64,000 nt of DNA from an uncultured Lutibacter sp. (GTDB taxonomy: Bacteria; Bacteroidota; Bacteroidia; Flavobacteriales; Flavobacteriaceae), in contig NZ_CANLZZ010000001.1 of the NCBI RefSeq assembly GCF_947495725.1, positions 558,001 to 622,000 on the forward strand, in the 5' to 3' direction. The notes beneath the pieces were generated by a model. The model did no database searches, was not told the DNA's origin, and worked only from the letters and a program-made list of their open reading frames with translations. Positions 1 through 64,000 of the stretch are shown here, in pieces (position 1 is the stretch's first letter; each line of letters begins with the position of its first letter). Position numbers and translations under genes: made by a program.

Positions 1-932
1 CGTCCGTGTGTCATTACAGTCACTTCTTCGCCTATTTTTTTCTGAAGAATTCTCATATGAGGAGCTTCCTTGTGCTCTTTAATTAATGCTTCAATAGTCT
101 CTTTATCTAAAAATGTGAAAATTTTAATATACTTTTCGGCATCTTCATCTGAAGAATTTAACCAATATTGATAAAATTTATAAGGTGAAGTCCTATTAGC
201 GTCTAACCAAACATTACCTCCCGCTGTTTTTCCAAATTTAGAGCCATCGGCCTTGGTAATTAACTTACATGTTAATGCATAAGCCTTTCCTTGTGCTTTT
301 CTTCTCACCAATTCGGTTCCAGTGGTTATATTTCCCCATTGGTCAGAACCTCCCATTTGAAGCATGCAATTTTTTTCTTTATACAAATGATAAAAATCGT
401 ATCCTTGAAATAATTGGTAAGTAAATTCAGTAAAACTCATTCCTGTTTGTGAATCTGAACCTAAACGCTTTTTTACAGAATCTTTTGCCATCATATAATT
501 AACGGTAATATGTTTACCTACATCGCGTACAAAATCAATTAACGAAATATCTTTCATCCAATCGTAATTGTTCACTAATTCTGCGGCATTTTCTGAAGTA
601 TTATCAAAATCTAAAAAACGAGCTAATTGTGCTTTTACACCTGCAACATTTTTATTTAAAGTTTCTTCATCTAACAAGTTACGTTCGTCTGATTTTCCTG
701 AAGGATCACCAACCATTCCTGTGGCGCCTCCAACTAAAGCTATTGGATTATGACCAGCTTTTTGAAAATGCATTAAAATTATAATTGGCACTAAACTTCC
801 AATATGCAAAGAATCAGCAGTTGGATCAAACCCAATATAACCAGTTGTTTTATTCTTCAATAAATACTCTTCAGTTTCAGGCATTATATCATGTAACATG
901 CCTCTCCATTTCAATTCTTCAACAAAATTCAT
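1..932 (-). CDS. tyrS: Tyrosyl-tRNA synthetase, C-terminus cut off by the window edge
   Basis: Class I aminoacyl-tRNA synthetase that charges tRNA-Tyr in the cytoplasm. Translating the minus strand from the ATG at 932 gives about 310 residues with no stop before the window begins. The ATP-binding HIGH signature appears as HIGS near residue 43, after a Rossmann start containing [12 protein letters not shown]. The KMSKS-type loop appears as KFGKT near residue 231, a form normal for bacterial TyrS. Also visible are the tyrosine-pocket region around YQLFQGYDF and the [11 protein letters not shown] motif. The missing part would be the rest of the linker and the S4-like tRNA-binding domain. A perfect TAnnTTTG promoter element lies just upstream. 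The gene is divergent from the epimerase that follows. The family call is secure. Confidence 0.96.
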
Positions 933-953
933 TTTGAAATTTTTAAATTTCAG

Positions 954-961
954 CAAAGATA
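954..961 (-). promoter_or_regulatory. -7 promoter element of tyrS
   Basis: On the minus strand this reads TATCTTTG, a perfect match to the Bacteroidota -7 consensus TAnnTTTG, 21 bp before the tyrS ATG. I see no convincing -33 TTG at the usual distance. Confidence 0.6.
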
Positions 962-1002
962 AAATTTTACTTTTTAGAATTACTTTAAATAAACATTTTT
1001 GT

Positions 1003-1010
1003 TACATTCG
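1003..1010 (+). promoter_or_regulatory. -7 promoter element of the epimerase gene
   Basis: TACATTCG matches TAnnTTTG with one mismatch and ends only 4 bp before the ATG at 1015. If used, the transcript would start at or very near the start codon and be leaderless. Confidence 0.4.
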
Positions 1011-1014
1011 TTTT

Positions 1015-2031
1015 ATGATATTAGTTACAGGAGGAACAGGTTTAGTTGGGTCGCATTTATTATATCAACTCTCTTTAGAAAATGATGTTGTTAAAGCTAT
1101 TTACAGAAAAAATAGCAATTTAAAAGCCGTTAAGCATGTGTTTAGTTATTTTTCAAATGATTTTGAAAATTTATTTAAAAAAATAATTTGGATTGAAGCT
1201 GATATTACCGATGTTGTTACTTTAGATTTAGCTTTTGAAAACGTAACAGAAGTTTATCATGCCGCCGCTCTAATTTCCTTTAATCCAAAAGATTATAGGG
1301 AAATGCGAAAAATAAATATTGAAGGAACTGCAAATATTACTAATTTTTGCATTGAAAAAAAAGTGCGTAAGCTATGTTTTGTAAGTTCAATAGCAGCAGT
1401 TGGTAAAGCTGTTAATAATCAAAAAATAAATGAAGAAAATGAATGGGATATTGAGAAGAGCAATTACGGATACGCAATTTCAAAGTATGGAGCAGAAATG
1501 GAAATTTGGAGAGCCTCACAAGAGGGAGTGCCCGTTATAATTGTAAATCCAGGAGTAATAATAGGTGCTGGTTATTGGAAAAATGGCTCTGGAAGTATTT
1601 TCGATAAAATTTTTAACGGGTTTAAGTTTTATTCTGAAGGTGTTACTGCTTATGTTTCAGTATCTGATGTTGTTAAAGCCATGATATTACTTACAAAAAG
1701 TGATGTAAAAAATGAACGCTTTATTCTTGTTTCTGAAAATTTAAGTTTTAAGGAAGTGTTTTCCCAAATTGCAAAAGTTTTTAAAAAAAATGCACCTACT
1801 ATTAAAACTTCACCATTAATGAGTTCAATTGGCTGGAGGATAGAATGGTTTAGATCTTTATTAACAAGGAAACCTCCATTACTTACTAAACATTCATCAA
1901 AAACAATACACGAAAAAAGGTATTATAGCTCGGCTAAGTTAAAAAAGGCTATTAACTTTAAATTTGAACCAATTTCAAAATCAATAGTCCAAATTTGCGG
2001 GTATTATTTAAAGGATAAAAAAACTATTTAA
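1015..2031 (+). CDS. NAD-dependent epimerase/dehydratase family protein
   Basis: Extended short-chain dehydrogenase of 338 residues, a usual size for the family. The reading frame is open from 898, but the protein homology begins at the ATG at 1015, where the Rossmann glycine motif TGGTGLVG sits at residues 5-12. The upstream part overlaps the tyrS start and its promoter, so I reject the longer start. The catalytic YxxxK is present as YAISK after a SSIAAVGK segment that supplies the Ser. The substrate cannot be read from sequence; relatives act on nucleotide sugars or on hydroxysteroid/flavonoid-like ketones. Its last 8 bp overlap the convergent DUF4296 gene. Family call strong, substrate unknown. 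Confidence 0.88.
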   Translation: MILVTGGTGLVGSHLLYQLSLENDVVKAIYRKNSNLKAVKHVFSYFSNDFENLFKKIIWIEADITDVVTLDLAFENVTEVYHAAALISFNPKDYREMRKINIEGTANITNFCIEKKVRKLCFVSSIAAVGKAVNNQKINEENEWDIEKSNYGYAISKYGAEMEIWRASQEGVPVIIVNPGVIIGAGYWKNGSGSIFDKIFNGFKFYSEGVTAYVSVSDVVKAMILLTKSDVKNERFILVSENLSFKEVFSQIAKVFKKNAPTIKTSPLMSSIGWRIEWFRSLLTRKPPLLTKHSSKTIHEKRYYSSAKLKKAINFKFEPISKSIVQICGYYLKDKKTI

Positions 2032-2446
2032 TCGTTTTTTTACCCTTTAAATCTTTTAATTTTGGTTGTAATTTTTGTTCTGCCTTTAATATAGAATCTT
2101 CTATTTTTTTCTCGTATTCATAGAGTTTGGTTAATTCTTTTAAACGTTCTTCTACCTTGTTTAAAATTTCATCATACTCATCAACTTTTGATGTATAATA
2201 ATAATTACTTTCTTGAAATAATGCACTATCTATTTTGTGTTTTTCAAATACAAGAGGATAGTAATTAACTTTTCGTTTTAAATCTAAGTTTTTAATATTT
2301 TCAGCACTTGAAGCAATAAACATATCTGTCAAAACATCAACCATTTTATCTTTTGACATTAAATTTTCAGGCTTCTTTAAAATTGTATTACTTGTACAAC
2401 TAAAAATGAATATTGAAATAATTATTATGTAAATATATTTATTCAT
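2024..2446 (-). CDS. DUF4296 lipoprotein
   Basis: Exported lipoprotein of 140 residues. Residues 1-17 form a hydrophobic signal peptide ending in FIFSC, a lipobox with Cys17. The mature part is charged and alpha-helical, with a Lys/Glu-rich predicted coil over the last 60 residues. The fold and the KMVDVLTDMFIA segment match DUF4296, a Bacteroidota family of unknown function. It overlaps the upstream dihydroorotase stop by 8 bp and so is translationally coupled to it; the mannosyltransferase-dihydroorotase-DUF4296 order recurs in Flavobacteriaceae. The 3' end overlaps the convergent epimerase by 8 bp. No role in pyrimidine synthesis is implied by the sequence itself. Confidence 0.8.
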   Translation of the reverse strand: MNKYIYIIIISIFIFSCTSNTILKKPENLMSKDKMVDVLTDMFIASSAENIKNLDLKRKVNYYPLVFEKHKIDSALFQESNYYYTSKVDEYDEILNKVEERLKELTKLYEYEKKIEDSILKAEQKLQPKLKDLKGKKTIK

Positions 2447-3788
2447 TTGATCTATTAAACTCTAATCTTTTACCTTTTATTGTATCGTTAAAGGTTCCAT
2501 TATTATAAATTAAATTACCGTTTACAAAAGTGTGGGTAATTTTTGAGTAAAAGGTTGTACCTTCAAAAGGAGACCATCCACATTTATAAAGGATATTATC
2601 TTTTTTTACGGTCCAAGGTGATGCTATATCGACTAAAACCAAATCAGCATAATATCCTTTTTTAATAAACCCTCTTTTATTAATTTGAAATATTTTTGCA
2701 GGATTATGGCACATTTTTTCTACAATTTTTTCAATAGAAATTTTACCTTGTCTGTGAGCCTTAAGCATTGCAGGAAGTGCATGCTGTACTAATGGACCTC
2801 CACTTGGAGCCTTTGTATAAACTTGTTTTTTTTCTTCTAAAGTATGTGGCGCATGGTCTGTAGCAATTACATCAATGCGGTCATCTAATAACGCTTTCCA
2901 CAGGCCTTCTTTATCTTTCTCTGTTTTAACTGCAGGGTTCCATTTTATAAATGTTCCCTTTGTTTTATAATCTTCTTCATTAAACCACAAATGATGTATA
3001 CACACTTCAGATGTAATTTGTTTTTTCTCTAAAGGAATTTTATTTGTAAATAACTTTGTTTCCTTTTCAGTTGATAAATGAAAAACATGCAAACGTGCAC
3101 CTGTTTTTTTTGCCAATTCAATTGCTTTGGATGACGATAAATAACAAGCCTCTTCACTTCTAATTTTTGGGTGCATTTCAATTGGAATATCTTCTCCAAA
3201 TTCCTTTAAATAAGTTTCTAAATTATCTTTTATTGTGGCTTCATCTTCGCAATGTACCGCGATTAGCATTTTTGTTGAAGAGAATATTTTTTCTAACACT
3301 TCTTCATTATCCACTAACATGTTTCCAGTAGAAGAACCTAAAAACAACTTAATTCCTGCTACATTTTTAGGATCTGTTTTAAGTAACTCCTCTAAATTAT
3401 CATTAGTACCACCAAACATAAAAGAAAAATTAGCATAAGAAGTTTTTGCTGCATTTTTAAATTTTTCTTCAAGTAGCACTTGCGTTGTAGCTTGCGGAAC
3501 GGTATTTGGCATTTCAATATAGGAAGTAATTCCTCCTGCAACAGCAGCTTTACTTTCTGTTTCGTTTGTTGCCTTGTGGGTTAGTCCAGGTTCTCTAAAA
3601 TGAACTTGATCATCAATTACTCCTGGAATTAAAAATTTCCCTTCTGCATCTATAATTTTTGTACTAGCAGACTTTGAACTTATAGAAATATCGATATCTG
3701 CAATAAATTCTCCATCAATTAACACATCTCCCTCAACTATTTTTCCTTCATTAACAATTTGTGTATTCTTAATAAGTATTAACCCCAT
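2439..3788 (-). CDS. pyrC: Dihydroorotase
   Basis: Metal-dependent amidohydrolase that closes N-carbamoyl-aspartate to dihydroorotate, third step of de novo pyrimidine synthesis, in the cytoplasm. The 449 residues match the long (class I) type. Visible motifs are the first metal segment DDQVHFREPG at residues 59-68, the carbamylated-Lys segment GIKLFLGSSTGN, HVFHLST for a metal His, and TDHAPHT near residue 310 with the catalytic Asp. In most class I enzymes the first motif is HxH; here the first His is Gln61 (QVH). I believe this is usual in Bacteroidota dihydroorotases, but it should change one metal ligand. It lies 15 bp after the mannosyltransferase gene and overlaps the next gene by 8 bp. 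Confidence 0.93.
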   Translation of the reverse strand: MGLILIKNTQIVNEGKIVEGDVLIDGEFIADIDISISSKSASTKIIDAEGKFLIPGVIDDQVHFREPGLTHKATNETESKAAVAGGITSYIEMPNTVPQATTQVLLEEKFKNAAKTSYANFSFMFGGTNDNLEELLKTDPKNVAGIKLFLGSSTGNMLVDNEEVLEKIFSSTKMLIAVHCEDEATIKDNLETYLKEFGEDIPIEMHPKIRSEEACYLSSSKAIELAKKTGARLHVFHLSTEKETKLFTNKIPLEKKQITSEVCIHHLWFNEEDYKTKGTFIKWNPAVKTEKDKEGLWKALLDDRIDVIATDHAPHTLEEKKQVYTKAPSGGPLVQHALPAMLKAHRQGKISIEKIVEKMCHNPAKIFQINKRGFIKKGYYADLVLVDIASPWTVKKDNILYKCGWSPFEGTTFYSKITHTFVNGNLIYNNGTFNDTIKGKRLEFNRSNE

Positions 3789-3803
3789 AACTTTTTCTTT
3801 TTC

Positions 3804-4523
3804 TTATTTTGGCAATCCTTGTAATCGCATTTTAATAACACCAAAAATGGCCTCCGAAATAATTGAACCACTCATTTTTGATGTTCCCCTTTTTCTATCT
3901 GTAAATATTACAGAAACTTCTTTATGTTTAAATTTTCTTTTCCAAGCTTTAAATTTCATTTCAATTTGAAAAGCATAGCCTACAAATTTAATTTTATTTA
4001 ACTCAATTTCTTCTAAAACCTTTCTTTTATAACAAACAAATCCTGCTGTTGTATCATAAATTGGTATTTGTGTTATAATTCTAACATATTTTGAAGCAAA
4101 ATATGATAAGAATAAACGTTTAAAATCCCAATTAACAACATTTATTTTATTATTCAAATATCTCGACCCTATTGAAAAATCAGCTCCGTCAATTGCGCAA
4201 GCATTATATAGTTTTATTAAATCCAACGGATTGTGCGAAAAATCAGCATCCATCTCAATAATAAAATCATAATCCCTACTCAATGCCCAATTAAAGCCAT
4301 GAATATATGCTGTTCCTAAACCCGTTTTCTCAATTCTTGTTTCAAGAAATAAATTCGAAAATTGATTTTGTAAATTTCTTACAATTTCGGCTGTTCCATC
4401 GGGCGAACTATCATCAACAATTAAAATATCGAATTCCTTTTCCTGCTCAAAAACCGCTTTTATTATTGCTTCAATATTTTCCTTTTCATTAAAGGTTGGT
4501 ATAATTACCAAAGTATTTGACAT
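3804..4523 (-). CDS. Polyprenol monophosphomannose synthase, GT2 family
   Basis: Glycosyltransferase family 2 enzyme related to dolichol-phosphate mannose synthase; moves a sugar from a nucleotide donor to a polyprenyl phosphate at the cytoplasmic membrane face. The frame is open from a TTG at 4529, but the ATG at 4523 starts the conserved SNTLVIIPTFNEKENI and follows a good promoter, so I use it (239 residues). Motifs: PTFNEKEN, VDDSSPDGT, EMDADFSHNP (metal-binding DAD) and IGSRY. There is no C-terminal GtrA-type membrane domain, so it is the short bacterial form. It heads the pyrC-DUF4296 operon. Donor and acceptor are inferred from the family. Confidence 0.88.
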   Translation of the reverse strand: MSNTLVIIPTFNEKENIEAIIKAVFEQEKEFDILIVDDSSPDGTAEIVRNLQNQFSNLFLETRIEKTGLGTAYIHGFNWALSRDYDFIIEMDADFSHNPLDLIKLYNACAIDGADFSIGSRYLNNKINVVNWDFKRLFLSYFASKYVRIITQIPIYDTTAGFVCYKRKVLEEIELNKIKFVGYAFQIEMKFKAWKRKFKHKEVSVIFTDRKRGTSKMSGSIISEAIFGVIKMRLQGLPK

Positions 4524-4540
4524 ATGCAAAAATTATCCAG

Positions 4541-4548
4541 CAAAGATA
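4541..4548 (-). promoter_or_regulatory. -7 promoter element of the mannosyltransferase-pyrC operon
   Basis: Minus strand reads TATCTTTG, a perfect TAnnTTTG, 17 bp upstream of the ATG at 4523. It supports that start over the TTG at 4529. Confidence 0.6.
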
Positions 4549-4592
4549 ACATATTTTATTACTAGTTTTGCGGTACTATTTTAACCTGATAT

Positions 4593-5255
4593 ATGTTTGA
4601 AGCTGAAAAAATAATAAATTTAAATAATGATTGGATTACATTCGTTTTTTTTATAATTCTTTCTATTCTTACTACCGAAAAATTTCTTTTTGGCAATAGA
4701 CTCGTACAAACAAGCACTTTTTTTATTAAAAAAAACAACCTTTTATCTCAATTTAATAGAGAAAAAAATACTTTTTTCAATCTTTTTCAAATACTTTTTT
4801 ACATTGTTGATGTATTAACAATTGCTTTATTAATCTATTTTTTAATTGAAAATTTAGATATACAAATGATGCTTTTTGGATTTGAGTTATATATTGGAAT
4901 TGCCATAGGTACAGCTCTCTATTTTCTTTTTCGCTTTCTTATTGGAGCTTTTTTAGCCTATTCTTTAGAACTAGGCGCCATACATAATAAAATTACTTTT
5001 TATAAAATTAACTACCTCAACAATACTGTAATTTGGATATTACCTTTTGTTCTTCTTGTAGCCTATTACAACTATCACACGTCAATTGTTATTAATACTA
5101 CGCTTATCATTTTTTGCATTTTACTCATTTTTAGATATGTATTTTTAATAATCAACAATAAAAACCTTATTATTAACAACTTGTTTTATTTTATTTTGTA
5201 CCTTTGCGCACTTGAAATAGCACCCTTGGTGATTATTGTAAAATTAACTATTTAA
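4593..5255 (+). CDS. DUF4271 integral membrane protein
   Basis: 220-residue polytopic membrane protein with roughly six hydrophobic stretches (about residues 15-35, 60-85, 95-120, 140-160, 165-185 and 195-218). Size, topology and position directly upstream of hemD match DUF4271, a Bacteroidota-specific family without a known function. The gap to hemD is 18 bp and there is no terminator, so the two are probably cotranscribed. No catalytic motif is visible. A role in haem or envelope biology would be guesswork. Confidence 0.75.
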   Translation: MFEAEKIINLNNDWITFVFFIILSILTTEKFLFGNRLVQTSTFFIKKNNLLSQFNREKNTFFNLFQILFYIVDVLTIALLIYFLIENLDIQMMLFGFELYIGIAIGTALYFLFRFLIGAFLAYSLELGAIHNKITFYKINYLNNTVIWILPFVLLVAYYNYHTSIVINTTLIIFCILLIFRYVFLIINNKNLIINNLFYFILYLCALEIAPLVIIVKLTI

Positions 5256-5273
5256 AAGACAAAATTGAACTTT

Positions 5274-6020
5274 ATGAAAGTGAAAACAATTTTGGTTTCT
5301 CAGCCAGCACCCAAGACTGATAACTCTCCATACACCGATTTATCAGAAAAGCAAAAAGTTAAAATTGATTTTGTTCCATTTATCCATGTTGAAGGGGTAG
5401 AAGCGAAAGAAGTAAGAACTCAAAAAATCGATTTATCAAAATTTACTGCCATTATTTTAACAAGTAGAAATGCAGTTGATCATTTTTTTAGAGTAGCTGA
5501 AGAGATGAGATTTACAGTTCCAGACTCTATGAAATACTTTTGTCAATCTGAAGCTGTGGCTTATTACCTTCAAAAATATGTTGTATATCGTAAACGAAAA
5601 ATTTATGTAGGTCAACGTACTTTCCCTGAACTGTCAAAAATTATAAAAAAATATAAGGATGAAAAATTTCTTTTACCTTCATCTGATAAATTAAAGGACA
5701 TTGTTCCTGACACTTTAAATGATTTAGGAGTTAACTGGAGCAGAGGTATTTTATACAGAACTGTAATGAGCGACCTTTCAGAATTAAATGATGTTTTTTA
5801 TGATATTTTGGTGTTCTTTTCACCTTCTGGAATTGAGTCTTTATTTAAAAATTTTCCAGATTTTAAACAAAATAACACGCGTATTGCTGCATTTGGAGAT
5901 TCAACTATTAAAGCGGCAACTAATGCTGGGTTAAAATGTAATATTCCTGCACCAACACCAGAAACGCCATCAATGACAATGGCTTTAGAAAAGTATATAA
6001 AACAGGCTAATAAAAAATAA
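5274..6020 (+). CDS. hemD: Uroporphyrinogen-III synthase
   Basis: Converts hydroxymethylbilane to uroporphyrinogen III in haem synthesis; cytoplasmic. The frame opens at a TTG at 5265, but the ATG at 5274 begins MKVKTILVSQPAP, the usual N-terminus, giving 248 residues. The family is poorly conserved; the features that identify it are the two-lobed alpha/beta organisation, ILTSRNAVDHFF in the first lobe, YRTVMSD near the hinge, FFSPSGIESLF and the closing IAAFGDSTIKAATNAGL, followed by PETPSMTMALEKYI. It follows DUF4271 by 18 bp and ends at a bidirectional terminator shared with radA. Confidence 0.88.
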   Translation: MKVKTILVSQPAPKTDNSPYTDLSEKQKVKIDFVPFIHVEGVEAKEVRTQKIDLSKFTAIILTSRNAVDHFFRVAEEMRFTVPDSMKYFCQSEAVAYYLQKYVVYRKRKIYVGQRTFPELSKIIKKYKDEKFLLPSSDKLKDIVPDTLNDLGVNWSRGILYRTVMSDLSELNDVFYDILVFFSPSGIESLFKNFPDFKQNNTRIAAFGDSTIKAATNAGLKCNIPAPTPETPSMTMALEKYIKQANKK

Positions 6021-6036
6021 TTATCCTTTACAAGAT

Positions 6037-6065
6037 AAAAAAACCGAGCGTTGCTCGGTTTTTTT
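6037..6065. terminator. Bidirectional terminator between hemD and radA
   Basis: A 13-bp stem whose core is CCGAGC/GCTCGG, with a 3-base loop, flanked by A runs on the left and T runs on the right, so it works on both strands. It overlaps the radA stop codon. Confidence 0.9.
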
Positions 6066-7422
6066 ATGCAAATAAATTAGCATAAATATCTTCTACCTTA
6101 GTTACTTTAACAATTTTAATTTTACAATTAGTAGTATTTATTTTATTGAATTTCGAAATAAATATTTTTTGAAAACCTAACTTTTCCGCCTCTAAAATAC
6201 GCTGTTCCACTCTATTAACTGGACGTATTTCTCCGGCCAAACCAATTTCTGCAGCAAAACAAAAGTCTTGAGGTATAGCTTCATCTTCATTGGAAGATAA
6301 AATTGCGCTAATTACGGCTAAATCAATTGCTGGGTCGTCTACCTTAATACCTCCTGCTATATTTAAAAACACATCTTTTGCTCCCAATCTAAAACCGGCT
6401 CTTTTTTCTAAAACAGCTAATAACATGTTCAACCTCTTTAGGTCGTAACCTGTTGCTGAACGTTGTGGAGTTCCATAAACAGCTGTACTTACCAATGCCT
6501 GTACTTCAATCATTAAAGGTCTCATTCCTTCTAATGTTGCTGCAATAGCCGTTCCACTTAAATCGTCTTCTTTTTGCGAAATTAATATTTCAGATGGATT
6601 ATCAACTTCACGTAACCCAACGCTTTGCATTTCATAAATACCCAATTCTGCCGTAGATCCAAATCGATTTTTATTAGCACGTAAAATTCTATAAGTATGG
6701 TTTCTATCACCTTCAAATTGTAAAACAACATCAACCATATGTTCTAAAATTTTTGGCCCAGCAATATTACCATCTTTTGTAATATGCCCAATTAATAAAA
6801 CTGGAGTTGCCGTTTCTTTGGCAAATTTTATAAGCTCTGATGTAGTTTCTCTAATTTGAGATATTGAGCCTGGCGAAGCTTCAATATACTCTGTATACAA
6901 AGTTTGGATGGAATCAATAACAACAACATCTGGCTGCACTTCTTCAATTGCCCTAAATATATTTTGAGTTTTAGTTTCGGTTAATATTAAACAATTTGTA
7001 TTATCTATTTGAAGTCGTTCTGCTCTCATTTTAATTTGAGACTGACTTTCTTCACCCGAAACATACAATACTCTTTTAGGTATTGCTAGTGCAATTTGCA
7101 ATAACAATGTAGATTTTCCAATTCCGGGCTCTCCTCCCAATAGTAGCATTGAACCTTTTACCAATCCACCACCTAAAACTCTATTAAGTTCATTATTTTC
7201 TGTTGAAATTCGATCTTCCTTGTTTATAGAAATATCGTTTATCTTAAGAGCTTTGTTTACTTTTTTAGATGTAGTGTTTTGTTTCCAATTTCTTTTTTCT
7301 TCTTTTTGAATTATTTCTTCAACAATTGTATTCCATTCATTACAAGAGTTACATTGACCCAACCATTTTGCATATTGCGCACCACAATTTTGACAAAAAA
7401 AAGAAGTTTTTGTTTTAGCCAT
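6064..7422 (-). CDS. radA: DNA repair protein RadA (Sms)
   Basis: RecA-like ATPase that promotes branch migration in recombinational repair; cytoplasmic, DNA-bound. All diagnostic parts are present in 452 residues, the normal length: an N-terminal C4 zinc finger (Cys10, Cys13, Cys24, Cys27), Walker A GGEPGIGKST near residue 95, the RadA-specific KNRFGS motif, and a C-terminal Lon-like domain (residues about 300-452) with VFLNIAGGIKVDDPAIDLA. The stop codon lies inside the shared terminator. The gene starts 39 bp after the end of the opposite-side intergenic region and is followed by no partner gene. No anomaly seen. Confidence 0.97.
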   Translation of the reverse strand: MAKTKTSFFCQNCGAQYAKWLGQCNSCNEWNTIVEEIIQKEEKRNWKQNTTSKKVNKALKINDISINKEDRISTENNELNRVLGGGLVKGSMLLLGGEPGIGKSTLLLQIALAIPKRVLYVSGEESQSQIKMRAERLQIDNTNCLILTETKTQNIFRAIEEVQPDVVVIDSIQTLYTEYIEASPGSISQIRETTSELIKFAKETATPVLLIGHITKDGNIAGPKILEHMVDVVLQFEGDRNHTYRILRANKNRFGSTAELGIYEMQSVGLREVDNPSEILISQKEDDLSGTAIAATLEGMRPLMIEVQALVSTAVYGTPQRSATGYDLKRLNMLLAVLEKRAGFRLGAKDVFLNIAGGIKVDDPAIDLAVISAILSSNEDEAIPQDFCFAAEIGLAGEIRPVNRVEQRILEAEKLGFQKIFISKFNKINTTNCKIKIVKVTKVEDIYANLFA

Positions 7423-7461
7423 TTATAATAAAATTAAGAAAGTAAATATAAAAAGAAATCC

Positions 7462-8439
7462 CTATTTAATGTGGTATTTATTATATATTGGAAGTAAAAC
7501 TAAAGATAATATTCCAAATATTATTACCATAATGGTTTGAGCTGTCCACATTATCCATCCAAAAGCCAAGGCCGCATTGTTATCTATTTTATAAAGAACC
7601 AACGCACTGGCTACAAATATTGGGTAAGACCCCAAACCTCCATTAGTTAGCGCCATACTTAATGCACCAACAACAAAACTAACTATTATAGCACCAAAAG
7701 GTAAATTAGTAGTTTCAGGTAAAGCAAATGTAACCGCATAAAGCATTAATACATACATTACCCAAATAAAAATTGTATGCAAAATAAATTGCCATTTCTT
7801 TTTCATTGTTAAAATACTGGTAATACCTTCTAAAAGACCTTTGATAAAGGATATTATTTTAGCTATATAAGGGTTTGTTGATGTTTTAAAATACCTAAAC
7901 ATAAAAAAACCTATTACCGGAAAAACAACAAATATTAAAATTTTTGTATAAATACTACTTTCACCATCATCCTTAAACAAGTAGCTACTAATTAACTCCG
8001 ATTGCAAAAAAAACGCAAGTGCAATAATTCCAAACAACATTATTACATCAGCTACACGTTCGGCCACAATTGTTCCAAAAGCTTTTTCAAATGGTATTTT
8101 TTCGTATTTTTTTATACCCGCAGCACGTGCAATTTCCCCAGAACGCGGAATGAATAAATTTAACAAATAAGCAATTAAAACAGTCATTATACTATTTGCA
8201 TATCTTGGCTTATATCCCATAGGTTCCAACATAAAATGCCATCGATATGCGCGTGATAAATGACTTAGTATTCCAAAAATTAAAGACAAGCCAACCCACC
8301 AATAGTTTGCAGTTTTAAATGAATTGATTATTGAATCCTTATCGGATGACGACAATTTTGACAAACTGAACCAAATTAAAAATACTCCCAATGCTATTGG
8401 GAGTATTAATAATACCGTCTTTTTTATTTTCTTATTCAA
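7462..8439 (-). CDS. YbhN/LPG-synthase-TM family membrane protein (UPF0104)
   Basis: 325-residue polytopic membrane protein with about eight hydrophobic helices, matching the lysylphosphatidylglycerol synthase transmembrane region family. Signature segments include SHLSRAYRWHFMLEP near residue 63, FIPRSGEIARA and GGLGSYPIFVASALVLY near the C-terminus. It has only the membrane (flippase-like) part; the cytosolic aminoacyl-transferase domain of MprF is absent. It therefore more likely moves or binds a lipid or isoprenoid than aminoacylates one. It starts 2 bp after the panD stop, so it is translated with panD, though no pathway link to pantothenate is evident. Confidence 0.82.
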   Translation of the reverse strand: MNKKIKKTVLLILPIALGVFLIWFSLSKLSSSDKDSIINSFKTANYWWVGLSLIFGILSHLSRAYRWHFMLEPMGYKPRYANSIMTVLIAYLLNLFIPRSGEIARAAGIKKYEKIPFEKAFGTIVAERVADVIMLFGIIALAFFLQSELISSYLFKDDGESSIYTKILIFVVFPVIGFFMFRYFKTSTNPYIAKIISFIKGLLEGITSILTMKKKWQFILHTIFIWVMYVLMLYAVTFALPETTNLPFGAIIVSFVVGALSMALTNGGLGSYPIFVASALVLYKIDNNAALAFGWIMWTAQTIMVIIFGILSLVLLPIYNKYHIK

Positions 8440-8441
8440 TT

Positions 8442-8792
8442 TTAGTTGAGTAGATTGTTTTCTTCATTAGGAAAAACAATTGCAGGCATAAATTTCTTTG
8501 CCTCTTCAAAGTCCATTCGTGCATAACATATTAATATTAACACGTCACCAACAGCAACTTTTCGAGCTGCAGCTCCATTTAAAGTTATTTCACCACTATT
8601 TCTAGGACCTGGAATTGCATATGTTTCAAGACGCTCGCCATTGTTATTGTTTACAATTTGAACTTTTTCCCCTTGAATTATGTTAGCAGCCTCCATTAAA
8701 TCTTCGTCAATAGTTATACTTCCAATATAATTTAAATCGGCTCCAGTAACTTTAACTCTGTGAATTTTAGATTTTACTACTTCTATTTGCAT
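8442..8792 (-). CDS. panD: Aspartate 1-decarboxylase precursor
   Basis: Makes beta-alanine from L-aspartate for pantothenate synthesis; cytoplasmic pyruvoyl enzyme. The 116-residue length is typical. The self-cleavage site Gly24-Ser25 (YIGSITID) is at the same position as in the Escherichia coli enzyme; cleavage makes the pyruvoyl group on Ser25. Lys9, His11 and the [15 protein letters not shown] stretch are conserved. It is 38 bp downstream of panC on the same strand, so both beta-alanine branch genes sit together, but it also has its own promoter element overlapping the start. Confidence 0.96.
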
Positions 8793-8796
8793 AGTG

Positions 8797-8804
8797 CAAA
8801 AATA
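8797..8804 (-). promoter_or_regulatory. -7 element immediately upstream of panD
   Basis: Minus strand reads TATTTTTG, a perfect TAnnTTTG, with only 4 bp between it and the panD ATG. Transcription from here would start at about the ATG itself, giving a leaderless panD mRNA. Confidence 0.45.
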
Positions 8805-8830
8805 CTTTTTTTTACTTAATTGGTTAATCT

Positions 8831-9670
8831 TTACAAACTTATATTATCAATAAGTCTTATTTTTCCAGCAAAAACTGCTATAAAAGCTCTATATTTTCGC
8901 TTAGGATTATTATTTTTAATTGTTTGAAGCGTTTCTTCTTCAGCAATTTCGAAATATTCAAGTTCTAATAATGGATCTTTTTTAAATTCATTTTCAACCC
9001 ATTTCACAATATCTAGTGCATTTTCTGTGCCAAACTTTAATTTAACCTTTTTCAAAGTTTTATAAATAAAAGGAGCTGCCAATCTGTGCTCAATTGTCAG
9101 CCTAGCATTTCTAGAACTCATTGCTAAACCATCATCTTCCCTATAAATTTCGCAAGGCACAATTTTTACAGGAATTTTATAATTTTTTACTAAACTTCTA
9201 ATAATTTGTAATTGTTGAAAGTCTTTTTCTCCAAAATATGCTTTATGAGGTTTTACAATCTCAAACAAACGTTTTACAATTGTTCCTACACCATCAAAAT
9301 GGCCATCTCTAAATTTCCCTTCCATTTGAAATTCAAGTCCGTCAAATTCAAAATTCTCTGATTTAATATTGTTTGCATAAATCTCGGAAGATGAAGGGGC
9401 GAATACTAAATCGCAATAAACAGATTTTAAAAGTGATAAATCCTTATCAATTGTTTTAGGATAATTAATTAAATCCTCTTTTTTATCAAATTGAGTTGGG
9501 TTTACAAAAATACTCACAACAACAATATCGTTTTCTTTTTTAGCTCTTTCAATTAAGGACAAATGTCCTTTGTGAAGCGCTCCCATAGTAGGTACAAAAC
9601 CAATAGAAGTTCCTTTTTTTAACGACTTAATTTTCTGTTGTACCGATTTTATTTTAGCAAAAACTAACAT
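8831..9670 (-). CDS. panC: Pantothenate synthetase
   Basis: ATP-dependent ligase joining pantoate and beta-alanine; cytoplasmic. The 279 residues are full length. Motifs: [13 protein letters not shown] (residues about 27-39, carrying the HxGH nucleotide-binding site), [23 protein letters not shown], and the KMSKS-like MSSRNARL for ATP binding. It precedes panD by 38 bp. A perfect TAnnTTTG lies upstream, and the promoter region is shared back to back with the starch-synthase-like gene. Confidence 0.97.
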
Positions 9671-9700
9671 GATTTATTGTTAATAAACGTTAAAAGCGTG

Positions 9701-9708
9701 CAAACTTA
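9701..9708 (-). promoter_or_regulatory. -7 promoter element of panC
   Basis: Minus strand reads TAAGTTTG, a perfect TAnnTTTG, 30 bp upstream of the panC ATG. Confidence 0.6.
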
Positions 9709-9741
9709 CATCTTTCAAGCCACATTCTACATAAATTTTCG

Positions 9742-9749
9742 TAATTTTG
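9742..9749 (+). promoter_or_regulatory. -7 promoter element of the starch-synthase-like gene
   Basis: TAATTTTG, a perfect TAnnTTTG, 28 bp before the ATG at 9778. It is arranged back to back with the panC promoter 33 bp away. Confidence 0.6.
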
Positions 9750-9777
9750 CACATTATCTAAAAATTAGAGTTGGATT

Positions 9778-10584
9778 ATGAAAGATAAGAGAGTATTAGT
9801 TGTTTCATCAGAAGTTGTGCCTTATTTACCTGAAAATGAACTATCAACTTCTTCGTTTGAAGTAGCTAAAATGATTCATAGTAAAGGTGGCCAAACACGT
9901 ATTTTTATGCCAAGATATGGGTTAATTAACGAAAGGAGGCATCAATTACATGAAGTTATTCGTTTATCTGGTATGAATTTAGTAATTAATGACATGGATA
10001 TGCCATTAATTATTAAAGTTGCTTCAATTCCAAAAGAAAGAATGCAAGTTTATTTCATTGATAATGATGAATATTTTAAACGTAAGGCATTGTTTTCGGA
10101 TGAAGACAACAATTTATTTAGTGATAATGATGAAAGAGCCATATTTTTTGCAAAAGGTGTTGTAGAAACGGTTAAAAAATTAAACTGGTCTCCAGATATT
10201 ATTCACGTACATGGATGGATGGCGTCTCTTTTACCATTGTATATAAATGAATATTATAAAAATGACCCTTTATTTTCCGACAGTAAAATTGTAACATCTT
10301 TATACAACAATGGTTATGAAGGTGAATTAAATAAAGATTTTATCAATAAAATTCAATTTGATAATATTGACAAAGAAAAAATTGAAACTATCTCAAAACC
10401 AAACTATACCAACCTTTTAATAAATGCAATTGAAAATTCTGATGCCGTAATTAAGGCAAGTGAAGAACTTCCAGAAGATTTATTAGAATATTTAAAAACA
10501 AGTAAAAAACCTGTATTAGAATATTTTTCAGAAGAAGAATTTGATAACGCATATACAGATTTTTACTTAAATAACGTTATATAG
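9778..10584 (+). CDS. Stand-alone starch/glycogen synthase N-domain (GT5-like) protein
   Basis: 268 residues resembling only the N-terminal half of bacterial glycogen synthase (about 470-500 residues). Recognisable are RVLVVSSEVVPYL at the start, RIFMPRYG, DERAIFFAKGVVE and DIIHVHGWMASLLPLYI (the HxHxW stretch of GT5). The C-terminal GT-B domain that binds ADP-glucose is absent, and the N-terminal KxGGL donor loop is replaced by ENELSTSSFEVA. The stop is followed after 25 bp by the next gene, and the frame is clean, so this is a deliberate short protein. Such proteins beside panC and DUF4270 recur in Flavobacteriaceae. It is unlikely to be a complete synthase; regulatory or binding roles are possible. 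Confidence 0.8.
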   Translation: MKDKRVLVVSSEVVPYLPENELSTSSFEVAKMIHSKGGQTRIFMPRYGLINERRHQLHEVIRLSGMNLVINDMDMPLIIKVASIPKERMQVYFIDNDEYFKRKALFSDEDNNLFSDNDERAIFFAKGVVETVKKLNWSPDIIHVHGWMASLLPLYINEYYKNDPLFSDSKIVTSLYNNGYEGELNKDFINKIQFDNIDKEKIETISKPNYTNLLINAIENSDAVIKASEELPEDLLEYLKTSKKPVLEYFSEEEFDNAYTDFYLNNVI

Positions 10585-10609
10585 TTAATCCATAAAGAGA
10601 ATTTTATTT

Positions 10610-12151
10610 ATGACAACAAAAGTTGTAAGAACCATAAAACACTTAGGAATTTTATCCTTAGTGCTTTTTACCATAATTTCATGTGAAAAAGAAATTGAAA
10701 ATGTTGGTGTAAGTCTTGTTGATAATAATAATTTTAGTAACGATAATTTTATATCGGAAGTTATTACAACAAACGAAAATGTTGATCGCATTCCGTCAAA
10801 CTCCTTAACTCAATATTTATTAGGAGTTTATACAGATGATGAATTTGGAAAACTAAAAGCTTCAATTGTATCTCAAATTACTCCACCAAGACTTAGTACA
10901 CTTTACAAAGATGGTTATGGAGATAATGCAAAAATTGATTCCGTTATTCTTAATATTCCATACCAAGCAACAAGACAAGATGAAGACTACTCTAATGGAG
11001 CTCCAAAATTTGTTATTGATTCCGTTTTTGGAAATGAGGATGTTGAATTTAAGTTAAGTGTTTACGAATTAAAAACATATTTAAACACTCTAAACCCAAG
11101 TGACCCATCCAAAAGTATGGTTTACTATTCCGATAAAGAATTTCAAAAAGGAGATACACCTTTTTACTCTGCCAATTTTAAGGTAAACCCAAACGATACT
11201 GTCTCGTATATAAAACGATATTTAGATGATGAAGTTACGGTTTATGACACCGATACTATTAAGGCAACAAATACAATCCCATCAATAAATTTGCCTTTGG
11301 ATGAAACTCTTATTAAACAAATATTTGTTGACAAAGCAGGTGATTCAGAGTTTTTAACGTTAGATAATTTTACAAGATATTTTAGAGGGTTTTATATTGA
11401 AGCTATAGAAGCTGGAAGCGATAAAGCTCATCTTATATCTCTAAATATGACTGGGGCAAAGATGACTATTTACTACTCCAAAACACAAGATGAAGATGAC
11501 GATACCGATTTAAATGGTAATGGTACTAATGGAGAGCTGGGAGTTAGAACAAAACATTCCTATAATTTCTTACTTTCTACTTTAAAATCGAACATTCTAA
11601 ACAGAGATTATTCAAATTCTAATTTTCAACAAGGAAATAACGAGCGGCTATATATTCAAGGAGCAGCTGGATCAGTTTCAACAATTGAATTATTTTCAAA
11701 TGAAGATCTAACAGAATTAAGAGCTAATAATTGGTTAGTAAATGATGCTAATTTAACTCTCTATGTAGATCAAAATGCTTCAACATCAGAAATACCAGAA
11801 CAATTATATATCTATAATTTTGATGAAAATGAACAAATAACTGATGTTTTTACTGAAGGTACTTTAGCAATTGGAGGAAGTTTAGAAAGAGATGAAGATG
11901 GAAAACCATATAAATATGAATTTAAAATAACAGATTTTATTTCAGAAGTATTAAAATCTGACGAACCTATAGATTTAGTTAAATTAGGTATAAAAGTTTA
12001 TAGCGTTTTAGACGCGCCTACCTCAACTACTGATGTTTTAGTTGATAATTATGGATACAACCCGCAAGGAGTTGTGTTATACAACGAAAGTCAAAGTGAA
12101 GGAGATAAAAGGGTTAAACTTGAATTATCTTATACTAAAGTTAATAATTAA
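10610..12151 (+). CDS. DUF4270 lipoprotein
   Basis: 513-residue exported lipoprotein. The signal peptide ends in FTIISC with Cys25 (approximate), followed by EKEIENVGVSL, the standard opening of DUF4270. The rest is beta-rich with many Asp/Asn residues and no enzyme motif. A low-complexity acidic stretch (DEDDDTDLNGNGTNGE) lies near residue 300. It starts 25 bp after the starch-synthase-like gene and ends 11 bp before glmS, so the three probably form one transcript. Function unknown; the family is restricted to Bacteroidota and likely sits in the outer membrane. Confidence 0.83.
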   Translation: MTTKVVRTIKHLGILSLVLFTIISCEKEIENVGVSLVDNNNFSNDNFISEVITTNENVDRIPSNSLTQYLLGVYTDDEFGKLKASIVSQITPPRLSTLYKDGYGDNAKIDSVILNIPYQATRQDEDYSNGAPKFVIDSVFGNEDVEFKLSVYELKTYLNTLNPSDPSKSMVYYSDKEFQKGDTPFYSANFKVNPNDTVSYIKRYLDDEVTVYDTDTIKATNTIPSINLPLDETLIKQIFVDKAGDSEFLTLDNFTRYFRGFYIEAIEAGSDKAHLISLNMTGAKMTIYYSKTQDEDDDTDLNGNGTNGELGVRTKHSYNFLLSTLKSNILNRDYSNSNFQQGNNERLYIQGAAGSVSTIELFSNEDLTELRANNWLVNDANLTLYVDQNASTSEIPEQLYIYNFDENEQITDVFTEGTLAIGGSLERDEDGKPYKYEFKITDFISEVLKSDEPIDLVKLGIKVYSVLDAPTSTTDVLVDNYGYNPQGVVLYNESQSEGDKRVKLELSYTKVNN

Positions 12152-12162
12152 AACTTAACTCT

Positions 12163-14013
12163 ATGTGCGGAATTACCGGTTATTTAGGATTTAGAGAAGC
12201 CTACCCAATTGTTATAAACGGACTTCAACGTCTTGAATATCGAGGATATGATAGTGCTGGAATTGTTATAACATCAAACGATAAATCAAAACTTTTTAAA
12301 ACAAAAGGAAAAGTTTCAGATTTAAAAAAAATTGCAAAAAAGAATAATTTAGAAGGTAATTTAGCTCTAGGACACACTCGTTGGGCAACTCATGGAGTAC
12401 CTAATAACGAAAATTCTCATCCACATTTATCAAATTCAGGAAATTTAGTAATTGTACATAATGGTATAATTGAAAATTACGACACCATTAAAAAAGAACT
12501 TATTAAAAGAGGTTACACTTTTCATAGTGATACAGACACCGAAGTTTTGATAAATCTAATTGAAGAAGTTCAAATTAAAAACAACTGTAAATTAGGAAAG
12601 GCAGTACAACTAGCACTTACCAATGTTGTTGGAGCCTACGCTATCGCTGTTTACGATATTAATAAATCTGATGAAATAATTGTTGCGCGTTTAGGAAGTC
12701 CTTTAGCTATAGGAATTGGCAAAAACAATACTGAGTTTTTTGTGGCTTCAGATGCATCTCCTTTTATTGAATATACAAAAGATGCTATTTACTTAGATGA
12801 TGAAGAACTTGCTATAGTTAAACTTGGTAAAAAAATTAGAGTACGAAAAATACACGATGATTCAATAGTTGAACCAAATATTCAGGAATTAAAATTAAAC
12901 TTAGAGCAGATTGAAAAAGGTGGTTACGATCACTTTATGCTGAAAGAAATTTACGAACAACCAAGCGCTATTTTTGATACTTTTAGAGGAAGATTATTAG
13001 CCGATAAAGGAATTATTAAAATGGGAAGTGTTGACAACAACATTACCAAATTTTTAAATGCGAAACGAATAATAATTGTTGCTTGCGGTACATCTTGGCA
13101 CGCAGGACTTGTTGGTGAATACTTGCTTGAAGATTTATCTAGAATTCCGGTAGAAGTTGAATACGCTTCGGAATTTAGGTATAGAAACCCAATTATAAAT
13201 AAAGACGATATTGTAATTGCAATTTCTCAATCTGGTGAAACTGCCGATACATTGGCAGCTATTAAATTGGCAAAATCAAAAGGAGCATTTGTTTTTGGAA
13301 TATGTAATGTTGTTGGATCTTCAATTGCTAGAGAAACCAATTCGGGTGCCTATACACATGCAGGACCTGAAATTGGAGTAGCTTCAACAAAAGCATTTAC
13401 AACTCAAATTACTGTTTTAGCACTAATTGCTTTAAAATTAGGTAAATTAAAAGGAGAAATTTCCACTTCAGATTTTCACAAATATTTACAAGAAATGAAA
13501 TTAATTCCTTCAAAAGTAGAGGAATTATTAAAAGTAAACCATGAAGTTGAAAAAATTGCATTAACCTATAAGGATGCACCAAACTGTTTATATTTAGGTC
13601 GCGGTTATAATTTTCCTGTAGCCTTAGAAGGAGCCTTAAAACTTAAAGAAATTTCTTATATACATGCAGAAGGTTATCCTGCAGCTGAAATGAAACATGG
13701 GCCAATTGCTTTAATTGATGAATCTATGCCTGTTATTGTAATAGCAACTAAAAAAGGTCATTACGAGAAGGTTGTTAGCAATATTCAAGAAATAAAATCT
13801 AGAAATGGAAAAATAATCGCTATTGTTACTGAAGGTGACACCATTGTAAAGAAAATAGCAGATCACGTAATTGAAATTCCAGAAACTGAAGAAGCATTTG
13901 CGCCACTTTTAACAACAATACCGTTACAATTATTATCGTATTATATTGCCGTAATGAGAGGTTGTAATGTTGATCAGCCTAGAAATTTAGCAAAATCAGT
14001 TACCGTAGAGTAA
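12163..14013 (+). CDS. glmS: Glutamine--fructose-6-phosphate aminotransferase (isomerising)
   Basis: Makes glucosamine-6-phosphate from fructose-6-phosphate and glutamine, entry to peptidoglycan and lipopolysaccharide amino sugars; cytoplasmic. The 616 residues are full length. The initiating Met is followed by the nucleophile Cys2 (MCGITGYLG). The glutaminase domain has GHTRWATHG and HNGIIENY. Two SIS domains follow: the first with CGTSWHAGLVGEY and SQSGETADT, the second with LGRGYNFPVALEGALKLKE and AAEMKHGPIALI. The C-terminal DQPRNLAKSVTVE is the invariant GlmS tail. It ends at a strong terminator. No ribozyme-like leader is possible in the 11 bp upstream. Confidence 0.98.
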   Translation: MCGITGYLGFREAYPIVINGLQRLEYRGYDSAGIVITSNDKSKLFKTKGKVSDLKKIAKKNNLEGNLALGHTRWATHGVPNNENSHPHLSNSGNLVIVHNGIIENYDTIKKELIKRGYTFHSDTDTEVLINLIEEVQIKNNCKLGKAVQLALTNVVGAYAIAVYDINKSDEIIVARLGSPLAIGIGKNNTEFFVASDASPFIEYTKDAIYLDDEELAIVKLGKKIRVRKIHDDSIVEPNIQELKLNLEQIEKGGYDHFMLKEIYEQPSAIFDTFRGRLLADKGIIKMGSVDNNITKFLNAKRIIIVACGTSWHAGLVGEYLLEDLSRIPVEVEYASEFRYRNPIINKDDIVIAISQSGETADTLAAIKLAKSKGAFVFGICNVVGSSIARETNSGAYTHAGPEIGVASTKAFTTQITVLALIALKLGKLKGEISTSDFHKYLQEMKLIPSKVEELLKVNHEVEKIALTYKDAPNCLYLGRGYNFPVALEGALKLKEISYIHAEGYPAAEMKHGPIALIDESMPVIVIATKKGHYEKVVSNIQEIKSRNGKIIAIVTEGDTIVKKIADHVIEIPETEEAFAPLLTTIPLQLLSYYIAVMRGCNVDQPRNLAKSVTVE

Positions 14014-14029
14014 CAACCCAATACATTAT

Positions 14030-14060
14030 AAAAAAAGCCAGCTTAAAGCTGGCTTTTTTT
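14030..14060. terminator. Bidirectional terminator after glmS
   Basis: Stem GCCAGCTT/AAGCTGGC with a one-base formal centre (loop opens to about 3-5 bases), flanked by A7 and T7. It serves glmS on the plus strand and the convergent oxidoreductase on the minus strand. Confidence 0.9.
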
Positions 14061-14670
14061 ATTCTATAACATCATGTATCATTGTATGATTGCCGTTATT
14101 CCATTCTGTTAAAATATCAGTGGCTACTAATGCTCCACTACCAGCAGCTATTGCATACTGACTTCTCCATCCTGCAATAACTCCAGCAACATAAATTCCT
14201 TCTGCAACTATATGATTGTGGTTTTTCAACATAATTTTATCCTTTATTGCTGGAATTGTCGGATGTGGTATAACATAACTTTCCAAACCTTTAATTATTG
14301 CAGGTTTTGCAGGACTTGTAGTAATTACAATTTTTGAAGCCTTATATAAATTTTTATTCGTTTTAATCGAAATACTATTTCCTTCTTTTAAAATACTTAC
14401 TACTTTCTCATTACTAATTTGAATTACTTTGGGAAAGTCCGAAGTAAGCTGTTTTAATCCCTCTTCTAAAATAGTTGAACCCTTTGTTCCTTTTTTAAAC
14501 CCTAAAACATTATTAAGTTCAGCATTTTGTAATGCCGATGCTTTTTGATGAGTTATTATTCCTATTTTTTTATTCTTTGCAAAAGGTTTTTCCATTGCAG
14601 ATCCTAGTATTAATGCGCAAGACAATCCTGCCGCACTTCCTCCTATTATTAATACATCAAACGACTCCAT
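14059..14670 (-). CDS. Short FAD-dependent pyridine nucleotide-disulphide oxidoreductase-like protein
   Basis: 203-residue flavoprotein related to thioredoxin reductase. The FAD-binding GGSAAG motif is near residues 10-15 (VLIIGGSAAGLSCAL), and a second FAD contact is GIYVAGVIAGWRSQYAIAAGSGALVA near the end. The NADPH-binding domain between these two parts in thioredoxin reductase, with its CxxC, is missing: the middle is only a short beta-rich linker. It may bind FAD and use another electron donor, or have a sensing role. The reading frame is intact at both ends, so it is not a fragment. Electron donor and substrate are unknown. Confidence 0.78.
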   Translation of the reverse strand: MESFDVLIIGGSAAGLSCALILGSAMEKPFAKNKKIGIITHQKASALQNAELNNVLGFKKGTKGSTILEEGLKQLTSDFPKVIQISNEKVVSILKEGNSISIKTNKNLYKASKIVITTSPAKPAIIKGLESYVIPHPTIPAIKDKIMLKNHNHIVAEGIYVAGVIAGWRSQYAIAAGSGALVATDILTEWNNGNHTMIHDVIE

Positions 14671-14728
14671 AAAATTTCAAATTAAAAATCTAAAATAAAC
14701 TATAATTTTCAGTAATTAGTTATAAATG

Positions 14729-15313
14729 TTACATTTTAAAAAGCCCCTGAATATTTGAGGTAAAAAGCTTTACAGCAATAGCTAATAGTACCACTCCAAA
14801 TATTTTTCTTAAAATATTAATCCCATTTTTCCCAATTAATTTTTCAATTTTTGAAGAAGTTCTTAATACTATATACATAAAAATCATATTTACTATAACT
14901 GCAATTACAATATTTATAGTTTCATATTCTGCTCTTAACGAAAGTATTGTTGTTAAACTTCCTGGGCCTGCAATTAATGGAAATGCCAATGGAAATACAG
15001 AAGCCGTAACTGGATTTGAATCTTCTTCTTTATACAGCGATATTCCAAGTATCATTTCAAGAGCAAGGAAAAACAAAATTAACGAACCTGCAACTGCAAA
15101 CGAATTAACATCAATCCCAATTAAATTAAGAATACTTTTACCTAAATATAAAAAGGCAATCATAATTAAACCAGCAATTATTGCTGCTCTTTCTGAATGA
15201 ATATGCCCAACTTTCACTCTTAAATCAATAATAATTGGAATATTTCCAATAATATCTATAACTGCAAAAAGCACCATAGTTGCAGTAACTATTTCTTTAA
15301 TATTAATTAACAT
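14729..15313 (-). CDS. MarC family integral membrane protein
   Basis: 194 residues with six predicted membrane helices, matching MarC/UPF0056. Characteristic segments are FAVIDIIGNIPII near the N-terminus, NSFAVAGSLILFFLALEMILGI and the FPLAFPLIAGPGSLTTIL motif in the middle. Despite its name, the family's link to multiple antibiotic resistance was not upheld; its transport substrate is unknown. It stands 58 bp upstream (in transcription order) of the FAD protein and may be cotranscribed with it. Confidence 0.9.
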   Translation of the reverse strand: MLINIKEIVTATMVLFAVIDIIGNIPIIIDLRVKVGHIHSERAAIIAGLIMIAFLYLGKSILNLIGIDVNSFAVAGSLILFFLALEMILGISLYKEEDSNPVTASVFPLAFPLIAGPGSLTTILSLRAEYETINIVIAVIVNMIFMYIVLRTSSKIEKLIGKNGINILRKIFGVVLLAIAVKLFTSNIQGLFKM

Positions 15314-15391
15314 AATATTTATATTGTTTAAAGCTAATCAAAAGTATTAATTCAATTTATATAAAAAACAAAATTAATATAAAAATTAGTT

Positions 15392-15399
15392 TATTTTTG
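15392..15399 (+). promoter_or_regulatory. -7 element immediately upstream of the DUF3109 gene
   Basis: TATTTTTG, a perfect TAnnTTTG, with 4 bp between it and the ATG at 15404. The geometry is the same as for panD and suggests a leaderless transcript. Confidence 0.5.
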
Positions 15400-15403
15400 C
15401 GCT

Positions 15404-15967
15404 ATGTTTCAATTAGGTAAAACAATAGTTTCGGAGGATATTATAGAGAAAGATTTTGTCTGTAATTTATCTGCTTGTAAAGGTAAATGCTGCATAGATG
15501 GGGAGGCGGGCGCTCCATTAGAAGAAAATGAACTTCAAATATTATTGGATATTTATCCATTAGTAAAACCTTTTTTAAGGGAAGAAGGAATAAAAGCAAT
15601 TGAAGATCAAGGACTTTTTATAACAACTGAAGGAGATTATGAAACTCCTTTAATTGATGAGAAAGACTGCGCTTATGTAATTTTCGATAAAAACAATATT
15701 GCAAAATGCGGTATAGAAGAAGCATATAATCAGGGTAAAATTAAATGGAAAAAACCTATTTCTTGTCATTTATATCCTGTACGAATAATGGAATATAGTG
15801 AGTTTTCGGCTGTAAATTACCATAAATGGCCTATTTGTGATGATGCCTGTTCTTTAGGAAAAGAATTACAAGTTCCTGTTTATAAATTTGTTAAAGAAGC
15901 TTTAATTAGAAAATTTGGCAAAGACTGGTATTCTGAACTTGAAGAAGTAGCAAAAAACATGACATAA
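15404..15967 (+). CDS. DUF3109 cysteine-rich protein
   Basis: 187-residue soluble protein. Eight or more cysteines are arranged as CNLSACKGKCC near residues 20-30, then single Cys residues in DEKDCAYVIF, IAKCGIEEAY, ISCHLYPVR and PICDDAC. The N-terminal cluster resembles the Cys-rich YkgJ-type zinc/iron-chelating proteins, and the whole matches DUF3109. The family probably binds a metal or Fe-S cluster; that is inference from the Cys pattern. No signal peptide. It has a TAnnTTTG element 4 bp before its ATG and no close downstream partner. Confidence 0.85.
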   Translation: MFQLGKTIVSEDIIEKDFVCNLSACKGKCCIDGEAGAPLEENELQILLDIYPLVKPFLREEGIKAIEDQGLFITTEGDYETPLIDEKDCAYVIFDKNNIAKCGIEEAYNQGKIKWKKPISCHLYPVRIMEYSEFSAVNYHKWPICDDACSLGKELQVPVYKFVKEALIRKFGKDWYSELEEVAKNMT

Positions 15968-16006
15968 ACTTAAACTTGTAAAAAAGCACTAATAATTATT
16001 TTTTTA

Positions 16007-16014
16007 TACATTTG
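16007..16014 (+). promoter_or_regulatory. -7 promoter element of the 16068 lipoprotein gene
   Basis: TACATTTG, a perfect TAnnTTTG, 53 bp before the ATG at 16068. Confidence 0.55.
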
Positions 16015-16067
16015 TCCATCATTTATTTTACTACTTTAACCCCAAAATCAAGAAAAACATTACTACT

Positions 16068-16592
16068 ATGAAAAAAATTACCCCTTATTTAATGCTTTTA
16101 TTAATGTTATTAACGTTAACATCAAACTCTTGTGATGAAGATATTTTAGATGTCGATATTTCAACTGAAATTACAAGAAGTATTGATTTACATGTAAACC
16201 AAGGTAAGGAATCAATTATTGAAAATTATACTGTTGATTTAAATAATGATGACACTAAAGATTACATTAATAAAATTAAAAACGTAACAATTACAAAATT
16301 ATCCTATAAAATTAAAAATTTCTCTGGTGATCCTGAAGGTACTATTTCGGGCACAGTATCTGTAGAAGATTTCTCTTTTGAGCCAATTGTTGATAATATT
16401 AAAAACGCCTTTGATAGCAATACCGAATACAAAATATCAAATGTAAATGAATTGAGTACAATTGCTGAATTACTTAAAGAAAAAGGTAAAATTACTGTTG
16501 AAATTGATGGTGAAAGTGAATGTCCAAATAATTCTATGGATTTTACTATTGAAGTAACAGCAAAATTAAAGATTACCGCAAATCCATTGTAG
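16068..16592 (+). CDS. Hypothetical lipoprotein
   Basis: 174 residues. A hydrophobic leader of about 22 residues ends in TLTSNSC, with Cys23 as a plausible lipidation site followed by acidic DEDILDVDIS. The mature part looks like an all-beta domain with regular strands and no enzyme motif. I do not recognise a family. It is monocistronic: its own promoter element is upstream and a 112-bp gap separates it from the regulator gene that follows. Probably anchored in the outer membrane. Confidence 0.7.
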   Translation: MKKITPYLMLLLMLLTLTSNSCDEDILDVDISTEITRSIDLHVNQGKESIIENYTVDLNNDDTKDYINKIKNVTITKLSYKIKNFSGDPEGTISGTVSVEDFSFEPIVDNIKNAFDSNTEYKISNVNELSTIAELLKEKGKITVEIDGESECPNNSMDFTIEVTAKLKITANPL

Positions 16593-16704
16593 ATTTTAGA
16601 TTGTAATTCTTAATCCTATCAAAAAATTAATAATATTTAATTAGCACATAACCAATTTCTCTTTTGTATTTTTACTATAAAAAGCAATAAAAGAGATTTA
16701 ATTT

Positions 16705-18285
16705 ATGATCTATTTTAAAAAATTAGTAGTCGCACTAATTATTTTAGTGTTCAACATAGTTTCATACAGTCAAAATTCTTCAGAAAAACAGATTGATAGC
16801 ATTTTTACCCTATTAAAAGTACAACCAAACAGTATTGAAAAGGTTAACAATTTAATTTCACTCTATAAAAAAACTATCTATAACAAAAACCCTAATGAAA
16901 GTATTATAGACGAAGCCATTAACATTTCTGAAAAAATTTATTATATAAACGGATTAGCTGATGGTTACAACAGAAAAGGGCTTACAGCACGATATAATAA
17001 TAATTATACTGCATCTGTTGCATATCATAAAAGAGCTATTAATCTCCTATCACAATCAACCGATACCTTATTAAAAATAAAGTGTCTAAATAGTCTCGGT
17101 GTTACATATAGAAAACTAAATTTAGAAAAAGAGGCTTTTGATGTTTATTTTAAAGCCTTGGATTTATCGGAAAAGTTTAACAATTCTAAAAGTGTTGCCA
17201 TTGCATTAAATGGCATTGGTAATGTATTTATTGATACTAAAGAATATGATAAAGCATTGCACTATTTTAGAAGAGATTATAAACTAGAACTCGAAAGAAA
17301 TAATTCGAGAGGTCAAGAATATTGTTTATCAAATATTGGTGAAATATTTTTATACAAAAAATCATACGACTCGGCTCAGGTTTATTTAAATAAAGCCCTG
17401 GATTTAACAAAAAAATTTAAACGCAAAGAAAGTGAGGCAATACAATATAATTTATTGGGTTTGCTTTTTCAGAAAAAAGAAGAATATGAAAAATCTACCA
17501 ATTATTATAAACAAGCAATACCAATTTTTACCAATTCAAATAATTTAAGGTATTTAAGCAACACCTTAATTAATATTGGAAAAAATCAACTTTTCACTGG
17601 AAAAACCAAAAGTGCACAGGAAAACATTTTGGTAGGATTAAACAATGCCAAAACAATTAACTCTAAAGAAAATATTACTCTTGGTTATAACGCCTTGGTT
17701 AATTATTATACCATTACAAAAAACTATAAAGAAGCTTTAAACTCACATAAAATTGCAACCGCATTTCATGATAGTATTGTAAATGAATCTTCCCAAAAAA
17801 GTATAATAAGCACTCAAATTGAATATGAAACGGCAAAAAAGGACGAGCAAATTCAAAAATTAGCAATTGAAAAAGAAAAAAGTGAACAAAATGCAAAAGC
17901 TCATTTCAACAAATTAATTATAATTTCTTTAATTGGATTTTTAATAGTATCAATTTTAGGCTATTTATTGTATTTGTACAGAAGAAATTCTGATTTAGAA
18001 ATTGAAAATAAAAACAGTGAACTTCAAAATTACTTACATCAAATTAAACAACTTAAAAAAGAAGCCAAAAACAAATCTTTACCTTCTGAAAATATAGAGG
18101 AGTATGGACTTTCTAAAAGAGAAATTGAAGTACTTAAATATATTACTGCCGGGCTTAGTAACGACGAAATTGCTAAAAAAATGTTTGTTTCAAAAAACAC
18201 AATTAAAACTCATATTAAAAATATTTACGCCAAACTCGATGTAAAAAATAGAATTCAGGCAATAAAAAAAATAAATATTATATAA
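16705..18285 (+). CDS. Membrane-bound TPR protein with C-terminal LuxR-type HTH
   Basis: 526-residue one-component regulator. A signal peptide (residues 1-22, ending VSYSQ) exports the N-terminal part; several tetratricopeptide repeats fill residues about 75-350 (units such as [24 protein letters not shown]). A coil at 370-400 leads to one membrane helix at about 404-425, a second coil at 426-457, then a GerE/LuxR HTH ([22 protein letters not shown] and [19 protein letters not shown]) to the end. So the TPR sensor is periplasmic and the DNA-binding domain cytoplasmic. No REC domain or kinase is present. The six-gene exported-protein operon starts 222 bp downstream in the same direction and is its likely target (inference). 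Confidence 0.88.
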
Positions 18286-18391
18286 TTCAAAAACTAAATT
18301 CCAAACTATTTTTTGATGCTGTTATTTTTATAGAATAAAGTCAAAAAAATTCATTCTTTCAATAAAATTAACATCTTAACACCTATTATTC

Positions 18392-18403
18392 ACCCTAAAG
18401 GGT
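18392..18403. promoter_or_regulatory. Palindrome ACCCTAAAGGGT, candidate operator
   Basis: Perfect inverted repeat ACCCT-AA-AGGGT in the 222-bp gap between the TPR-LuxR gene and the OmpA-led operon. It stands out as GC-richer than its surroundings and lies 46 bp upstream of a TAATTTAG element (18450-18457, one mismatch to TAnnTTTG). LuxR-type HTH dimers bind such short palindromes, so it is a reasonable operator candidate. The link is inferred. Confidence 0.45.
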
Positions 18404-18507
18404 TAGGTAAATCACACTTTTTAATGAAGTAATATTTTTCTTTTGAACCTAATTTAGCATAAAAATTAATCAACAAGGTTATTGCTAAAAATTTAAAAGA
18501 AAAAAAT

Positions 18508-20256
18508 ATGAAAACACATCATTCTAAATTTAAAAGAAACATTTTATTAAAAACGCTACTTGTAATAGGAATGCTATTTGTTTTTCCAAACCAAGTAGAA
18601 GGTCAATTTTTAAAAAAATTAAAAGAAAAAGCCGAAAAGAAAATTGAACGTGAAGCCGAAAAACGCGCTGAACGTAGAATGAATAAAAAAATTGACAAAC
18701 AATTTGATAAGGCTGAAGATGTATTAGATGGTAAAAAGAATACAGACAAAAATTCAGAAAAAGATAATTCTATAACCAACCAAAATACTCAAGGAAATAA
18801 TTCTAATACTTCAAATGCTTCACAAACAAATGGAAATGCTGTAAATAAACCAAACGTTGTTTGGAGTAAGTTCGATTTTGTACCTGGCGATGAAGTTATT
18901 TTTGAAGATATTCCAAGTACTAGTGAAGAGAATGGAGAATTTCCAAGCCGCTGGGATTTAGTAAAAGGACAGGTAGAAATTGCAAATGCAGATGGTGAGA
19001 CGGTGCTAATGTTTTTAGATGGAGGAGAAATAGTTCCATATTTAAAAAACTCGTCAACCGATTATTTGCCAGAAATTTTTACTATTGAATTTGATTTTTA
19101 CAAACCTGCAGGCGGAAATCGCTTATCATTTTATTTAACCGATCAAAAAAACCAAAGAAATAATCAAGTGTACGATAATGCTCAAGAATTTGATGTTACA
19201 CCATTAAGAATTGATACACCAGAAGGATCTGCTGTTGAGCATTCTGGAAGAGATTATAACTATTGTAAAAATGGCTGTTGGACACACGTTTCTATTGCTT
19301 ACACCAAAGGAAAACTAAAAGTGTATTTAGATGATACTAGATTGGTTAACATTCCTCACTATTCCTATAATCCAACTGGATTTACAATGTATCCATATTT
19401 TGCTAGTGCAAAAGACAACAAAGCATTTTATGTAAAAAATGTACGTATTGCCAAAGGCGGTGTAAAATACTACGATCGAGTACTTTCTGAAGGAAAAATT
19501 ATTGTAAACGGAATAAAATTCGATGTAAACAAGGCTACTCTAAAACCTGAAAGTATGGGACCAATTAATGAAATATTTGATTTGATGAATAAAAATCCTG
19601 AACTTAATTTTAGTGTTGAAGGGCATACAGATAGTGATGGTAGCGATGTTACAAACATGACACTTTCAAAAGAAAGAGGAAAAACTGTTATGAATGAATT
19701 AATTGAAATGGGAATTGCTTCAAACAGACTTAAATCTGATGGTTTTGGTGAAAGTAAACCAATAGACACTAATAACACTCCTGAAGGAAAAGCCAACAAC
19801 AGACGTGTAGAATTTGTGAAATTTTCTGGAAATTCAAACTTAAATAACACCAGTAAAAACAGTGCTAATTCAACATTTGATCAGCTAGATAAAAAAACAA
19901 TTGGAGCAAAGTTAGAATCGCTTCCCGATAGTTTTAATATTCCAATGTTAAATAATACCGGTATTGTAAATGGGCCAGGAACTGTTATTATTTATGCAAC
20001 TTCAGATGGCAATATGGGTAAAATGCAGATTTTAGATATTGATAAAAACAATAATAATAAGCTTACCATTAAATATGTTACATACAACTACAATGGATCC
20101 GTTCACAGTGAATCTAATAATTTGGAAATTCGAGGAACTTTTACTTGTGATTTAGACACCGGAAATGAAGGTGTAGAACGCGACAAAGCAGATTTTAGAA
20201 ATGGTGGCGAAACACTTTACCCGTATGAAACTACAATTTTAAAAGTTTTAAAATAA
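18508..20256 (+). CDS. OmpA-family protein with LamG-like domain and a novel C-terminal domain
   Basis: 582-residue exported protein. Order: signal peptide 1-32; Lys/Glu/Arg-rich helix 33-75; Asn/Thr/Ser-rich linker 76-116; a LamG/concanavalin-like beta domain about 118-315 (ending YVKNVRIAKGG); OmpA peptidoglycan-binding domain about 331-440, with IKFDVNKATLKPES, EGHTDSDG and NRRVEFVKF; a tail of about 100 residues (485-581). OmpA normally ends the protein; here the extra tail resembles the C-terminus of the 370-residue protein two genes downstream (GKMQILDIDKN.. LTIKY and a TLYP/TLFP end). It leads a six-gene operon. It likely tethers an outer-membrane or periplasmic complex to peptidoglycan. 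Confidence 0.87.
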   Translation: MKTHHSKFKRNILLKTLLVIGMLFVFPNQVEGQFLKKLKEKAEKKIEREAEKRAERRMNKKIDKQFDKAEDVLDGKKNTDKNSEKDNSITNQNTQGNNSNTSNASQTNGNAVNKPNVVWSKFDFVPGDEVIFEDIPSTSEENGEFPSRWDLVKGQVEIANADGETVLMFLDGGEIVPYLKNSSTDYLPEIFTIEFDFYKPAGGNRLSFYLTDQKNQRNNQVYDNAQEFDVTPLRIDTPEGSAVEHSGRDYNYCKNGCWTHVSIAYTKGKLKVYLDDTRLVNIPHYSYNPTGFTMYPYFASAKDNKAFYVKNVRIAKGGVKYYDRVLSEGKIIVNGIKFDVNKATLKPESMGPINEIFDLMNKNPELNFSVEGHTDSDGSDVTNMTLSKERGKTVMNELIEMGIASNRLKSDGFGESKPIDTNNTPEGKANNRRVEFVKFSGNSNLNNTSKNSANSTFDQLDKKTIGAKLESLPDSFNIPMLNNTGIVNGPGTVIIYATSDGNMGKMQILDIDKNNNNKLTIKYVTYNYNGSVHSESNNLEIRGTFTCDLDTGNEGVERDKADFRNGGETLYPYETTILKVLK

Positions 20257-20281
20257 CACTACTTAATACAAATAATTAAAT

Positions 20282-21193
20282 ATGAAAAAATTAAGCATCA
20301 TACTCGTCATACTTATTGTAACAATAAGCTGTAAAGGAAACGATAGTAAACCAGCAGATAGTTTAACTATTAAAACCGAACAAAACAAACTAAAACGCTA
20401 TCAAATAGAATCTGGAATTATTCATTTTACTTCTACTATTACAGGTAAAGTATTAGGAAGCACAATGACAGGTAAAGGAACAGAAACAATATACTTTAAA
20501 GATTGGGGAGCAATAGAATTAAAAGACGAAAAATCATCTGAAACAACCCATATTAAAATATTTGGAAAAACAAAAGAAGAAACAACAAACAAACACTCTA
20601 TTAACAAATTAGATAATGGAGAGTGGTATACAGTAGATTTTGACAGAAAAGAAATTACAGCCAGACGCTCTATGCCTATTGATATGATAACCGCATTTCA
20701 TCCCAATTCTGATGCTGGAGACGCAGGAAAAGAAATGATAAAAGACCTTGGAGGTAAAAAAATTGGAGAAGAAACTTTTATGGATTATCACTGTGAAATT
20801 TGGGAAGCTATGGGTGTAAAACAATGGGTACATAAACATATTACACTTAAAATTGAAACTACTGTAATGGGTATTACAACTTCAAAAAAAGCAACAAAAA
20901 TTGAATTTAACATACCTGTACCAGATAAGTATTTTAAACTTCCTGATTTTCCAATAAAAAAGGAAGAAAGTTTCTTTAATAATGAAGATATGAATTTTAA
21001 TATGGACGATATGGAAGGAATGGAAGACATAGATGCAAATATGGAAATGCTCAGTAAACTCTCTTTTGAACAATGGAAAAAAATGGCATTAGCAGATGAA
21101 TCAGATGAAGAAATGCAAAATATGAGCGAAGAAGAATTACGTCAAACGTATGATATGATTCAAAAAATGGTGAAAATGAGAAAAGGGAATTAA
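20282..21193 (+). CDS. Hypothetical lipoprotein, operon gene 2
   Basis: 303 residues. The signal peptide ends in VTISC with Cys17. A beta-rich domain from about residue 38 begins KRYQIESGIIHF and contains ETIYFKDWGAIEL, then IGEETFMDYHCEIWE. The opening motifs correspond one for one with those of the next gene (YKVESGKISY, EQIIYYWDEFGDI), so the two are distant paralogues. The last 75 residues are Met/Glu/Asp-rich (MNFNMDDMEGMEDI and similar), a highly charged tail with possible metal affinity. It starts 25 bp after the OmpA-like gene. No known family recognised; function unknown. Confidence 0.75.
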   Translation: MKKLSIILVILIVTISCKGNDSKPADSLTIKTEQNKLKRYQIESGIIHFTSTITGKVLGSTMTGKGTETIYFKDWGAIELKDEKSSETTHIKIFGKTKEETTNKHSINKLDNGEWYTVDFDRKEITARRSMPIDMITAFHPNSDAGDAGKEMIKDLGGKKIGEETFMDYHCEIWEAMGVKQWVHKHITLKIETTVMGITTSKKATKIEFNIPVPDKYFKLPDFPIKKEESFFNNEDMNFNMDDMEGMEDIDANMEMLSKLSFEQWKKMALADESDEEMQNMSEEELRQTYDMIQKMVKMRKGN

Positions 21194-21210
21194 TTACTAA
21201 TAAAATTGCT

Positions 21211-22323
21211 ATGAAAAAGATATTTCTATTTCTAATTTTAAGTTTTGTCATTTCAGTAAATGCCCAAGATTTTAAACCTTATAAAGTTGAATCTGGAAAA
21301 ATATCCTATGAAAATTTAAAGTATTCAACACATTCGGGATATTCTAATAAAAATGGTGTTGAAAAAAGTTATAGCAAACAAGTTCCTTATGTAGCTGAAC
21401 AAATAATTTATTATTGGGATGAATTTGGAGATATTGCCTTTGAAGAAATCTATCAAGTTTCAAAATTTGGAGGAAAATTGCTTCCTGAAAAAGTGAAAAT
21501 TGCTGAACGTTTATGGGTTGATGAACATCGTTATTATTTCAATTTTAAAGAAAATAAAGTAAGTGATGATCCATACTATTTAAGAATAAAATGCAGAGAA
21601 CATTTTCAATACTATCAAATAAAAAATTCTTGGATTGAGACTTTGTATATGGGTGTCGAAAAATCTGGAACCATAGAAATACTTGGAAAACAAGCTGATT
21701 ATTACAACATAAGTAACTATCAAGATATCTATGCTTGGAAAGGGTTGGTGTTAAAAGATGAAAGTTTTTCAACAAGTGGTTCTAATGGGCCTAGAAATAC
21801 TATTGAAAGAGCTAAAATTGCTGTGGAAATTGATACTTCTTTGGTAATAAATAAAGATTTGTTTAATCCAACTTGGTTAAAAAGAGAGAAATTATACAAT
21901 AGTTTAGACGAAAACAAAATTGTAGAATTATTAGATGGTAGACAAGAAGTTTTAGAGCAAGCAGATAATATTGAAGGAATTCCACTTCAAAAAAATGATA
22001 TAGTTCTGTTTGTAACGTCAAAATTAACTATTGGAAAAATGCAAGTTTTGGAGATTGACGAAAATAAGCAGCTTACTATAAAATATAGTTTATACCACAA
22101 TAACAATATTATTGACTGGGGAGATTCATTTAAAATTAAAAATAATACCGTTGTAAATATCGATAAACCACATTATAAAAATGTAGCAACTGAAGAGTTA
22201 GATTTTCAGTGGAGCGCAACTAACAACCCAACACTATTTCCTCAAAACAACATCAGTGTTTTTTTATTAAAATCAAGCAGATCAAAATCACTAAAAATTA
22301 ATCAATACAATAGAAAAAATTAA
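21211..22323 (+). CDS. Hypothetical exported protein, operon gene 3
   Basis: 370 residues with a cleavable signal peptide (1-19, ending VNAQ). Two parts: an N-terminal domain (about 22-225) paralogous to the previous gene, and a C-terminal domain (about 262-355) paralogous to the tail of the OmpA-like protein (GKMQVLEIDENKQLTIKY versus GKMQILDIDKNNNNKLTIKY). It therefore joins a module from each upstream neighbour. The gap to the previous gene is 17 bp and to the next 6 bp. No catalytic motif. I do not recognise a named family. Confidence 0.75.
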   Translation: MKKIFLFLILSFVISVNAQDFKPYKVESGKISYENLKYSTHSGYSNKNGVEKSYSKQVPYVAEQIIYYWDEFGDIAFEEIYQVSKFGGKLLPEKVKIAERLWVDEHRYYFNFKENKVSDDPYYLRIKCREHFQYYQIKNSWIETLYMGVEKSGTIEILGKQADYYNISNYQDIYAWKGLVLKDESFSTSGSNGPRNTIERAKIAVEIDTSLVINKDLFNPTWLKREKLYNSLDENKIVELLDGRQEVLEQADNIEGIPLQKNDIVLFVTSKLTIGKMQVLEIDENKQLTIKYSLYHNNNIIDWGDSFKIKNNTVVNIDKPHYKNVATEELDFQWSATNNPTLFPQNNISVFLLKSSRSKSLKINQYNRKN

Positions 22324-22329
22324 AATATT

Positions 22330-23274
22330 ATGAAAAAAATACTAATAACATTTATTATCATCCTTTGTAGTTTTTATTCAAAAGCGCAAGAAGCTACTAT
22401 TATAGGAAACTGGCAATTAACAACAGTTTCAGGAGTTGGCGAAACCGAAACAGGTTTAGAAGTAGTCTTTATTTTTGAAGATAACGGCGTACTTAAAGCT
22501 GGAAAAAATAGAAAATCAAGAACTATAAATGCTGGTACTTGGGCATACAATAAAAAGAAAAAATTAATTGTATTATCAAGCGATTTAGATCAAGATTTTA
22601 ACGGCGCAGCAACTATTATAAAATTGAATGATAAAGAATTAGTCTATAAAAAAGGTATTTCAACCTTTAGCTTTATAAAATTTGATCCTCCAGCTAAAGT
22701 TGTAATTACAATGGAAAAACCAATACTTTCTTTTGAAAGTGACGATATGTACGATGAAGAAGGGAATTTTAATTATGAAGAAGCTGAAGCAAAATTACCT
22801 TGGACAATTGAAACCATTGTAAACTATTTAAAAAATTATACCGAAATGGTGTACAATATTACAAGTTTCCCTGATGAACAAGAACCTTTTGCTTGGGTGG
22901 AGAGCGAAAAAATAAATTATAAAGAAGCCGAACAAACTATTGATGTTAGAGAATACTCATATTATCAAAACGATTATATAGATATGATGGAAGATCCTAT
23001 TTTAATAGATAACCTAAAAGAATATGAAGAGGATTTTATGTTTTTCCCAAAAGACAATTTAGACATTTATCAAGTAGTTGGAACAGAGGAAATTGAAACG
23101 CCAGCTGGTGTTTTTGAATGTACTATTGTTGAAGGCCTTGGTAGATTTAATGCCAAAGTAAAATATTGGATGGTAAATGAAAAACCAGGCGTATTTGCCA
23201 AAGTAATTAACGTAAAAGATGCTCCAGTACCTTATGGAAATACAAAAGTGTATGTATTGAAAGAAATTAAATAA
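22330..23274 (+). CDS. Lipocalin-like exported protein, operon gene 4
   Basis: 314 residues with a signal peptide (about 1-19, ending YSKAQ). Residues about 23-115 look like a lipocalin-like barrel of the Bacteroidota type: IIGNWQLTTVSG opens it, followed by alternating strands with GTWAYNKKKKLIVL. The second half (about 175-314) is another beta domain that closes with EEIETPAGVFECTIVEG and KVKYWMVNEKPGVFAKV, a pattern seen in proteins that bind a small hydrophobic ligand, though no ligand can be named. It sits 6 bp after gene 3 and 9 bp before gene 5. Confidence 0.65.
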   Translation: MKKILITFIIILCSFYSKAQEATIIGNWQLTTVSGVGETETGLEVVFIFEDNGVLKAGKNRKSRTINAGTWAYNKKKKLIVLSSDLDQDFNGAATIIKLNDKELVYKKGISTFSFIKFDPPAKVVITMEKPILSFESDDMYDEEGNFNYEEAEAKLPWTIETIVNYLKNYTEMVYNITSFPDEQEPFAWVESEKINYKEAEQTIDVREYSYYQNDYIDMMEDPILIDNLKEYEEDFMFFPKDNLDIYQVVGTEEIETPAGVFECTIVEGLGRFNAKVKYWMVNEKPGVFAKVINVKDAPVPYGNTKVYVLKEIK

Positions 23275-23283
23275 CACAACAAA

Positions 23284-24726
23284 ATGAAAACTTTACTAGT
23301 ATCTCTTTTAACATTTATAAGTGTTGCTGTTTTTAGTCAAAACAATGCGGAACAAACAAAAATTAAAAACTATTTAAAAAGCACTATATTAAACAAAAAT
23401 ACTTTACTAATTAATAGTGCTTCGCAAAACGTAACCGCTTCAGATATCTATCAAGGTGAACTACTTTTTAGCACAAGTCATCACGATGGGCATAACATAC
23501 TACAAATACAGTATTTTATAAAAACAGGTTCTAAACTTACTTCTTTTAAAAATTTAAGCGAATTATTAGCTTCAAGTGAGTTTATCGAAAGCATAAAATC
23601 AAAAAAGTTTAAACTAACTGATGAAGACGAAGGTGTTGCTTTTCAATCCTTCTTAAAATTATTGGATTATAAAAATGGACTAGGTTTTTTTATAGAAGAT
23701 AACACTTGGTATTTTATTAGAAACAAATTTTTTGATGATATAGAGGCCTATGTTGTCACTACAGATAAAAAAGGTGAAATAACTAACATAATTTACCAAA
23801 ATAAATTAAAAAAGGCATTACCTAAAACACTTTTACAAGCTGGTGAAACCAATGATTATACAGATTCTGAAGCTGTTATTTCAAAAGAAGATAGTGACTT
23901 TATACGTAATTATTTATTTAATACTACAAATTATGAGTTTGAAATTTCACCACTTAATTTTTATTCAATACATAAAATATCAAACATTTCAATTAACAAA
24001 TGTAACTTAAAAGTAACTGAAGGTGAAAAAGGTAACAGCTTTACAAACAATACTCCTTTTGTATTAGTTTCAAGTAATAACGAATACATAAAAACTTCTA
24101 TAAATGAACTTTTAGAAAGACCATTATTCATAAAAAGTCTGCAAGAAAAATACACATTAAAAACTGAAGATGATGCTAGGCTTTTTCAATATGTATTAGA
24201 TGATCTTTCACCTGTTAGTAAGTTTGATATAGAGCTAAAAACCTTTTACAAAAAAGACAATATGTGGTTTTTTGTTCGAGAAAAATCTTTTGACAACTTA
24301 AAAGGATACATTCTATTAGTAGATAAAAATAATAAGGTTTCCTCTATAGAATATACTACTATTTCCGAAGAAAATATACTTCGCATAAAAATGAAAAATC
24401 CAAATTTTAAAATTGACTACAAATTTAAATTGGTACAACCAACTTCTAATAAAGTAACACTAAATAAAGATGAAGGCTTAAATGTTGAAATTAGTTTTGA
24501 TGAAAATATGGTAAACGCAACAGGTTGTTGGATTTTAACACAGCTTGATGGTCGAAAAGATGGAATATATGCTGGCACAAGAATAAAATCACCTTATACA
24601 AATGGAAGAACGGGAATGTCTTTGCAAAACCAACCACACACTATTGAATACTTTTTACTTAAAAATGGAGAAGAAAATACAGAAAATGCCTTAAGTAAAA
24701 TAAAAATTGAAACTGAAGTAAAATAA
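23284..24726 (+). CDS. Hypothetical exported protein with an internal duplication, operon gene 5
   Basis: 480 residues with a signal peptide (1-19, ending VFSQ). Two tandem units of about 155 residues are visible at 23-175 and 203-362. They share ELLASSEFIESIKSKKFKLTDEDE versus ELLERPLFIKSLQEKYTLKTEDD, then NTWYFIRNKFFDDIEAYVV versus NMWFFVREKSFDNLKGYIL, then DKKGEITNIIY versus DKNNKVSSIEY. The last 100 residues form a different beta domain. No known family recognised. It is separated by 9 and 6 bp from its neighbours. Confidence 0.75.
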   Translation: MKTLLVSLLTFISVAVFSQNNAEQTKIKNYLKSTILNKNTLLINSASQNVTASDIYQGELLFSTSHHDGHNILQIQYFIKTGSKLTSFKNLSELLASSEFIESIKSKKFKLTDEDEGVAFQSFLKLLDYKNGLGFFIEDNTWYFIRNKFFDDIEAYVVTTDKKGEITNIIYQNKLKKALPKTLLQAGETNDYTDSEAVISKEDSDFIRNYLFNTTNYEFEISPLNFYSIHKISNISINKCNLKVTEGEKGNSFTNNTPFVLVSSNNEYIKTSINELLERPLFIKSLQEKYTLKTEDDARLFQYVLDDLSPVSKFDIELKTFYKKDNMWFFVREKSFDNLKGYILLVDKNNKVSSIEYTTISEENILRIKMKNPNFKIDYKFKLVQPTSNKVTLNKDEGLNVEISFDENMVNATGCWILTQLDGRKDGIYAGTRIKSPYTNGRTGMSLQNQPHTIEYFLLKNGEENTENALSKIKIETEVK

Positions 24727-24732
24727 ATAAAA

Positions 24733-25368
24733 TTGAAACTTATTAAACGAGCATTCTATTTTTTCATAATTGCAGTCTTTTTAGGCTCATGTTCAACAAG
24801 TAAAACAACAACAGTAAGCAAATCTGCACCAGTACCACCTGCAGGTATCACATTTACTGAAATTACTAATTTTAAAGGTTTTGTATCACTTCAAAAGCCG
24901 TATAAAGGTGAAGGATTTAGCAAGCAAGAATCTAGTGCTTTTAATGATGCTGGAGAGCAAGTACCAACTAGTAAATATCATGGACAACATGTATATCAAT
25001 TTAGTAATTTATCTAGTATGACTACCGTAAACGGAGATAAAACGGACACAAATATTGCACTTGAAAGCATTAAAAAATCCAGTATTTTAAGACCAATGCT
25101 TAAAAAAGAAAATGTTGTTGAACACTACAGTGATGTTCTAATTGCAGGTAAAACGTGCAAAAGATTTCTTGTTTCCTCTAATTTTAGTCGAAACGATTAT
25201 TCTTGTGTGTATTATAGATTAGGTTATATAATTCCGCATCATAATACTACGGCACTGTTTTATATAGATCAAGCAAAAAGTAGCCCAATAACTGCTTTTG
25301 ACGGAGATATTAAAAAACTCGAGAGTGTATTTAAATATATGATTGAAACTGTTGAATTTAGGGAATAA
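24733..25368 (+). CDS. Hypothetical lipoprotein with a TTG start, operon gene 6
   Basis: 211 residues. Translation must start at the TTG at 24733, because the signal peptide (KLIKRAFYFFIIAVFLGSC, Cys20) begins there, the previous stop is only 6 bp upstream, and the next Met is near residue 96. The mature protein is beta-rich with a repeated FSNLSS/SNFSR flavour and two Cys residues (GKTCKRFLV, NDYSCVYYRLGY) that could form a disulphide. No known family recognised. It is the last gene of the operon; a terminator follows 130 bp later. Confidence 0.72.
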   Translation: MKLIKRAFYFFIIAVFLGSCSTSKTTTVSKSAPVPPAGITFTEITNFKGFVSLQKPYKGEGFSKQESSAFNDAGEQVPTSKYHGQHVYQFSNLSSMTTVNGDKTDTNIALESIKKSSILRPMLKKENVVEHYSDVLIAGKTCKRFLVSSNFSRNDYSCVYYRLGYIIPHHNTTALFYIDQAKSSPITAFDGDIKKLESVFKYMIETVEFRE

Positions 25369-25498
25369 AAAAATATTTTAAAAAAACAACATATAATTTA
25401 TAGCATAATTAACTATTTATAGTAATCCAGCATTATTTTTTAAATAAAACTACCTTAGTTAACAATAAATATTAAAGACTATTAAAAATTTAACTTAG

Positions 25499-25528
25499 AA
25501 AAAGAGTACAATTTGTTGTACTCTTTTT
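25499..25528. terminator. Terminator after the exported-protein operon
   Basis: 13-bp perfect stem AAAAAGAGTACAA/TTGTACTCTTTTT with a 4-base loop and a 3' T run within the stem end. It is 130 bp after the last operon gene. Confidence 0.8.
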
Positions 25529-25670
25529 GCAATAACGGCATTTTTAAGAAACTCTAATAAAATCAACTAGCGACCAATAATTAACACTTATATTTAACTG
25601 ATAATCAATATTTAATACTAATTAATCGTTTATTAAAAAACTTGTAAAATGTTAAAAACTTATTAATAAA

Positions 25671-25679
25671 TGTGAATAA
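25671..25679 (-). promoter_or_regulatory. DnaA-box-like 9-mer upstream of nrdB
   Basis: Minus strand reads TTATTCACA, which fits the DnaA-box consensus TTWTNCACA. It lies about 95 bp before the nrdB ATG. DnaA regulates nrdAB in Escherichia coli; whether it does here is inference, and a single 9-mer can occur by chance. Confidence 0.35.
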
Positions 25680-25773
25680 GTGTCCTTTTTTTGTGTCCTT
25701 TTTTTTCCAATATTTGTTTTTATCTTATTGAAAGAAACTAACTAACATTTTACCAAACTAAAAAAATCAACAA

Positions 25774-26745
25774 ATGCCTGCTATTGAACCAATCTTGCAA
25801 GAAAACAAAGATCGTTTTGTTATTTTCCCTATTCAACACCAAGATATTTGGGAATGGTACAAAAAGCAAGAAGCTAGCATTTGGACTGCCGAAGAAATTG
25901 ATTTACACCAAGATGTAATTGATTGGGAAAAAAAATTGAATGACGACGAACGTTATTTCATTAAACATATTTTGGCATTTTTTGCTGCATCGGACGGAAT
26001 TGTAAATGAAAATTTAGCTGAAAATTTTGTTAGTGAAGTTCAATATTCTGAAGCCAAATTCTTTTACGGATTTCAAATAATGATGGAAAATATACATTCT
26101 GAAGTATATTCGTTATTAATTGATACATATGTAAAAAATGAAGTTGAAAAAAATGAACTATTTAAAGCTATTGAAGTTTTTCCTGCTATAAAATTAAAGG
26201 CCGATTGGGCCTTAAAATGGATTGAAAGCCCAAGTTTTGCTGAAAGATTAATTGCATTTGCAGCTGTTGAAGGAATCTTCTTTTCTGGAAGTTTTTGTTC
26301 AATTTTTTGGTTGAAAAAAAGAGGTTTACTTCCTGGATTAACTTTTTCTAACGAATTAATTTCTCGTGATGAAGGATTACATTGTGATTTTGCAGTGCAC
26401 CTTCACAACAATCATATTGTTAATAAAGTTCCTAAAGAACGTATTTCAGAGATTATTGTTGATGCACTAAACATTGAACGAAAATTTATTACCGAATCAT
26501 TACCTGTTAGTTTAATAGGAATGAATGCTAAATTAATGACTCAATATTTAGAGTTTGTAACCGATAGACTTTTAACTGAATTTGGTTGCGATAAAGTTTA
26601 CAACGTTTCAAACCCTTTCGATTTTATGGAAATGATATCATTAGAAGGAAAAACCAACTTTTTCGAAAAACGTGTTTCTGAATATCAAAAAGCAGGTGTA
26701 AAATCTGGAGGAACAGGAAACATAAGTTTCGACGCAGATTTTTAA
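25774..26745 (+). CDS. nrdB: Class Ia ribonucleotide reductase, small (radical) subunit
   Basis: Houses the diiron-tyrosyl radical used by NrdA to reduce ribonucleoside diphosphates; cytoplasmic. 323 residues, eukaryote-like R2 type. The tyrosyl radical residue lies in [17 protein letters not shown] (FYGF), with the metal ligands Glu and His from MENIHSE, Glu from [10 protein letters not shown] and Glu/His from [11 protein letters not shown]. An intact C-terminal tail ending ISFDADF provides the R1-docking peptide. It precedes nrdA by 125 bp, with no terminator between. The radical Tyr is present, so this is not the Tyr-less class Ic form. Confidence 0.97.
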
Positions 26746-26870
26746 ACTAAATATTTTAGCTAAAATCTTTTTTCAAATTGAAATAAATCCAAATTGAAAT
26801 TTGAGTTTTCAAAAATCAATAGAATAACTGTATACAATAAATATTAACTATTAAATCCTTTTATTAACCA

Positions 26871-29252
26871 ATGTTTGTACTAAAAAGAGACGGAAGAAAA
26901 GAACCGGTAATGTTCGATAAAATTACTGCTAGAGTAAGAAAAATGTGTTATGGCTTAAATAAACTTGTAGATCCTGTAAAAGTTGCAATGAGAGTTATTG
27001 AAGGCCTTTATGATGGTGTTACTACTTCCGAACTCGATAATTTAGCCGCAGAAACAGCAGCTACCATGACAGTACAACATCCAGATTATGCAAAACTTGC
27101 TGCAAGAATTGCCGTATCAAACCTTCATAAAAACACCAAAAAATCTTTTTCTGATGTAATGACGGATTTATACAACTATGTAAATCCACGAACAGGGAAT
27201 AAAGCTCCATTACTATCTGATGAAGTTTACAAAGTTATTATGGAAAACTCTGCAAAATTAGACTCTACCATAATATACAATAGAGACTTTAATTACGATT
27301 ATTTTGGTTTTAAAACATTGGAACGTTCGTATTTATTAAAACTGAATGGTGAAATTGCAGAGCGACCTCAACATATGTTAATGCGTGTTGCAGTTGGAAT
27401 TCATTTAAATGATATTGATGAAGCCATTGAGACTTATGAATTAATGTCTAAAAAAATATTTACACACGCCACACCAACATTATTTAACTCGGGAACTCCA
27501 AAACCACAAATGTCATCTTGTTTCTTATTACAAATACAAGACGATAGTATTGATGGAATTTATGATACCTTAAAACAAACAGCAAAAATATCACAATCAG
27601 CTGGTGGAATTGGTTTATCTATACATAATGTCCGCGCAACAGGTTCATACATTCGTGGCACAAATGGAACTTCGAACGGAATTATTCCAATGCTAAAAGT
27701 CTATAACGATACTGCACGGTATGTAGATCAAGGAGGAGGAAAACGTAAAGGTTCTTTCGCAATTTACATGGAACCTTGGCACGCTGATGTATTTGAATTT
27801 TTAGATTTACGTAAAAATACAGGTGCAGAAGAAATGCGAGCACGTGATTTATTTTACGCTATGTGGATTCCAGATTTATTTATGAAACGAGTTGAGGAAG
27901 ATGGAGAATGGACATTAATGTGTCCAAATGAATGCCCACATTTATTTGACACTTATGGCGACGAATTTGAAAAACTATATACAAGCTACGAACAAATTGG
28001 AAAAGGTAGAAAAACAATTAAAGCTCGTGATCTTTGGGAAAAAATATTAGAAGCTCAAATTGAAACTGGGAATCCTTATATGTTATATAAAGATTCTGCA
28101 AACAGAAAATCGAACCAAAAAAATTTAGGAACCATTCGTTCTTCAAATTTATGTACCGAAATTATGGAATACACAGCAAAAGATGAAGTTGCAGTTTGTA
28201 ACTTGGCCTCTATTGCTATACCTATGTTTATTGAACAAGATAAAGATGGAAATAAATTCTTTAATCATAAAAAACTATTTAAAGTAACTAAAAAAATTAC
28301 ACGAAATTTAGATACAGTAATTGATCGAAATTACTATCCTGTAAAAGAAGCTGAAAATTCAAATTTCCGTCACCGCCCAATTGGACTTGGTATACAAGGA
28401 TTGGCCGATGCCTTTATTATGTTACGTATGCCTTTTACAAGTGATGAAGCAAAAAAATTAAATGAAGAAATTTTTGAAACAATATATTTTGCAGCAGTAA
28501 CCTCATCAATGGAGATTGCAACTGCTAAAGGAGCATACTCCACTTTTAAAGGTTCTCCAATGTCTAAGGGAGAATTCCAATTTAATATGTGGGGCGTTTC
28601 AGAAGATGATTTAAGTGGGCGTTGGGATTGGAAATCTTTACGTAAGAAGGTAATAAAAAATGGGGTAAGAAATTCATTATTAGTAGCTCCAATGCCAACA
28701 GCTTCCACATCACAAATATTAGGAAATAATGAAGCATTTGAGCCTTATACTTCAAATATTTATACACGAAGAGTTTTAAGCGGTGAATATATTGTTGTAA
28801 ACAAACATTTACTTGAAGATCTTGTTGAACTAGGTTTATGGAATACAGAAATGAAAGAAAGTATTATGCGTGCTAATGGTTCTGTTCAGCATATTGATGT
28901 AATTCCACAAGAATTGAAAGATTTATATAAAACAGTTTGGGAAATGAGTATGAAAGATATTATTGATATGTCTCGTCAAAGAGGTTATTTTATAGATCAG
29001 TCTCAGTCGCTAAACTTATTTATGCAAGATGCTAATTATTCAAAATTAACATCTATGCATTTTTATGCGTGGAAAAGTGGTTTAAAAACAGGAATGTATT
29101 ATCTACGTACAAAAAGTGCTGTAAATGCAATTCAATTTACAGTTTCTAAGGAAAAGAAAGTGGAAGATACACCATTAACACCTGAAGAGTTAAAAGCAAT
29201 GTTAATTGCATCACAAAATAATCCAGATGATTGCGAAATGTGCGGTTCTTAA
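26871..29252 (+). CDS. nrdA: Class Ia ribonucleotide reductase, large (catalytic) subunit
   Basis: Reduces ribonucleoside diphosphates to the deoxy forms. The 793 residues include one complete N-terminal ATP-cone (residues 1-95, [17 protein letters not shown]) for dATP feedback. Catalytic parts: MSSCFLLQI (first redox Cys), [11 protein letters not shown] (thiyl Cys with the Asn and Glu), CNLASIAI (second redox Cys) and [18 protein letters not shown] (phosphate binding). The C-terminal tail ends DDCEMCGS, the CxxC that exchanges with thioredoxin or glutaredoxin. Cotranscribed with nrdB and followed by a terminator. Confidence 0.97.
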
Positions 29253-29272
29253 TTATATCAATGTTAATATCT

Positions 29273-29281
29273 TGTGAATAA
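29273..29281 (-). promoter_or_regulatory. Second DnaA-box-like 9-mer, after nrdA
   Basis: Minus strand reads TTATTCACA again, 21 bp after the nrdA stop and in the same orientation as the one before nrdB. In AT-rich DNA this may be coincidence. Confidence 0.25.
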
Positions 29282-29403
29282 AAATATTAATTATAAAAAA
29301 TATCACCTCTAAATTTATAGATATTTGCTGTAATTAATATTTTGTTCTTTAAGAACTATTTAAGTAAAGTTATAAGCTGAATAAATAGTCAACCCAATAG
29401 ATG

Positions 29404-29433
29404 GAGTCTCATTTTTAAATGAGACTCTTTTTT
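29404..29433 (+). terminator. Terminator after nrdA
   Basis: Perfect 11-bp stem GAGTCTCATTT/AAATGAGACTC with a 2-base formal loop and a 6-T tract on the plus strand. Confidence 0.88.
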
Positions 29434-29461
29434 ATTAAAAAACATTCAATAAAAGAAACTA

Positions 29462-29497
29462 AAAAATCCCTATCAAAATTATTTGATAGGGATTTTT
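29462..29497. terminator. Terminator after the PiT-PhoU gene
   Basis: 16-bp perfect stem AAAAATCCCTATCAAA/TTTGATAGGGATTTTT with a 4-base loop, lying 25 bp past the end of the minus-strand phosphate transporter. Symmetric A/T runs make it bidirectional. Confidence 0.88.
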
Positions 29498-29521
29498 AGT
29501 AATTTACTGTTTTATTTTTAC

Positions 29522-31780
29522 TTACTTCTTGTTAGAATATAGTTCTAATAAATCCATTATAGCTTTTATTAGATCTTCTGTTTCTAACAAAATACTAAAG
29601 TATAATGTAGTGTTTTTAGGACTAGATTCTGTAGTTCTAGTACGTTCAACTTGCTTTTGAGCATATGCAGAAACATCGTTTAACAAACCTTGTTTCTCTT
29701 CTATAATAGAAGATATTTGATCAAAAGAACGCGAATCAAAAATTGTTCTAATCTTTCCAAACAAATGTTTCAGTTTTTCGTCAATTTCTTTTAATTCTTT
29801 TGCCTGATTAACTTTTAATCCTTTGTGATTATTATTAATATGCTTATGACTTACTTTTGAAATAAATGATACAGATTGAGCAATATCTTGTAAATCTCCA
29901 ATAACATCTATATAGAACTTACTAGCACTTAAAGACGATTCATCTAAGTTTTTAATAAAATAGAAAATATTATTTTGTAAATCTTCAATTTCATGCTCTA
30001 ATTTTACAACTGTATTTTTTGCCTTTTTAAGCGTTGGTAAATCTTGTTTTATTAACCCGTTAATGGTATTTTCATTAATTTTACTAACTCTTTTTAAAAC
30101 TTTAGAAATATTATCAGCACTTTCTTCAATAACACCTTTTACAGATTTACTTTCTGTTCTGTTTAAACTATCTTCAGCTTTAATCTCCTTAGACTTTTTA
30201 AGATGATTTAAGGAGTTTCTAACTAATAAAACTACCGCCAATAATAATAAAATAGCAATCATTGTAGGCCCGCCTAAATAAATTAAATAGGCTGCAACTC
30301 CCGAGGCTATAAAAGCACTTATAGCAGTAAAAAACCAACCACCAATTACATTTAAAACACCTGCAACTCTATAAACTGCACTTTCACTACCCCAAGCTCT
30401 ATCAGCTAAAGAAGTACCCATTGCAACCATAAAAGTTACGTATGTTGTAGATAGTGGTAATTTATAAGATGTCGCAATTGAAATTAAAACTCCGGCAACC
30501 ATAAGGTTTACCGCAGCACGCACTAAATCAAAGGCTGGTAATTCATGAGTTTTACCGTGCACTAATTCAATTACTGGTTTTTCAAATTGCTTGTCAATTT
30601 TTTCTTCAATTTTGTTAGGAATAAGCGCAGAAAAATATTTTGAAGTTAATATTGATCCTCTAACTAATACTCTAGATAAAAAAGTTGGTTGAAAACGCTC
30701 CTTGCCATCTCCTTCTCTAGATAAATTAATTTCGGTTTCTGCAACATATCTAGCTTTTCTTGAAAACCAAATAGTTAAAACCATTACTAACCCTGATCCA
30801 AAAAGTAAAAATGTAGGAGTGGCAACTTTTTGACCTAAAACATCCATTGCAAATTCTGATGCTGGTATCCCAGAGCCAGTCCAAGCTTCATAAGATTGCC
30901 ATGCAGCAATAGGAACTCCAATAAAGTTTACTAAATCGTTCCCTGCAAAAGCCAATGCTAATGCAAATGTACCAACGATAATGATAATTTTAAAAATATT
31001 AATTTTAAAGAATTTTATTAAAATATAAGACAAAGCTGACCAGATTACAAAACTAACTGCAACAATTGACAAAACATTGTTTTCTAAAAAATCTTTAATT
31101 GTAGCACCTCCAAATAAGTCAAAACTTTGTTTTGCGATATCTGCTCCTTTAATTCCTTTCATAAGAATAAAATAAACCATTGCTGTTAACGCAACTCCGC
31201 CAAACAAGGCACCTACCCACTTAGCTTTTTTCTCAAAGTTAAACGATAATAACAAACGAGAAACATATTGAACAAATGCACCTACCGAGAATGCAACTAC
31301 CACCGAAAGCAGTATTCCAAATATAATTTGCGTTGCTTTTGATGTATTTATATAGTTTGTTAACGTCGAAAAATCACCCCCATCAGCTCCAATTTTAATC
31401 AAAGCAACAGCAACAGCAGCTCCTAATAATTCAAATACAATTGAAACCGTTGTAGAGGTAGGCATTCCTAGAGTATTGAAAAAATCGAGCAGTAGAATAT
31501 CTGTAATCATTACCGCCATAAAAATAATCATGATATCACTAAACATGAACATTCCTGGGTTAAAGATCCCTTTTCTGGCAACTTCCATCATTCCACTAGA
31601 GAATACTGCTCCACAAGCAATACCAATACTTGCAACAATCATAATAGTTCGAAATGAAACCGCTTTTGATCCAATTGCTGAATTTAAAAAGTTCACAGCA
31701 TCATTACTTACACCAACAACCAAATCAGCAATAGCTAAAATTGCAAGTGCAACAATCATTAATAAATAAATATTATCCAT
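29522..31780 (-). CDS. PiT-family inorganic phosphate transporter fused to a PhoU-like domain
   Basis: 752-residue inner-membrane symporter that imports phosphate. The N-terminal 520 residues hold two inverted PiT repeats: NDAVNFLNSAIGSKAVSFR with GMPTSTTVSIVFELLG, and GNDLVNFIGVPIAAW with KLPLSTTYVTFMVAMGTSLAD. Residues about 540-752 are soluble, helical and coil-rich and resemble PhoU, presumably a built-in regulator; many Bacteroidota PiT proteins carry this fusion, while classic PiT (about 500 residues) does not. Upstream is a Pho-box-like direct repeat with GTTATTTG as -7 element, so expression probably rises when phosphate is short. It is divergent from a second phosphate transporter gene. 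Confidence 0.92.
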   Translation of the reverse strand: MDNIYLLMIVALAILAIADLVVGVSNDAVNFLNSAIGSKAVSFRTIMIVASIGIACGAVFSSGMMEVARKGIFNPGMFMFSDIMIIFMAVMITDILLLDFFNTLGMPTSTTVSIVFELLGAAVAVALIKIGADGGDFSTLTNYINTSKATQIIFGILLSVVVAFSVGAFVQYVSRLLLSFNFEKKAKWVGALFGGVALTAMVYFILMKGIKGADIAKQSFDLFGGATIKDFLENNVLSIVAVSFVIWSALSYILIKFFKINIFKIIIIVGTFALALAFAGNDLVNFIGVPIAAWQSYEAWTGSGIPASEFAMDVLGQKVATPTFLLFGSGLVMVLTIWFSRKARYVAETEINLSREGDGKERFQPTFLSRVLVRGSILTSKYFSALIPNKIEEKIDKQFEKPVIELVHGKTHELPAFDLVRAAVNLMVAGVLISIATSYKLPLSTTYVTFMVAMGTSLADRAWGSESAVYRVAGVLNVIGGWFFTAISAFIASGVAAYLIYLGGPTMIAILLLLAVVLLVRNSLNHLKKSKEIKAEDSLNRTESKSVKGVIEESADNISKVLKRVSKINENTINGLIKQDLPTLKKAKNTVVKLEHEIEDLQNNIFYFIKNLDESSLSASKFYIDVIGDLQDIAQSVSFISKVSHKHINNNHKGLKVNQAKELKEIDEKLKHLFGKIRTIFDSRSFDQISSIIEEKQGLLNDVSAYAQKQVERTRTTESSPKNTTLYFSILLETEDLIKAIMDLLELYSNKK

Positions 31781-32184
31781 TTTTTAGATTTTAAAAAGTA
31801 AATTTAATAAGTTAATTGATATTATACTAGATAAAAAACTTATATCTTCAGAATTTCTGTAGAAGTTGTTAAAAAAAGAAATTGCTAAAACCAATTTTGT
31901 GTTTTTCAATATTAGTATTCGTTTTGTCACTGCAAATAACTAAAAGATTTACGAGTCTAATGTTATCCAAATGTTAACATTTATCGTAAATACCACCAAA
32001 GTTAAAATACGATGATAAATATCACTTTAAACCTTAATCTTTTGAGGTGCAAATTTTATTAAACAGTTAGTTATAAATGTATTTTAAATATTATTTTATT
32101 GTTAATAAACTGGTTAACTTCCAATCTTCGAAACTTTTTTTATTTTAATTAAAATCTGTATGTTTAGTACTTATTACACATTCT
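31781..32184. other. 404-bp divergent intergenic region between two phosphate transporter genes
   Basis: Holds the Pho-type promoter of the minus-strand PiT gene at 31933-31977, leaving a 5' untranslated region of about 145 bases for that gene. For the plus-strand Na/Pi gene I see only a weak TATGTTTA element near 32159-32166 and no phased direct repeat. No coding frame or RNA gene is apparent. Confidence 0.6.
31933..31977 (-). promoter_or_regulatory. Pho-box-like promoter of the PiT-PhoU gene
   Basis: Minus strand: direct repeats TTAACAT and ATAACAT separated by 4 bp (TTGG) at 31960-31977, then 19 bp, then GTTATTTG at 31933-31940 as -7 element. The 7+4+7 geometry is that of PhoB boxes, and 19 bp equals the 8-bp spacing of the neighbouring promoters plus one 11-bp unit. 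The sequence after the -7 (GTTATTTGCAGTGACAAAA) is nearly the same as in the porin promoter. Confidence 0.7.
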
Positions 32185-33966
32185 ATGATTAGAAAAATTT
32201 TTTTCGGAGTATTTTTATCGCTTTTAGCGGTTATATTATATTTTAATCCAAATTTTAAAACAATTTCAGCAGGAGTTGCTATTTTACTTTTTGGAATGAT
32301 AATGCTTGAAGAAGGTTTTAGAGTTTTTACAAAAGGACCTCTTCAAAATATTTTAAAAAAGGCTACCGATAAATTATATAAAAGTATTACAGCAGGTGCA
32401 TTGGTAACTGCTTTAATTCAATCTAGTTCTTTAGTTTCTGTAATTACAATTTCTTTTATTAGTGCAGGTTTAATAAGTTTATCAGGAGGGTTAGGTCTTA
32501 TTTTTGGAGCAAATATTGGAACCACAACCACGGCCTGGTTAGTTGCCGGCTTCGGATTAAAAATAAAAATTTCTACATTGGCTATGCCAATGTTAATATT
32601 TGGATTAATTTTTTCTTTTCAAAAAAAAGTAGCATTAAAAGGTATAGGCAATGTGTTAGCTGGGCTAGGATTCTTTTTTCTTGGAATTCATTACATGAAA
32701 GAAGGATTTGATGTATTTAAAGAATATATAGATTTAACTCAATTTGCTGTTTCGGGTTTTTTAGGGGTTTTAATTTATGCCGGATTGGGAGTTATAATTA
32801 CAACTATTTTACAATCGAGTAGTGCAACATTGGCCTTAATATTAACCGCATTAGCAGCCGGACAAATTGAATATGAAAATGCACTTGCTTTAGCAATTGG
32901 AGCAAATATTGGAACAACTATTACAGCTGTTCTTGGTTCTATAGGCTCAAACATTGCAGGTAAACGATTGGCTGGTGCCCATTTTATATTTAATGTCTCT
33001 ACTGGATTAATTGCTCTAGTATTAATTTTTCCGTTAGCTAGGTTAGTAAACTACTTAGCCAACTTACTTAATATTGCTTCTAATGATTTTACTCTAAAAC
33101 TCGCATTATTTCATACTATTTTCAATATTTTAGGTGTGCTTATAATGATTCCGTTTATTAATTCTTTGGGAAAACTATTATTAAAGATTTTTAAAGAAAA
33201 AAGGGATAAAGATATTGACGAACCAAAATACTTAAACGAAGCAGTTTTAGAGTTTCCAGGGACAGCCATAACTGCATTGATTAATGAATCTAAATTTTTA
33301 TTTAAAAATGCCATTTTTGAAATTGTTGCTCACGGATTAAACATTCACAAAACAGATATACAATCAGATTTAAAAATTAAAAAAATTATTGCAAAATCTA
33401 CTTCTGATATGGAAACAGATGTAGAGAATTTATATTACAAAAAAGTAAAAACTATTTATGGTGAAATTTTAAGATATGCAACTACTGCTCAAAGTAATTT
33501 AAAACTTACTAAAAAACAAAATAGCGCAGTTACAGACATAAAAATTGCAAATAGAAAAATGGTTGAAATTATTAAGGATGTTAGAGAATTAAACAAAAAC
33601 ATAACACTTTCATTATCTTCTGTAAATCCTCATTTATTAAAAGAATACGACAGCTTTAGAAAAAAAGCCACAAAAGTATTACGAATAATATATTTATTTA
33701 GAACTGAAGAAAACCCCGAAAAATATGCTGAGAAACTTCAAGAATTAAAAGTTGATGCTAAAGAAAGTATTCGCCAAAGTAATAAATCTATAGACAAATT
33801 GATACGTAAAGATTTAATTTCTGCTGAAATGGCTGCTTCTTTATTTAATGATAATACTAATGTTAATGATATGATTAAAAAGCTAATTGAGGTTGCTGAA
33901 CTATTGTATGGTAAAAAAGATTCTCTTTTTGAAAATGGGAAAGAAAAAAAGAAAAAAAAGAAATAA
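32185..33966 (+). CDS. Na/Pi cotransporter family protein with PhoU-like C-terminus
   Basis: 593-residue membrane protein of the NptA/SLC34-like group, which couples phosphate movement to sodium. Both inverted-repeat signatures are present: ALIQSSSLVSVITIS (QSSS at 79-82) and TILQSSSATLALIL near residue 210, each followed by GANIGTT-type helices (GLIFGANIGTTTTAWL, LAIGANIGTTITAVLGS). Residues about 370-575 form a PhoU-like helical domain, and the protein ends in a Lys run. Divergent from the PiT gene but without a clear Pho box of its own. The direction of phosphate movement is not decided by sequence: some bacterial relatives export phosphate. Confidence 0.88.
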   Translation: MIRKIFFGVFLSLLAVILYFNPNFKTISAGVAILLFGMIMLEEGFRVFTKGPLQNILKKATDKLYKSITAGALVTALIQSSSLVSVITISFISAGLISLSGGLGLIFGANIGTTTTAWLVAGFGLKIKISTLAMPMLIFGLIFSFQKKVALKGIGNVLAGLGFFFLGIHYMKEGFDVFKEYIDLTQFAVSGFLGVLIYAGLGVIITTILQSSSATLALILTALAAGQIEYENALALAIGANIGTTITAVLGSIGSNIAGKRLAGAHFIFNVSTGLIALVLIFPLARLVNYLANLLNIASNDFTLKLALFHTIFNILGVLIMIPFINSLGKLLLKIFKEKRDKDIDEPKYLNEAVLEFPGTAITALINESKFLFKNAIFEIVAHGLNIHKTDIQSDLKIKKIIAKSTSDMETDVENLYYKKVKTIYGEILRYATTAQSNLKLTKKQNSAVTDIKIANRKMVEIIKDVRELNKNITLSLSSVNPHLLKEYDSFRKKATKVLRIIYLFRTEENPEKYAEKLQELKVDAKESIRQSNKSIDKLIRKDLISAEMAASLFNDNTNVNDMIKKLIEVAELLYGKKDSLFENGKEKKKKKK

Positions 33967-33999
33967 TTAGTCAAATTTATAAAGACTATAATATTGCAT

Positions 34000-34031
34000 A
34001 AAAAAAGACCGCTAAAAAGCGGTCTTTTTTT
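34000..34031. terminator. Bidirectional terminator between the Na/Pi gene and the porin gene
   Basis: Stem with core AGACCGCT/AGCGGTCT, a 4-base loop, and A7/T7 flanks, lying between two convergent genes. Confidence 0.9.
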
Positions 34032-34049
34032 AATAATAAATATGACAAT

Positions 34050-35240
34050 TTAAAAATGTAATTCCACTTGAAATCTATACATTAACTCATTATTTCCTCC
34101 AGACACTTCTAAATGACTAATATCTGTTTGGAATTTTAAACTGTGTCCTACAATATATTTTGAAAGTCCTAAAGTATATTGACTTTCTGGATTTTTACCT
34201 GTAATAGCTTTATCTAACTCAATATTTGTGTAACGTCCTGAAATCTCCCAGTCTTTATTTAATAAAAATCCGGTTTGTAAGTTAAAACCTCGTCCTACCT
34301 GAACCTCATCTCCAGTTAATGAACCATCTGAATTTTTTGCAAAAGGATCATCAGCTGTTCTATCTGAATATTCAGCCATAAAAGAAAATCCGTTGTATTT
34401 AAACATTGCATCAACAAATAGTGTATTTATGTTTGTTTCAAAAAAACCATAATCTGTTGCCATATATGATCCTTGATTACTTCTAGTTTTAACTGCATTA
34501 TTATTGTGGTCGTAACTTACAGCCAATGACAATTTTGGTTTTTCCTCTCTTTGTAAATCGGCTCCTTTATAATCTCCTTTTCCAGAAAAACTTCCAAATG
34601 GAAACATTTCAATACGTCCAGTGTATTGATGCCCACCAAGATTACCTGTAGTTATATTTCTACCTTCACCTTGAGCCATTGAAAATATTTCTTTTACAAT
34701 AAATTTCTCGGTTAAATTAAAATGGTGTCTTAATTGGAAACCAAAATCACGATCTATAGTAAAACGACTATTTAACAAAGATCTATCAACTTGTTGCAAA
34801 TTTGCTGATGAAATAACACGCTCTCTATTACCAGGTAATTTTCCTTGACCAAACCAAAGTTCGAAGTTTTGATAAAAATTCCATTTTAACTGCGCATCCA
34901 AGATATATCTAGGCGCATTACTGGTAAACGGAGAAGCCCCAGACAAGTCTCTATTAGATAAACCTAATTCAATTTTATACTTTAATTTTGGACTGTAAGC
35001 AAAACCATCAAATTTTAATCTGGCCCTTCTTGCTAAAAAATTCGCTTCACTTTTTCCTCCCTCTTCCCAAGTTGACATTCCCAATAGTTGAACCCTTAAT
35101 CCAACTTTCATATCCCAACTGTTATCTTTTCCTACAAGATTAAAAAGTCCTTTACCAAATTTTGAAGAGTTAGCTTCTTGTGAATGAGATAATGATATGG
35201 TGCACAACCATATCATTATAAGTGCTACTTTGATTTTCAT
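34050..35240 (-). CDS. Porin_O_P family outer-membrane porin (phosphate-selective porin type)
   Basis: 396-residue beta-barrel protein with a signal peptide (1-20, ending SHSQ). The barrel shows alternating amphipathic strands and ends in FQVELHF, a C-terminal Phe typical for outer-membrane insertion. Conserved Porin_O_P landmarks include WDMKVGLRVQLLGM, RRARLKFDGFAYSPKLKYKIELGLSNRD and ELWFGQGKLPGNRERVISSANLQ. Family members include the polyphosphate/phosphate porins OprO and OprP. Selectivity depends on loop Arg/Lys residues I cannot judge here, but a Pho-box-like promoter and phosphate-transporter neighbours support phosphate or pyrophosphate uptake. Confidence 0.87.
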   Translation of the reverse strand: MKIKVALIMIWLCTISLSHSQEANSSKFGKGLFNLVGKDNSWDMKVGLRVQLLGMSTWEEGGKSEANFLARRARLKFDGFAYSPKLKYKIELGLSNRDLSGASPFTSNAPRYILDAQLKWNFYQNFELWFGQGKLPGNRERVISSANLQQVDRSLLNSRFTIDRDFGFQLRHHFNLTEKFIVKEIFSMAQGEGRNITTGNLGGHQYTGRIEMFPFGSFSGKGDYKGADLQREEKPKLSLAVSYDHNNNAVKTRSNQGSYMATDYGFFETNINTLFVDAMFKYNGFSFMAEYSDRTADDPFAKNSDGSLTGDEVQVGRGFNLQTGFLLNKDWEISGRYTNIELDKAITGKNPESQYTLGLSKYIVGHSLKFQTDISHLEVSGGNNELMYRFQVELHF

Positions 35241-35263
35241 TTTAAATATCGTTTTTGTCGCTG

Positions 35264-35297
35264 CAAATAACTTAATCTAATGTAAAGTTAATGTAAC
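35264..35297 (-). promoter_or_regulatory. Pho-box-like promoter of the porin gene
   Basis: Minus strand: direct repeats GTTACAT and TTTACAT with a 4-bp spacer (TAAC) at 35280-35297, then 8 bp, then GTTATTTG at 35264-35271. The box occupies the place of the -33 element, as PhoB boxes do at activated promoters. The ATG is 24 bp downstream. Confidence 0.75.
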
Positions 35298-35553
35298 TTT
35301 ATTGTTATTTTACAATTATTTCCTTTATTTCTCTATTTTTTATTTATAATTAGTTAATATTTCTATAACATTACTTTAGTTAACTTAAAATAAGTAATTG
35401 AGTAGCTTTAATTTTGAAGTAATGTTTTTTGTTAACTAACTTTTTAAGAAACGAAATACCAATAAATATTAACTTTCCATTTAATACAATTAATATTGTA
35501 TATGAGCTAATGCATACTTCTTTAATAAAAATTTAGGAATGGGACTAAAAATA

Positions 35554-35579
35554 AAGACCACCAAAGATTTGGTGGTCTT
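35554..35579 (-). terminator. Orphan terminator-like hairpin
   Basis: 12-bp perfect stem AAGACCACCAAA/TTTGGTGGTCTT with a 2-base formal loop. On the minus strand it is followed by a U-rich tail (TTTATTTTTAG); on the plus strand it is not. No annotated gene ends here, so it may mark the 3' end of an unannotated minus-strand transcript. Confidence 0.5.
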
Positions 35580-35824
35580 CTCATTTCAAATTACTGTTGA
35601 CAAAAACGAATATTATATGAAATGTGTACTGTATTTAAAATACGACACAAATATTACATGAAATTTATATTTCTATATGAACAAATTATCATGAAATTAT
35701 TAAGTTTTATAGGTGCTTTTTCACAAACTATATCATTAATTTTCAATTAACCAAATTTTAGACCCTTTTCATTGAAGTGTGTATATAACTGTTTTACAGG
35801 TATTTAAATGATTTGATTAAAAAC

Positions 35825-35880
35825 TTAATGTAAACTTAATGTTAAGTTTAGGTTTATTATATGTAAAGTTAATATATTTG
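35825..35880 (+). promoter_or_regulatory. Pho-box-like promoter of the MORN-like gene
   Basis: Perfect direct repeats TTAATGT-AAAC-TTAATGT at 35825-35842, then 30 bp, then TATATTTG at 35873-35880, a perfect TAnnTTTG. The 30-bp distance equals 8 plus two 11-bp units, and weaker repeats (TTTAGGT, TATATGT) fill the interval with the same period. Confidence 0.65.
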
Positions 35881-35922
35881 AATTATTAAATAACTAAAAT
35901 TAATTTTAAAAAATATATAGAT

Positions 35923-36270
35923 ATGAAAACACTTTTAAACATAGTATTATTATTATTTTGTGTAACAACTTTTGCTCAAGAACAAAAAGTAGATTATAAA
36001 AAAACGGATAACAATCTTGTAAAAGCTACTTATTATTTTACAACTAATACATCTGTTATTGAAAAAGAAGGTTTTTTTAATAAAGATGGTAAATTACATG
36101 GTATTTGGACAAGTTATGATTTAGCAGGAAACAAAACAACAGTTGCTGAATACAAGAATGGTGTAAAGGAAGGTGTTTGGACTTATTTTAAAGAAGACAA
36201 AATAAATATGGTAACTTACAATAATAATAAAATAATTAAAGTAGAGGAAAAAGCTTTGGTGGTTAATTAA
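35923..36270 (+). CDS. Small exported MORN-like repeat protein
   Basis: 115 residues with a signal peptide (1-18, ending TTFAQ). The mature part has MORN/YwqK-type repeats: FFNKDGKLHGIWTSYDLAGNKTTVAEYKNG and VKEGVWTYFKEDKINMVTYNNNK. Relatives are sometimes labelled as adenylyltransferases or antitoxins in databases, but no nucleotide-binding motif is present, so I reject those labels. It lies between the porin and the beta-helix lipoprotein and has its own Pho-box-like promoter, implying a role in phosphate-starved cells that is otherwise unknown. Confidence 0.78.
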   Translation: MKTLLNIVLLLFCVTTFAQEQKVDYKKTDNNLVKATYYFTTNTSVIEKEGFFNKDGKLHGIWTSYDLAGNKTTVAEYKNGVKEGVWTYFKEDKINMVTYNNNKIIKVEEKALVVN

Positions 36271-36295
36271 CTGCTAATAAATTAATGTTCTAAAT

Positions 36296-36333
36296 AAAAA
36301 AAGGTGCAACGATTAATCGTTACACCTTTTTTT
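36296..36333. terminator. Bidirectional terminator after the MORN-like gene
   Basis: Long near-perfect palindrome: GGTG, one mismatch, AACGATTAATCGTT, one mismatch, CACC, flanked by A7 and T7. It lies between convergent genes. Confidence 0.88.
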
Positions 36334-36357
36334 ATTGATTCAGGTTTTTAAATTATG

Positions 36358-38313
36358 TTATAAACTAACATTAATCCATCCCCAACTTGAAATATCAACT
36401 TTAGTTCCTAAGTTATAGTTAGCATTTACAACAACATCTACACCATCAATTTTAACGTTAGAAAGTGCTCCTCCATCTTTCATATCAATGTTTTTAGCAT
36501 ATCCTTCTAAATATAAATTTGTAATTGTTGCTCCAGATTCTTTTTTAAACTGAAGTGCAGTACCATTTACTGTAGAAATTGCTGTTACATTAACAAACTT
36601 TGGATTGTTATTATCTTTATCTCCTTCAAATGCAGTAGAAAAACCAGCAATGGTGTGTGAAATATATGTATTGGTAACAGTACCATTCCAACCTTCGGTC
36701 CAGTCAATTGAATCATCTTCATTATTTTCTAAGTAAATATTTGTTACAGAAGCAGATCCTCCAAAAAACTCTATTCCATCATCGGCTCCATCAATTACAG
36801 CAACATTTTCAATTACAGTTCCTGAACCTACTGCATATAACGAAATACCGTTGTATTGTGATTCAGAGTTAATTTGAGCTCCAGTTCCTTTAATTACAAG
36901 GTATTTTATTGATCCTGAATTATCATCATCTATTGTGCCTCCGTAAATAAAACCACCTACTTCGGCCTCAGCGTCAATACCAGCAGTAGTTGTTGCTTTA
37001 CCACAAATTGTTAATCCTCCCCAATCTGCTGGAGCAGGGTTAACTGAAGACATAATTACTGGGTTTGTTTCAGTACCTTGGATATCAATTTTACCACCTT
37101 TTAAAACAGCGATATAAACATCGACACCTCCTTTATCAGCGGTAATTTTTGTACCAGCTTCTATTGTTAAAGTAACTCCTTCTTGTACAATGTAAGAACC
37201 TGTTAATGCATAATTGGTATCTGCTGTTAGTGTTTTGTTAGCGGTAACATTACCATTTAAAACTTCTAATGCAACAAATTGACCATTAATAAAATTCCAA
37301 CCGGAATAATCAACTTTAGTTCCTGCACTATATGCGTCGGTAGTAGTTGCTGCATTACCATCAATTAAAACGTTGGTTAACGCACCACCATCTTTCATAT
37401 CAATATTTTTATCATAACCACTTAAAAATAGGTTTGTAATAGTAGCTCCTGACTCTTTTTTAAACTGTAATGCCGTTCCTCCAACAGTTGAAATTGCAGT
37501 TAAGTTATTAATTTTAGGGTTATTATTGTCCTTATCCCCTTCAACTACTGTAGAAAAACCTGAAATTGTATGAGCAACATAAGCATTATCAATTGTTCCG
37601 CTCCAACCCTCTGTCCAGTCAATAGCGTCATCTTCATTATTCTCAAGGTATAAATTACTAACAGAAACTGTACCTCCAAAAAATTCTACACCATCATCAG
37701 AACCATTAATTACTGCTATATTTTCAACAATTGTACCCGATCCAACTGCATAAAAAGAAACCCCGTTATATTGAGATTCAGAATTAATTTGAGCTCCTGT
37801 ACCCTTAATAACTAAATTTTTAATAGAACCTGAACTGTCTGCATTATCTGTTCCTCCATAAATAAAACCTCCTACTTCTGCTTCAGCATCAATACCTGCA
37901 GTAGTTGTTGCATTTCCACAAAGGGTTAACCCACCCCAATCACCAGGATTACCATCAATTGAAGTCATAATAACCGGACTATTATTTGTTCCATTAATAT
38001 TTATTTTACCTCCTTTTAAAACAGCAATATAAACATCTGTCCCTCCATTGTCTGCTAATATTTGAGTTCCTGCCGGAATTGTAAATGTTACTCCTTCTGA
38101 AACAATGAATGACCCTGTTAATTCATAACTAGTTGAAGCATTTAATATAAAATCTTCTTCTAATTTTCCGTCCAATACTCCAATTTTTAAGTTCTCAATA
38201 ACTGAGCTCGACTGAGCAACTATTGGATCTGGATCACTATCATCACAACTAAATAATGTCAATACAGCAACTAACGCTGTTATTCCAATAAATTTAAAGT
38301 TCGATTTTTTCAT
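36358..38313 (-). CDS. Outer-surface lipoprotein of two beta-helix-like repeats
   Basis: 651 residues. The signal peptide ends in TLFSC (Cys23), followed by DDSDPDP, an acidic stretch like the export signals of Bacteroidota surface lipoproteins. Two repeats of about 300 residues follow (45-343 and 350-648, period 305), each Gly/Asn/Asp-rich with short strands typical of a right-handed beta-helix. Highly conserved stretches in both copies include DVYIAVLKGGKI, EAEVGGFIYGGT, INSESQYNG and ALQFKKESGATITNL. It sits next to a TonB-dependent receptor and has a Pho-box-like promoter, so it may capture a phosphorus-containing ligand for that receptor. That role is inference. Confidence 0.78.
   Translation of the reverse strand: MKKSNFKFIGITALVAVLTLFSCDDSDPDPIVAQSSSVIENLKIGVLDGKLEEDFILNASTSYELTGSFIVSEGVTFTIPAGTQILADNGGTDVYIAVLKGGKININGTNNSPVIMTSIDGNPGDWGGLTLCGNATTTAGIDAEAEVGGFIYGGTDNADSSGSIKNLVIKGTGAQINSESQYNGVSFYAVGSGTIVENIAVINGSDDGVEFFGGTVSVSNLYLENNEDDAIDWTEGWSGTIDNAYVAHTISGFSTVVEGDKDNNNPKINNLTAISTVGGTALQFKKESGATITNLFLSGYDKNIDMKDGGALTNVLIDGNAATTTDAYSAGTKVDYSGWNFINGQFVALEVLNGNVTANKTLTADTNYALTGSYIVQEGVTLTIEAGTKITADKGGVDVYIAVLKGGKIDIQGTETNPVIMSSVNPAPADWGGLTICGKATTTAGIDAEAEVGGFIYGGTIDDDNSGSIKYLVIKGTGAQINSESQYNGISLYAVGSGTVIENVAVIDGADDGIEFFGGSASVTNIYLENNEDDSIDWTEGWNGTVTNTYISHTIAGFSTAFEGDKDNNNPKFVNVTAISTVNGTALQFKKESGATITNLYLEGYAKNIDMKDGGALSNVKIDGVDVVVNANYNLGTKVDISSWGWINVSL
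36370..37266 (-). repeat. Second internal repeat of the beta-helix lipoprotein gene
   Basis: Codes for residues 350-648; aligns with the first repeat at a 305-residue offset with only small gaps. Confidence 0.85.
37285..38181 (-). repeat. First internal repeat of the beta-helix lipoprotein gene
   Basis: Codes for residues 45-343. Protein identity with the second repeat is high, while the codons have diverged, which argues for an old duplication held by selection rather than an assembly artefact. Confidence 0.85.
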
Positions 38314-38347
38314 TTTTAGTTTTATTTATTTTTAAATTATTTATATG

Positions 38348-38392
38348 CAAATAACCTTTTTTAGTGCTACTAAGCTCTTAAGTAAATATTAA
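38348..38392 (-). promoter_or_regulatory. Pho-box-like promoter of the beta-helix lipoprotein gene
   Basis: Minus strand: TTAATAT and TTAAGAG with a 4-bp spacer (TTAC) at 38375-38392, then 19 bp, then GTTATTTG at 38348-38355. The second repeat is degenerate (5 of 7), so this is the weakest of the six boxes, but spacing and -7 element match the PiT promoter. Confidence 0.55.
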
Positions 38393-38458
38393 GTCTGTAT
38401 TATGAAATTCTACAAAAAATGGTGAATGTTAAAAAATTGTTACTTAATACTCCATAAA

Positions 38459-38496
38459 AAAACAGCTGATTGTAGTTAACTACAATCAGCTGTTTT
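38459..38496. terminator. Terminator after the TonB-dependent receptor gene
   Basis: 17-bp perfect stem (core ACAGCTGATTGTAG/CTACAATCAGCTGT) with a TTAA loop, flanked by A and T runs; 20 bp past the receptor stop. Confidence 0.9.
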
Positions 38497-38516
38497 ATAG
38501 TAATTAAATGTTTTTT

Positions 38517-41294
38517 TTAAAAAGTATACTTTACACCAATTATTAAGTTCATTCCTTTTTTATAAGAACTTATTATTTCATCTGTTTCAACTGAAGTAGA
38601 TAAGTTTCTTACTTTTTGCGATTGCTCAATATATGGATCTAAAAGGTTTTTTCCTGTTAATTTTATTGAAAGGTTTTTATTCAATGTTTTACTTAAAACC
38701 AAATCTAATGTTACAAACCCCTTTTCTAAAATTTCATCATTATATAAATTAGCACTATTTGCAAAATCTTCTGGAGCTCCTAAGGCAAATATTTTATCAG
38801 ATGAGTAATTTGCTGCTAATGTTGCTACGAACTCCTTTTCTCTATTATCTGTAAAACTAAGAGCTGTGTTTAAAATAAAATCTGATGCTCCTTGTAAATC
38901 TGACTCCGTTTTTCCTTTATACTGAAACTCTTCCAATAAATCTTGATTAAACCACATTTTTGTGGCGTTAAAATTTAAATTTAAGTTGCTATTTTCTTTT
39001 TCCAAAAGTGCTACTCTAGTTTCAAACTCTAAACCATAAACATTGGCTGTTTCACCTGTATTATCATATGAAAAGTTTCCTGAAGATCCTCTTGTTTGAG
39101 ATAAGTTTATAGGGTTTTCTATTCTTTTATAGAAACTTGTTACTGAAACCAACTCTTTTGAAGTTGGGAAAAGTTCCCATTTTATGTCTATATTATAATT
39201 TGTAGACTCTTTTAAATCTGGATTACCTTTTGTAACACGGCCAACTGGTGAAACATATTCAAAAGGAGCAAGTTCTTTAAATTCAGGTAAGGTAATTGTT
39301 TTACTTCCTGCAAAACGAATAAAACTATTCTCGTTTAATTCGTACTTTAAATTTAAACTTGGTAAAAAATTATTATAGTTATTTGTTAAACTTCCAACTC
39401 TACCTACATAATTTGCTACATCCCATTCAATTTCTAAATCATCTGTTTCGTATCTAACGCCAACATTACCCGTAAATTTTTTATGTCCAAAACTAACATT
39501 TACAAAACCAGCATATGCATCTAAATTTGCGTTATAAACATCTGGATTTCGTTCTCTTAAAATTACAGAACCATTGTTAAAATATAATTGTTGAAAGGCT
39601 TCAGATAAATTATCTACGGATGCAACTTGAAAACCTTTTGCACGAACACCCAAAAATAATGAACTAAAATTTCTTTCTTTTTGTCGGAAATTAGCACCAA
39701 ATGTCAATTTTATTGGATGATCAGCATCTTCATTAAATGTAATTTTATCTTTTATATATCCGTTAAGTTCAGTGTCTTTAATTTTTTGACTTGATTTTCT
39801 TTGTTGATAATCACCAACGTGTGCAAATTGTACAGTATTGTTGTTAACAAAGTCTATTGGCGCAACATCACTAGGTAAAAAATCAGTTTCAATATTTACT
39901 TCATTTCTAATACGATTTGGTTCTTTAGCAATAACATAATTATAACCTGTTGCCCATTCCAATTCATTATTTTCAGTTAAATCATGTGTTCCAGAAATCT
40001 GGTTTACCATCATTCTAGTTTGTTTTAAATTTTGATCTCTTACAAATGCACCAAATTCTGATGGATCTTGATCAAAAACATATCCTTCTCCATTTCTTCC
40101 TTGCTCATATAAATTATCATTGGTTTTATTAACAAACAAACTGTTGTAACCTATTTTATTATTTTCATTCAATCTATACTTTAAATTTAACAACCCTGTA
40201 GTATTTATGTTAGATCTAAAACTTTCAGCATCAGTAAATGAGTTATCTAATACATTTGATCGGTATTTTTTAAAAATACCTTTTTCATGATTGTATGAAT
40301 TATTATGAGATACAGTTGCAAAAATTGATAATTCCTTTCCAAATACATCTAACTTTTTTCCTCCTGATAGTGAAAAACCTAAATTTAAAGGAGTACTTCT
40401 AGTTTCAGTATTCCAACTTTGATAAGTAATTGCATCAACCAAAGCATAAGGTTGTGTATAAAAACCTAAACTAACATCATTTATATTTTGTGTTGCTCTA
40501 AAATTTCCAAAAACACCATCTTTTAAAATATTAGTATTTGATCCGGCGCTAACATCAATTGTAAATTTTCCTCCATTATAACCTTTCGTTGTAATATCAA
40601 CATTACCCGATGTTTGATCTGCGTAGTTTTCGGTTGAATACGTTTTACTTATTCCAACATTTTGAATAATTCCTGTTGAAAATAAATTTAAATCAATGTT
40701 TTTCTTTTCAACATCATCAGACGGAATAGGTAAACCATTCATAGTTGAAGATAAATAACGATCACCCAAACCACGAATATAGATATCTCCCGAGCCTTCG
40801 TTTTTTGTTACTCCCGAAATTTTAGAGGTAGCTGCGGCGGCATTTGAAACACCTGTTTTAGCCAATCTATCTGCACCTATACTCTCTTTAATTACTGTAG
40901 CTTTCTTTTGTTCTGTTAAAAGTGCAGCTTCCGATTCTTTTTTAGTGGTTCCGGTAATTTGAATTTCATTTAATGAAACTCCTTGGCTTGCACTTAATGT
41001 TTTATTTAGTGTAATTGTTTCTCCTTCTAAAACAACAACATTTGGCACTTCTACCGACTGATATCCTATAAAACTGAATACAACTGTATAAGTTCCAGGA
41101 TCTACTTGTAATATATAATTACCTTCAAATTCAGTAGTTGTTCCTATTGAGGTTCCTTTTATAAAAACATTTGCGAAAGGTAAAGGAGAATTATCAACTT
41201 CCTTATCTAAAACAATACCTGTAATTGTTCCCTTAGTTTGACCAATTATTAATGTATTTACAAATACAAATAGTACTATAAAAAATTTCTTCAT
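38517..41294 (-). CDS. TonB-dependent outer-membrane receptor
   Basis: 925 residues; energised import of a large or scarce substrate across the outer membrane. Order: signal peptide 1-18; carboxypeptidase-regulatory-like domain about 22-110 (GTITGIVLDKEV...FIGYQSVEV); plug about 130-240 with GSGDIYIRGLGDRYLSSTMNG; beta-barrel to the C-terminus, ending IIGVKYTF. There is no SusD partner; the two-repeat lipoprotein downstream may take that place. The promoter has a clear Pho-box-like repeat. Siderophore receptors also have this layout, but the setting argues for phosphate or an organophosphate. Confidence 0.88.
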   Translation of the reverse strand: MKKFFIVLFVFVNTLIIGQTKGTITGIVLDKEVDNSPLPFANVFIKGTSIGTTTEFEGNYILQVDPGTYTVVFSFIGYQSVEVPNVVVLEGETITLNKTLSASQGVSLNEIQITGTTKKESEAALLTEQKKATVIKESIGADRLAKTGVSNAAAATSKISGVTKNEGSGDIYIRGLGDRYLSSTMNGLPIPSDDVEKKNIDLNLFSTGIIQNVGISKTYSTENYADQTSGNVDITTKGYNGGKFTIDVSAGSNTNILKDGVFGNFRATQNINDVSLGFYTQPYALVDAITYQSWNTETRSTPLNLGFSLSGGKKLDVFGKELSIFATVSHNNSYNHEKGIFKKYRSNVLDNSFTDAESFRSNINTTGLLNLKYRLNENNKIGYNSLFVNKTNDNLYEQGRNGEGYVFDQDPSEFGAFVRDQNLKQTRMMVNQISGTHDLTENNELEWATGYNYVIAKEPNRIRNEVNIETDFLPSDVAPIDFVNNNTVQFAHVGDYQQRKSSQKIKDTELNGYIKDKITFNEDADHPIKLTFGANFRQKERNFSSLFLGVRAKGFQVASVDNLSEAFQQLYFNNGSVILRERNPDVYNANLDAYAGFVNVSFGHKKFTGNVGVRYETDDLEIEWDVANYVGRVGSLTNNYNNFLPSLNLKYELNENSFIRFAGSKTITLPEFKELAPFEYVSPVGRVTKGNPDLKESTNYNIDIKWELFPTSKELVSVTSFYKRIENPINLSQTRGSSGNFSYDNTGETANVYGLEFETRVALLEKENSNLNLNFNATKMWFNQDLLEEFQYKGKTESDLQGASDFILNTALSFTDNREKEFVATLAANYSSDKIFALGAPEDFANSANLYNDEILEKGFVTLDLVLSKTLNKNLSIKLTGKNLLDPYIEQSQKVRNLSTSVETDEIISSYKKGMNLIIGVKYTF

Positions 41295-41314
41295 TTTTTG
41301 TCTTAATTATTGCG

Positions 41315-41348
41315 CAAAGGAATAATTAATACGTAAACGAAACGTTAA
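41315..41348 (-). promoter_or_regulatory. Pho-box-like promoter of the TonB-dependent receptor gene
   Basis: Minus strand: TTAACGT and TTTACGT with a 4-bp spacer (TTCG) at 41331-41348, then exactly 8 bp, then TTCCTTTG at 41315-41322 (one mismatch to TAnnTTTG). Same geometry as the porin promoter. Confidence 0.75.
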
Positions 41349-41392
41349 TAGCTCGTTATTATATGATGATAAAAGGGTTAACTTAACGTTAA

Positions 41393-41788
41393 CTAATTTG
41401 ATTTTAAAAATGCCAAAGCCTCTAAGTTTGGAGACTCAATTTTCTCAGCCTGTAGAATTTGAACCGGTAATTGCGATTTATTTAAGGACATTTCTATATT
41501 AGCAATTTCTACTGTTTTATAACCAATAAATTTATAAATTAAAGTGTATGAGCCAGGTTTTAGATTGAATTTAAAAGAACCATCAATCTCAGTCTTAACG
41601 GTTTTATTTAACTCCTTAACAGTTACTTCTGCAAAAAATAAAGGTTCTTCATTATTTTCAGCATCCAAAACAACTCCTTTAACCTCTACTTTCTGATTGT
41701 AACCAGAAATTAAAGAACCTATTTTTAAAGATTGACCTGATATATTGTTTGAAATTACAACTAAAAAAAGCACTAATAAATATCGCAT
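41393..41788 (-). CDS. Stand-alone carboxypeptidase-regulatory-like exported protein
   Basis: 131 residues with a signal peptide (about 1-18, ending SGQ). The mature part is one carboxypeptidase-regulatory-like beta-sandwich: VEVKGVVLDAENNEEPLFFAEVTVKEL, then EIDGSFKFNLKPGSYTLIYKFIGYKTVEI. The same domain opens the TonB receptor that follows 98 bp later in the same direction, so it resembles a detached copy of that N-terminal extension. It ends in a short tail LEALAFLKSN. A Pho-box-like promoter precedes it. Function unknown; it might assemble with the receptor. Confidence 0.8.
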   Translation of the reverse strand: MRYLLVLFLVVISNNISGQSLKIGSLISGYNQKVEVKGVVLDAENNEEPLFFAEVTVKELNKTVKTEIDGSFKFNLKPGSYTLIYKFIGYKTVEIANIEMSLNKSQLPVQILQAEKIESPNLEALAFLKSN

Positions 41789-41811
41789 TCTGTTATTAAA
41801 TTTTTACAAAA

Positions 41812-41845
41812 CAAATAACACTGTTTAATGTTAAGTAATGGTTAA
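41812..41845 (-). promoter_or_regulatory. Pho-box-like promoter of the 41393-41788 gene
   Basis: Minus strand: TTAACCA and TTAACAT with a 4-bp spacer (TTAC) at 41828-41845, then 8 bp, then GTTATTTG at 41812-41819. The -7 octamer is identical to those of the PiT, porin and beta-helix genes. Confidence 0.7.
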
Positions 41846-41955
41846 TTATTAATTATTTAATCATTTCGTAATTGTTAAGATTCCATTTGTATGGAACTTT
41901 AAAAATGTAATATATTAGTTATATTGCGTCACAAATAAATACAACAACGACAATA

Positions 41956-43287
41956 ATGAATTGGAATCAGCTACTCTCATTAAAAAGATATGGAGATAAT
42001 CATACTCGATTAAGAATTGAACAAGATGAAACTCGACTGGGTTTCGAAGTAGATTATGACCGAATAATTTTTTCCGATTCTTTTAGAAGCCTGCAAGATA
42101 AAACTCAAGTAATTCCATTATCAAAAACCGATTTTGTACACACACGTTTAACTCATAGTTTAGAGGTTAGCGTAGTTGCTCGATCTTTAGGTAGAATAGT
42201 TGGCGAAAAAATATTAAAAAAACATCCTAAATTAAATGATTTAGGTTATAAAATGAATGATTTTGGAGCCATTGTTGCAACAGCAGCCTTGGCTCATGAT
42301 ATAGGAAATCCACCATTTGGTCATAGTGGAGAAAAGGCAATTGGAGAATATTTTATAAATGGAAATGGCGCAAAATATAAAAGTGATCTTTCTCCTAAAC
42401 AATGGCAAGATTTGGTAGATTTTGAAGGAAATGCCAACGGGTTTAGAATTTTAACCGAAACAAAAGAAGGTATTGAAGGTGGTTTACGTTTGTCTTATGC
42501 AACTTTAGGAACTTTTATAAAGTATCCTAAAGAATCACTTCCAAAAAAACCAACCTCTCATATAGCCGACAAAAAATACGGTGTTTTTCAATCTGAACTC
42601 AATTTTTTTAATGAATTAGCTCAAGATTTAGGTCTTATTTCAACTGGGAAAAATGGCGATATAGCTTTTAAACGTCATCCATTAGCATATTTAGTTGAAG
42701 CCGCTGACGATATTTGTTATACAATTATTGATTTTGAAGATGGAATTAACTTAGGACTTATTGAAGAAGAATTTGCATTAGAATATTTAATAAAATTAGT
42801 TAAAGACACTATAAATTCAGAAAAATACTACCAATTAAAACATAAAAAAGATCGTTTAAGTTATTTACGAGCCTTAGCAATTGGAACTCTTATTGGTGAA
42901 GCCACTAGAGTATTTTTAGAAAACGAAGACGCTATACTAAATGGAGACTTCCCCCATTCTTTATTAGATAAATGTAAATATGAAGCACAAATTAACGATA
43001 TCATTAAAATTAGTGTAGAAAAAATTTATAAGAGTCGTGAAGTTATTGAGAAAGAACTAGTTGGTTATTCAATAATAAGTAAATTATTAGATGTTTTCTT
43101 AACAGCAATAAATAATAAGTTTGAAAATAAAATGAGTAATTACGATAAATTAATATTAAATTTGTTGCCAGAAAATTTGCAAAAACCACCAAAAACCCTG
43201 TATCTTAGAACTTTAACTATTTGTGGCTTTGTTGCTAGCTTAACCGATGGCTTTGCTTTTCAACTTTATAAAAAAATAAATAGTTAA
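41956..43287 (+). CDS. dgt: Deoxyguanosinetriphosphate triphosphohydrolase-family protein
   Basis: HD-domain phosphohydrolase that splits dNTPs (classically dGTP) into nucleoside and triphosphate; cytoplasmic. 443 residues. Metal-binding motif residues: His in HTRLTHSLEVSVVARS near residue 60, the HD pair in ALAHDIGNPPFGHSGEKAIGEYF near residue 110, and the closing Asp in VEAADDICYTIIDFEDGI. It has FRSLQDKTQV before the HD domain as in Dgt enzymes. Monocistronic. Which dNTP is preferred cannot be read from the sequence. Confidence 0.94.
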   Translation: MNWNQLLSLKRYGDNHTRLRIEQDETRLGFEVDYDRIIFSDSFRSLQDKTQVIPLSKTDFVHTRLTHSLEVSVVARSLGRIVGEKILKKHPKLNDLGYKMNDFGAIVATAALAHDIGNPPFGHSGEKAIGEYFINGNGAKYKSDLSPKQWQDLVDFEGNANGFRILTETKEGIEGGLRLSYATLGTFIKYPKESLPKKPTSHIADKKYGVFQSELNFFNELAQDLGLISTGKNGDIAFKRHPLAYLVEAADDICYTIIDFEDGINLGLIEEEFALEYLIKLVKDTINSEKYYQLKHKKDRLSYLRALAIGTLIGEATRVFLENEDAILNGDFPHSLLDKCKYEAQINDIIKISVEKIYKSREVIEKELVGYSIISKLLDVFLTAINNKFENKMSNYDKLILNLLPENLQKPPKTLYLRTLTICGFVASLTDGFAFQLYKKINS

Positions 43288-43324
43288 ATTATTAAATAGA
43301 ATAGCTTTTTTACAAACCCCTATA

Positions 43325-46300
43325 ATGAAAAAAAGATTACCCCCTTTTTTATTGCTAATCTCATTGGCAGTATTAACATTTTTTCTATTCAAATCTTCAT
43401 TTAAAAATAATTTGGAGCAAGTGGATTCTGTATCCTTAATTAGGAGCAAACACGCTGACTTTTTAAAAAATAGCCCATTTAAAAAAACGTTAAAACTTTC
43501 AAAATCTCAAAGAAAAGCAATCCAGTTACCACCAAATAAATACTACGAACGAGAGTGGGAGTTAACAATGAATCCATTTACTGGAAAACCAGAACCGGAA
43601 AAAATTTATCAAATTCAGAAAAATAGAAATAAAAAAAACAAATCATATTCTGGAAAATACCCAGGAGACGAAGCAAGTAATAGTTGGGTTGAAAGAGGAC
43701 CTAACAATGTTGGTGGACGAACAAGAGTAGTTTTATTTGACCCCAATGACGCAACGAATAAACGCGTTTTCGCAGGTGGAGTAAGCGGAGGTTTGTGGGT
43801 TAATAATGATATTACCAATTCCAATTCATCTTGGACACTGGTTAGTGGTGTACCCAGTAATATGAATATTTCTTGTATTACAGTTGACCCGAATAACCCA
43901 CTTATTTGGTATATTGGTACCGGAGAACAATACACTTTTGGTGCAGCAGTTGGTAATGGTGTATATAAAACAACCAACGGTGGAACAAATTGGTCACATG
44001 TACCAATAAATGTTGTAGGAGGAGGAAGTTCTACAGATTTAGAAGGGGCCTATTATATTAACGATATTTTAGCATACTACAATGGAACTTCTACTGATGT
44101 TTTTATTGGAGTTGGATCACATGTGTATGGAGATGCTGCAAGCCCAACAAACTGGTTAGGTTTCTATAACTCAGGGCTGTACAAATCTTCAAACGGAGGA
44201 ACTTCATGGAATAGAATTGAGCCTCCAAATATGCCAAAAGGTACTTATAATTATATCCCAAATGATTTAGAATTAGATTCTAATAATAATATATGGATGG
44301 GTACAATAAGAAAACCCGGTACTTCAGAAGGAGGAGGTAAAATATTTAAATCTATTAATGGAATAAGTTGGACTGAAATAACAACATTACCAAATTCTAA
44401 CAGAGTGGAATTAGCTGTAACTTCCAGTTTAAATAAAATATATGCTCTAACTCAAGGAACAGATGGTGAGCCTCACATATTTTTAACAACAAATGGGTTT
44501 AACAACTATACAGAATTAACAAAACCAGACGACGCAGATACCGGAATTCCTGCCAATGATTTTACAAGAAATCAAGATTTTTACAATTTGGTTATTGAAG
44601 TAGACCCAAACAATGATGCAATTGTTTATGTTGGAGGAATTGATTTATTTAGATCAACCAATTCAGGAAGTAGTTGGTCACAAATATCTAAATGGTCTAA
44701 TAATAATAATTTAGCTAGTTTAAATTGTTCATTAGTTCATGCAGATCAGCATGCATTTACCTTTAGACCAGGAAACAGTAATGAAGCTGTTATAGGTTGT
44801 GATGGAGGTGTATATTATGCAAATAGTTTGTCTACAGCAAGTAGCTCAGATGTATTTACTGTAATGAATACCAATTATAATGTTACTCAGTTTTATTATG
44901 GTGGTTATGGTCCAAGTTCTTCAACTGAATTAATTATTGCAGGTGCACAAGATAATGGAAGTCAATTTATGGAAAATGCGACTGCTGGAATTAATTCAAG
45001 TATTGAAGTTTATGGTGGAGATGGTGCCTTTAGCGAAATTGATAAAGATGGGGATTATATGATTGTTTCTTATGTTTACAATGATCACTATTATTTCGAT
45101 TTAACTGGATCTGGAACTAATTACTCTATTGATAATGGTGATTCAGATGGTGATTTTATAAATCAAGCTGCATTAGATCCTAGTTTAGATATCATGTACT
45201 CAAATGGAACAAATGGATCCAATTCCATAAATAGATATTCTTTGGGAAGTAATTCTGCTATAAAAACTAAACTTACTAATTCATTATTAAGTTCTTCTCC
45301 AACAGCCTTTAAAGTTTCTCCTTACACAACAGATAAAACTGTTCTATTGGTTGGCCTGCAAAATGGTAGTTTACTAAAGGTTAGTAATGCAAATTCGGTT
45401 AATACTAGCCAAATCTGTTGGGAAGATATTACAGGAAGTTCTTTTGTTGGAAGTATTTCTGATATAGAATTTGGCGCAACCGAAAATGATATTTTTGTTA
45501 CTTTTCATAATTATGGCGTTTCAAATATTTGGTATTCATCAAATGGCGGAAAAAGTTGGATTGATAAAGAAGGAAATCTTTTTGATATGCCCGTAAAAAG
45601 TATTTTACAAAACCCTTTAGCTAAAAACGAAGTTATTATAGGTACCGAATTAGGGGTTTGGGCTTCCAAAAATTTTAATGAAGCAAATCCAACTTGGACA
45701 AGTTCTTTCAACGGAATGCGCGATGTAAAAGTGGTAGATTTAGATTTAAGAACAAGTGATAATTCAATATTAGCAACAACCTTTGGTAGAGGCTGTTTTA
45801 CCGGACAATTTAACAGCTCAACCGAAGCTACCTATACAATTTCAACACAAAATAGTGTTATAAACTCTTGTACATCTGCTACAAGTGAAGTTTTTAATTT
45901 TGAATATACACCATTAGGTGGCTATTCTACTAACACTTCAATATCTGTAAATGGAATTCCTGCAGGAGCAAGTTATACCTTAAGTTCTAGCACTTTTAGT
46001 AATTCATCGGCATCAATTAATTTAACCATAAATGATATTAGTTCTGTTGCCAAGGGAGAATATGTAATTACGATAACAGGAGTAGGAGGATCTACAGTTT
46101 CAACCGATATTTTACTAATTGTTAGAGATGATGTTTCTGATATTACAACAATTTCACCAATAGACGGATCAAATCAAATTGATATTAATAACGCCTCTTT
46201 AGTTTGGAACGGCAATTCCGAAGCAACTTTATACGATGTTGAAATCGCTACAGATGCTGCTTTTAATTCAATAATTGAATCTGAAGCAACTTGCAACACA

Positions 46301-47479
46301 CAATATGATATTTCAACAGTATTAAATTTAAATACTGTTTATTATTGGAGAGTTAGACCAAAAAACGATTGTAACATAGGAAACTTTACTGAAACCCAAA
46401 ATTTTATTACAAGTCCAGCTCCATTATGCAATACTTTTAATAGTGTAGGAGTAAATAATAACATTACTATTTCCAGTAATTCAAGTATAACCTCAAAAAT
46501 TAACATTCCTAATTCAAGTAGTGTTTTTATTTCTGATATAAATGTTACCATAAACCTAAATCATACTTGGGTGCAAGATTTGACCATAACACTTACTTCT
46601 CCAGATGGAATTTCTATTTTATTATTTGAAAATAACTGTGGTGATGAAGATAACCTTGCTATTACATATGACGATGAAGCAAGCAATTATATAATTTGTG
46701 GTAGTTCACCAGTTTCTGGAACATTTAAACCAGTTAATTCTTTGACTGGTTTTTATAATAATAATGAAGAATCAAAAGGTAATTGGCAATTGGAGATTCA
46801 TGATGGTTATAGTGGCGATGATGGGGAGTTGCTAAACTGGTCTTTGGAAATTTGTGAATCAACCACATCAACTAATTCAACTTTTACCAACAATCCTTTT
46901 ACCGTTGAGGTTTTCTCTTCATATGTATTAAATCAAACAGAAACCGAGGCATCAAGTTCAGGTTCATTACCTAACGAGCAGGTTTTTACAATTAACAAGC
47001 AACCAAGTTTAGGAAACATTACCTTAAATGATATAATTGTAGAATTGGGCGATGTTTTTACTCAAGAAGACATAAATACTGGAATAGTAAAATATGTTAA
47101 TTCTAGCGCTTTGGATAATACAGATAGCTTTATTGTTGATATTACAAACGCAACAAATGGATTTTTGCCAAATCAAGAAGTAAATATTACCTTAGATGCC
47201 ACCTCTTTAAGTGTTGATGATCAATTTTTTGAAAAAACTGGAACCACTGTATATCCAACAATTTCAACAGGAGATTTCTCAATTGCTTCGAACACAACTT
47301 TAGGAAATACAACAATAGAAATATATTCCTTAAATGGTCAAAAAGTATTTAGTCAGCAATTAATTATTTACAAAGGGAATATTAGTAAAATTTCAACTTA
47401 TGGATTAGCAACCGGGATTTATGTATTAAAGTTAAATACAGAAAAAACTCAAGGGTCTAAAAAAATAATTATTAAATAA
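43325..47479 (+). CDS. Large T9SS-secreted Asp-box (BNR) protein with P domain
   Basis: 1384 residues; signal-anchor-like start (1-22). Residues about 110-850 hold a beta-propeller with Asp boxes such as VYKTTNGGTNWS, LYKSSNGGTSWN, LFRSTNSGSSWS and WYSSNGGKSW, as in sialidase/sortilin propellers. Then an Ig-like region with a fibronectin-like domain (VYYWRVRPKNDC), a P/Homo B domain about 1050-1170 (TWVQDLTITLTSPDG to GELLNWSLEIC), a cadherin-like stretch, and a type A T9SS sorting domain ending GIYVLKLNTEKTQGSKKIIIK. No protease triad or sialidase arginines are visible. Probably released or surface-bound; ligand unknown. It starts 37 bp after dgt on the same strand. Confidence 0.83.
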   Translation: MKKRLPPFLLLISLAVLTFFLFKSSFKNNLEQVDSVSLIRSKHADFLKNSPFKKTLKLSKSQRKAIQLPPNKYYEREWELTMNPFTGKPEPEKIYQIQKNRNKKNKSYSGKYPGDEASNSWVERGPNNVGGRTRVVLFDPNDATNKRVFAGGVSGGLWVNNDITNSNSSWTLVSGVPSNMNISCITVDPNNPLIWYIGTGEQYTFGAAVGNGVYKTTNGGTNWSHVPINVVGGGSSTDLEGAYYINDILAYYNGTSTDVFIGVGSHVYGDAASPTNWLGFYNSGLYKSSNGGTSWNRIEPPNMPKGTYNYIPNDLELDSNNNIWMGTIRKPGTSEGGGKIFKSINGISWTEITTLPNSNRVELAVTSSLNKIYALTQGTDGEPHIFLTTNGFNNYTELTKPDDADTGIPANDFTRNQDFYNLVIEVDPNNDAIVYVGGIDLFRSTNSGSSWSQISKWSNNNNLASLNCSLVHADQHAFTFRPGNSNEAVIGCDGGVYYANSLSTASSSDVFTVMNTNYNVTQFYYGGYGPSSSTELIIAGAQDNGSQFMENATAGINSSIEVYGGDGAFSEIDKDGDYMIVSYVYNDHYYFDLTGSGTNYSIDNGDSDGDFINQAALDPSLDIMYSNGTNGSNSINRYSLGSNSAIKTKLTNSLLSSSPTAFKVSPYTTDKTVLLVGLQNGSLLKVSNANSVNTSQICWEDITGSSFVGSISDIEFGATENDIFVTFHNYGVSNIWYSSNGGKSWIDKEGNLFDMPVKSILQNPLAKNEVIIGTELGVWASKNFNEANPTWTSSFNGMRDVKVVDLDLRTSDNSILATTFGRGCFTGQFNSSTEATYTISTQNSVINSCTSATSEVFNFEYTPLGGYSTNTSISVNGIPAGASYTLSSSTFSNSSASINLTINDISSVAKGEYVITITGVGGSTVSTDILLIVRDDVSDITTISPIDGSNQIDINNASLVWNGNSEATLYDVEIATDAAFNSIIESEATCNTQYDISTVLNLNTVYYWRVRPKNDCNIGNFTETQNFITSPAPLCNTFNSVGVNNNITISSNSSITSKINIPNSSSVFISDINVTINLNHTWVQDLTITLTSPDGISILLFENNCGDEDNLAITYDDEASNYIICGSSPVSGTFKPVNSLTGFYNNNEESKGNWQLEIHDGYSGDDGELLNWSLEICESTTSTNSTFTNNPFTVEVFSSYVLNQTETEASSSGSLPNEQVFTINKQPSLGNITLNDIIVELGDVFTQEDINTGIVKYVNSSALDNTDSFIVDITNATNGFLPNQEVNITLDATSLSVDDQFFEKTGTTVYPTISTGDFSIASNTTLGNTTIEIYSLNGQKVFSQQLIIYKGNISKISTYGLATGIYVLKLNTEKTQGSKKIIIK

Positions 47480-47482
47480 TTT

Positions 47483-48622
47483 TTAGGAGTAGTTTACTTT
47501 TCTTAAAACTCTAACAGCTTCTTTATACTTAATATAAGCTGATTTGTTTTCTAGGCTTCTTAAATACTTTTTAGATTCTTTTAATTTTAAATAAGCATTA
47601 GGTATATCATTTAAAACACAAATTAAATAATTTGTGGGTAATTCTTGCAAATCAATAAGCTCAGTCTCATTTAAATCTAAACCTTTTTTTAATTTTTTTA
47701 ATATTGCATTACAACTATTAAATAAATGATGTAAATCAAACTTATTAAATTGAGGTGGATCAAATAATAGTTCAGTTACAATATCATGTTTTCCATTTTC
47801 TTTAAAATTGATTACCGTTTTTTCTAAGGGGTAATAATCAAATTCATCATTAATTCTTAAAAATACGTATTCTGTTATTCTAAATGAATGTGAATTTAGT
47901 TCAATTTTAACTTCATCCAATGCAGAGTAAAATAGTTTTACCTGCTCATTAATCAATTCAATATCAACTCTTGAATAAAACTCTTTAGAACCTACTTTCT
48001 TCTTTTTTCCAGCCCAACATAAAACAAACTGTTCGTTAAAAACTTTGTAGGTTGGGTGATATTCTGGCTTATGTCTTTCAAAAAAATCAAATACTCCATC
48101 CAATGTTAACTGAATATTATTACTTGCATTTTTCTCAATACTTTCTACAATATCCTTATTAGTACTCTTCAGTTCAAAATTACCATGGGTTGACATGGAA
48201 TTACTTCCCCTCCTATAAAAAACCAAGCCTTTACTATATTTCCAAATAGCTCTTTTTAAGCAAGTTACTTTATTTATTGGATTTATTGTTACCAATCCTA
48301 CTACCTTATGTCTTGGTAAACTTGGAAACGGAATATTTTCATATTGAATTTTTGGAGGATTTTCTAAATAAGAATTTATTAAATTTTGAATTTTACTATC
48401 ATCAAAAAAATCTACACCTTCAATTTTATTTAACTGATCTTCTATTCCAATAACCAAGTATGAATTATTTTCTGGATTTGAATTTGATAATGCACAAATA
48501 TGTTTTAAAAATTTAGCTTTTCCTTCTTTAGAATCTAACGAAATTTTTTGCTTCTTATCATAAAAGCTATTTTCATCATTATGAGCGAGTAAATTTTTAA
48601 TTAATAAGCGCTTATTTATCAT
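47483..48622 (-). CDS. AlbA_2/Schlafen-like domain protein
   Basis: 379 residues. The first 150 resemble the AlbA_2 (Schlafen AAA-4-like) domain: FYDKKQKISLDSKEGKAKFLKHICALSN, then NSYLVIGIED, then FYRRGSNSMS near the end. Family members are often called putative DNA binding or ATP-dependent transcriptional regulators, but activity is usually unproven. The C-terminal 220 residues match nothing I know and are Lys/Glu/Phe-rich. It starts 6 bp after the SDR stop on the same strand, so the two are cotranscribed. Some AlbA_2 proteins belong to defence loci, but no other defence gene is nearby. Confidence 0.72.
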   Translation of the reverse strand: MINKRLLIKNLLAHNDENSFYDKKQKISLDSKEGKAKFLKHICALSNSNPENNSYLVIGIEDQLNKIEGVDFFDDSKIQNLINSYLENPPKIQYENIPFPSLPRHKVVGLVTINPINKVTCLKRAIWKYSKGLVFYRRGSNSMSTHGNFELKSTNKDIVESIEKNASNNIQLTLDGVFDFFERHKPEYHPTYKVFNEQFVLCWAGKKKKVGSKEFYSRVDIELINEQVKLFYSALDEVKIELNSHSFRITEYVFLRINDEFDYYPLEKTVINFKENGKHDIVTELLFDPPQFNKFDLHHLFNSCNAILKKLKKGLDLNETELIDLQELPTNYLICVLNDIPNAYLKLKESKKYLRSLENKSAYIKYKEAVRVLRKVNYS

Positions 48623-48628
48623 TTTCTA

Positions 48629-49387
48629 TTATAATTCTCGGTTTATTATTGTAGCGCTGGCTTGCGCTGTAGGATATACAATTAGGTCTTCGATATTAAC
48701 ATGAGCGGGTCTTGATATAACAAAATAAATTATTTCAGCTATATCATTTGCTTGCAAGGCATCAAATCCTTTATACACGTTTTTTGCTTTTTCTTTATCA
48801 CCTTTAAATCTAACTTCCGAAAACTCTGTTTCCACTGCTCCAGGATGAATTGCCGATACACGAATGTTATACGTATTCAAATCTATCCTCATAGCTTTAT
48901 TTAAAGCATTTACTGCGTGTTTTGACGCACAATACACATTTCCATTTGGATACACCTCTTTACCCGCTATAGAGCCTATATTAACAATAAATCCACTATT
49001 GTTTTCAACCATTTTTGGAATAATAGCCTTTGAAACATAAAGCAAGCCTTTAACGTTAATATTAATCATTGCATCCCAATCATCAATACTCCCATCTTGA
49101 ATGGTACTTAATCCATGGGCGTTACCAGCATTGTTAATTAAAATATCTATTTTTCGAAATTCTTTTGGTAATGAACCTATAGCTTTAAAAACATCATTTC
49201 TATTACTAACATCAAATTGAAGTGTTGTAACCATTGTTAATTTACCCAACTTAAGTTTTAAGTGAGTTAATTTTTCTTTTCTTCTTCCGCAAAGTATAAC
49301 TCTAAAATTATTTTTAGCAAATATTTCAGCAGTAGCTTTACCAATTCCTGAGGTAGCCCCAGTTATTAACGCAGTTTTTTGATTCAT
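48629..49387 (-). CDS. Short-chain dehydrogenase/reductase, NAD(P)-dependent
   Basis: 252 residues, classical SDR. Cofactor glycine motif TGATSGIGKA at residues about 9-18, NNAGNAHG near residue 87, Ser of the catalytic set in VNIGSIAGKE, and the YxxxK pair YCASK. HPGAVETEFSEVRF follows the active site, as in YdfG-like serine/3-hydroxy-acid dehydrogenases. RRKEK after the second strand suggests NADP preference. It precedes the AlbA_2 gene by 6 bp. Substrate not certain. Confidence 0.92.
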   Translation of the reverse strand: MNQKTALITGATSGIGKATAEIFAKNNFRVILCGRRKEKLTHLKLKLGKLTMVTTLQFDVSNRNDVFKAIGSLPKEFRKIDILINNAGNAHGLSTIQDGSIDDWDAMININVKGLLYVSKAIIPKMVENNSGFIVNIGSIAGKEVYPNGNVYCASKHAVNALNKAMRIDLNTYNIRVSAIHPGAVETEFSEVRFKGDKEKAKNVYKGFDALQANDIAEIIYFVISRPAHVNIEDLIVYPTAQASATIINREL

Positions 49388-49422
49388 TCCTATTATTTTT
49401 TAAGCAGTATAAATATACAAAA

Positions 49423-49448
49423 AAACCGCTCCTAGGGGGGAGCGGTTT
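49423..49448 (-). terminator. Terminator after the 49499 lipoprotein gene
   Basis: Perfect 10-bp stem AAACCGCTCC/GGAGCGGTTT with a 6-base loop; followed by a T run on the minus strand. The arm is the most GC-rich of the window's hairpins. Confidence 0.85.
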
Positions 49449-49498
49449 CTGTTAATTGGTTATAACAAGTAACCAATCAAAAATCAACTAACCAAACT

Positions 49499-50422
49499 TT
49501 ATTTTAAATATCTTCTAATTTTTGTTTCTCTTTGTACCTTAGTTCGTTTTCTTCCCTCATTCCTTACATCAACTTTTGACGAACTATTTTTTAGGTACTG
49601 TATAAATCCTCTTCCTGTAAATTCGTAAGTTGTTCCTGAGTCAACGTGATACAAACTTATTTCTCCATCATTAATAACGCTCAATTCAAACTCTTCAGTA
49701 CCGTAAGAATCATAATGTAATGTTAAAATTTTCAGATTATCATATCCTTGAACATTATATACCTCATATCCTCCTACATAATCCCAATATATATTAGCAA
49801 TATTTGTGCCAACATTATCTTGTGAAGAATAAAATGTTGTTAAATTTTCAGGGGTGAAGGCTAAAAAGTTTTCATTATCAAATTCATTAAAATCTCCTCC
49901 ATTACTTACATATGATTTTTCCCAAACATCATACTCTTGTAAAAAGTATTCAATATTCTCGTAAAATATTTGATCATAATCAAAACTGTACTTTTGGTAA
50001 CCTTCCAAATAATAGGTTACATTATTGTAATTATCTTTAAGTTTTAATCTATCGCTAGAAATTTCAATAACATCAAAATCGAAATAACCATCCAAATCAT
50101 GAGTTACTTCCAAATAACCTTCTATTGTGTTATAATAACCAATTGGAATTCCATAACCATTTCCAGTTAATCCAATATCAACTAAGTTATTGTTAGCATA
50201 TAAAGTTCCATTTCTAAATGAAATTGTAAATGCTTTAGACATAAATGCTACATCTCCATTTCCAGTGGTTTTATTATAATCTATATACCATAAATCGTAA
50301 GATGTAACTACATCCTCAAGTGAAACATAATATGGGTCCCGAATATCATCAATAACAACACTACATGAAGAAATTGATACTACTAATATTAAAGTTGCAA
50401 AAAGTAATTTTAAAGTCTTCAT
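49499..50422 (-). CDS. Hypothetical lipoprotein with a probable internal duplication
   Basis: 307 residues. Signal peptide ends in SISSC (Cys20). Two beta-rich halves can be roughly aligned: EDVVTSYDLWYIDYN followed by AFTISFRNGTLY, and YFLQEYDVWEKSYVSN followed by FLAFTPENLTTFY, each ending in a strand with a Y.LEGYQ/YEFTGRG pattern. The C-terminal 25 residues are strongly basic (RKRTKVQRETKIRRYLK). The family recurs in Flavobacteriaceae, but I cannot name it. Monocistronic, with a terminator downstream. Confidence 0.7.
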   Translation of the reverse strand: MKTLKLLFATLILVVSISSCSVVIDDIRDPYYVSLEDVVTSYDLWYIDYNKTTGNGDVAFMSKAFTISFRNGTLYANNNLVDIGLTGNGYGIPIGYYNTIEGYLEVTHDLDGYFDFDVIEISSDRLKLKDNYNNVTYYLEGYQKYSFDYDQIFYENIEYFLQEYDVWEKSYVSNGGDFNEFDNENFLAFTPENLTTFYSSQDNVGTNIANIYWDYVGGYEVYNVQGYDNLKILTLHYDSYGTEEFELSVINDGEISLYHVDSGTTYEFTGRGFIQYLKNSSSKVDVRNEGRKRTKVQRETKIRRYLK

Positions 50423-50574
50423 AATAAATTGTTTTTGGGTTACAATGTAGAAATTTCAATTTCCGTGCCAAAAACAAAAAACCACAACCACTTAAAATCT
50501 ATTTACTTGATTTTGTGATTTTTAAGCAACAAAAATAAATACTAAAAACTAAGAAAATAACCCCAAAAAAAAAA

Positions 50575-50606
50575 GGCTTACCAAAAATATTTGGTAAGCC
50601 TTTTTT
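50575..50606 (-). terminator. Terminator of the ATP synthase operon
   Basis: 11-bp perfect stem GGCTTACCAAA/TTTGGTAAGCC with a 4-base loop, 22 bp past the atpG stop. A run of A on the left gives the U tract for minus-strand transcription; T6 on the right makes it usable both ways. Confidence 0.9.
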
Positions 50607-50627
50607 AAATTTATAAACTAAATTACT

Positions 50628-51488
50628 CTAATTATTTAATGCCTCTGCACCACCAACAATTTCTAAAATTTCATTAGTAATTGCAGCCTGACGTGCTTTG
50701 TTATAAGTAAGTAATAAATCGTTTCGTAAGTCTGTTGCGTTATCAGTCGCTTTATGCATTGCTGTCATACGAGCTCCATGTTCCGAGGCAAAAGAATCTC
50801 TTATTGCTTTGTATAATTGTGTTTTTAAAGATTTTGGAATCAATTCTAACACAATTTCAGGTTTAGAAGGTTCAAATATATAATCAACATTTACATTTGC
50901 AGCCCCATCAATTGGTGCAATAGGTAAAAACTGTTCAATAGTTTCAATCTGAGTTGCAGCATTTTTAAAGCGGTTGTAAACTAATTCTACTTTATCATAA
51001 GTACCTTCAGCAAACAAACTCATTATTTCTTCTGCAATTAATGCAGTATTATCAAACGTTAAATCATCATAAATTTCATTATGATTCTTTATTACATTGT
51101 AATTTTTAGATAACAAATCGTTTCCTTTTTTACCAATAGTTAAAAGGTCAACTTGTTTAGAGCTATAATTATTTTTAATTTGTTTAACTGAGGCTTTAAT
51201 AATTGATGAGTTAAACCCTCCACATAAACCTCTGTTTGAAGTAATTACAACAAGTAATATTTTTGAAACAGGTCTTTGTTCAGAATAAACACCTCCAACG
51301 TCACCATCTAAAGTAGCACTTAAACTTTGTAAAAGTTCAGTTAATTTATTGGCATACGGACGCATTTGTGTAATTGCATCTTGCGCTTTTTTCAATTTTG
51401 CAGCCGATACCATTTTCATGGCACTGGTAATTTGCATTGTTGAACCAATGGATGTAATTCTATTACGTATTTCTTTTAAGTTTGCCAT
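50628..51488 (-). CDS. atpG: ATP synthase gamma subunit
   Basis: Central rotor shaft of F1, turning inside the alpha3-beta3 ring on the cytoplasmic side. 286 residues. The N-terminus ANLKEIRNRITSIGSTMQITSAMKMVSAAKLKKAQ and the C-terminus GARMTAMHKATDNATDL...NKARQAAITNEILEIVGGAEAL are the two helices of the coiled-coil shaft, with the ITSNRGLCGGFNS motif in between. It is last in the operon and is separated from atpA by 73 bp that contain an imperfect stem-loop. The beta and epsilon genes are absent from this operon, as is usual in Bacteroidota. Confidence 0.97.
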   Translation of the reverse strand: MANLKEIRNRITSIGSTMQITSAMKMVSAAKLKKAQDAITQMRPYANKLTELLQSLSATLDGDVGGVYSEQRPVSKILLVVITSNRGLCGGFNSSIIKASVKQIKNNYSSKQVDLLTIGKKGNDLLSKNYNVIKNHNEIYDDLTFDNTALIAEEIMSLFAEGTYDKVELVYNRFKNAATQIETIEQFLPIAPIDGAANVNVDYIFEPSKPEIVLELIPKSLKTQLYKAIRDSFASEHGARMTAMHKATDNATDLRNDLLLTYNKARQAAITNEILEIVGGAEALNN

Positions 51489-51510
51489 TTATTTATGGTA
51501 TTGAGTATTG

Positions 51511-51552
51511 AGTATTAAGTATTGAGAAATTTTCGTCTCAATACTCAATACT
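51511..51552. repeat. Inverted repeat between atpA and atpG
   Basis: A 17-bp stem with one A/C mismatch and an 8-base loop, made from tandem copies of TATTGAG on one side and CTCAATA on the other. Left of it are further TATTGAG copies (from 51498). No U tract follows, so it is more likely an mRNA processing or stability element than a terminator. Confidence 0.75.
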
Positions 51553-51561
51553 AAAATCTTT

Positions 51562-53139
51562 TTATGCGTATTTAGCTGAAACTTCTTTAGCCGCACTTGT
51601 TAAAGTGTCAATAACCTCATCCGTTAATTTTCCTGCTTTTAATATATCTAATACATCTCTATGTTTAGCATTCATATATTGAATATAATCCGCCTCAAAT
51701 TCTTTTACTTTTTCAACTGGAACATCTTTTAATAAGTTTTTAGAACCTGCATAAATAATAGCAATTTGGTCTTCAACTTTAAATGGATCTGATTGGGCTT
51801 GCTTTAAGATTTCCACATTACGCTTACCTTTTTCAATTACATTTAAGGTAGCTGAATCCAAATCCGAACCAAATTTAGCAAAGGCCTCTAACTCACGATA
51901 TTGAGCTTGATCTAATTTTAATGTCCCTGCAACTTTTTTCATTGATTTAATTTGTGCATTACCTCCTACACGCGATACAGAAATACCTACGTTAATAGCT
52001 GGACGTACACCCGAATTAAATAAATCTCCATCTAAGAAAATTTGTCCATCAGTAATGGAAATTACGTTTGTTGGAATATATGCAGAAACGTCACCTGCTT
52101 GTGTTTCAATAATTGGTAAAGCCGTTAAAGAACCTCCACCTTTTATTTTACCTTGCAAAGCATTAGGTACATCATTCATTTGAGCAGCAATAGTATCATC
52201 ATTAATAACCTTTGCAGCACGTTCTAATAATCTTGAGTGTAAGTAAAATACATCTCCAGGATATGCCTCACGTCCTGGTGGACGACGTAATAATAAAGAA
52301 ATTTCACGGTATGCAACTGCTTGTTTAGATAAATCATCATAAACAATTAATGCAGGTCTACCTGTATCTCTAAAATATTCTCCAATTGCTGCACCTCCCA
52401 TTGGAGCATAAACTTGCATTGCAGCTGGATCAGATGCGTTAGCTGCAACAATAGTTGTGTATGCTAAGGCTCCTTTTTCTTCTAATAAGTTTGCAATATT
52501 AGCAACCGTAGATGCTTTTTGACCAATTGCAACATATATACAATATACTGGCTCACCAGCATCGTAAAATTCTTTTTGATTGATAATTGTATCAATAGCA
52601 ACCGTTGATTTTCCAGTTTGACGGTCACCAATAATAAGTTCACGTTGACCTCTACCAACTGGAATCATAGCGTCAACTGCTTTTACCCCTGTTTGTAATG
52701 GTTCAGTTACCGGCTCACGAAAAACTACTCCAGGAGCTTTACGTTCTAATGGCATTTCAAAAGTTTCACCTTGAATTGGTCCTTTACCATCAATTGGAAG
52801 ACCTAGTGTATTAACAACACGTCCAACAATTCCTTCTCCTACTTGTAAAGATGCAATTCTTTCGGTACGTTTTACTGTCGATCCTTCTTTAATTACTTTT
52901 GAATGACCTAATAAAACAACACCTACATTGTCTTCTTCTAAGTTCAATACAATTCCTTCTAATCCATCTTCAAATTCAACTAATTCTCCGTATTGAACGT
53001 TTGATAAACCGTATACACGAGCAATACCATCACCCACTTGCAAAACTGTTCCAACTTCATCCAATGAAGCAGACCCGTCGAATCCTGCTAATTGTTGTTT
53101 TAAAATTGCTGATACTTCAGCTGGTTTTATTGATGCCAT
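51562..53139 (-). CDS. atpA: ATP synthase alpha subunit
   Basis: Non-catalytic nucleotide-binding subunit of F1. 525 residues, slightly longer than the usual 500-515. Walker [10 protein letters not shown] near residues 169-177, [46 protein letters not shown] with the Arg finger region, and [38 protein letters not shown], all diagnostic. Follows atpH by 47 bp. Confidence 0.98.
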
Positions 53140-53186
53140 TTTGTTTGTTTTTTAAAACTAAAATCTTTTATTATTAAACTTGAAAT

Positions 53187-53729
53187 TTAGCTTTCGCTTT
53201 CAAATTGTCTTTTTAATCCTTGTAATTTATTTGCTACACTTGCATCGTATTGAACATCTCCAATACGTAATATAAATCCACCTATAATATCCGGATTTAC
53301 AATATTTTCAATTGTTGCTTCTTTTCCTGTAATTTCTTTAACTTTTGCTAAAACTTGCGAATTCAAAGCTTCAGTTAATGGAATAGCCGAAGTTACTTTA
53401 GCAACTTCAATTCCTTTAAGCTTGTCAAAAAGTTCTGTGTATTTTTTTGCTACGTCACTTAAAATTGATAATCTTTTATTATCAACTAATAAATCAATTA
53501 ATCCAGAAGATATGTTTCCAATTTTTTTTGAAAAAACTTCTTTTAAAGCTGATTTTTTAAGTTCTGATTTTAAAACAGGGCTACTTAAAACTAATTGTAA
53601 ATCTGTACTTTCTTGAATTGTATTTGCAATAAACACCATATCATCATTCACTTGAACTTCTTTATTCTGTTCAAGAGAAAAACTTAATGCTGCTTTTGCA
53701 TATCTTACTGCTGCTCTAGATCCGCTCAT
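53187..53729 (-). CDS. atpH: ATP synthase delta subunit
   Basis: Stator subunit that joins F1 alpha to the b-subunit stalk. 180 residues: an N-terminal helical bundle (AVRYAKAALSFSLEQNKE...) and a C-terminal domain with the conserved end PDIIGGFILRIGDVQYDASVANKLQGLKRQF. Starts 7 bp after the atpF stop. Confidence 0.95.
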   Translation of the reverse strand: MSGSRAAVRYAKAALSFSLEQNKEVQVNDDMVFIANTIQESTDLQLVLSSPVLKSELKKSALKEVFSKKIGNISSGLIDLLVDNKRLSILSDVAKKYTELFDKLKGIEVAKVTSAIPLTEALNSQVLAKVKEITGKEATIENIVNPDIIGGFILRIGDVQYDASVANKLQGLKRQFESES

Positions 53730-53736
53730 TTGTTAA

Positions 53737-54237
53737 TTAGCTAATTGTTACTTCTTTTAACATTTCCTCAACAAGCTTTACCTGCTTTTTCTTATCAGAT
53801 AATTCGTCTCTCACAACTTTTTCAGCTATACCAACTGATAACTCTGCAATTTGATTTTTAATATCAATTATAGCAGCTTGTTTTTCAGCTTGTATTGTAG
53901 CTTGTGCTTGTTCAACAACTTTGTTAGCCTGAGCTTGCGCTTCACCTTTTGCTTCTGCAATAATACTTTCTTTCATTTCACGTGCTTCTTTTAAAAGTGA
54001 ATCACGTTGTGCACGTGCTTCTTTTAAAATACGTTCATTATCTGCATTTAAGTTTTGCATTTCTTTACGAGCATTTTCGGCTTCGTCTAAGGCGTTTTTA
54101 ATTCCTTCTTCTCTTTCGTTAACAGCGTTTAAAATTGGTCTCCATGCATATTTTCTTAATAAGAATAATAAAGCAAGAAACAATACTGTTTGCCAAAAAA
54201 ACAATCCAATCGAAAATTCTCCTAATAACTTTTCCAT
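53737..54237 (-). CDS. atpF: ATP synthase b subunit
   Basis: Peripheral stalk. 166 residues with one N-terminal membrane helix (about 9-28, FWQTVLFLALLFLLRKYAW) followed by a long charged coil (NALDEAENARKEMQNLNADNERILKEARAQ...) to the C-terminus. Only one b-type gene is present, so the stalk is a homodimer. It follows the atpE stop by 83 bp, which include a stem-loop. Confidence 0.96.
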   Translation of the reverse strand: MEKLLGEFSIGLFFWQTVLFLALLFLLRKYAWRPILNAVNEREEGIKNALDEAENARKEMQNLNADNERILKEARAQRDSLLKEAREMKESIIAEAKGEAQAQANKVVEQAQATIQAEKQAAIIDIKNQIAELSVGIAEKVVRDELSDKKKQVKLVEEMLKEVTIS

Positions 54238-54274
54238 TATTATAATAAGTGTTATGTTCTATTAATTTTTAGTT

Positions 54275-54309
54275 AAACAAAGTTGCAACCAACCGTTACA
54301 ACTTTGTTT
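54275..54309. repeat. Stem-loop between atpE and atpF
   Basis: 11-bp perfect stem AAACAAAGTTG/CAACTTTGTTT with a 13-base loop, starting 11 bp past the atpE stop in transcription direction. Only a weak U stretch follows, so it may be a leaky terminator or a 3' stabiliser of the atpB-atpE mRNA, which would favour the many copies of subunit c needed per enzyme. Confidence 0.7.
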
Positions 54310-54320
54310 TTAATGTAGAA

Positions 54321-54512
54321 TTATACTGCAAATAATGCAGCAAATCCAATACCTTCAATTAACGCAGCTGCGATAAGCATAGCAGTTTGAATTTTTCCAT
54401 AAGCTTCTGGTTGACGAGCGATTGCTTCCATAGCTGAACCACCAATTTTACCAATACCTATTCCTACTCCAATTACTACTAAACCTGCACCTACCATTAC
54501 TGGGATTTCCAT
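54321..54512 (-). CDS. atpE: ATP synthase c subunit
   Basis: Proton-carrying ring subunit in the membrane. The frame is open upstream to 54605, but the ATG at 54512 starts the standard c-subunit (MEIPVMVGAGLVVIGVGIG), giving 63 residues; the longer frame would overlap atpB by 50 bp. Two helices are joined by the polar loop ARQPEA. The essential carboxylate is Glu in AALIEGIGFAALFAV. The Ser/Thr normally next to that Glu in sodium-type rings is absent (IEGIG), so the ring probably carries protons. Confidence 0.96.
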   Translation of the reverse strand: MEIPVMVGAGLVVIGVGIGIGKIGGSAMEAIARQPEAYGKIQTAMLIAAALIEGIGFAALFAV

Positions 54513-54555
54513 AAATATATATTTAAAAATTAAACATTCAATTTTGTTGCACTTA

Positions 54556-55674
54556 TTAATGTGCGTGCTCTTCATGATGTTCGTGCTCTTCAGCAGCAAA
54601 ACCAAAATAAAGGGCTGATAACATTGTAAAGATATATGCTTGTAACAATGCTACTAATAATTCAATTAATGAAATTGCGAAAGCCAATCCAAATGATAAC
54701 GGACTACCTAACCAACTTTTGAATATAAACATTAACCCAATTAAACTCATTAATACAATATGTCCTGCTTTTATGTTAGCGTACAAACGAATTAATAATG
54801 AAAAAGGTTTAATAAAAATTCCTAAAACTTCAATTGGTATTAAAATAATATACAATGGAATTTTTGCAATCCAAGGCATAGAACTTCCTAATGGATCAAA
54901 AATATGTAACCAATAGTCTTTAGTACCTGTAAAGTTTGTAATTAAAAATGTAATTAATGCTAATGCAACTGTTACTGAAATACTATTAGTAACATTTACA
55001 CCAATTGGTGTTAAACCTAACATATTAATTATCCATATAAAAAAGAATACGGTTAATAAATAAGGCATGTATTTTTTATATTTCTTTTCTCCAATGTTTG
55101 GAATTGCAATATCATCTCTAATATAAAGTATTATTGGCTCGAAAAAACGTCCTGCTCCTGTAGCTATCCCGTTATTTTTAGCATATGAATTAGCCAACCC
55201 TCTAAACAAGAAAAACATTAAAAGCCCAACCAAAAATATAACAACTACGTTTTTGGTAATAGAAAAATCTAGTGGTTTGGCATTGGTTGCGTGATGGTGG
55301 TCGTCGTAATTAATGGTGCCAGCCGCATCAGTTTTATATATTTTTCCATGATATACTTTGTAATTATTTTCTCCAACCTGTGCTACAGTTTCACCATGAT
55401 GAAATTTTGATGAAGAAAATACTTGTAATCCGTTATCCCATAAGATAACCGGAAGAGGTGCACCAATATACACGTGTTCACCATTTTCTTTAGTATACGA
55501 TGTTAAACTAAAATCGTAAGAATCTTGAAGGTGATGTTGGATATATTCCTTAATTGTAGACTTAAGATCTTTTTCACCATGTGCTTCAACTTTAGATTCA
55601 TGTTGTGCATTTACAGAAAAAGTAATAACCAATAAGAATAAAGTGAGCGTTTTAACTAGATTTTTTCGTTGCAT
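54556..55674 (-). CDS. atpB: ATP synthase a subunit with a long exported N-terminal extension
   Basis: Stator channel of Fo. 372 residues, about 100 longer than the Escherichia coli protein. It starts with a cleavable-type signal (1-23, ending VNAQ) and a His/Glu-rich periplasmic domain to about residue 135, then the membrane part. The essential Arg is in SLLIRLYANIKAGHIVL, and GLAFAISLIELLVALLQAYIFTMLSALYFG forms the last helices. It ends EEHEHHEEHAH. The signal and extension are usual in Bacteroidota. A good promoter sits 37 bp upstream of the ATG. Confidence 0.95.
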   Translation of the reverse strand: MQRKNLVKTLTLFLLVITFSVNAQHESKVEAHGEKDLKSTIKEYIQHHLQDSYDFSLTSYTKENGEHVYIGAPLPVILWDNGLQVFSSSKFHHGETVAQVGENNYKVYHGKIYKTDAAGTINYDDHHHATNAKPLDFSITKNVVVIFLVGLLMFFLFRGLANSYAKNNGIATGAGRFFEPIILYIRDDIAIPNIGEKKYKKYMPYLLTVFFFIWIINMLGLTPIGVNVTNSISVTVALALITFLITNFTGTKDYWLHIFDPLGSSMPWIAKIPLYIILIPIEVLGIFIKPFSLLIRLYANIKAGHIVLMSLIGLMFIFKSWLGSPLSFGLAFAISLIELLVALLQAYIFTMLSALYFGFAAEEHEHHEEHAH

Positions 55675-55710
55675 AGAACCTAAATAATAGTAGTGACTTT
55701 AAATTAGCTG

Positions 55711-55740
55711 CAAAGGTATATTTTTATATTAAAAATCAAA
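55711..55740 (-). promoter_or_regulatory. Promoter of the ATP synthase operon
   Basis: Minus strand: TTTG at 55737-55740 as -33 element, 18 bp, then TACCTTTG at 55711-55718, a perfect TAnnTTTG. Spacing fits the Bacteroidota promoter consensus. It lies inside the 111-bp gap between the small membrane protein gene and atpB. Confidence 0.75.
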
Positions 55741-55785
55741 AATAAATTATATTTGTTTTTAATGAATCTAAATTAAAATATTAAT

Positions 55786-56166
55786 TTAGTCATTAAGAAT
55801 TCTCTTCACCCCTAAAGTTTCTGCAATAAGACAAACAATATAAGGCACAAAAAAAGCGGCAAATTCAAGTCTATTTGTACTGCCATCCTCCTTATAAATT
55901 GGAAGAAAAAACAAGAAAAACACAAAAAACTTCAAAAAACTTCCTCCCATAAACAAAAATCCTAATTGATTTTTAAACTTATTTCTTAACAAATAAAGTG
56001 TTGAGAAAATCACTATTGCTAATAAAGTGTTTATGATATAGGATGCTATTATTTTATTTTCAAAAAGTGATAAGGAAGCAAAATGCAACAATGCAATATG
56101 AATTGCAAATGCAATAAATACGCCTAACATTAGTTCGATTATAAATCGTTTAAAAACTGAGTTCAT
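55786..56166 (-). CDS. Small membrane protein upstream of the ATP synthase genes
   Basis: 126 residues with four hydrophobic helices (about 8-30, 38-60, 68-92, 100-120). It lies 11 bp after the AtpZ/AtpI-like gene and 111 bp before atpB. Its size and position resemble AtpI, an assembly protein for the c-ring, but I see no sequence motif that proves it. It is best called a candidate ATP synthase accessory protein. Confidence 0.6.
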   Translation of the reverse strand: MNSVFKRFIIELMLGVFIAFAIHIALLHFASLSLFENKIIASYIINTLLAIVIFSTLYLLRNKFKNQLGFLFMGGSFLKFFVFFLFFLPIYKEDGSTNRLEFAAFFVPYIVCLIAETLGVKRILND

Positions 56167-56177
56167 TAAAAAAATTT

Positions 56178-56399
56178 CTAATTATTGATTTTTTTTAGTT
56201 GTCGTAGTACATTCCAAATAGATGCTGCCAATCCCAATAAGATTAAAATTAGTGTGCAAATTTTTTTCTCATTCTGAAAATATTCATCTAGCTTTCTACC
56301 CAAATAAGCTGCCACATAAATGGTTGCTCCCATTTGAAAAGCAATTCCAGTTAATTGAATATATTTGTTAAGCTGTTTTTTCTTTGGTACTTTTTCCAT
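56178..56399 (-). CDS. AtpZ/AtpI family protein
   Basis: 73 residues with two membrane helices (about 15-32 and 48-66). The start KKKQLNKYIQLTGIAFQMGATIYVAAYLGRKLDEYF and the second helix LILILLGLAASIWNVLRQL match the AtpZ/AtpI fold, which aids c-ring assembly or ion supply to Fo. The first 32 bp overlap the end of the bactofilin gene, so the two are translationally coupled. Confidence 0.85.
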   Translation of the reverse strand: MEKVPKKKQLNKYIQLTGIAFQMGATIYVAAYLGRKLDEYFQNEKKICTLILILLGLAASIWNVLRQLKKINN

Positions 56400-56766
56400 T
56401 TTGTAATTCCTTAACAGCTCCTTTCATCGCGCAAGTTGCATTAAATTCTGCCCCTGGTTCAACTGATAACTTTCCAATTATTACATCTCCTGAAATATTA
56501 GCTGAGGATTTTAAAGTAAGTAAACTGCTAACTGATAATTCTCCAGAAAACTTTCCTTCAATATCTGCGAAATTACACTCTACCTTCCCGCTTACACTTC
56601 CTGAACTTCCAATAACAACTCTTCCTGTTGTTTTAATTGTTCCTTCAACTTTTCCATCAATTCGAAAATCTCCTTCCGAAATTATATCTCCAACTATTGA
56701 AGTATTTTTACCAATTATATTTCGTTCTAAAACTTGAGGCTGTTTGTCTTTTTTTTCTGAAAACAT
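56368..56766 (-). CDS. Bactofilin (polymer-forming cytoskeletal protein)
   Basis: 132 residues. The central bactofilin domain (about 17-112) is a right-handed beta-helix of short repeats: IIGKNTSIVGDI, GDFRIDGKVEGTIKTTGRVVIGSSGSVSGKV, then LKSSANISGDV. Charged tails lie at both ends and there is no membrane segment. Bactofilins form filaments for cell shape or to place other proteins. It starts 22 bp after the porW/sprE stop and overlaps the AtpZ gene. Confidence 0.94.
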   Translation of the reverse strand: MFSEKKDKQPQVLERNIIGKNTSIVGDIISEGDFRIDGKVEGTIKTTGRVVIGSSGSVSGKVECNFADIEGKFSGELSVSSLLTLKSSANISGDVIIGKLSVEPGAEFNATCAMKGAVKELQNGKSTKEKTA

Positions 56767-56788
56767 AAGTACTTTCTTAAAGGGTTAT

Positions 56789-59044
56789 TTAAATTTTTGA
56801 TTTAATAGTTTCAATCATTTCAAGCGCTTTTTTTCCTTCTTCAGTATTTGGATAATTTGTAGCCACAAAGTCCAATGCAACTTTAAAGGCTTCTAAACCT
56901 TCTTTTTTTCCTATTGAATATGCTTTTAATAATTCAAATTTAGGAACAATACTATGTCCTTCAAATTTGGTTATTGCGAGTTCTGTTTTTTCTAAAACAG
57001 CATCGAACTTATTCCCTTTATATTCATAAAAAACTTGTGCATATTCTTTTTCTGGAGCATTTTTAATTTCATTATCTAATAATGATTTTGGATTTAAAAT
57101 AATCTTGGCATAAGGTGTTGAGCCAAAATTAGTAATAATATCATTTTTTAAAATTGCTGCCCTTTCATTATTTAGTTCTTTATAAATTTTATATAACTGA
57201 TACTTTGCAGGAGCTTCGATACTTACATCTGGCTTAAATTCTAATAAGTCTTCTAATCTATTTGTTGCTAAATCCAACTCATTAAATTGTTCTTTATATA
57301 TTAAACCTAATTTATAATATGCATTATTTCGTTCTAGTTTAAGACTGTCAATTTTTGATTGTTCTTTTGGAATGAGGTTTAAATAATAAGATAAATCAAA
57401 TTTATTAGATTCATCTATTTTCTGTAGGTCATCGGATACAACAGTATTATTATCTTGAAAATTTAACTTGGTTTTGTTACTAAGTCTCCAATTTTCTTCC
57501 AAAGGTCTATTTCCCCAAATTCTTTTAAATTCTTGTTCTCCAAATCCAATTGTTTGCGTATTGTAAAAATACCATTTACCTGAATTATTTCCACTTTTTT
57601 TTGATCCAATGCTAGATAAAAAACCGCTTCCTGTATTTTTATTTGTCTTTTTCTCGGTTTCTTCTAAAGCTTTTAATTTTTCAATATACGAATTAAAAAA
57701 ATTGGTTTGTTCTGCTTCACTCAAACTTACAATTTTTAAAATACTGTCATTATTTTTAGCTATGCTTTCATGTAAAATAACATCATTTAAATTGGCACGT
57801 TTTCGGGATAATCTTCTTATTCTTTTTGAATTTTCGCTTTCTGTTATTCCTAAAATACTATCGTAATAAGCACCTGCAGTTGCAAATTCTGCTTTTTCAA
57901 AATAATAATTTCCGGCTGCTTCAAATGAGAGTTCTTTTTGAAGTTTATTTGTTTCGTTTGCTAATAAGGATTCTTTAAAGTATTCTATTGCTTTATCCGA
58001 ATTACTTGTTGTTTCAATTAATCCAAGTTGATAATAAATTTCATCTAAATATTTTCTATTATCTCTGTTTTTTACCATTTTTTGAAGAATTTCCTTTCCA
58101 AAAACTGGTGCATTTTTAACTATATAATTTTTTGCAGTTTCAATTTGAGCGCGAACTTTATATTTTCTTGGAGCCTTTTTAAATTTTATAATATTGTTAA
58201 ATGCTATATTAGAAGAATCAATTTTATTTTTTTGTTTATACAGTTGCCCTATAATGTATAAATTTCGAGCTGTTTGCTCTTCATTTTTAGTTGACAATTG
58301 TGGCTTTTCTACATTCTGTTTTTTTTTGGTAATCATTGCCTTCGCAATAACTTTCTTTTTTATGGTTAATAAAACCGATTTGTTTAAATGGTAAAGTGCC
58401 AAATCTGTACTATCTAAACTTGTATATGCCATTGCTAGAGCTGATTGGGCGTCTTCGAAAATCTTTTGTTTTATGCTTTCATCTTTTAAGAGTTCCTTTA
58501 AATTTTCAATTGCTTTTTCTTCATTTCGCAATCTAATTTGAGTTTTAGCATGCCAAATTTTTGTTTCGTGAATTAAATTTGCTCTTGGATAATTTTTTAT
58601 CACATAATTAAAAGCTTCTAAAGCAGGAACAAATCTTTTTGAATAATACCTCGATTTTCCTAATAACAAATATGCATTATCAATTTGATTATTTCGCTCT
58701 TGACGTGCTATAAGCATTGAATGCTTTTGAACTGCTTTTACTGCCTTTTCTTCTGCCCTTTCAAATTCTTTTGGAGAAGTATCGGGATCAGCTTCCATTC
58801 CAGGTAAAGCAAACTCATCTACCTTAAGTGGTTCAACAGGTAATATTTCCCAAAAATTGTCTTCGTAATTAGCATTTAATTGTTCTAAACCTATTCTTAA
58901 AGCTTCATGTCCATTATATAAAATATTATATTTTGTATTTATAGAATGAAAATTTCTATTTAAAAATGCATCTTTTTTTGTTGAACAACCAACAATTATT
59001 AATGCAATTAAAAAGCTGAAAAAATATTTATATCTAGTATTCAA
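56789..59044 (-). CDS. Type IX secretion/gliding lipoprotein PorW/SprE
   Basis: 751 residues. Translation begins at a TTG (59044): the signal peptide (NTRYKYFFSFLIALIIVGC, Cys20) starts there and no ATG is available. TPR-type helices fill most of the length: AYLLLGKSRYYSKRFVPALEAFNYVIKNYP, then units such as QIETAKNYIVKNAPVFGKEI and AKYQLYKIYKELNNERAAIL. The opening CSTKKDAFLNRNFHSINTKYNILYNG and overall plan match PorW/SprE, an outer-membrane-linked lipoprotein needed for T9SS and gliding in Flavobacterium johnsoniae; that protein is longer. The T9SS assignment is by similarity; the neighbouring bactofilin and ATP synthase genes support it as a known arrangement. Confidence 0.8.
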   Translation of the reverse strand: MNTRYKYFFSFLIALIIVGCSTKKDAFLNRNFHSINTKYNILYNGHEALRIGLEQLNANYEDNFWEILPVEPLKVDEFALPGMEADPDTSPKEFERAEEKAVKAVQKHSMLIARQERNNQIDNAYLLLGKSRYYSKRFVPALEAFNYVIKNYPRANLIHETKIWHAKTQIRLRNEEKAIENLKELLKDESIKQKIFEDAQSALAMAYTSLDSTDLALYHLNKSVLLTIKKKVIAKAMITKKKQNVEKPQLSTKNEEQTARNLYIIGQLYKQKNKIDSSNIAFNNIIKFKKAPRKYKVRAQIETAKNYIVKNAPVFGKEILQKMVKNRDNRKYLDEIYYQLGLIETTSNSDKAIEYFKESLLANETNKLQKELSFEAAGNYYFEKAEFATAGAYYDSILGITESENSKRIRRLSRKRANLNDVILHESIAKNNDSILKIVSLSEAEQTNFFNSYIEKLKALEETEKKTNKNTGSGFLSSIGSKKSGNNSGKWYFYNTQTIGFGEQEFKRIWGNRPLEENWRLSNKTKLNFQDNNTVVSDDLQKIDESNKFDLSYYLNLIPKEQSKIDSLKLERNNAYYKLGLIYKEQFNELDLATNRLEDLLEFKPDVSIEAPAKYQLYKIYKELNNERAAILKNDIITNFGSTPYAKIILNPKSLLDNEIKNAPEKEYAQVFYEYKGNKFDAVLEKTELAITKFEGHSIVPKFELLKAYSIGKKEGLEAFKVALDFVATNYPNTEEGKKALEMIETIKSKI

Positions 59045-59137
59045 TTGTAATTAGTTTTACAGTCCTTTTAACTACATACTTAATATAAATATTGTAAAAG
59101 GTGTGTAAAAATACAAAATAATGTGTATTTAATTTAG

Positions 59138-59833
59138 TTACACCGAAAAATACGTTTCCAATTCCTTTAAAGTTTCTTCTGAAGTTTTTATATCCTTAAC
59201 TATTTCTCCCTTATCTAAAACTACTATTCGTTCACAAACTTCAGTTACATGACCCAAATCATGACTCGAAATTAAAACCGTTGCATTACTATCTTTGGTT
59301 AAATTTCGTAATAATTTTTTTAGTCTTATTTGTGTTGTTGGATCCAGGTTTGCAAAAGGTTCATCTAAAATTATCACTTCTGGGTTACCTATCAAAGCGG
59401 CAACAATTCCTACCTTTTTTTGATTTCCTTTAGATAAATCTCTTAAGTATTTTTTCTTTCCTAAAATTTCATCATTAAAAATTTCTTGAAATTGAGTTAA
59501 AAAAGTATCCACATCAACTTTATTCATTCCTCGTAATTCACCAACAAAATAAAAGTATTCTTCGGGTGTTAAGTAACCAATTAAAAAACTTTCATCAATA
59601 AAAGCTGCAGTAAATGGTTTCCAATCTTCACTTTTGCTAACTTCAATTTCATTGTTAATTACACTTCCAGTTGATGGTTTTATTAAATCTAAAAGTAAAT
59701 TAAAATAAGTAGTTTTACCGGCACCGTTATTTCCTACCAAACCAAACGATTGTCCTTTTGGAATTTCTAAAGATGCTATATTTAAAACAATATTTTCTCC
59801 GTATTTTTTTGATAATTCAGTTGCTGTAATCAT
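59138..59833 (-). CDS. ABC transporter ATP-binding protein
   Basis: 231 residues. Walker A GNNGAGKTT near residue 35, Q-loop around AAFIDESF, signature LSKGNQKKVG (a non-canonical form of LSGGQ), Walker B VIILDEPFANLD, and the switch His in LISSHDLGHV. It follows the DUF5687 permease by 24 bp, so the pair forms an exporter-type ABC unit. Substrate unknown. Confidence 0.93.
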   Translation of the reverse strand: MITATELSKKYGENIVLNIASLEIPKGQSFGLVGNNGAGKTTYFNLLLDLIKPSTGSVINNEIEVSKSEDWKPFTAAFIDESFLIGYLTPEEYFYFVGELRGMNKVDVDTFLTQFQEIFNDEILGKKKYLRDLSKGNQKKVGIVAALIGNPEVIILDEPFANLDPTTQIRLKKLLRNLTKDSNATVLISSHDLGHVTEVCERIVVLDKGEIVKDIKTSEETLKELETYFSV

Positions 59834-59857
59834 TGCTGTTTAGTTAAAGTTTTGATG

Positions 59858-61336
59858 TTAATTATTTTGCTCAAAAGCGCTAATCATTTTATATTTTGAA
59901 CTCACATATTTTTTTGAAATAAAAGCCATTGTTTTTTGATGAAATACAATACCAATAATTCCTAAAATTATTAAAGTTGCTACTGCCGCTTCAAAACCAA
60001 TGGTAAAATATGGTAATAGAAAAATTCCAACAGGAACTAACAATAAAGGAAACCCAACTAGCCATTGTACTGCACCTGTTCCTTGATAATTGAATGCTGC
60101 TCGCTGAGTTAAATCAATTTTTTTTCTATTAAATGAGCCTGCATAAAGTAGTACATAAACATTTACACCAAGGTTATAAATTAAAGTTGCAAAATGCACA
60201 ACTAAAATTTTCCATCCAAAATACACATACGGAATACTCAACACAAACATTAGTATACTAACTATAATCATTAATGAGTATTTTGAATTTAAATATTCTT
60301 TGTATTTAATATTCTGACTCATTAGTAATTTATAATAGCCACTATCCCAAGCTGGAATAAACTGACCAAAATTTATCATAAATATTCCTGTAACAAATGT
60401 TCCTATAAAAACGTAAAGCCATTCCATTTCTATATACATTTTTTGTGGATAGAAAAACAATCCATACAACAAACCAATTGCTAAAATAAATATGGACGAT
60501 CTCGGTCTCTTATTTCGCCATAAAAGTTTTAAATCTAACTGTAAAAATGGAGCTATTGAGCCAAACTTTCTTGTCCATTCTAAATCTGTTGTATTGGCAA
60601 TTTGCGTTTTTGCTTTTAATGAGCCATCGATATATAATTTCTTCTTTAAAATTGAAAAATTTGCAAAATAAAAACCAACTAAAATAAAAATAGGAATTAA
60701 AACTAATATTGGATTTTCAATAATTGAATTCATTGCTGCACCCACAAAATTTGAAAATGAAATTATTTCGAAATAATTTAAGGCAAATAAACCTGAAGCC
60801 AATGCAATTATTGGAAGAAAACTTAGTTCTGTTTCGGCAGATTTACTTTCAATAATAAAATTTAAATAATTAATAATTAATGAAAATAAAATCATAGCTA
60901 GCATCCATACCAAAGCTGTTGCAACACTATAATCTTCAAAAATTAGAATAGTTCCAAACGGAATAACCGCAAATAGAGGTAAAAAGTTAAAAAATGATAA
61001 AGCCGATTTTCTTAAAACATAATTTACAATTTTACTTTTTTTAAGTGGTAACACTAAAAAAGGTTTTACATTCATTACTGGCAACTTTTGTAAAAAGAAA
61101 CGCATAACTAAATCGGCTAAAAACCAATAAAATAAAAATCCATTTACAATAAGTAAAGGATCCGAATCTGGAAATTGTTTTTTTAAAATTGGATAAATTG
61201 AAACTCCTAAAACTAAAAAAGACAAAATCATATACAAAGCAAAAAATCCCAGAAGAATATTTAGCGCAACACTTTTTTGCCAATACGACGAACGAAAAAA
61301 TTGTTTCCATTCAAAATTTAAAAAATATTTAATCAT
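59858..61336 (-). CDS. DUF5687 family permease
   Basis: 492-residue integral membrane protein with about 12 hydrophobic helices and a short cytoplasmic start (MIKYFLNFEWKQFFRSSYWQKS). Matches DUF5687, a Bacteroidota family that partners ABC ATPases. A loop around residues 240-270 separates two helix groups. It precedes the ATPase gene by 24 bp. Divergent from the oxidoreductase gene. Transport substrate unknown; no ABC2-type signature beyond topology. Confidence 0.8.
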   Translation of the reverse strand: MIKYFLNFEWKQFFRSSYWQKSVALNILLGFFALYMILSFLVLGVSIYPILKKQFPDSDPLLIVNGFLFYWFLADLVMRFFLQKLPVMNVKPFLVLPLKKSKIVNYVLRKSALSFFNFLPLFAVIPFGTILIFEDYSVATALVWMLAMILFSLIINYLNFIIESKSAETELSFLPIIALASGLFALNYFEIISFSNFVGAAMNSIIENPILVLIPIFILVGFYFANFSILKKKLYIDGSLKAKTQIANTTDLEWTRKFGSIAPFLQLDLKLLWRNKRPRSSIFILAIGLLYGLFFYPQKMYIEMEWLYVFIGTFVTGIFMINFGQFIPAWDSGYYKLLMSQNIKYKEYLNSKYSLMIIVSILMFVLSIPYVYFGWKILVVHFATLIYNLGVNVYVLLYAGSFNRKKIDLTQRAAFNYQGTGAVQWLVGFPLLLVPVGIFLLPYFTIGFEAAVATLIILGIIGIVFHQKTMAFISKKYVSSKYKMISAFEQNN

Positions 61337-61489
61337 TTGGTTAAAATTAAAGCTAGTTGTTTTATATGTTGGTAAAGATGCTCATTTGTTACAAAAAAAA
61401 TGAATAACCTAGTTATAAATATATAGGTATTTTTTTTAGAATACTTTTCTTGGGCATTCATTTTAACAATTTTTTGAAATTAGATTCCC

Positions 61490-61497
61490 TACTTTTG
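61490..61497 (+). promoter_or_regulatory. -7 promoter element of the oxidoreductase gene
   Basis: TACTTTTG, a perfect TAnnTTTG, 19 bp before the ATG at 61517. Confidence 0.6.
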
Positions 61498-61516
61498 TAA
61501 TCTAAAACATATTACA

Positions 61517-62572
61517 ATGCCTAAGTTTAAAAAACTTATTATTTCAGATATAAGAAAGGAAACGGCAAAAGCGGTTTCAATTGCTTTTAATATTCCAAGC
61601 GAGTTAAAAGACGAGTTTAAATATATTCCTGGTCAATATATAACCATTAAAATAACAATAGATGGTAAAGAGATTAGAAGATCTTATTCAATTTGTTCGT
61701 GCCCCGAAGAAAATGAATTTAGAGTTGCTGTTAAAGAAGTTGAAAACGGACTTTTTTCAAATTATGCCACCAAAAAATTAAAGGTTGGCGATGCTTTAGA
61801 AGTTTGTCCTCCCGAAGGAAAATTTATACTTCAAACTACTACATCTAATCAAAAAAATTATGCGGCTTTTGCTGCTGGAAGCGGAATTACTCCAGTAATT
61901 TCAATGATTAAATCGGTTTTAATTAAAGAAATACATAGTTCATTTGTACTAGTTTATGGAAATAAGTCTGATGAAGATACTATTTTTAAAACGGAAATTG
62001 AAACCTTAAAAGAACGCTACCCTGAGCGATTTTATGTTCAATATGTATTTAGTAAAAAAATATTGGGCGATGCAATTTTAGGAAGAATTGACAAGTCGAT
62101 TGTAAATTTAATTGTTAAAAATAAATTTAAAAACACAAATTTTGATGGGTTTTATTTATGCGGTCCAGAAGAAATGATTAATACCGTTTCCGAAACTTTA
62201 AAAAGCAACAGTATTCCTTTAAGTAAAGTTCATTTCGAATTATTTACATCAACCTATACATCCGGAGCAATAACTTCAAAAAATTTAGAAGGAGGAACCA
62301 CTATTACTGTTATTTTAGATGATGAAGAAACTACATTCGAAATGTCTAAAAAGAAGTTTATTTTAACTGCAGCTTTAGATGAAGGTTTAGATGCTCCTTA
62401 CTCTTGCCAGGGTGGAATTTGCAGTAGCTGTATTGGAAAAGTAACCGAAGGAAAAGCTGTAATGGATAAAAATTCTATTTTAACCGATAGTGAATTGGAA
62501 GAAGGTCTTATTTTAACCTGTCAAGCTCATCCAACAACAGATAAAATAACAGTTGATTTTGACGATGTTTAG
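61517..62572 (+). CDS. FAD and [2Fe-2S] oxidoreductase of the PaaE type
   Basis: 351 residues. Order: FAD-binding beta-barrel about 1-100 with RRSYSICS (FAD motif RxYSxxS) and GLFSNYA; NAD(P)-binding domain about 105-240 with AAGSGITPVISMI and YLCGPEEMI; then a plant-type ferredoxin domain to the C-terminus with CQGGICSSCIGKV...CQAHP (C-x4-C-x2-C-xn-C) for the [2Fe-2S] cluster. Same order as PaaE, the phenylacetyl-CoA oxygenase reductase, and similar ferredoxin-NADP reductases. No paaABCD genes are near, so it probably serves another oxygenase or a general electron route. Divergent from the DUF5687 gene. Confidence 0.9.
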   Translation: MPKFKKLIISDIRKETAKAVSIAFNIPSELKDEFKYIPGQYITIKITIDGKEIRRSYSICSCPEENEFRVAVKEVENGLFSNYATKKLKVGDALEVCPPEGKFILQTTTSNQKNYAAFAAGSGITPVISMIKSVLIKEIHSSFVLVYGNKSDEDTIFKTEIETLKERYPERFYVQYVFSKKILGDAILGRIDKSIVNLIVKNKFKNTNFDGFYLCGPEEMINTVSETLKSNSIPLSKVHFELFTSTYTSGAITSKNLEGGTTITVILDDEETTFEMSKKKFILTAALDEGLDAPYSCQGGICSSCIGKVTEGKAVMDKNSILTDSELEEGLILTCQAHPTTDKITVDFDDV

Positions 62573-62616
62573 TAGTTTTATTTAATTTTAATATTTAAAA
62601 AACAATTTTTTATTTA

Positions 62617-63300
62617 ATGAGTTTTAACGAAATAAAAGAAGCAATTATAATTGGGTTTTTATTAGCCTTTATGATTGGTCCTGTTTTTTTTATGCTCATT
62701 CAAACAAGTATAATAAAAGGAGCTCGTGCTGCAATTGCTTTTGATTTAGGAGTTATTTTAGGTGATATTGTATTTATTGTAATTGCATACTTTGGAAGTA
62801 AAAGTTTATTAGAACGCATAAAAGATGACCCAAGGCTTTTTTATATAGGCGGACTTATTTTATTAGTTTATGGAATTATAACTTATTTAGATAAAAGTCA
62901 AAAAAGAGTGGTTCAAGACGAAACACTTGTGTTACCCGAAAAAACAAATTATACAAAACTTTTTATAAAAGGTTTTTTATTAAACTTTATAAATATTGGT
63001 GTTTTAGGTTTTTGGTTAGGTATGATTGTAGTTGTTGGTTCAAATTTGCAAATGAATCCAGGAAAAATTTTCAATTACTTTTCGGTAATATTATTAAGCT
63101 ATTTAATTACCGATATAGGAAAAATAACCTTAGCAAAGCAATTAAAAAAATACCTAACTCCAAAGGTTACTTATAAAATTAAAAGGGCAATGGGTGTTTT
63201 ATTAATGATTTTTGGTGTGGTATTAATTTTAAAAGGATTTATTCCGAAAGAAAAGTTAAACATTAATAATGTAATTGATAAAGTGGAGAAAGCGCACTAA
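62617..63300 (+). CDS. LysE-family exporter
   Basis: 227 residues with six membrane helices. FLLAFMIGPVFFMLIQTSIIKGARAAIAFDLGVILGDIVFI at about 14-55 is the LysE/RhtB signature (GP.F followed by G...G.A...G...D). The remaining helices and a basic cytosolic loop (DKSQKRVVQDE) fit. Members export amino acids or similar solutes; the substrate is not predictable. It starts 44 bp after the oxidoreductase gene, so the two may be cotranscribed. Confidence 0.88.
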   Translation: MSFNEIKEAIIIGFLLAFMIGPVFFMLIQTSIIKGARAAIAFDLGVILGDIVFIVIAYFGSKSLLERIKDDPRLFYIGGLILLVYGIITYLDKSQKRVVQDETLVLPEKTNYTKLFIKGFLLNFINIGVLGFWLGMIVVVGSNLQMNPGKIFNYFSVILLSYLITDIGKITLAKQLKKYLTPKVTYKIKRAMGVLLMIFGVVLILKGFIPKEKLNINNVIDKVEKAH

Positions 63301-63380
63301 TTTTATACAATTTCGAGTTAATGATTTTAATCATAAAAATAGCTCCCTAAAATTAGTAAATTTAAGTCTATATACTTTAT

Positions 63381-63764
63381 ATGGAAACTTCAATACTAAT
63401 TGCTCGAATAATAGGTGTTATATACTTATCATTCGGAATAGGTTTATTAATAAATTCTGCATATTACAAGAAAAAACTTATTGCACTAATTGATAGTGCT
63501 GTTTTTTCAATTCTTGGCGGAATGATGGCAATAATAATTGGTTTTTTAATAATTCACAATCATAATTATTGGGAACCCAATTGGACAATCGTTATTACAA
63601 TAATTGGATGGATTGCGTTAACTAAAGGAGTTCTTTTGCTTTTAATACCCAAATTTACAAAAGCTTTTAAACCTATTTTTCAATTTGAATTATTTTATGT
63701 TGTGCTAATCCCATTAATAATTGGTTTCGGACTTGTTTTTTGCTATTTTGGCTTTTTATCCTAA
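63381..63764 (+). CDS. Small hypothetical integral membrane protein
   Basis: 127 residues with four hydrophobic helices (about 3-25, 38-55, 68-90, 103-125). No soluble domain. Similar small four-helix proteins occur in many Flavobacteriaceae, but I know no function. It starts 80 bp after the LysE gene. Confidence 0.75.
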   Translation: METSILIARIIGVIYLSFGIGLLINSAYYKKKLIALIDSAVFSILGGMMAIIIGFLIIHNHNYWEPNWTIVITIIGWIALTKGVLLLLIPKFTKAFKPIFQFELFYVVLIPLIIGFGLVFCYFGFLS

Positions 63765-63778
63765 ATACAAATTGTTAA

Positions 63779-63988
63779 ATGACACAAGATAAATTAAGTG
63801 GAAATTTTAGAAAAAATATTCACATAGGTTCTGAAGTTGAAATTGTTCAAAAACATCATCAACGAACGGGAGAATTAACCGAAGGTTTTGTTAAAAGATT
63901 TCTTACTAAGTCACCAAATCATCCACACGGAATAAAAGTTCAATTGGAAACAGGTGAAGTTGGCCGGGTAAAATGGGTGCTTAATTAA
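63779..63988 (+). CDS. ywbE: YwbE family protein
   Basis: 69 residues, soluble. Sequence from GSEVEIVQKHHQRTGELTEGFVKRFLTKSPNHPHGIKVQLETGEVGRVK matches YwbE (DUF2196) over its whole length. Function unknown; a small beta-barrel fold is likely. Complete within the window, with 12 bp to spare. It starts 14 bp after the preceding membrane protein gene. Confidence 0.93.
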   Translation: MTQDKLSGNFRKNIHIGSEVEIVQKHHQRTGELTEGFVKRFLTKSPNHPHGIKVQLETGEVGRVKWVLN

Positions 63989-64000
63989 TGTTTCCTTTCA

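Follow-up and report, generated by a model that had tools for sequence, protein, structure and literature searches.

The window analysed here is a stretch of 64,000 nucleotides from a contig of an uncultured Lutibacter sp. It holds an island of phosphate-uptake genes, in which the following products are encoded:

29522..31780, minus strand: PHO4-family phosphate transporter, 752 aa (Pfam PF01384, E 2.2e-28)
34050..35240, minus strand: Porin_O_P family porin, 396 aa (Pfam PF07396, E 5.4e-7)
35923..36270, plus strand: MORN/YwqK-like protein of 115 aa that looks exported and is conserved in the island
36358..38313, minus strand: 651-aa lipoprotein-like protein, FII-like, with two tandem beta-helix domains
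38517..41294, minus strand: TonB-dependent receptor, 925 aa (Pfam PF14905, PF13715, PF07715)
41393..41788, minus strand: 131-aa carboxypeptidase-regulatory-like domain protein (Pfam PF13715)

The 115-aa protein had no Pfam match and one weak NCBIfam match, which lay under its cut-off; that it looks exported and carries MORN/YwqK-like repeats is our own reading of the protein, for which 17 sequences were aligned. The 651-aa FII-like protein also matched nothing in Pfam. Its Cys23 was invariant in 8 sequences, and its gene contains a duplication with 915-base spacing. The structure model (pLDDT 82.9, pTM 0.55) gave weak matches in the PDB, with TM values no higher than 0.23 for all four that had E<=0.001.

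The original prediction was that six promoters here carry two 7-bp repeats close to TTAACAT, at distances of 8 plus a multiple of 11 bp from the -7 octamer. We found this observation to be real and mostly right, and could confirm it in part. All six 18-bp sites and their octamers, with gaps of 19, 8, 30, 19, 8 and 8 bp, were located where claimed, and four of the six promoters share the identical octamer GTTATTTG, the other two having TATATTTG and TTCCTTTG. The distance rule held for five sites (gap 8 or 19) and failed at 35825, which belongs to a reverse array: read as a forward box it scored 1.3+1.3, versus 10.0+7.3 on the opposite strand, 3 bases along. The two-repeat layout gave way to three half-sites each at the porin and TonB-receptor promoters. 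The box at 38375 is indeed degenerate, with half-site scores of 3.9 and -0.4, and at E<=10 it was absent from the genome lists of both models (R1 and R2, described below) whose ranks are given here:

31960..31977, minus strand: PHO4 gene, forward Pho-type box with two half-sites (19 bp to the octamer; R2 genome rank 1, E 7.8e-6)
31933..31940, minus strand: PHO4 promoter, -7 octamer GTTATTTG
35280..35308, minus strand: porin gene, forward Pho-type box with three half-sites (8 bp to the octamer; R2 rank 2, E 9.3e-4)
35264..35271, minus strand: porin promoter, -7 octamer GTTATTTG
35828..35867, minus strand: reverse array of four half-sites upstream of the 115-aa gene, itself on the plus strand (R1 rank 2, E 2.6e-4)
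35828-35834, 35839-35845, 35850-35856 and 35861-35867, minus strand: half-sites of the reverse array, superseding the predicted 35825-35842
35873..35880, plus strand: 115-aa gene, canonical -7 octamer TATATTTG
38375..38392, minus strand: FII-like gene, weak forward box (19 bp to the octamer GTTATTTG, 38348-38355)
41331..41359, minus strand: TonB-receptor gene, forward Pho-type box with three half-sites (8 bp to the octamer TTCCTTTG, 41315-41322; R1 rank 11, E 0.22)
41828..41845, minus strand: 131-aa gene, forward Pho-type box (8 bp to the octamer GTTATTTG, 41812-41819; R1 rank 1, E 1.5e-4)

R1 was built from 87 gap-8 sites and R2 from 54 PHO4 sites, all taken from relatives and with the window sites left out. 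These sites were selected by TTTG, by gap and by a score threshold; the scores came from a matrix of the window half-sites, which was also used for the gap counts in 80 loci, the per-gene counts and the scan of loci L002 and L003. A relatives-derived half-site matrix was used for the island control, PhoX, the phoB shuffles and the 115-aa orthologues. R1, R2 and this second matrix are free of window sequence, yet not fully independent of the window-derived matrix.

As in a Pho box, at least two direct repeats of 7 bp with 4-bp spacers lie in an 11-bp register, and the sites precede phosphate-acquisition genes and phoB; judged by position only, they stand at a fixed distance from the -7 box in place of the upstream promoter element. 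With the relatives-derived matrix, six pairs in the island (31781-41955) scored at least 8 and had TTTG at one of the two gaps (8 or 19); all were intergenic. Two of them belong to triple arrays, as the upstream pair in each, and the six therefore represent four promoters. Markov sequences with the intergenic composition and length of the island (1641 bp) had a mean of 0.02 such pairs and a maximum of 1 (n=200).

The same phase was found in relatives. Across 80 loci, intergenic pairs scoring at least 11 were examined for TTTG at gaps of 0-49: gap 8 had 77 cases and gap 19 had 37, and every remaining gap had 0 to 7. The 450 bases ahead of 78 PHO4 genes were excluded from this count, though the figure for gap 19 still includes the PHO4 promoter at locus L045 and second copies of PHO4. 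Gap 30 was rejected as a third spacing class, having 3 cases at this threshold and being coincidental at 35825; at a score of at least 9 it had 19 cases, versus 0 to 12 for each other gap (8 and 19 aside), which longer arrays could explain. Gene by gene, an in-phase pair was present at 49 of 54 orthologous porin promoters and at 53 of 93 PHO4-family genes, while out-of-phase pairs (35 other gaps pooled) occurred at 22/54 porins, 21/93 PHO4 genes and 6/38 TonB-receptor genes. Matches spanning less than 35% of the query (115-aa and 131-aa genes exempt) or near locus ends were dropped, and since the sequences are related by descent the counts are not independent events. The Na/Pi symporter of the island was discarded as a target (in-phase box at 0/22), and PhoX-family genes, a mixed family, had one at 1 of 27 loci, 3 of 30 having been dropped because an ORF started at the locus edge.

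We considered whether the repeats might simply be a conserved strong core promoter, an extended -33 region that no regulator binds. The second half-site of the gap-19 class does fall approximately at the -33 element. However, the 11-bp unit was seen at both gap 8 and gap 19, in triple arrays and in reversed ones, and the upstream regions of ribonucleotide reductase (0/34) and dGTPase (0/41) contained no in-phase site. We regard this explanation as extremely improbable.

The A of the TA in the -7 box is the base flipped out at promoter opening in other bacteria. That TA is absent from the gap-8 promoters (0/87), while ordinary upstream regions favour it. In E. coli phoA the gap to an element starting at -12 is 10, compared to 8 here. 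The idea that the two gaps are equal was dropped, as in flavobacteria the octamer runs from -12 to -5 (available text of PMC9723704) and the distances are thus 2 bp apart.

At the 115-aa gene the conserved element is the reverse array. A strong reverse pair was present in 41 of 42 orthologous promoters, the window counted among them, and an in-phase sense pair in only six. Because the orthologues keep the array and few have the sense pair, we interpret the gap of 30 at 35825 as a near-palindrome coincidence. Reverse arrays were found mostly with TA-type -7 boxes, their main pair ending 27-48 bp from the box.

In scans of the own genome (4.24 Mb), 150 of 8190 candidates were scored with R1 and 150 of 9980 with R2. 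With R1, window sites took ranks 1, 2, 6 and 11 and the phoB upstream region rank 5; with R2, window sites took ranks 1, 2 and 4 and the phoB upstream region rank 3. R1 ranks 3 and 4, at or within ORFs, look like chance matches. Among 21 inspected matches outside the island, phoB included, C3:367643 and C2:219338 were discarded as new targets on account of their position at or inside ORFs.

Stricter filters were applied to other genomes (104 candidates per genome). In 59 of them 92 matches were obtained, 75 of which closely precede one of five genes: 27 lie in reverse before the 115-aa gene, 24 before the porin, 14 before the TonB receptor, seven before the FII-like lipoprotein and three before pstS, whose promoters were absent from the training sets. 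A further 11 are beside island genes at a different distance or orientation, and six are clearly unrelated. Nine of the 92 fall in three genomes whose contigs double as training loci; when these were removed, 68 of 83 matches were on target (25, 22, 13, 6 and 2, in the same order) and 15 were others. An equal frequency of the repeats before unrelated genes was not seen in the scans; the matches concentrate on phosphate genes and phoB. The scans and the control genes support the proposal of a PhoB-type operator of this lineage that marks a regulon, including genes of no known role.

The PhoB-like regulator gene lies outside the window (contig 1 of G000, 812899-813603). Its product has a receiver and an OmpR-type DNA-binding domain, and the gene adjoins that of a PhoR-like kinase, which was below the cut-offs of PhoR models. 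With the NCBIfam equivalogs, the regulator scored 204.7 of the required 296.2 bits (TIGR02154) and 204.2 of 270 bits (NF053854); we call it PhoB-like because it is below both PhoB cut-offs, although PhoB models are its best two. A PF00486 search of the own genome returned three OmpR-type regulators, of which this one scores best as PhoB and the other two as RprY.

Among the 30 best phoB loci of 115 genomes, 24 had a reverse pair upstream of the gene, compared to 0.38 expected from shuffles, and by our count a TAnnTTTR box lies 45-48 bp downstream of the pair in 15 of these 24. Reverse orientation is observed at two genes, phoB and the 115-aa gene. Such arrays might be leftover forward sites serving a divergent neighbour: the left neighbour is divergent in all 24 phoB loci with a reverse pair, and in G021 one site is common to a TonB-receptor gene and phoB. 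Against this, in-phase TTTG was present on the divergent side at only 3 of the 24 sites and absent in the own genome, so that the gene divergent from phoB was rejected as the target of the phoB site. In six Aquimarina loci, where phoB and phoR adjoin PHO4, the upstream PHO4 is co-directional with phoB and reverse pairs are nonetheless present (10.1 to 15.5). The divergent porin of the window starts 588 bp off and has its own box. We consider the leftover explanation improbable.

A different binding protein was also considered, namely another OmpR-type regulator (RprY or ArcA-like) with the same 11-bp geometry that targets phosphate genes for a different reason. The two RprY-like regulators in the genome would allow this, and the PhoP motif of Riemerella, according to the available text of PMC9603813, closely resembles the ArcA motif of E. 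coli, so the core by itself is not specific. Strong pairs are nevertheless found upstream of phoB, no pair scoring at least 11 was detected in L002 and L003 (the loci of the two rprY-like genes), and the scan matches cluster at phosphate-uptake genes and pstS. Such a regulator seems quite unlikely to us.

Comparison with known systems showed that the core motif and phosphate induction are already known in relatives, the window arrangement being a variant beyond the plain Pho box. In the Bacillus subtilis PhoP box, TTAACA repeats form an almost identical core with similar repeat spacing, though the promoters there are Gram-positive; among the papers listed in a literature search on its repeat orientation, none had the TTAACA term. 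The E. coli PhoB pho box is alike in its 7-bp direct repeats, 4-bp spacers and 11-bp units, bound in tandem, head to tail, by an OmpR-family regulator (PMC4415409 and PMC3348028, in the parts available). It differs in its core (CTGTCAT, here TTAACAT) and its -10 hexamer (here the Bacteroidota -7 octamer); in the window, moreover, the porin and TonB-receptor promoters have three half-sites each, and reverse arrays are conserved.

Riemerella is a flavobacterial relative. R. anatipestifer has a PhoR/PhoP pair, and the accessible portion of PMC9603813 reports a DAP-seq motif with TTTAACA as the most conserved bases, 583 peaks, and PhoPR autoregulation by EMSA. Deletion of phoPR raised pstS 8-fold (available text of PMC5399024), a sign opposite to the activation reading. 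According to the available text of PMC8115612, the PUSIV cluster of Flavobacterium johnsoniae (Fjoh_0541-0549) likewise contains OprP, PhoR, PhoB, a TonB receptor with the domains of the window receptor (PF07715/PF13715/PF14905) and an FII pectin-lyase-fold lipoprotein, the correspondence being judged by domain and order. There, phosphate depletion induced the counterpart receptor, the FII lipoprotein and phoB, and the OprP was not induced (-1.3, adjusted p 0.245). In contrast to PUSIV, phoBR is elsewhere in the window's genome, and the island has PHO4 and Na/Pi transporters.

The sites, their phase, their conservation and their concentration on the phosphate island and phoB were obtained by computation. 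We infer PhoB as the binding protein, low phosphate as the signal and activation as the effect of forward sites; the sites are, with high probability, operators of the PhoB-like response regulator in this Lutibacter-like bacterium. Phosphorylated PhoB would bind 11-bp units (core TTAACAT) head to tail. At the porin, TonB-receptor and 131-aa promoters the last half-site ends 8 bp ahead of the -7 octamer, and at the PHO4 promoter (weakly at the FII gene) the array sits one turn further upstream, at 19 bp. PhoB would thus occupy the position of the -33 element and recruit RNA polymerase, the -7 box being too weak by itself. At phoB and the 115-aa gene the array is reversed, upstream of a TA-type -7 box. 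More tentatively, Flavobacteriaceae may use one operator unit in two grammars, with orientation encoding the sign of control by one regulator. Forward arrays (8/19 bp) would possibly activate, and reverse arrays with a TA-type box would give an opposite or feedback response (phoB, 115-aa gene), a doubtful assignment so far. It is likewise conceivable, if somewhat unlikely, that at gap 8 the TA-less -7 box keeps the promoter silent when PhoB is absent.

Phosphate is growth-limiting in sea and soil, where Flavobacteriaceae are major polymer degraders. Their phosphate-uptake genes are marked by repeats at fixed helical distances from the start signal, which are very probably PhoB docking sites, and a computable operator of fixed geometry would make the phosphate regulon readable from genomes and MAGs. 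Judged from sequence, the TonB receptor, the FII-like lipoprotein and the 115-aa MORN-like protein, whose roles are unsettled, are probably phosphate-controlled. This raises the question of how Bacteroidota RNA polymerase opens promoters with a TA-less -7 box, and also of what a Pho response is in a genome where pstS was not found. The gene with the single weak PstS match in the own genome reads as a LysR-type regulator, and judged by PstS this genome does not correspond to an E. coli-type Pho system with PstSCAB gating PhoR. In Bacteroides fragilis, by contrast, PhoRB regulates pst genes: in EMSA, PhoB bound to the promoter of pstC, and phosphate transporters are under its control (available text of PMC3547664). 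Among 120 family genomes, 26 had a PF12849 match above the cut-off and 10 had a strong one (E below 1e-30). Matches ahead of pstS agree with the proposed check: 8 of the 9 strong-PstS genomes (of 60 scanned) had a match at most ~1.6 kb upstream on the same strand, and in three of these eight the site lies directly before pstS.

The 29.5-41.8 kb part of the window, whose source genome is 4.24 Mb, is a phosphate island. Its PHO4 protein has its top named match in Lutibacter agarilyticus (90% identity).

Members of the phosphate island (29.5-41.8 kb of the window)
PHO4 transporter
Na/Pi symporter
Porin_O_P porin
35923..36270 (+), 115-aa MORN-like, exported-looking protein
36358-38313, 651-aa lipoprotein-like protein (FII-like)
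TonB-dependent receptor
131-aa carboxypeptidase-regulatory-like protein

The original prediction described pairs of 7-bp half-sites close to TTAACAT, with a 4-bp spacer, at six promoters; all six, with the claimed gaps (bp from the last half-site to the -7 octamer) and octamers, were found in the window sequence. A half-site matrix was derived from sites in relatives. With it, six pairs in the island score at least 8 and have TTTG in phase (gap 8 or 19), all of them intergenic; in 200 Markov sequences that match the island's intergenic DNA in length and composition, the mean was 0.02 and the maximum 1. Four of the six predicted sites are among these pairs (31960, PHO4; 35280, porin; 41331, TonB receptor; 41828, 131-aa gene), and the remaining two come from 35280 and 41331 as well, where the array is triple and contains a second, upstream pair. 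Ahead of the FII-like and TonB-receptor genes lie two more 7-4-7 pairs (38426-38443 and 41375-41392 (-)), which may be accessory sites.

Site 35825, before the 115-aa gene, had been read as plus-strand repeats, and this reading did not hold: each scores only 1.3, and the minus strand, three bases along, scores 10.0 and 7.3. A strong reverse pair was present within 150 bases of the 115-aa gene start in 41 of 42 loci, window included; an in-phase sense reading was possible in 6 of 42. In 11-bp register, the slots of the reverse array average 8.7, 8.3, 1.7 and 4.5, and a fifth slot -8.0. Half of the loci have a third slot scoring at least 3, and 80% a fourth; in ten other registers the third slot averages -6.1 or lower. 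By raw count, a TAnnTTTR or TAnnnTTTR box follows the array in 32/41 cases.

For footprinting we used 80 loci around the PHO4 gene, taken from one scan of named genomes. The gene order dGTPase, TonB receptor, FII-like lipoprotein, 115-aa gene, porin, PHO4 is repeated in many of them. The dGTPase gene (window 41956-43287) was seen in 43 of 85 compared sources, in most cases running divergently from the island's TonB-receptor end. Among intergenic pairs scoring at least 11, 77 had TTTG at gap 8 and 37 at gap 19, the latter count made up partly of upstream pairs of triple arrays and partly of second PHO4 copies; the other gaps between 0 and 49 gave 0 to 7 cases each, with 450 bases before 78 PHO4 genes excluded throughout. 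At a score of at least 8, in-phase pairs were found at 49/54 porin, 25/38 TonB-receptor, 53/93 PHO4, 5/5 131-aa protein and 8/39 FII-like promoters; we read the FII-like gene as often second in an operon. Ribonucleotide reductase (0/34), dGTPase (0/41) and Na/Pi symporter (0/22) promoters had none. Pairs out of phase, counted over 35 other gaps, occurred at 22/54 porin, 6/38 TonB-receptor and 21/93 PHO4 promoters. The consensus of 47 porin promoters consists of three half-sites, approximately ATAACAT TAAG TTAACAT TAAN TTAACAT, then 8 bp, GTTCTTTG and CAGCGACAAAAA. This last stretch, directly after the -7 box (window 35243-35263), is also conserved in relatives' porin promoters, and the window's PHO4 promoter has a similar copy. 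Two PHO4-family genes per locus were seen in L009, L013, L030, L042, L057 and others; in the first three the upstream copy is preceded by a triple box of its own, at gap 8.

Only TTTG was selected for within the octamer, so its first bases are free evidence. TA was found in 0/87 gap-8 sites and GT or TT in 80/87. In upstream regions of other genes from the same loci, TA starts NNNNTTTG in 62/320 (1.78 times background) and GT in 14/320 (1.02 times). Gap-19 PHO4 sites kept A at the second place in 45/54 cases, the window's own site (gap 19, GTTATTTG) being among the minority. On our reading, the forward gap-8 promoters would be built to need an activator.

The genome was scanned with two models of relatives' sites, R1 (87 gap-8 sites) and R2 (54 PHO4 sites), both without the window sites; E-values of such models are rough. 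At E<=10 there were 58 and 57 matches, respectively. R2 recovered the PHO4 site (7.8e-6), the porin (9.3e-4), the phoB upstream region (0.010) and the 131-aa gene (0.042). R1 recovered the 131-aa gene (1.5e-4), the reverse array (2.6e-4), the phoB upstream region (0.12), the porin (0.14) and the TonB receptor (0.22), with two matches at or in ORFs (0.0055 and 0.0059); predicted site 38375, at the FII-like gene, was absent from the listed matches of either model at E<=10. When 21 matches outside the island (20 stretches) were inspected, only phoB was convincing as a target. Some others were intergenic, such as C5:49080 (E 0.36), which precedes a lipoprotein-like gene by 30 bp.

Scanning 60 family genomes with R1 at E<=0.003 gave matches in 48, own genome included (94 rows, 2 own), and all 92 non-own matches were inspected in their gene context. 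The largest class, 27 matches, was reverse and within 90 bp before the 115-aa gene; 24 lay before the porin (one with a mis-set start, one assigned by Pfam), 14 before the TonB receptor, 7 before FII-like genes and 3 within 60 bp before pstS. Eleven were near porin, TonB-receptor, FII-like, pstS or dGTPase genes at another distance or orientation, and six fell in or upstream of unrelated genes (rpiB/RNase R twice, AraC, dnaB, IMP dehydrogenase, ECF sigma). Without G024, G026 and G047 (9 matches), genomes which have contigs in common with training loci, the five classes count 25, 22, 13, 6 and 2, with 15 others, totalling 83 matches in 44 genomes. The rpiB/RNase R matches (G045 contig 8 886671; G009 contig 10 208237) lie between an rpiB-family gene and an RNase R-sized gene in two genera, the RNB domain being confirmed in G045; they reflect either chance or a common target.

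A PF00486 search found three OmpR-type regulators in the genome. Two fit RprY; for the third, PhoB is the top model, under its cut-off, and a PhoR-like kinase gene lies behind. This PhoB-like regulator had a single match at E<=1e-60 in 115/120 family genomes, and a homologue lies next to PHO4 in six Aquimarina loci (L061, L064, L068, L069, L074, L076). In the best 30 of the 115 genomes, none of whose phoB loci lies within a training locus, a reverse pair (score at least 12) was found upstream of phoB in 24/30 loci vs 0.38 expected, and sense pairs in 2/30 vs 0.15. Our judgement is that the forward sites very probably serve as PhoB operators. Earlier reports describe a motif with conserved TTTAACA for Riemerella PhoP (PMC9603813), binding of B. 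fragilis PhoB to the pstC promoter (PMC3547664) and, in F. johnsoniae under phosphate depletion, induction of a receptor/FII/phoB cluster, with phoB rising (3.06) and OprP not induced (PMC8115612). This increase in F. johnsoniae phoB speaks against simple repression at phoB; the reverse class as a whole may act in either direction.

PF12849 was strong in 10/120 family genomes. Of the nine strong-PstS genomes scanned (G047 included), 8 have an R1 match on the pstS strand no more than about 1.6 kb ahead of the gene, and in three of the eight it lies directly before pstS. The matrix scan found an in-phase pair at 4/10 strong PstS loci (one weak) and at 0/20 loci with weaker PF12849 matches. No PstS gene was found in the Lutibacter genome itself: its sole weak PBP match (contig 3, 401252-401458) falls in a gene resembling an OxyR/LysR-type regulator, so its PhoR-like kinase may be without a Pst system to sense through.

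The novelty lies in the grammar: a fixed helical phase to the Bacteroidota -7 box, triple half-sites, -7 boxes without TA, and a reverse class that is conserved at phoB and the small exported-looking protein. A limited literature search, mostly of papers outside subscription, found no publication on the phase to the -7 box, TA loss or reverse arrays.

The model of the FII-like protein falls into two beta-rich halves and matches beta-helix enzymes weakly. Its gene contains an internal duplication with 915-base spacing and 75% identity over 300 nt.
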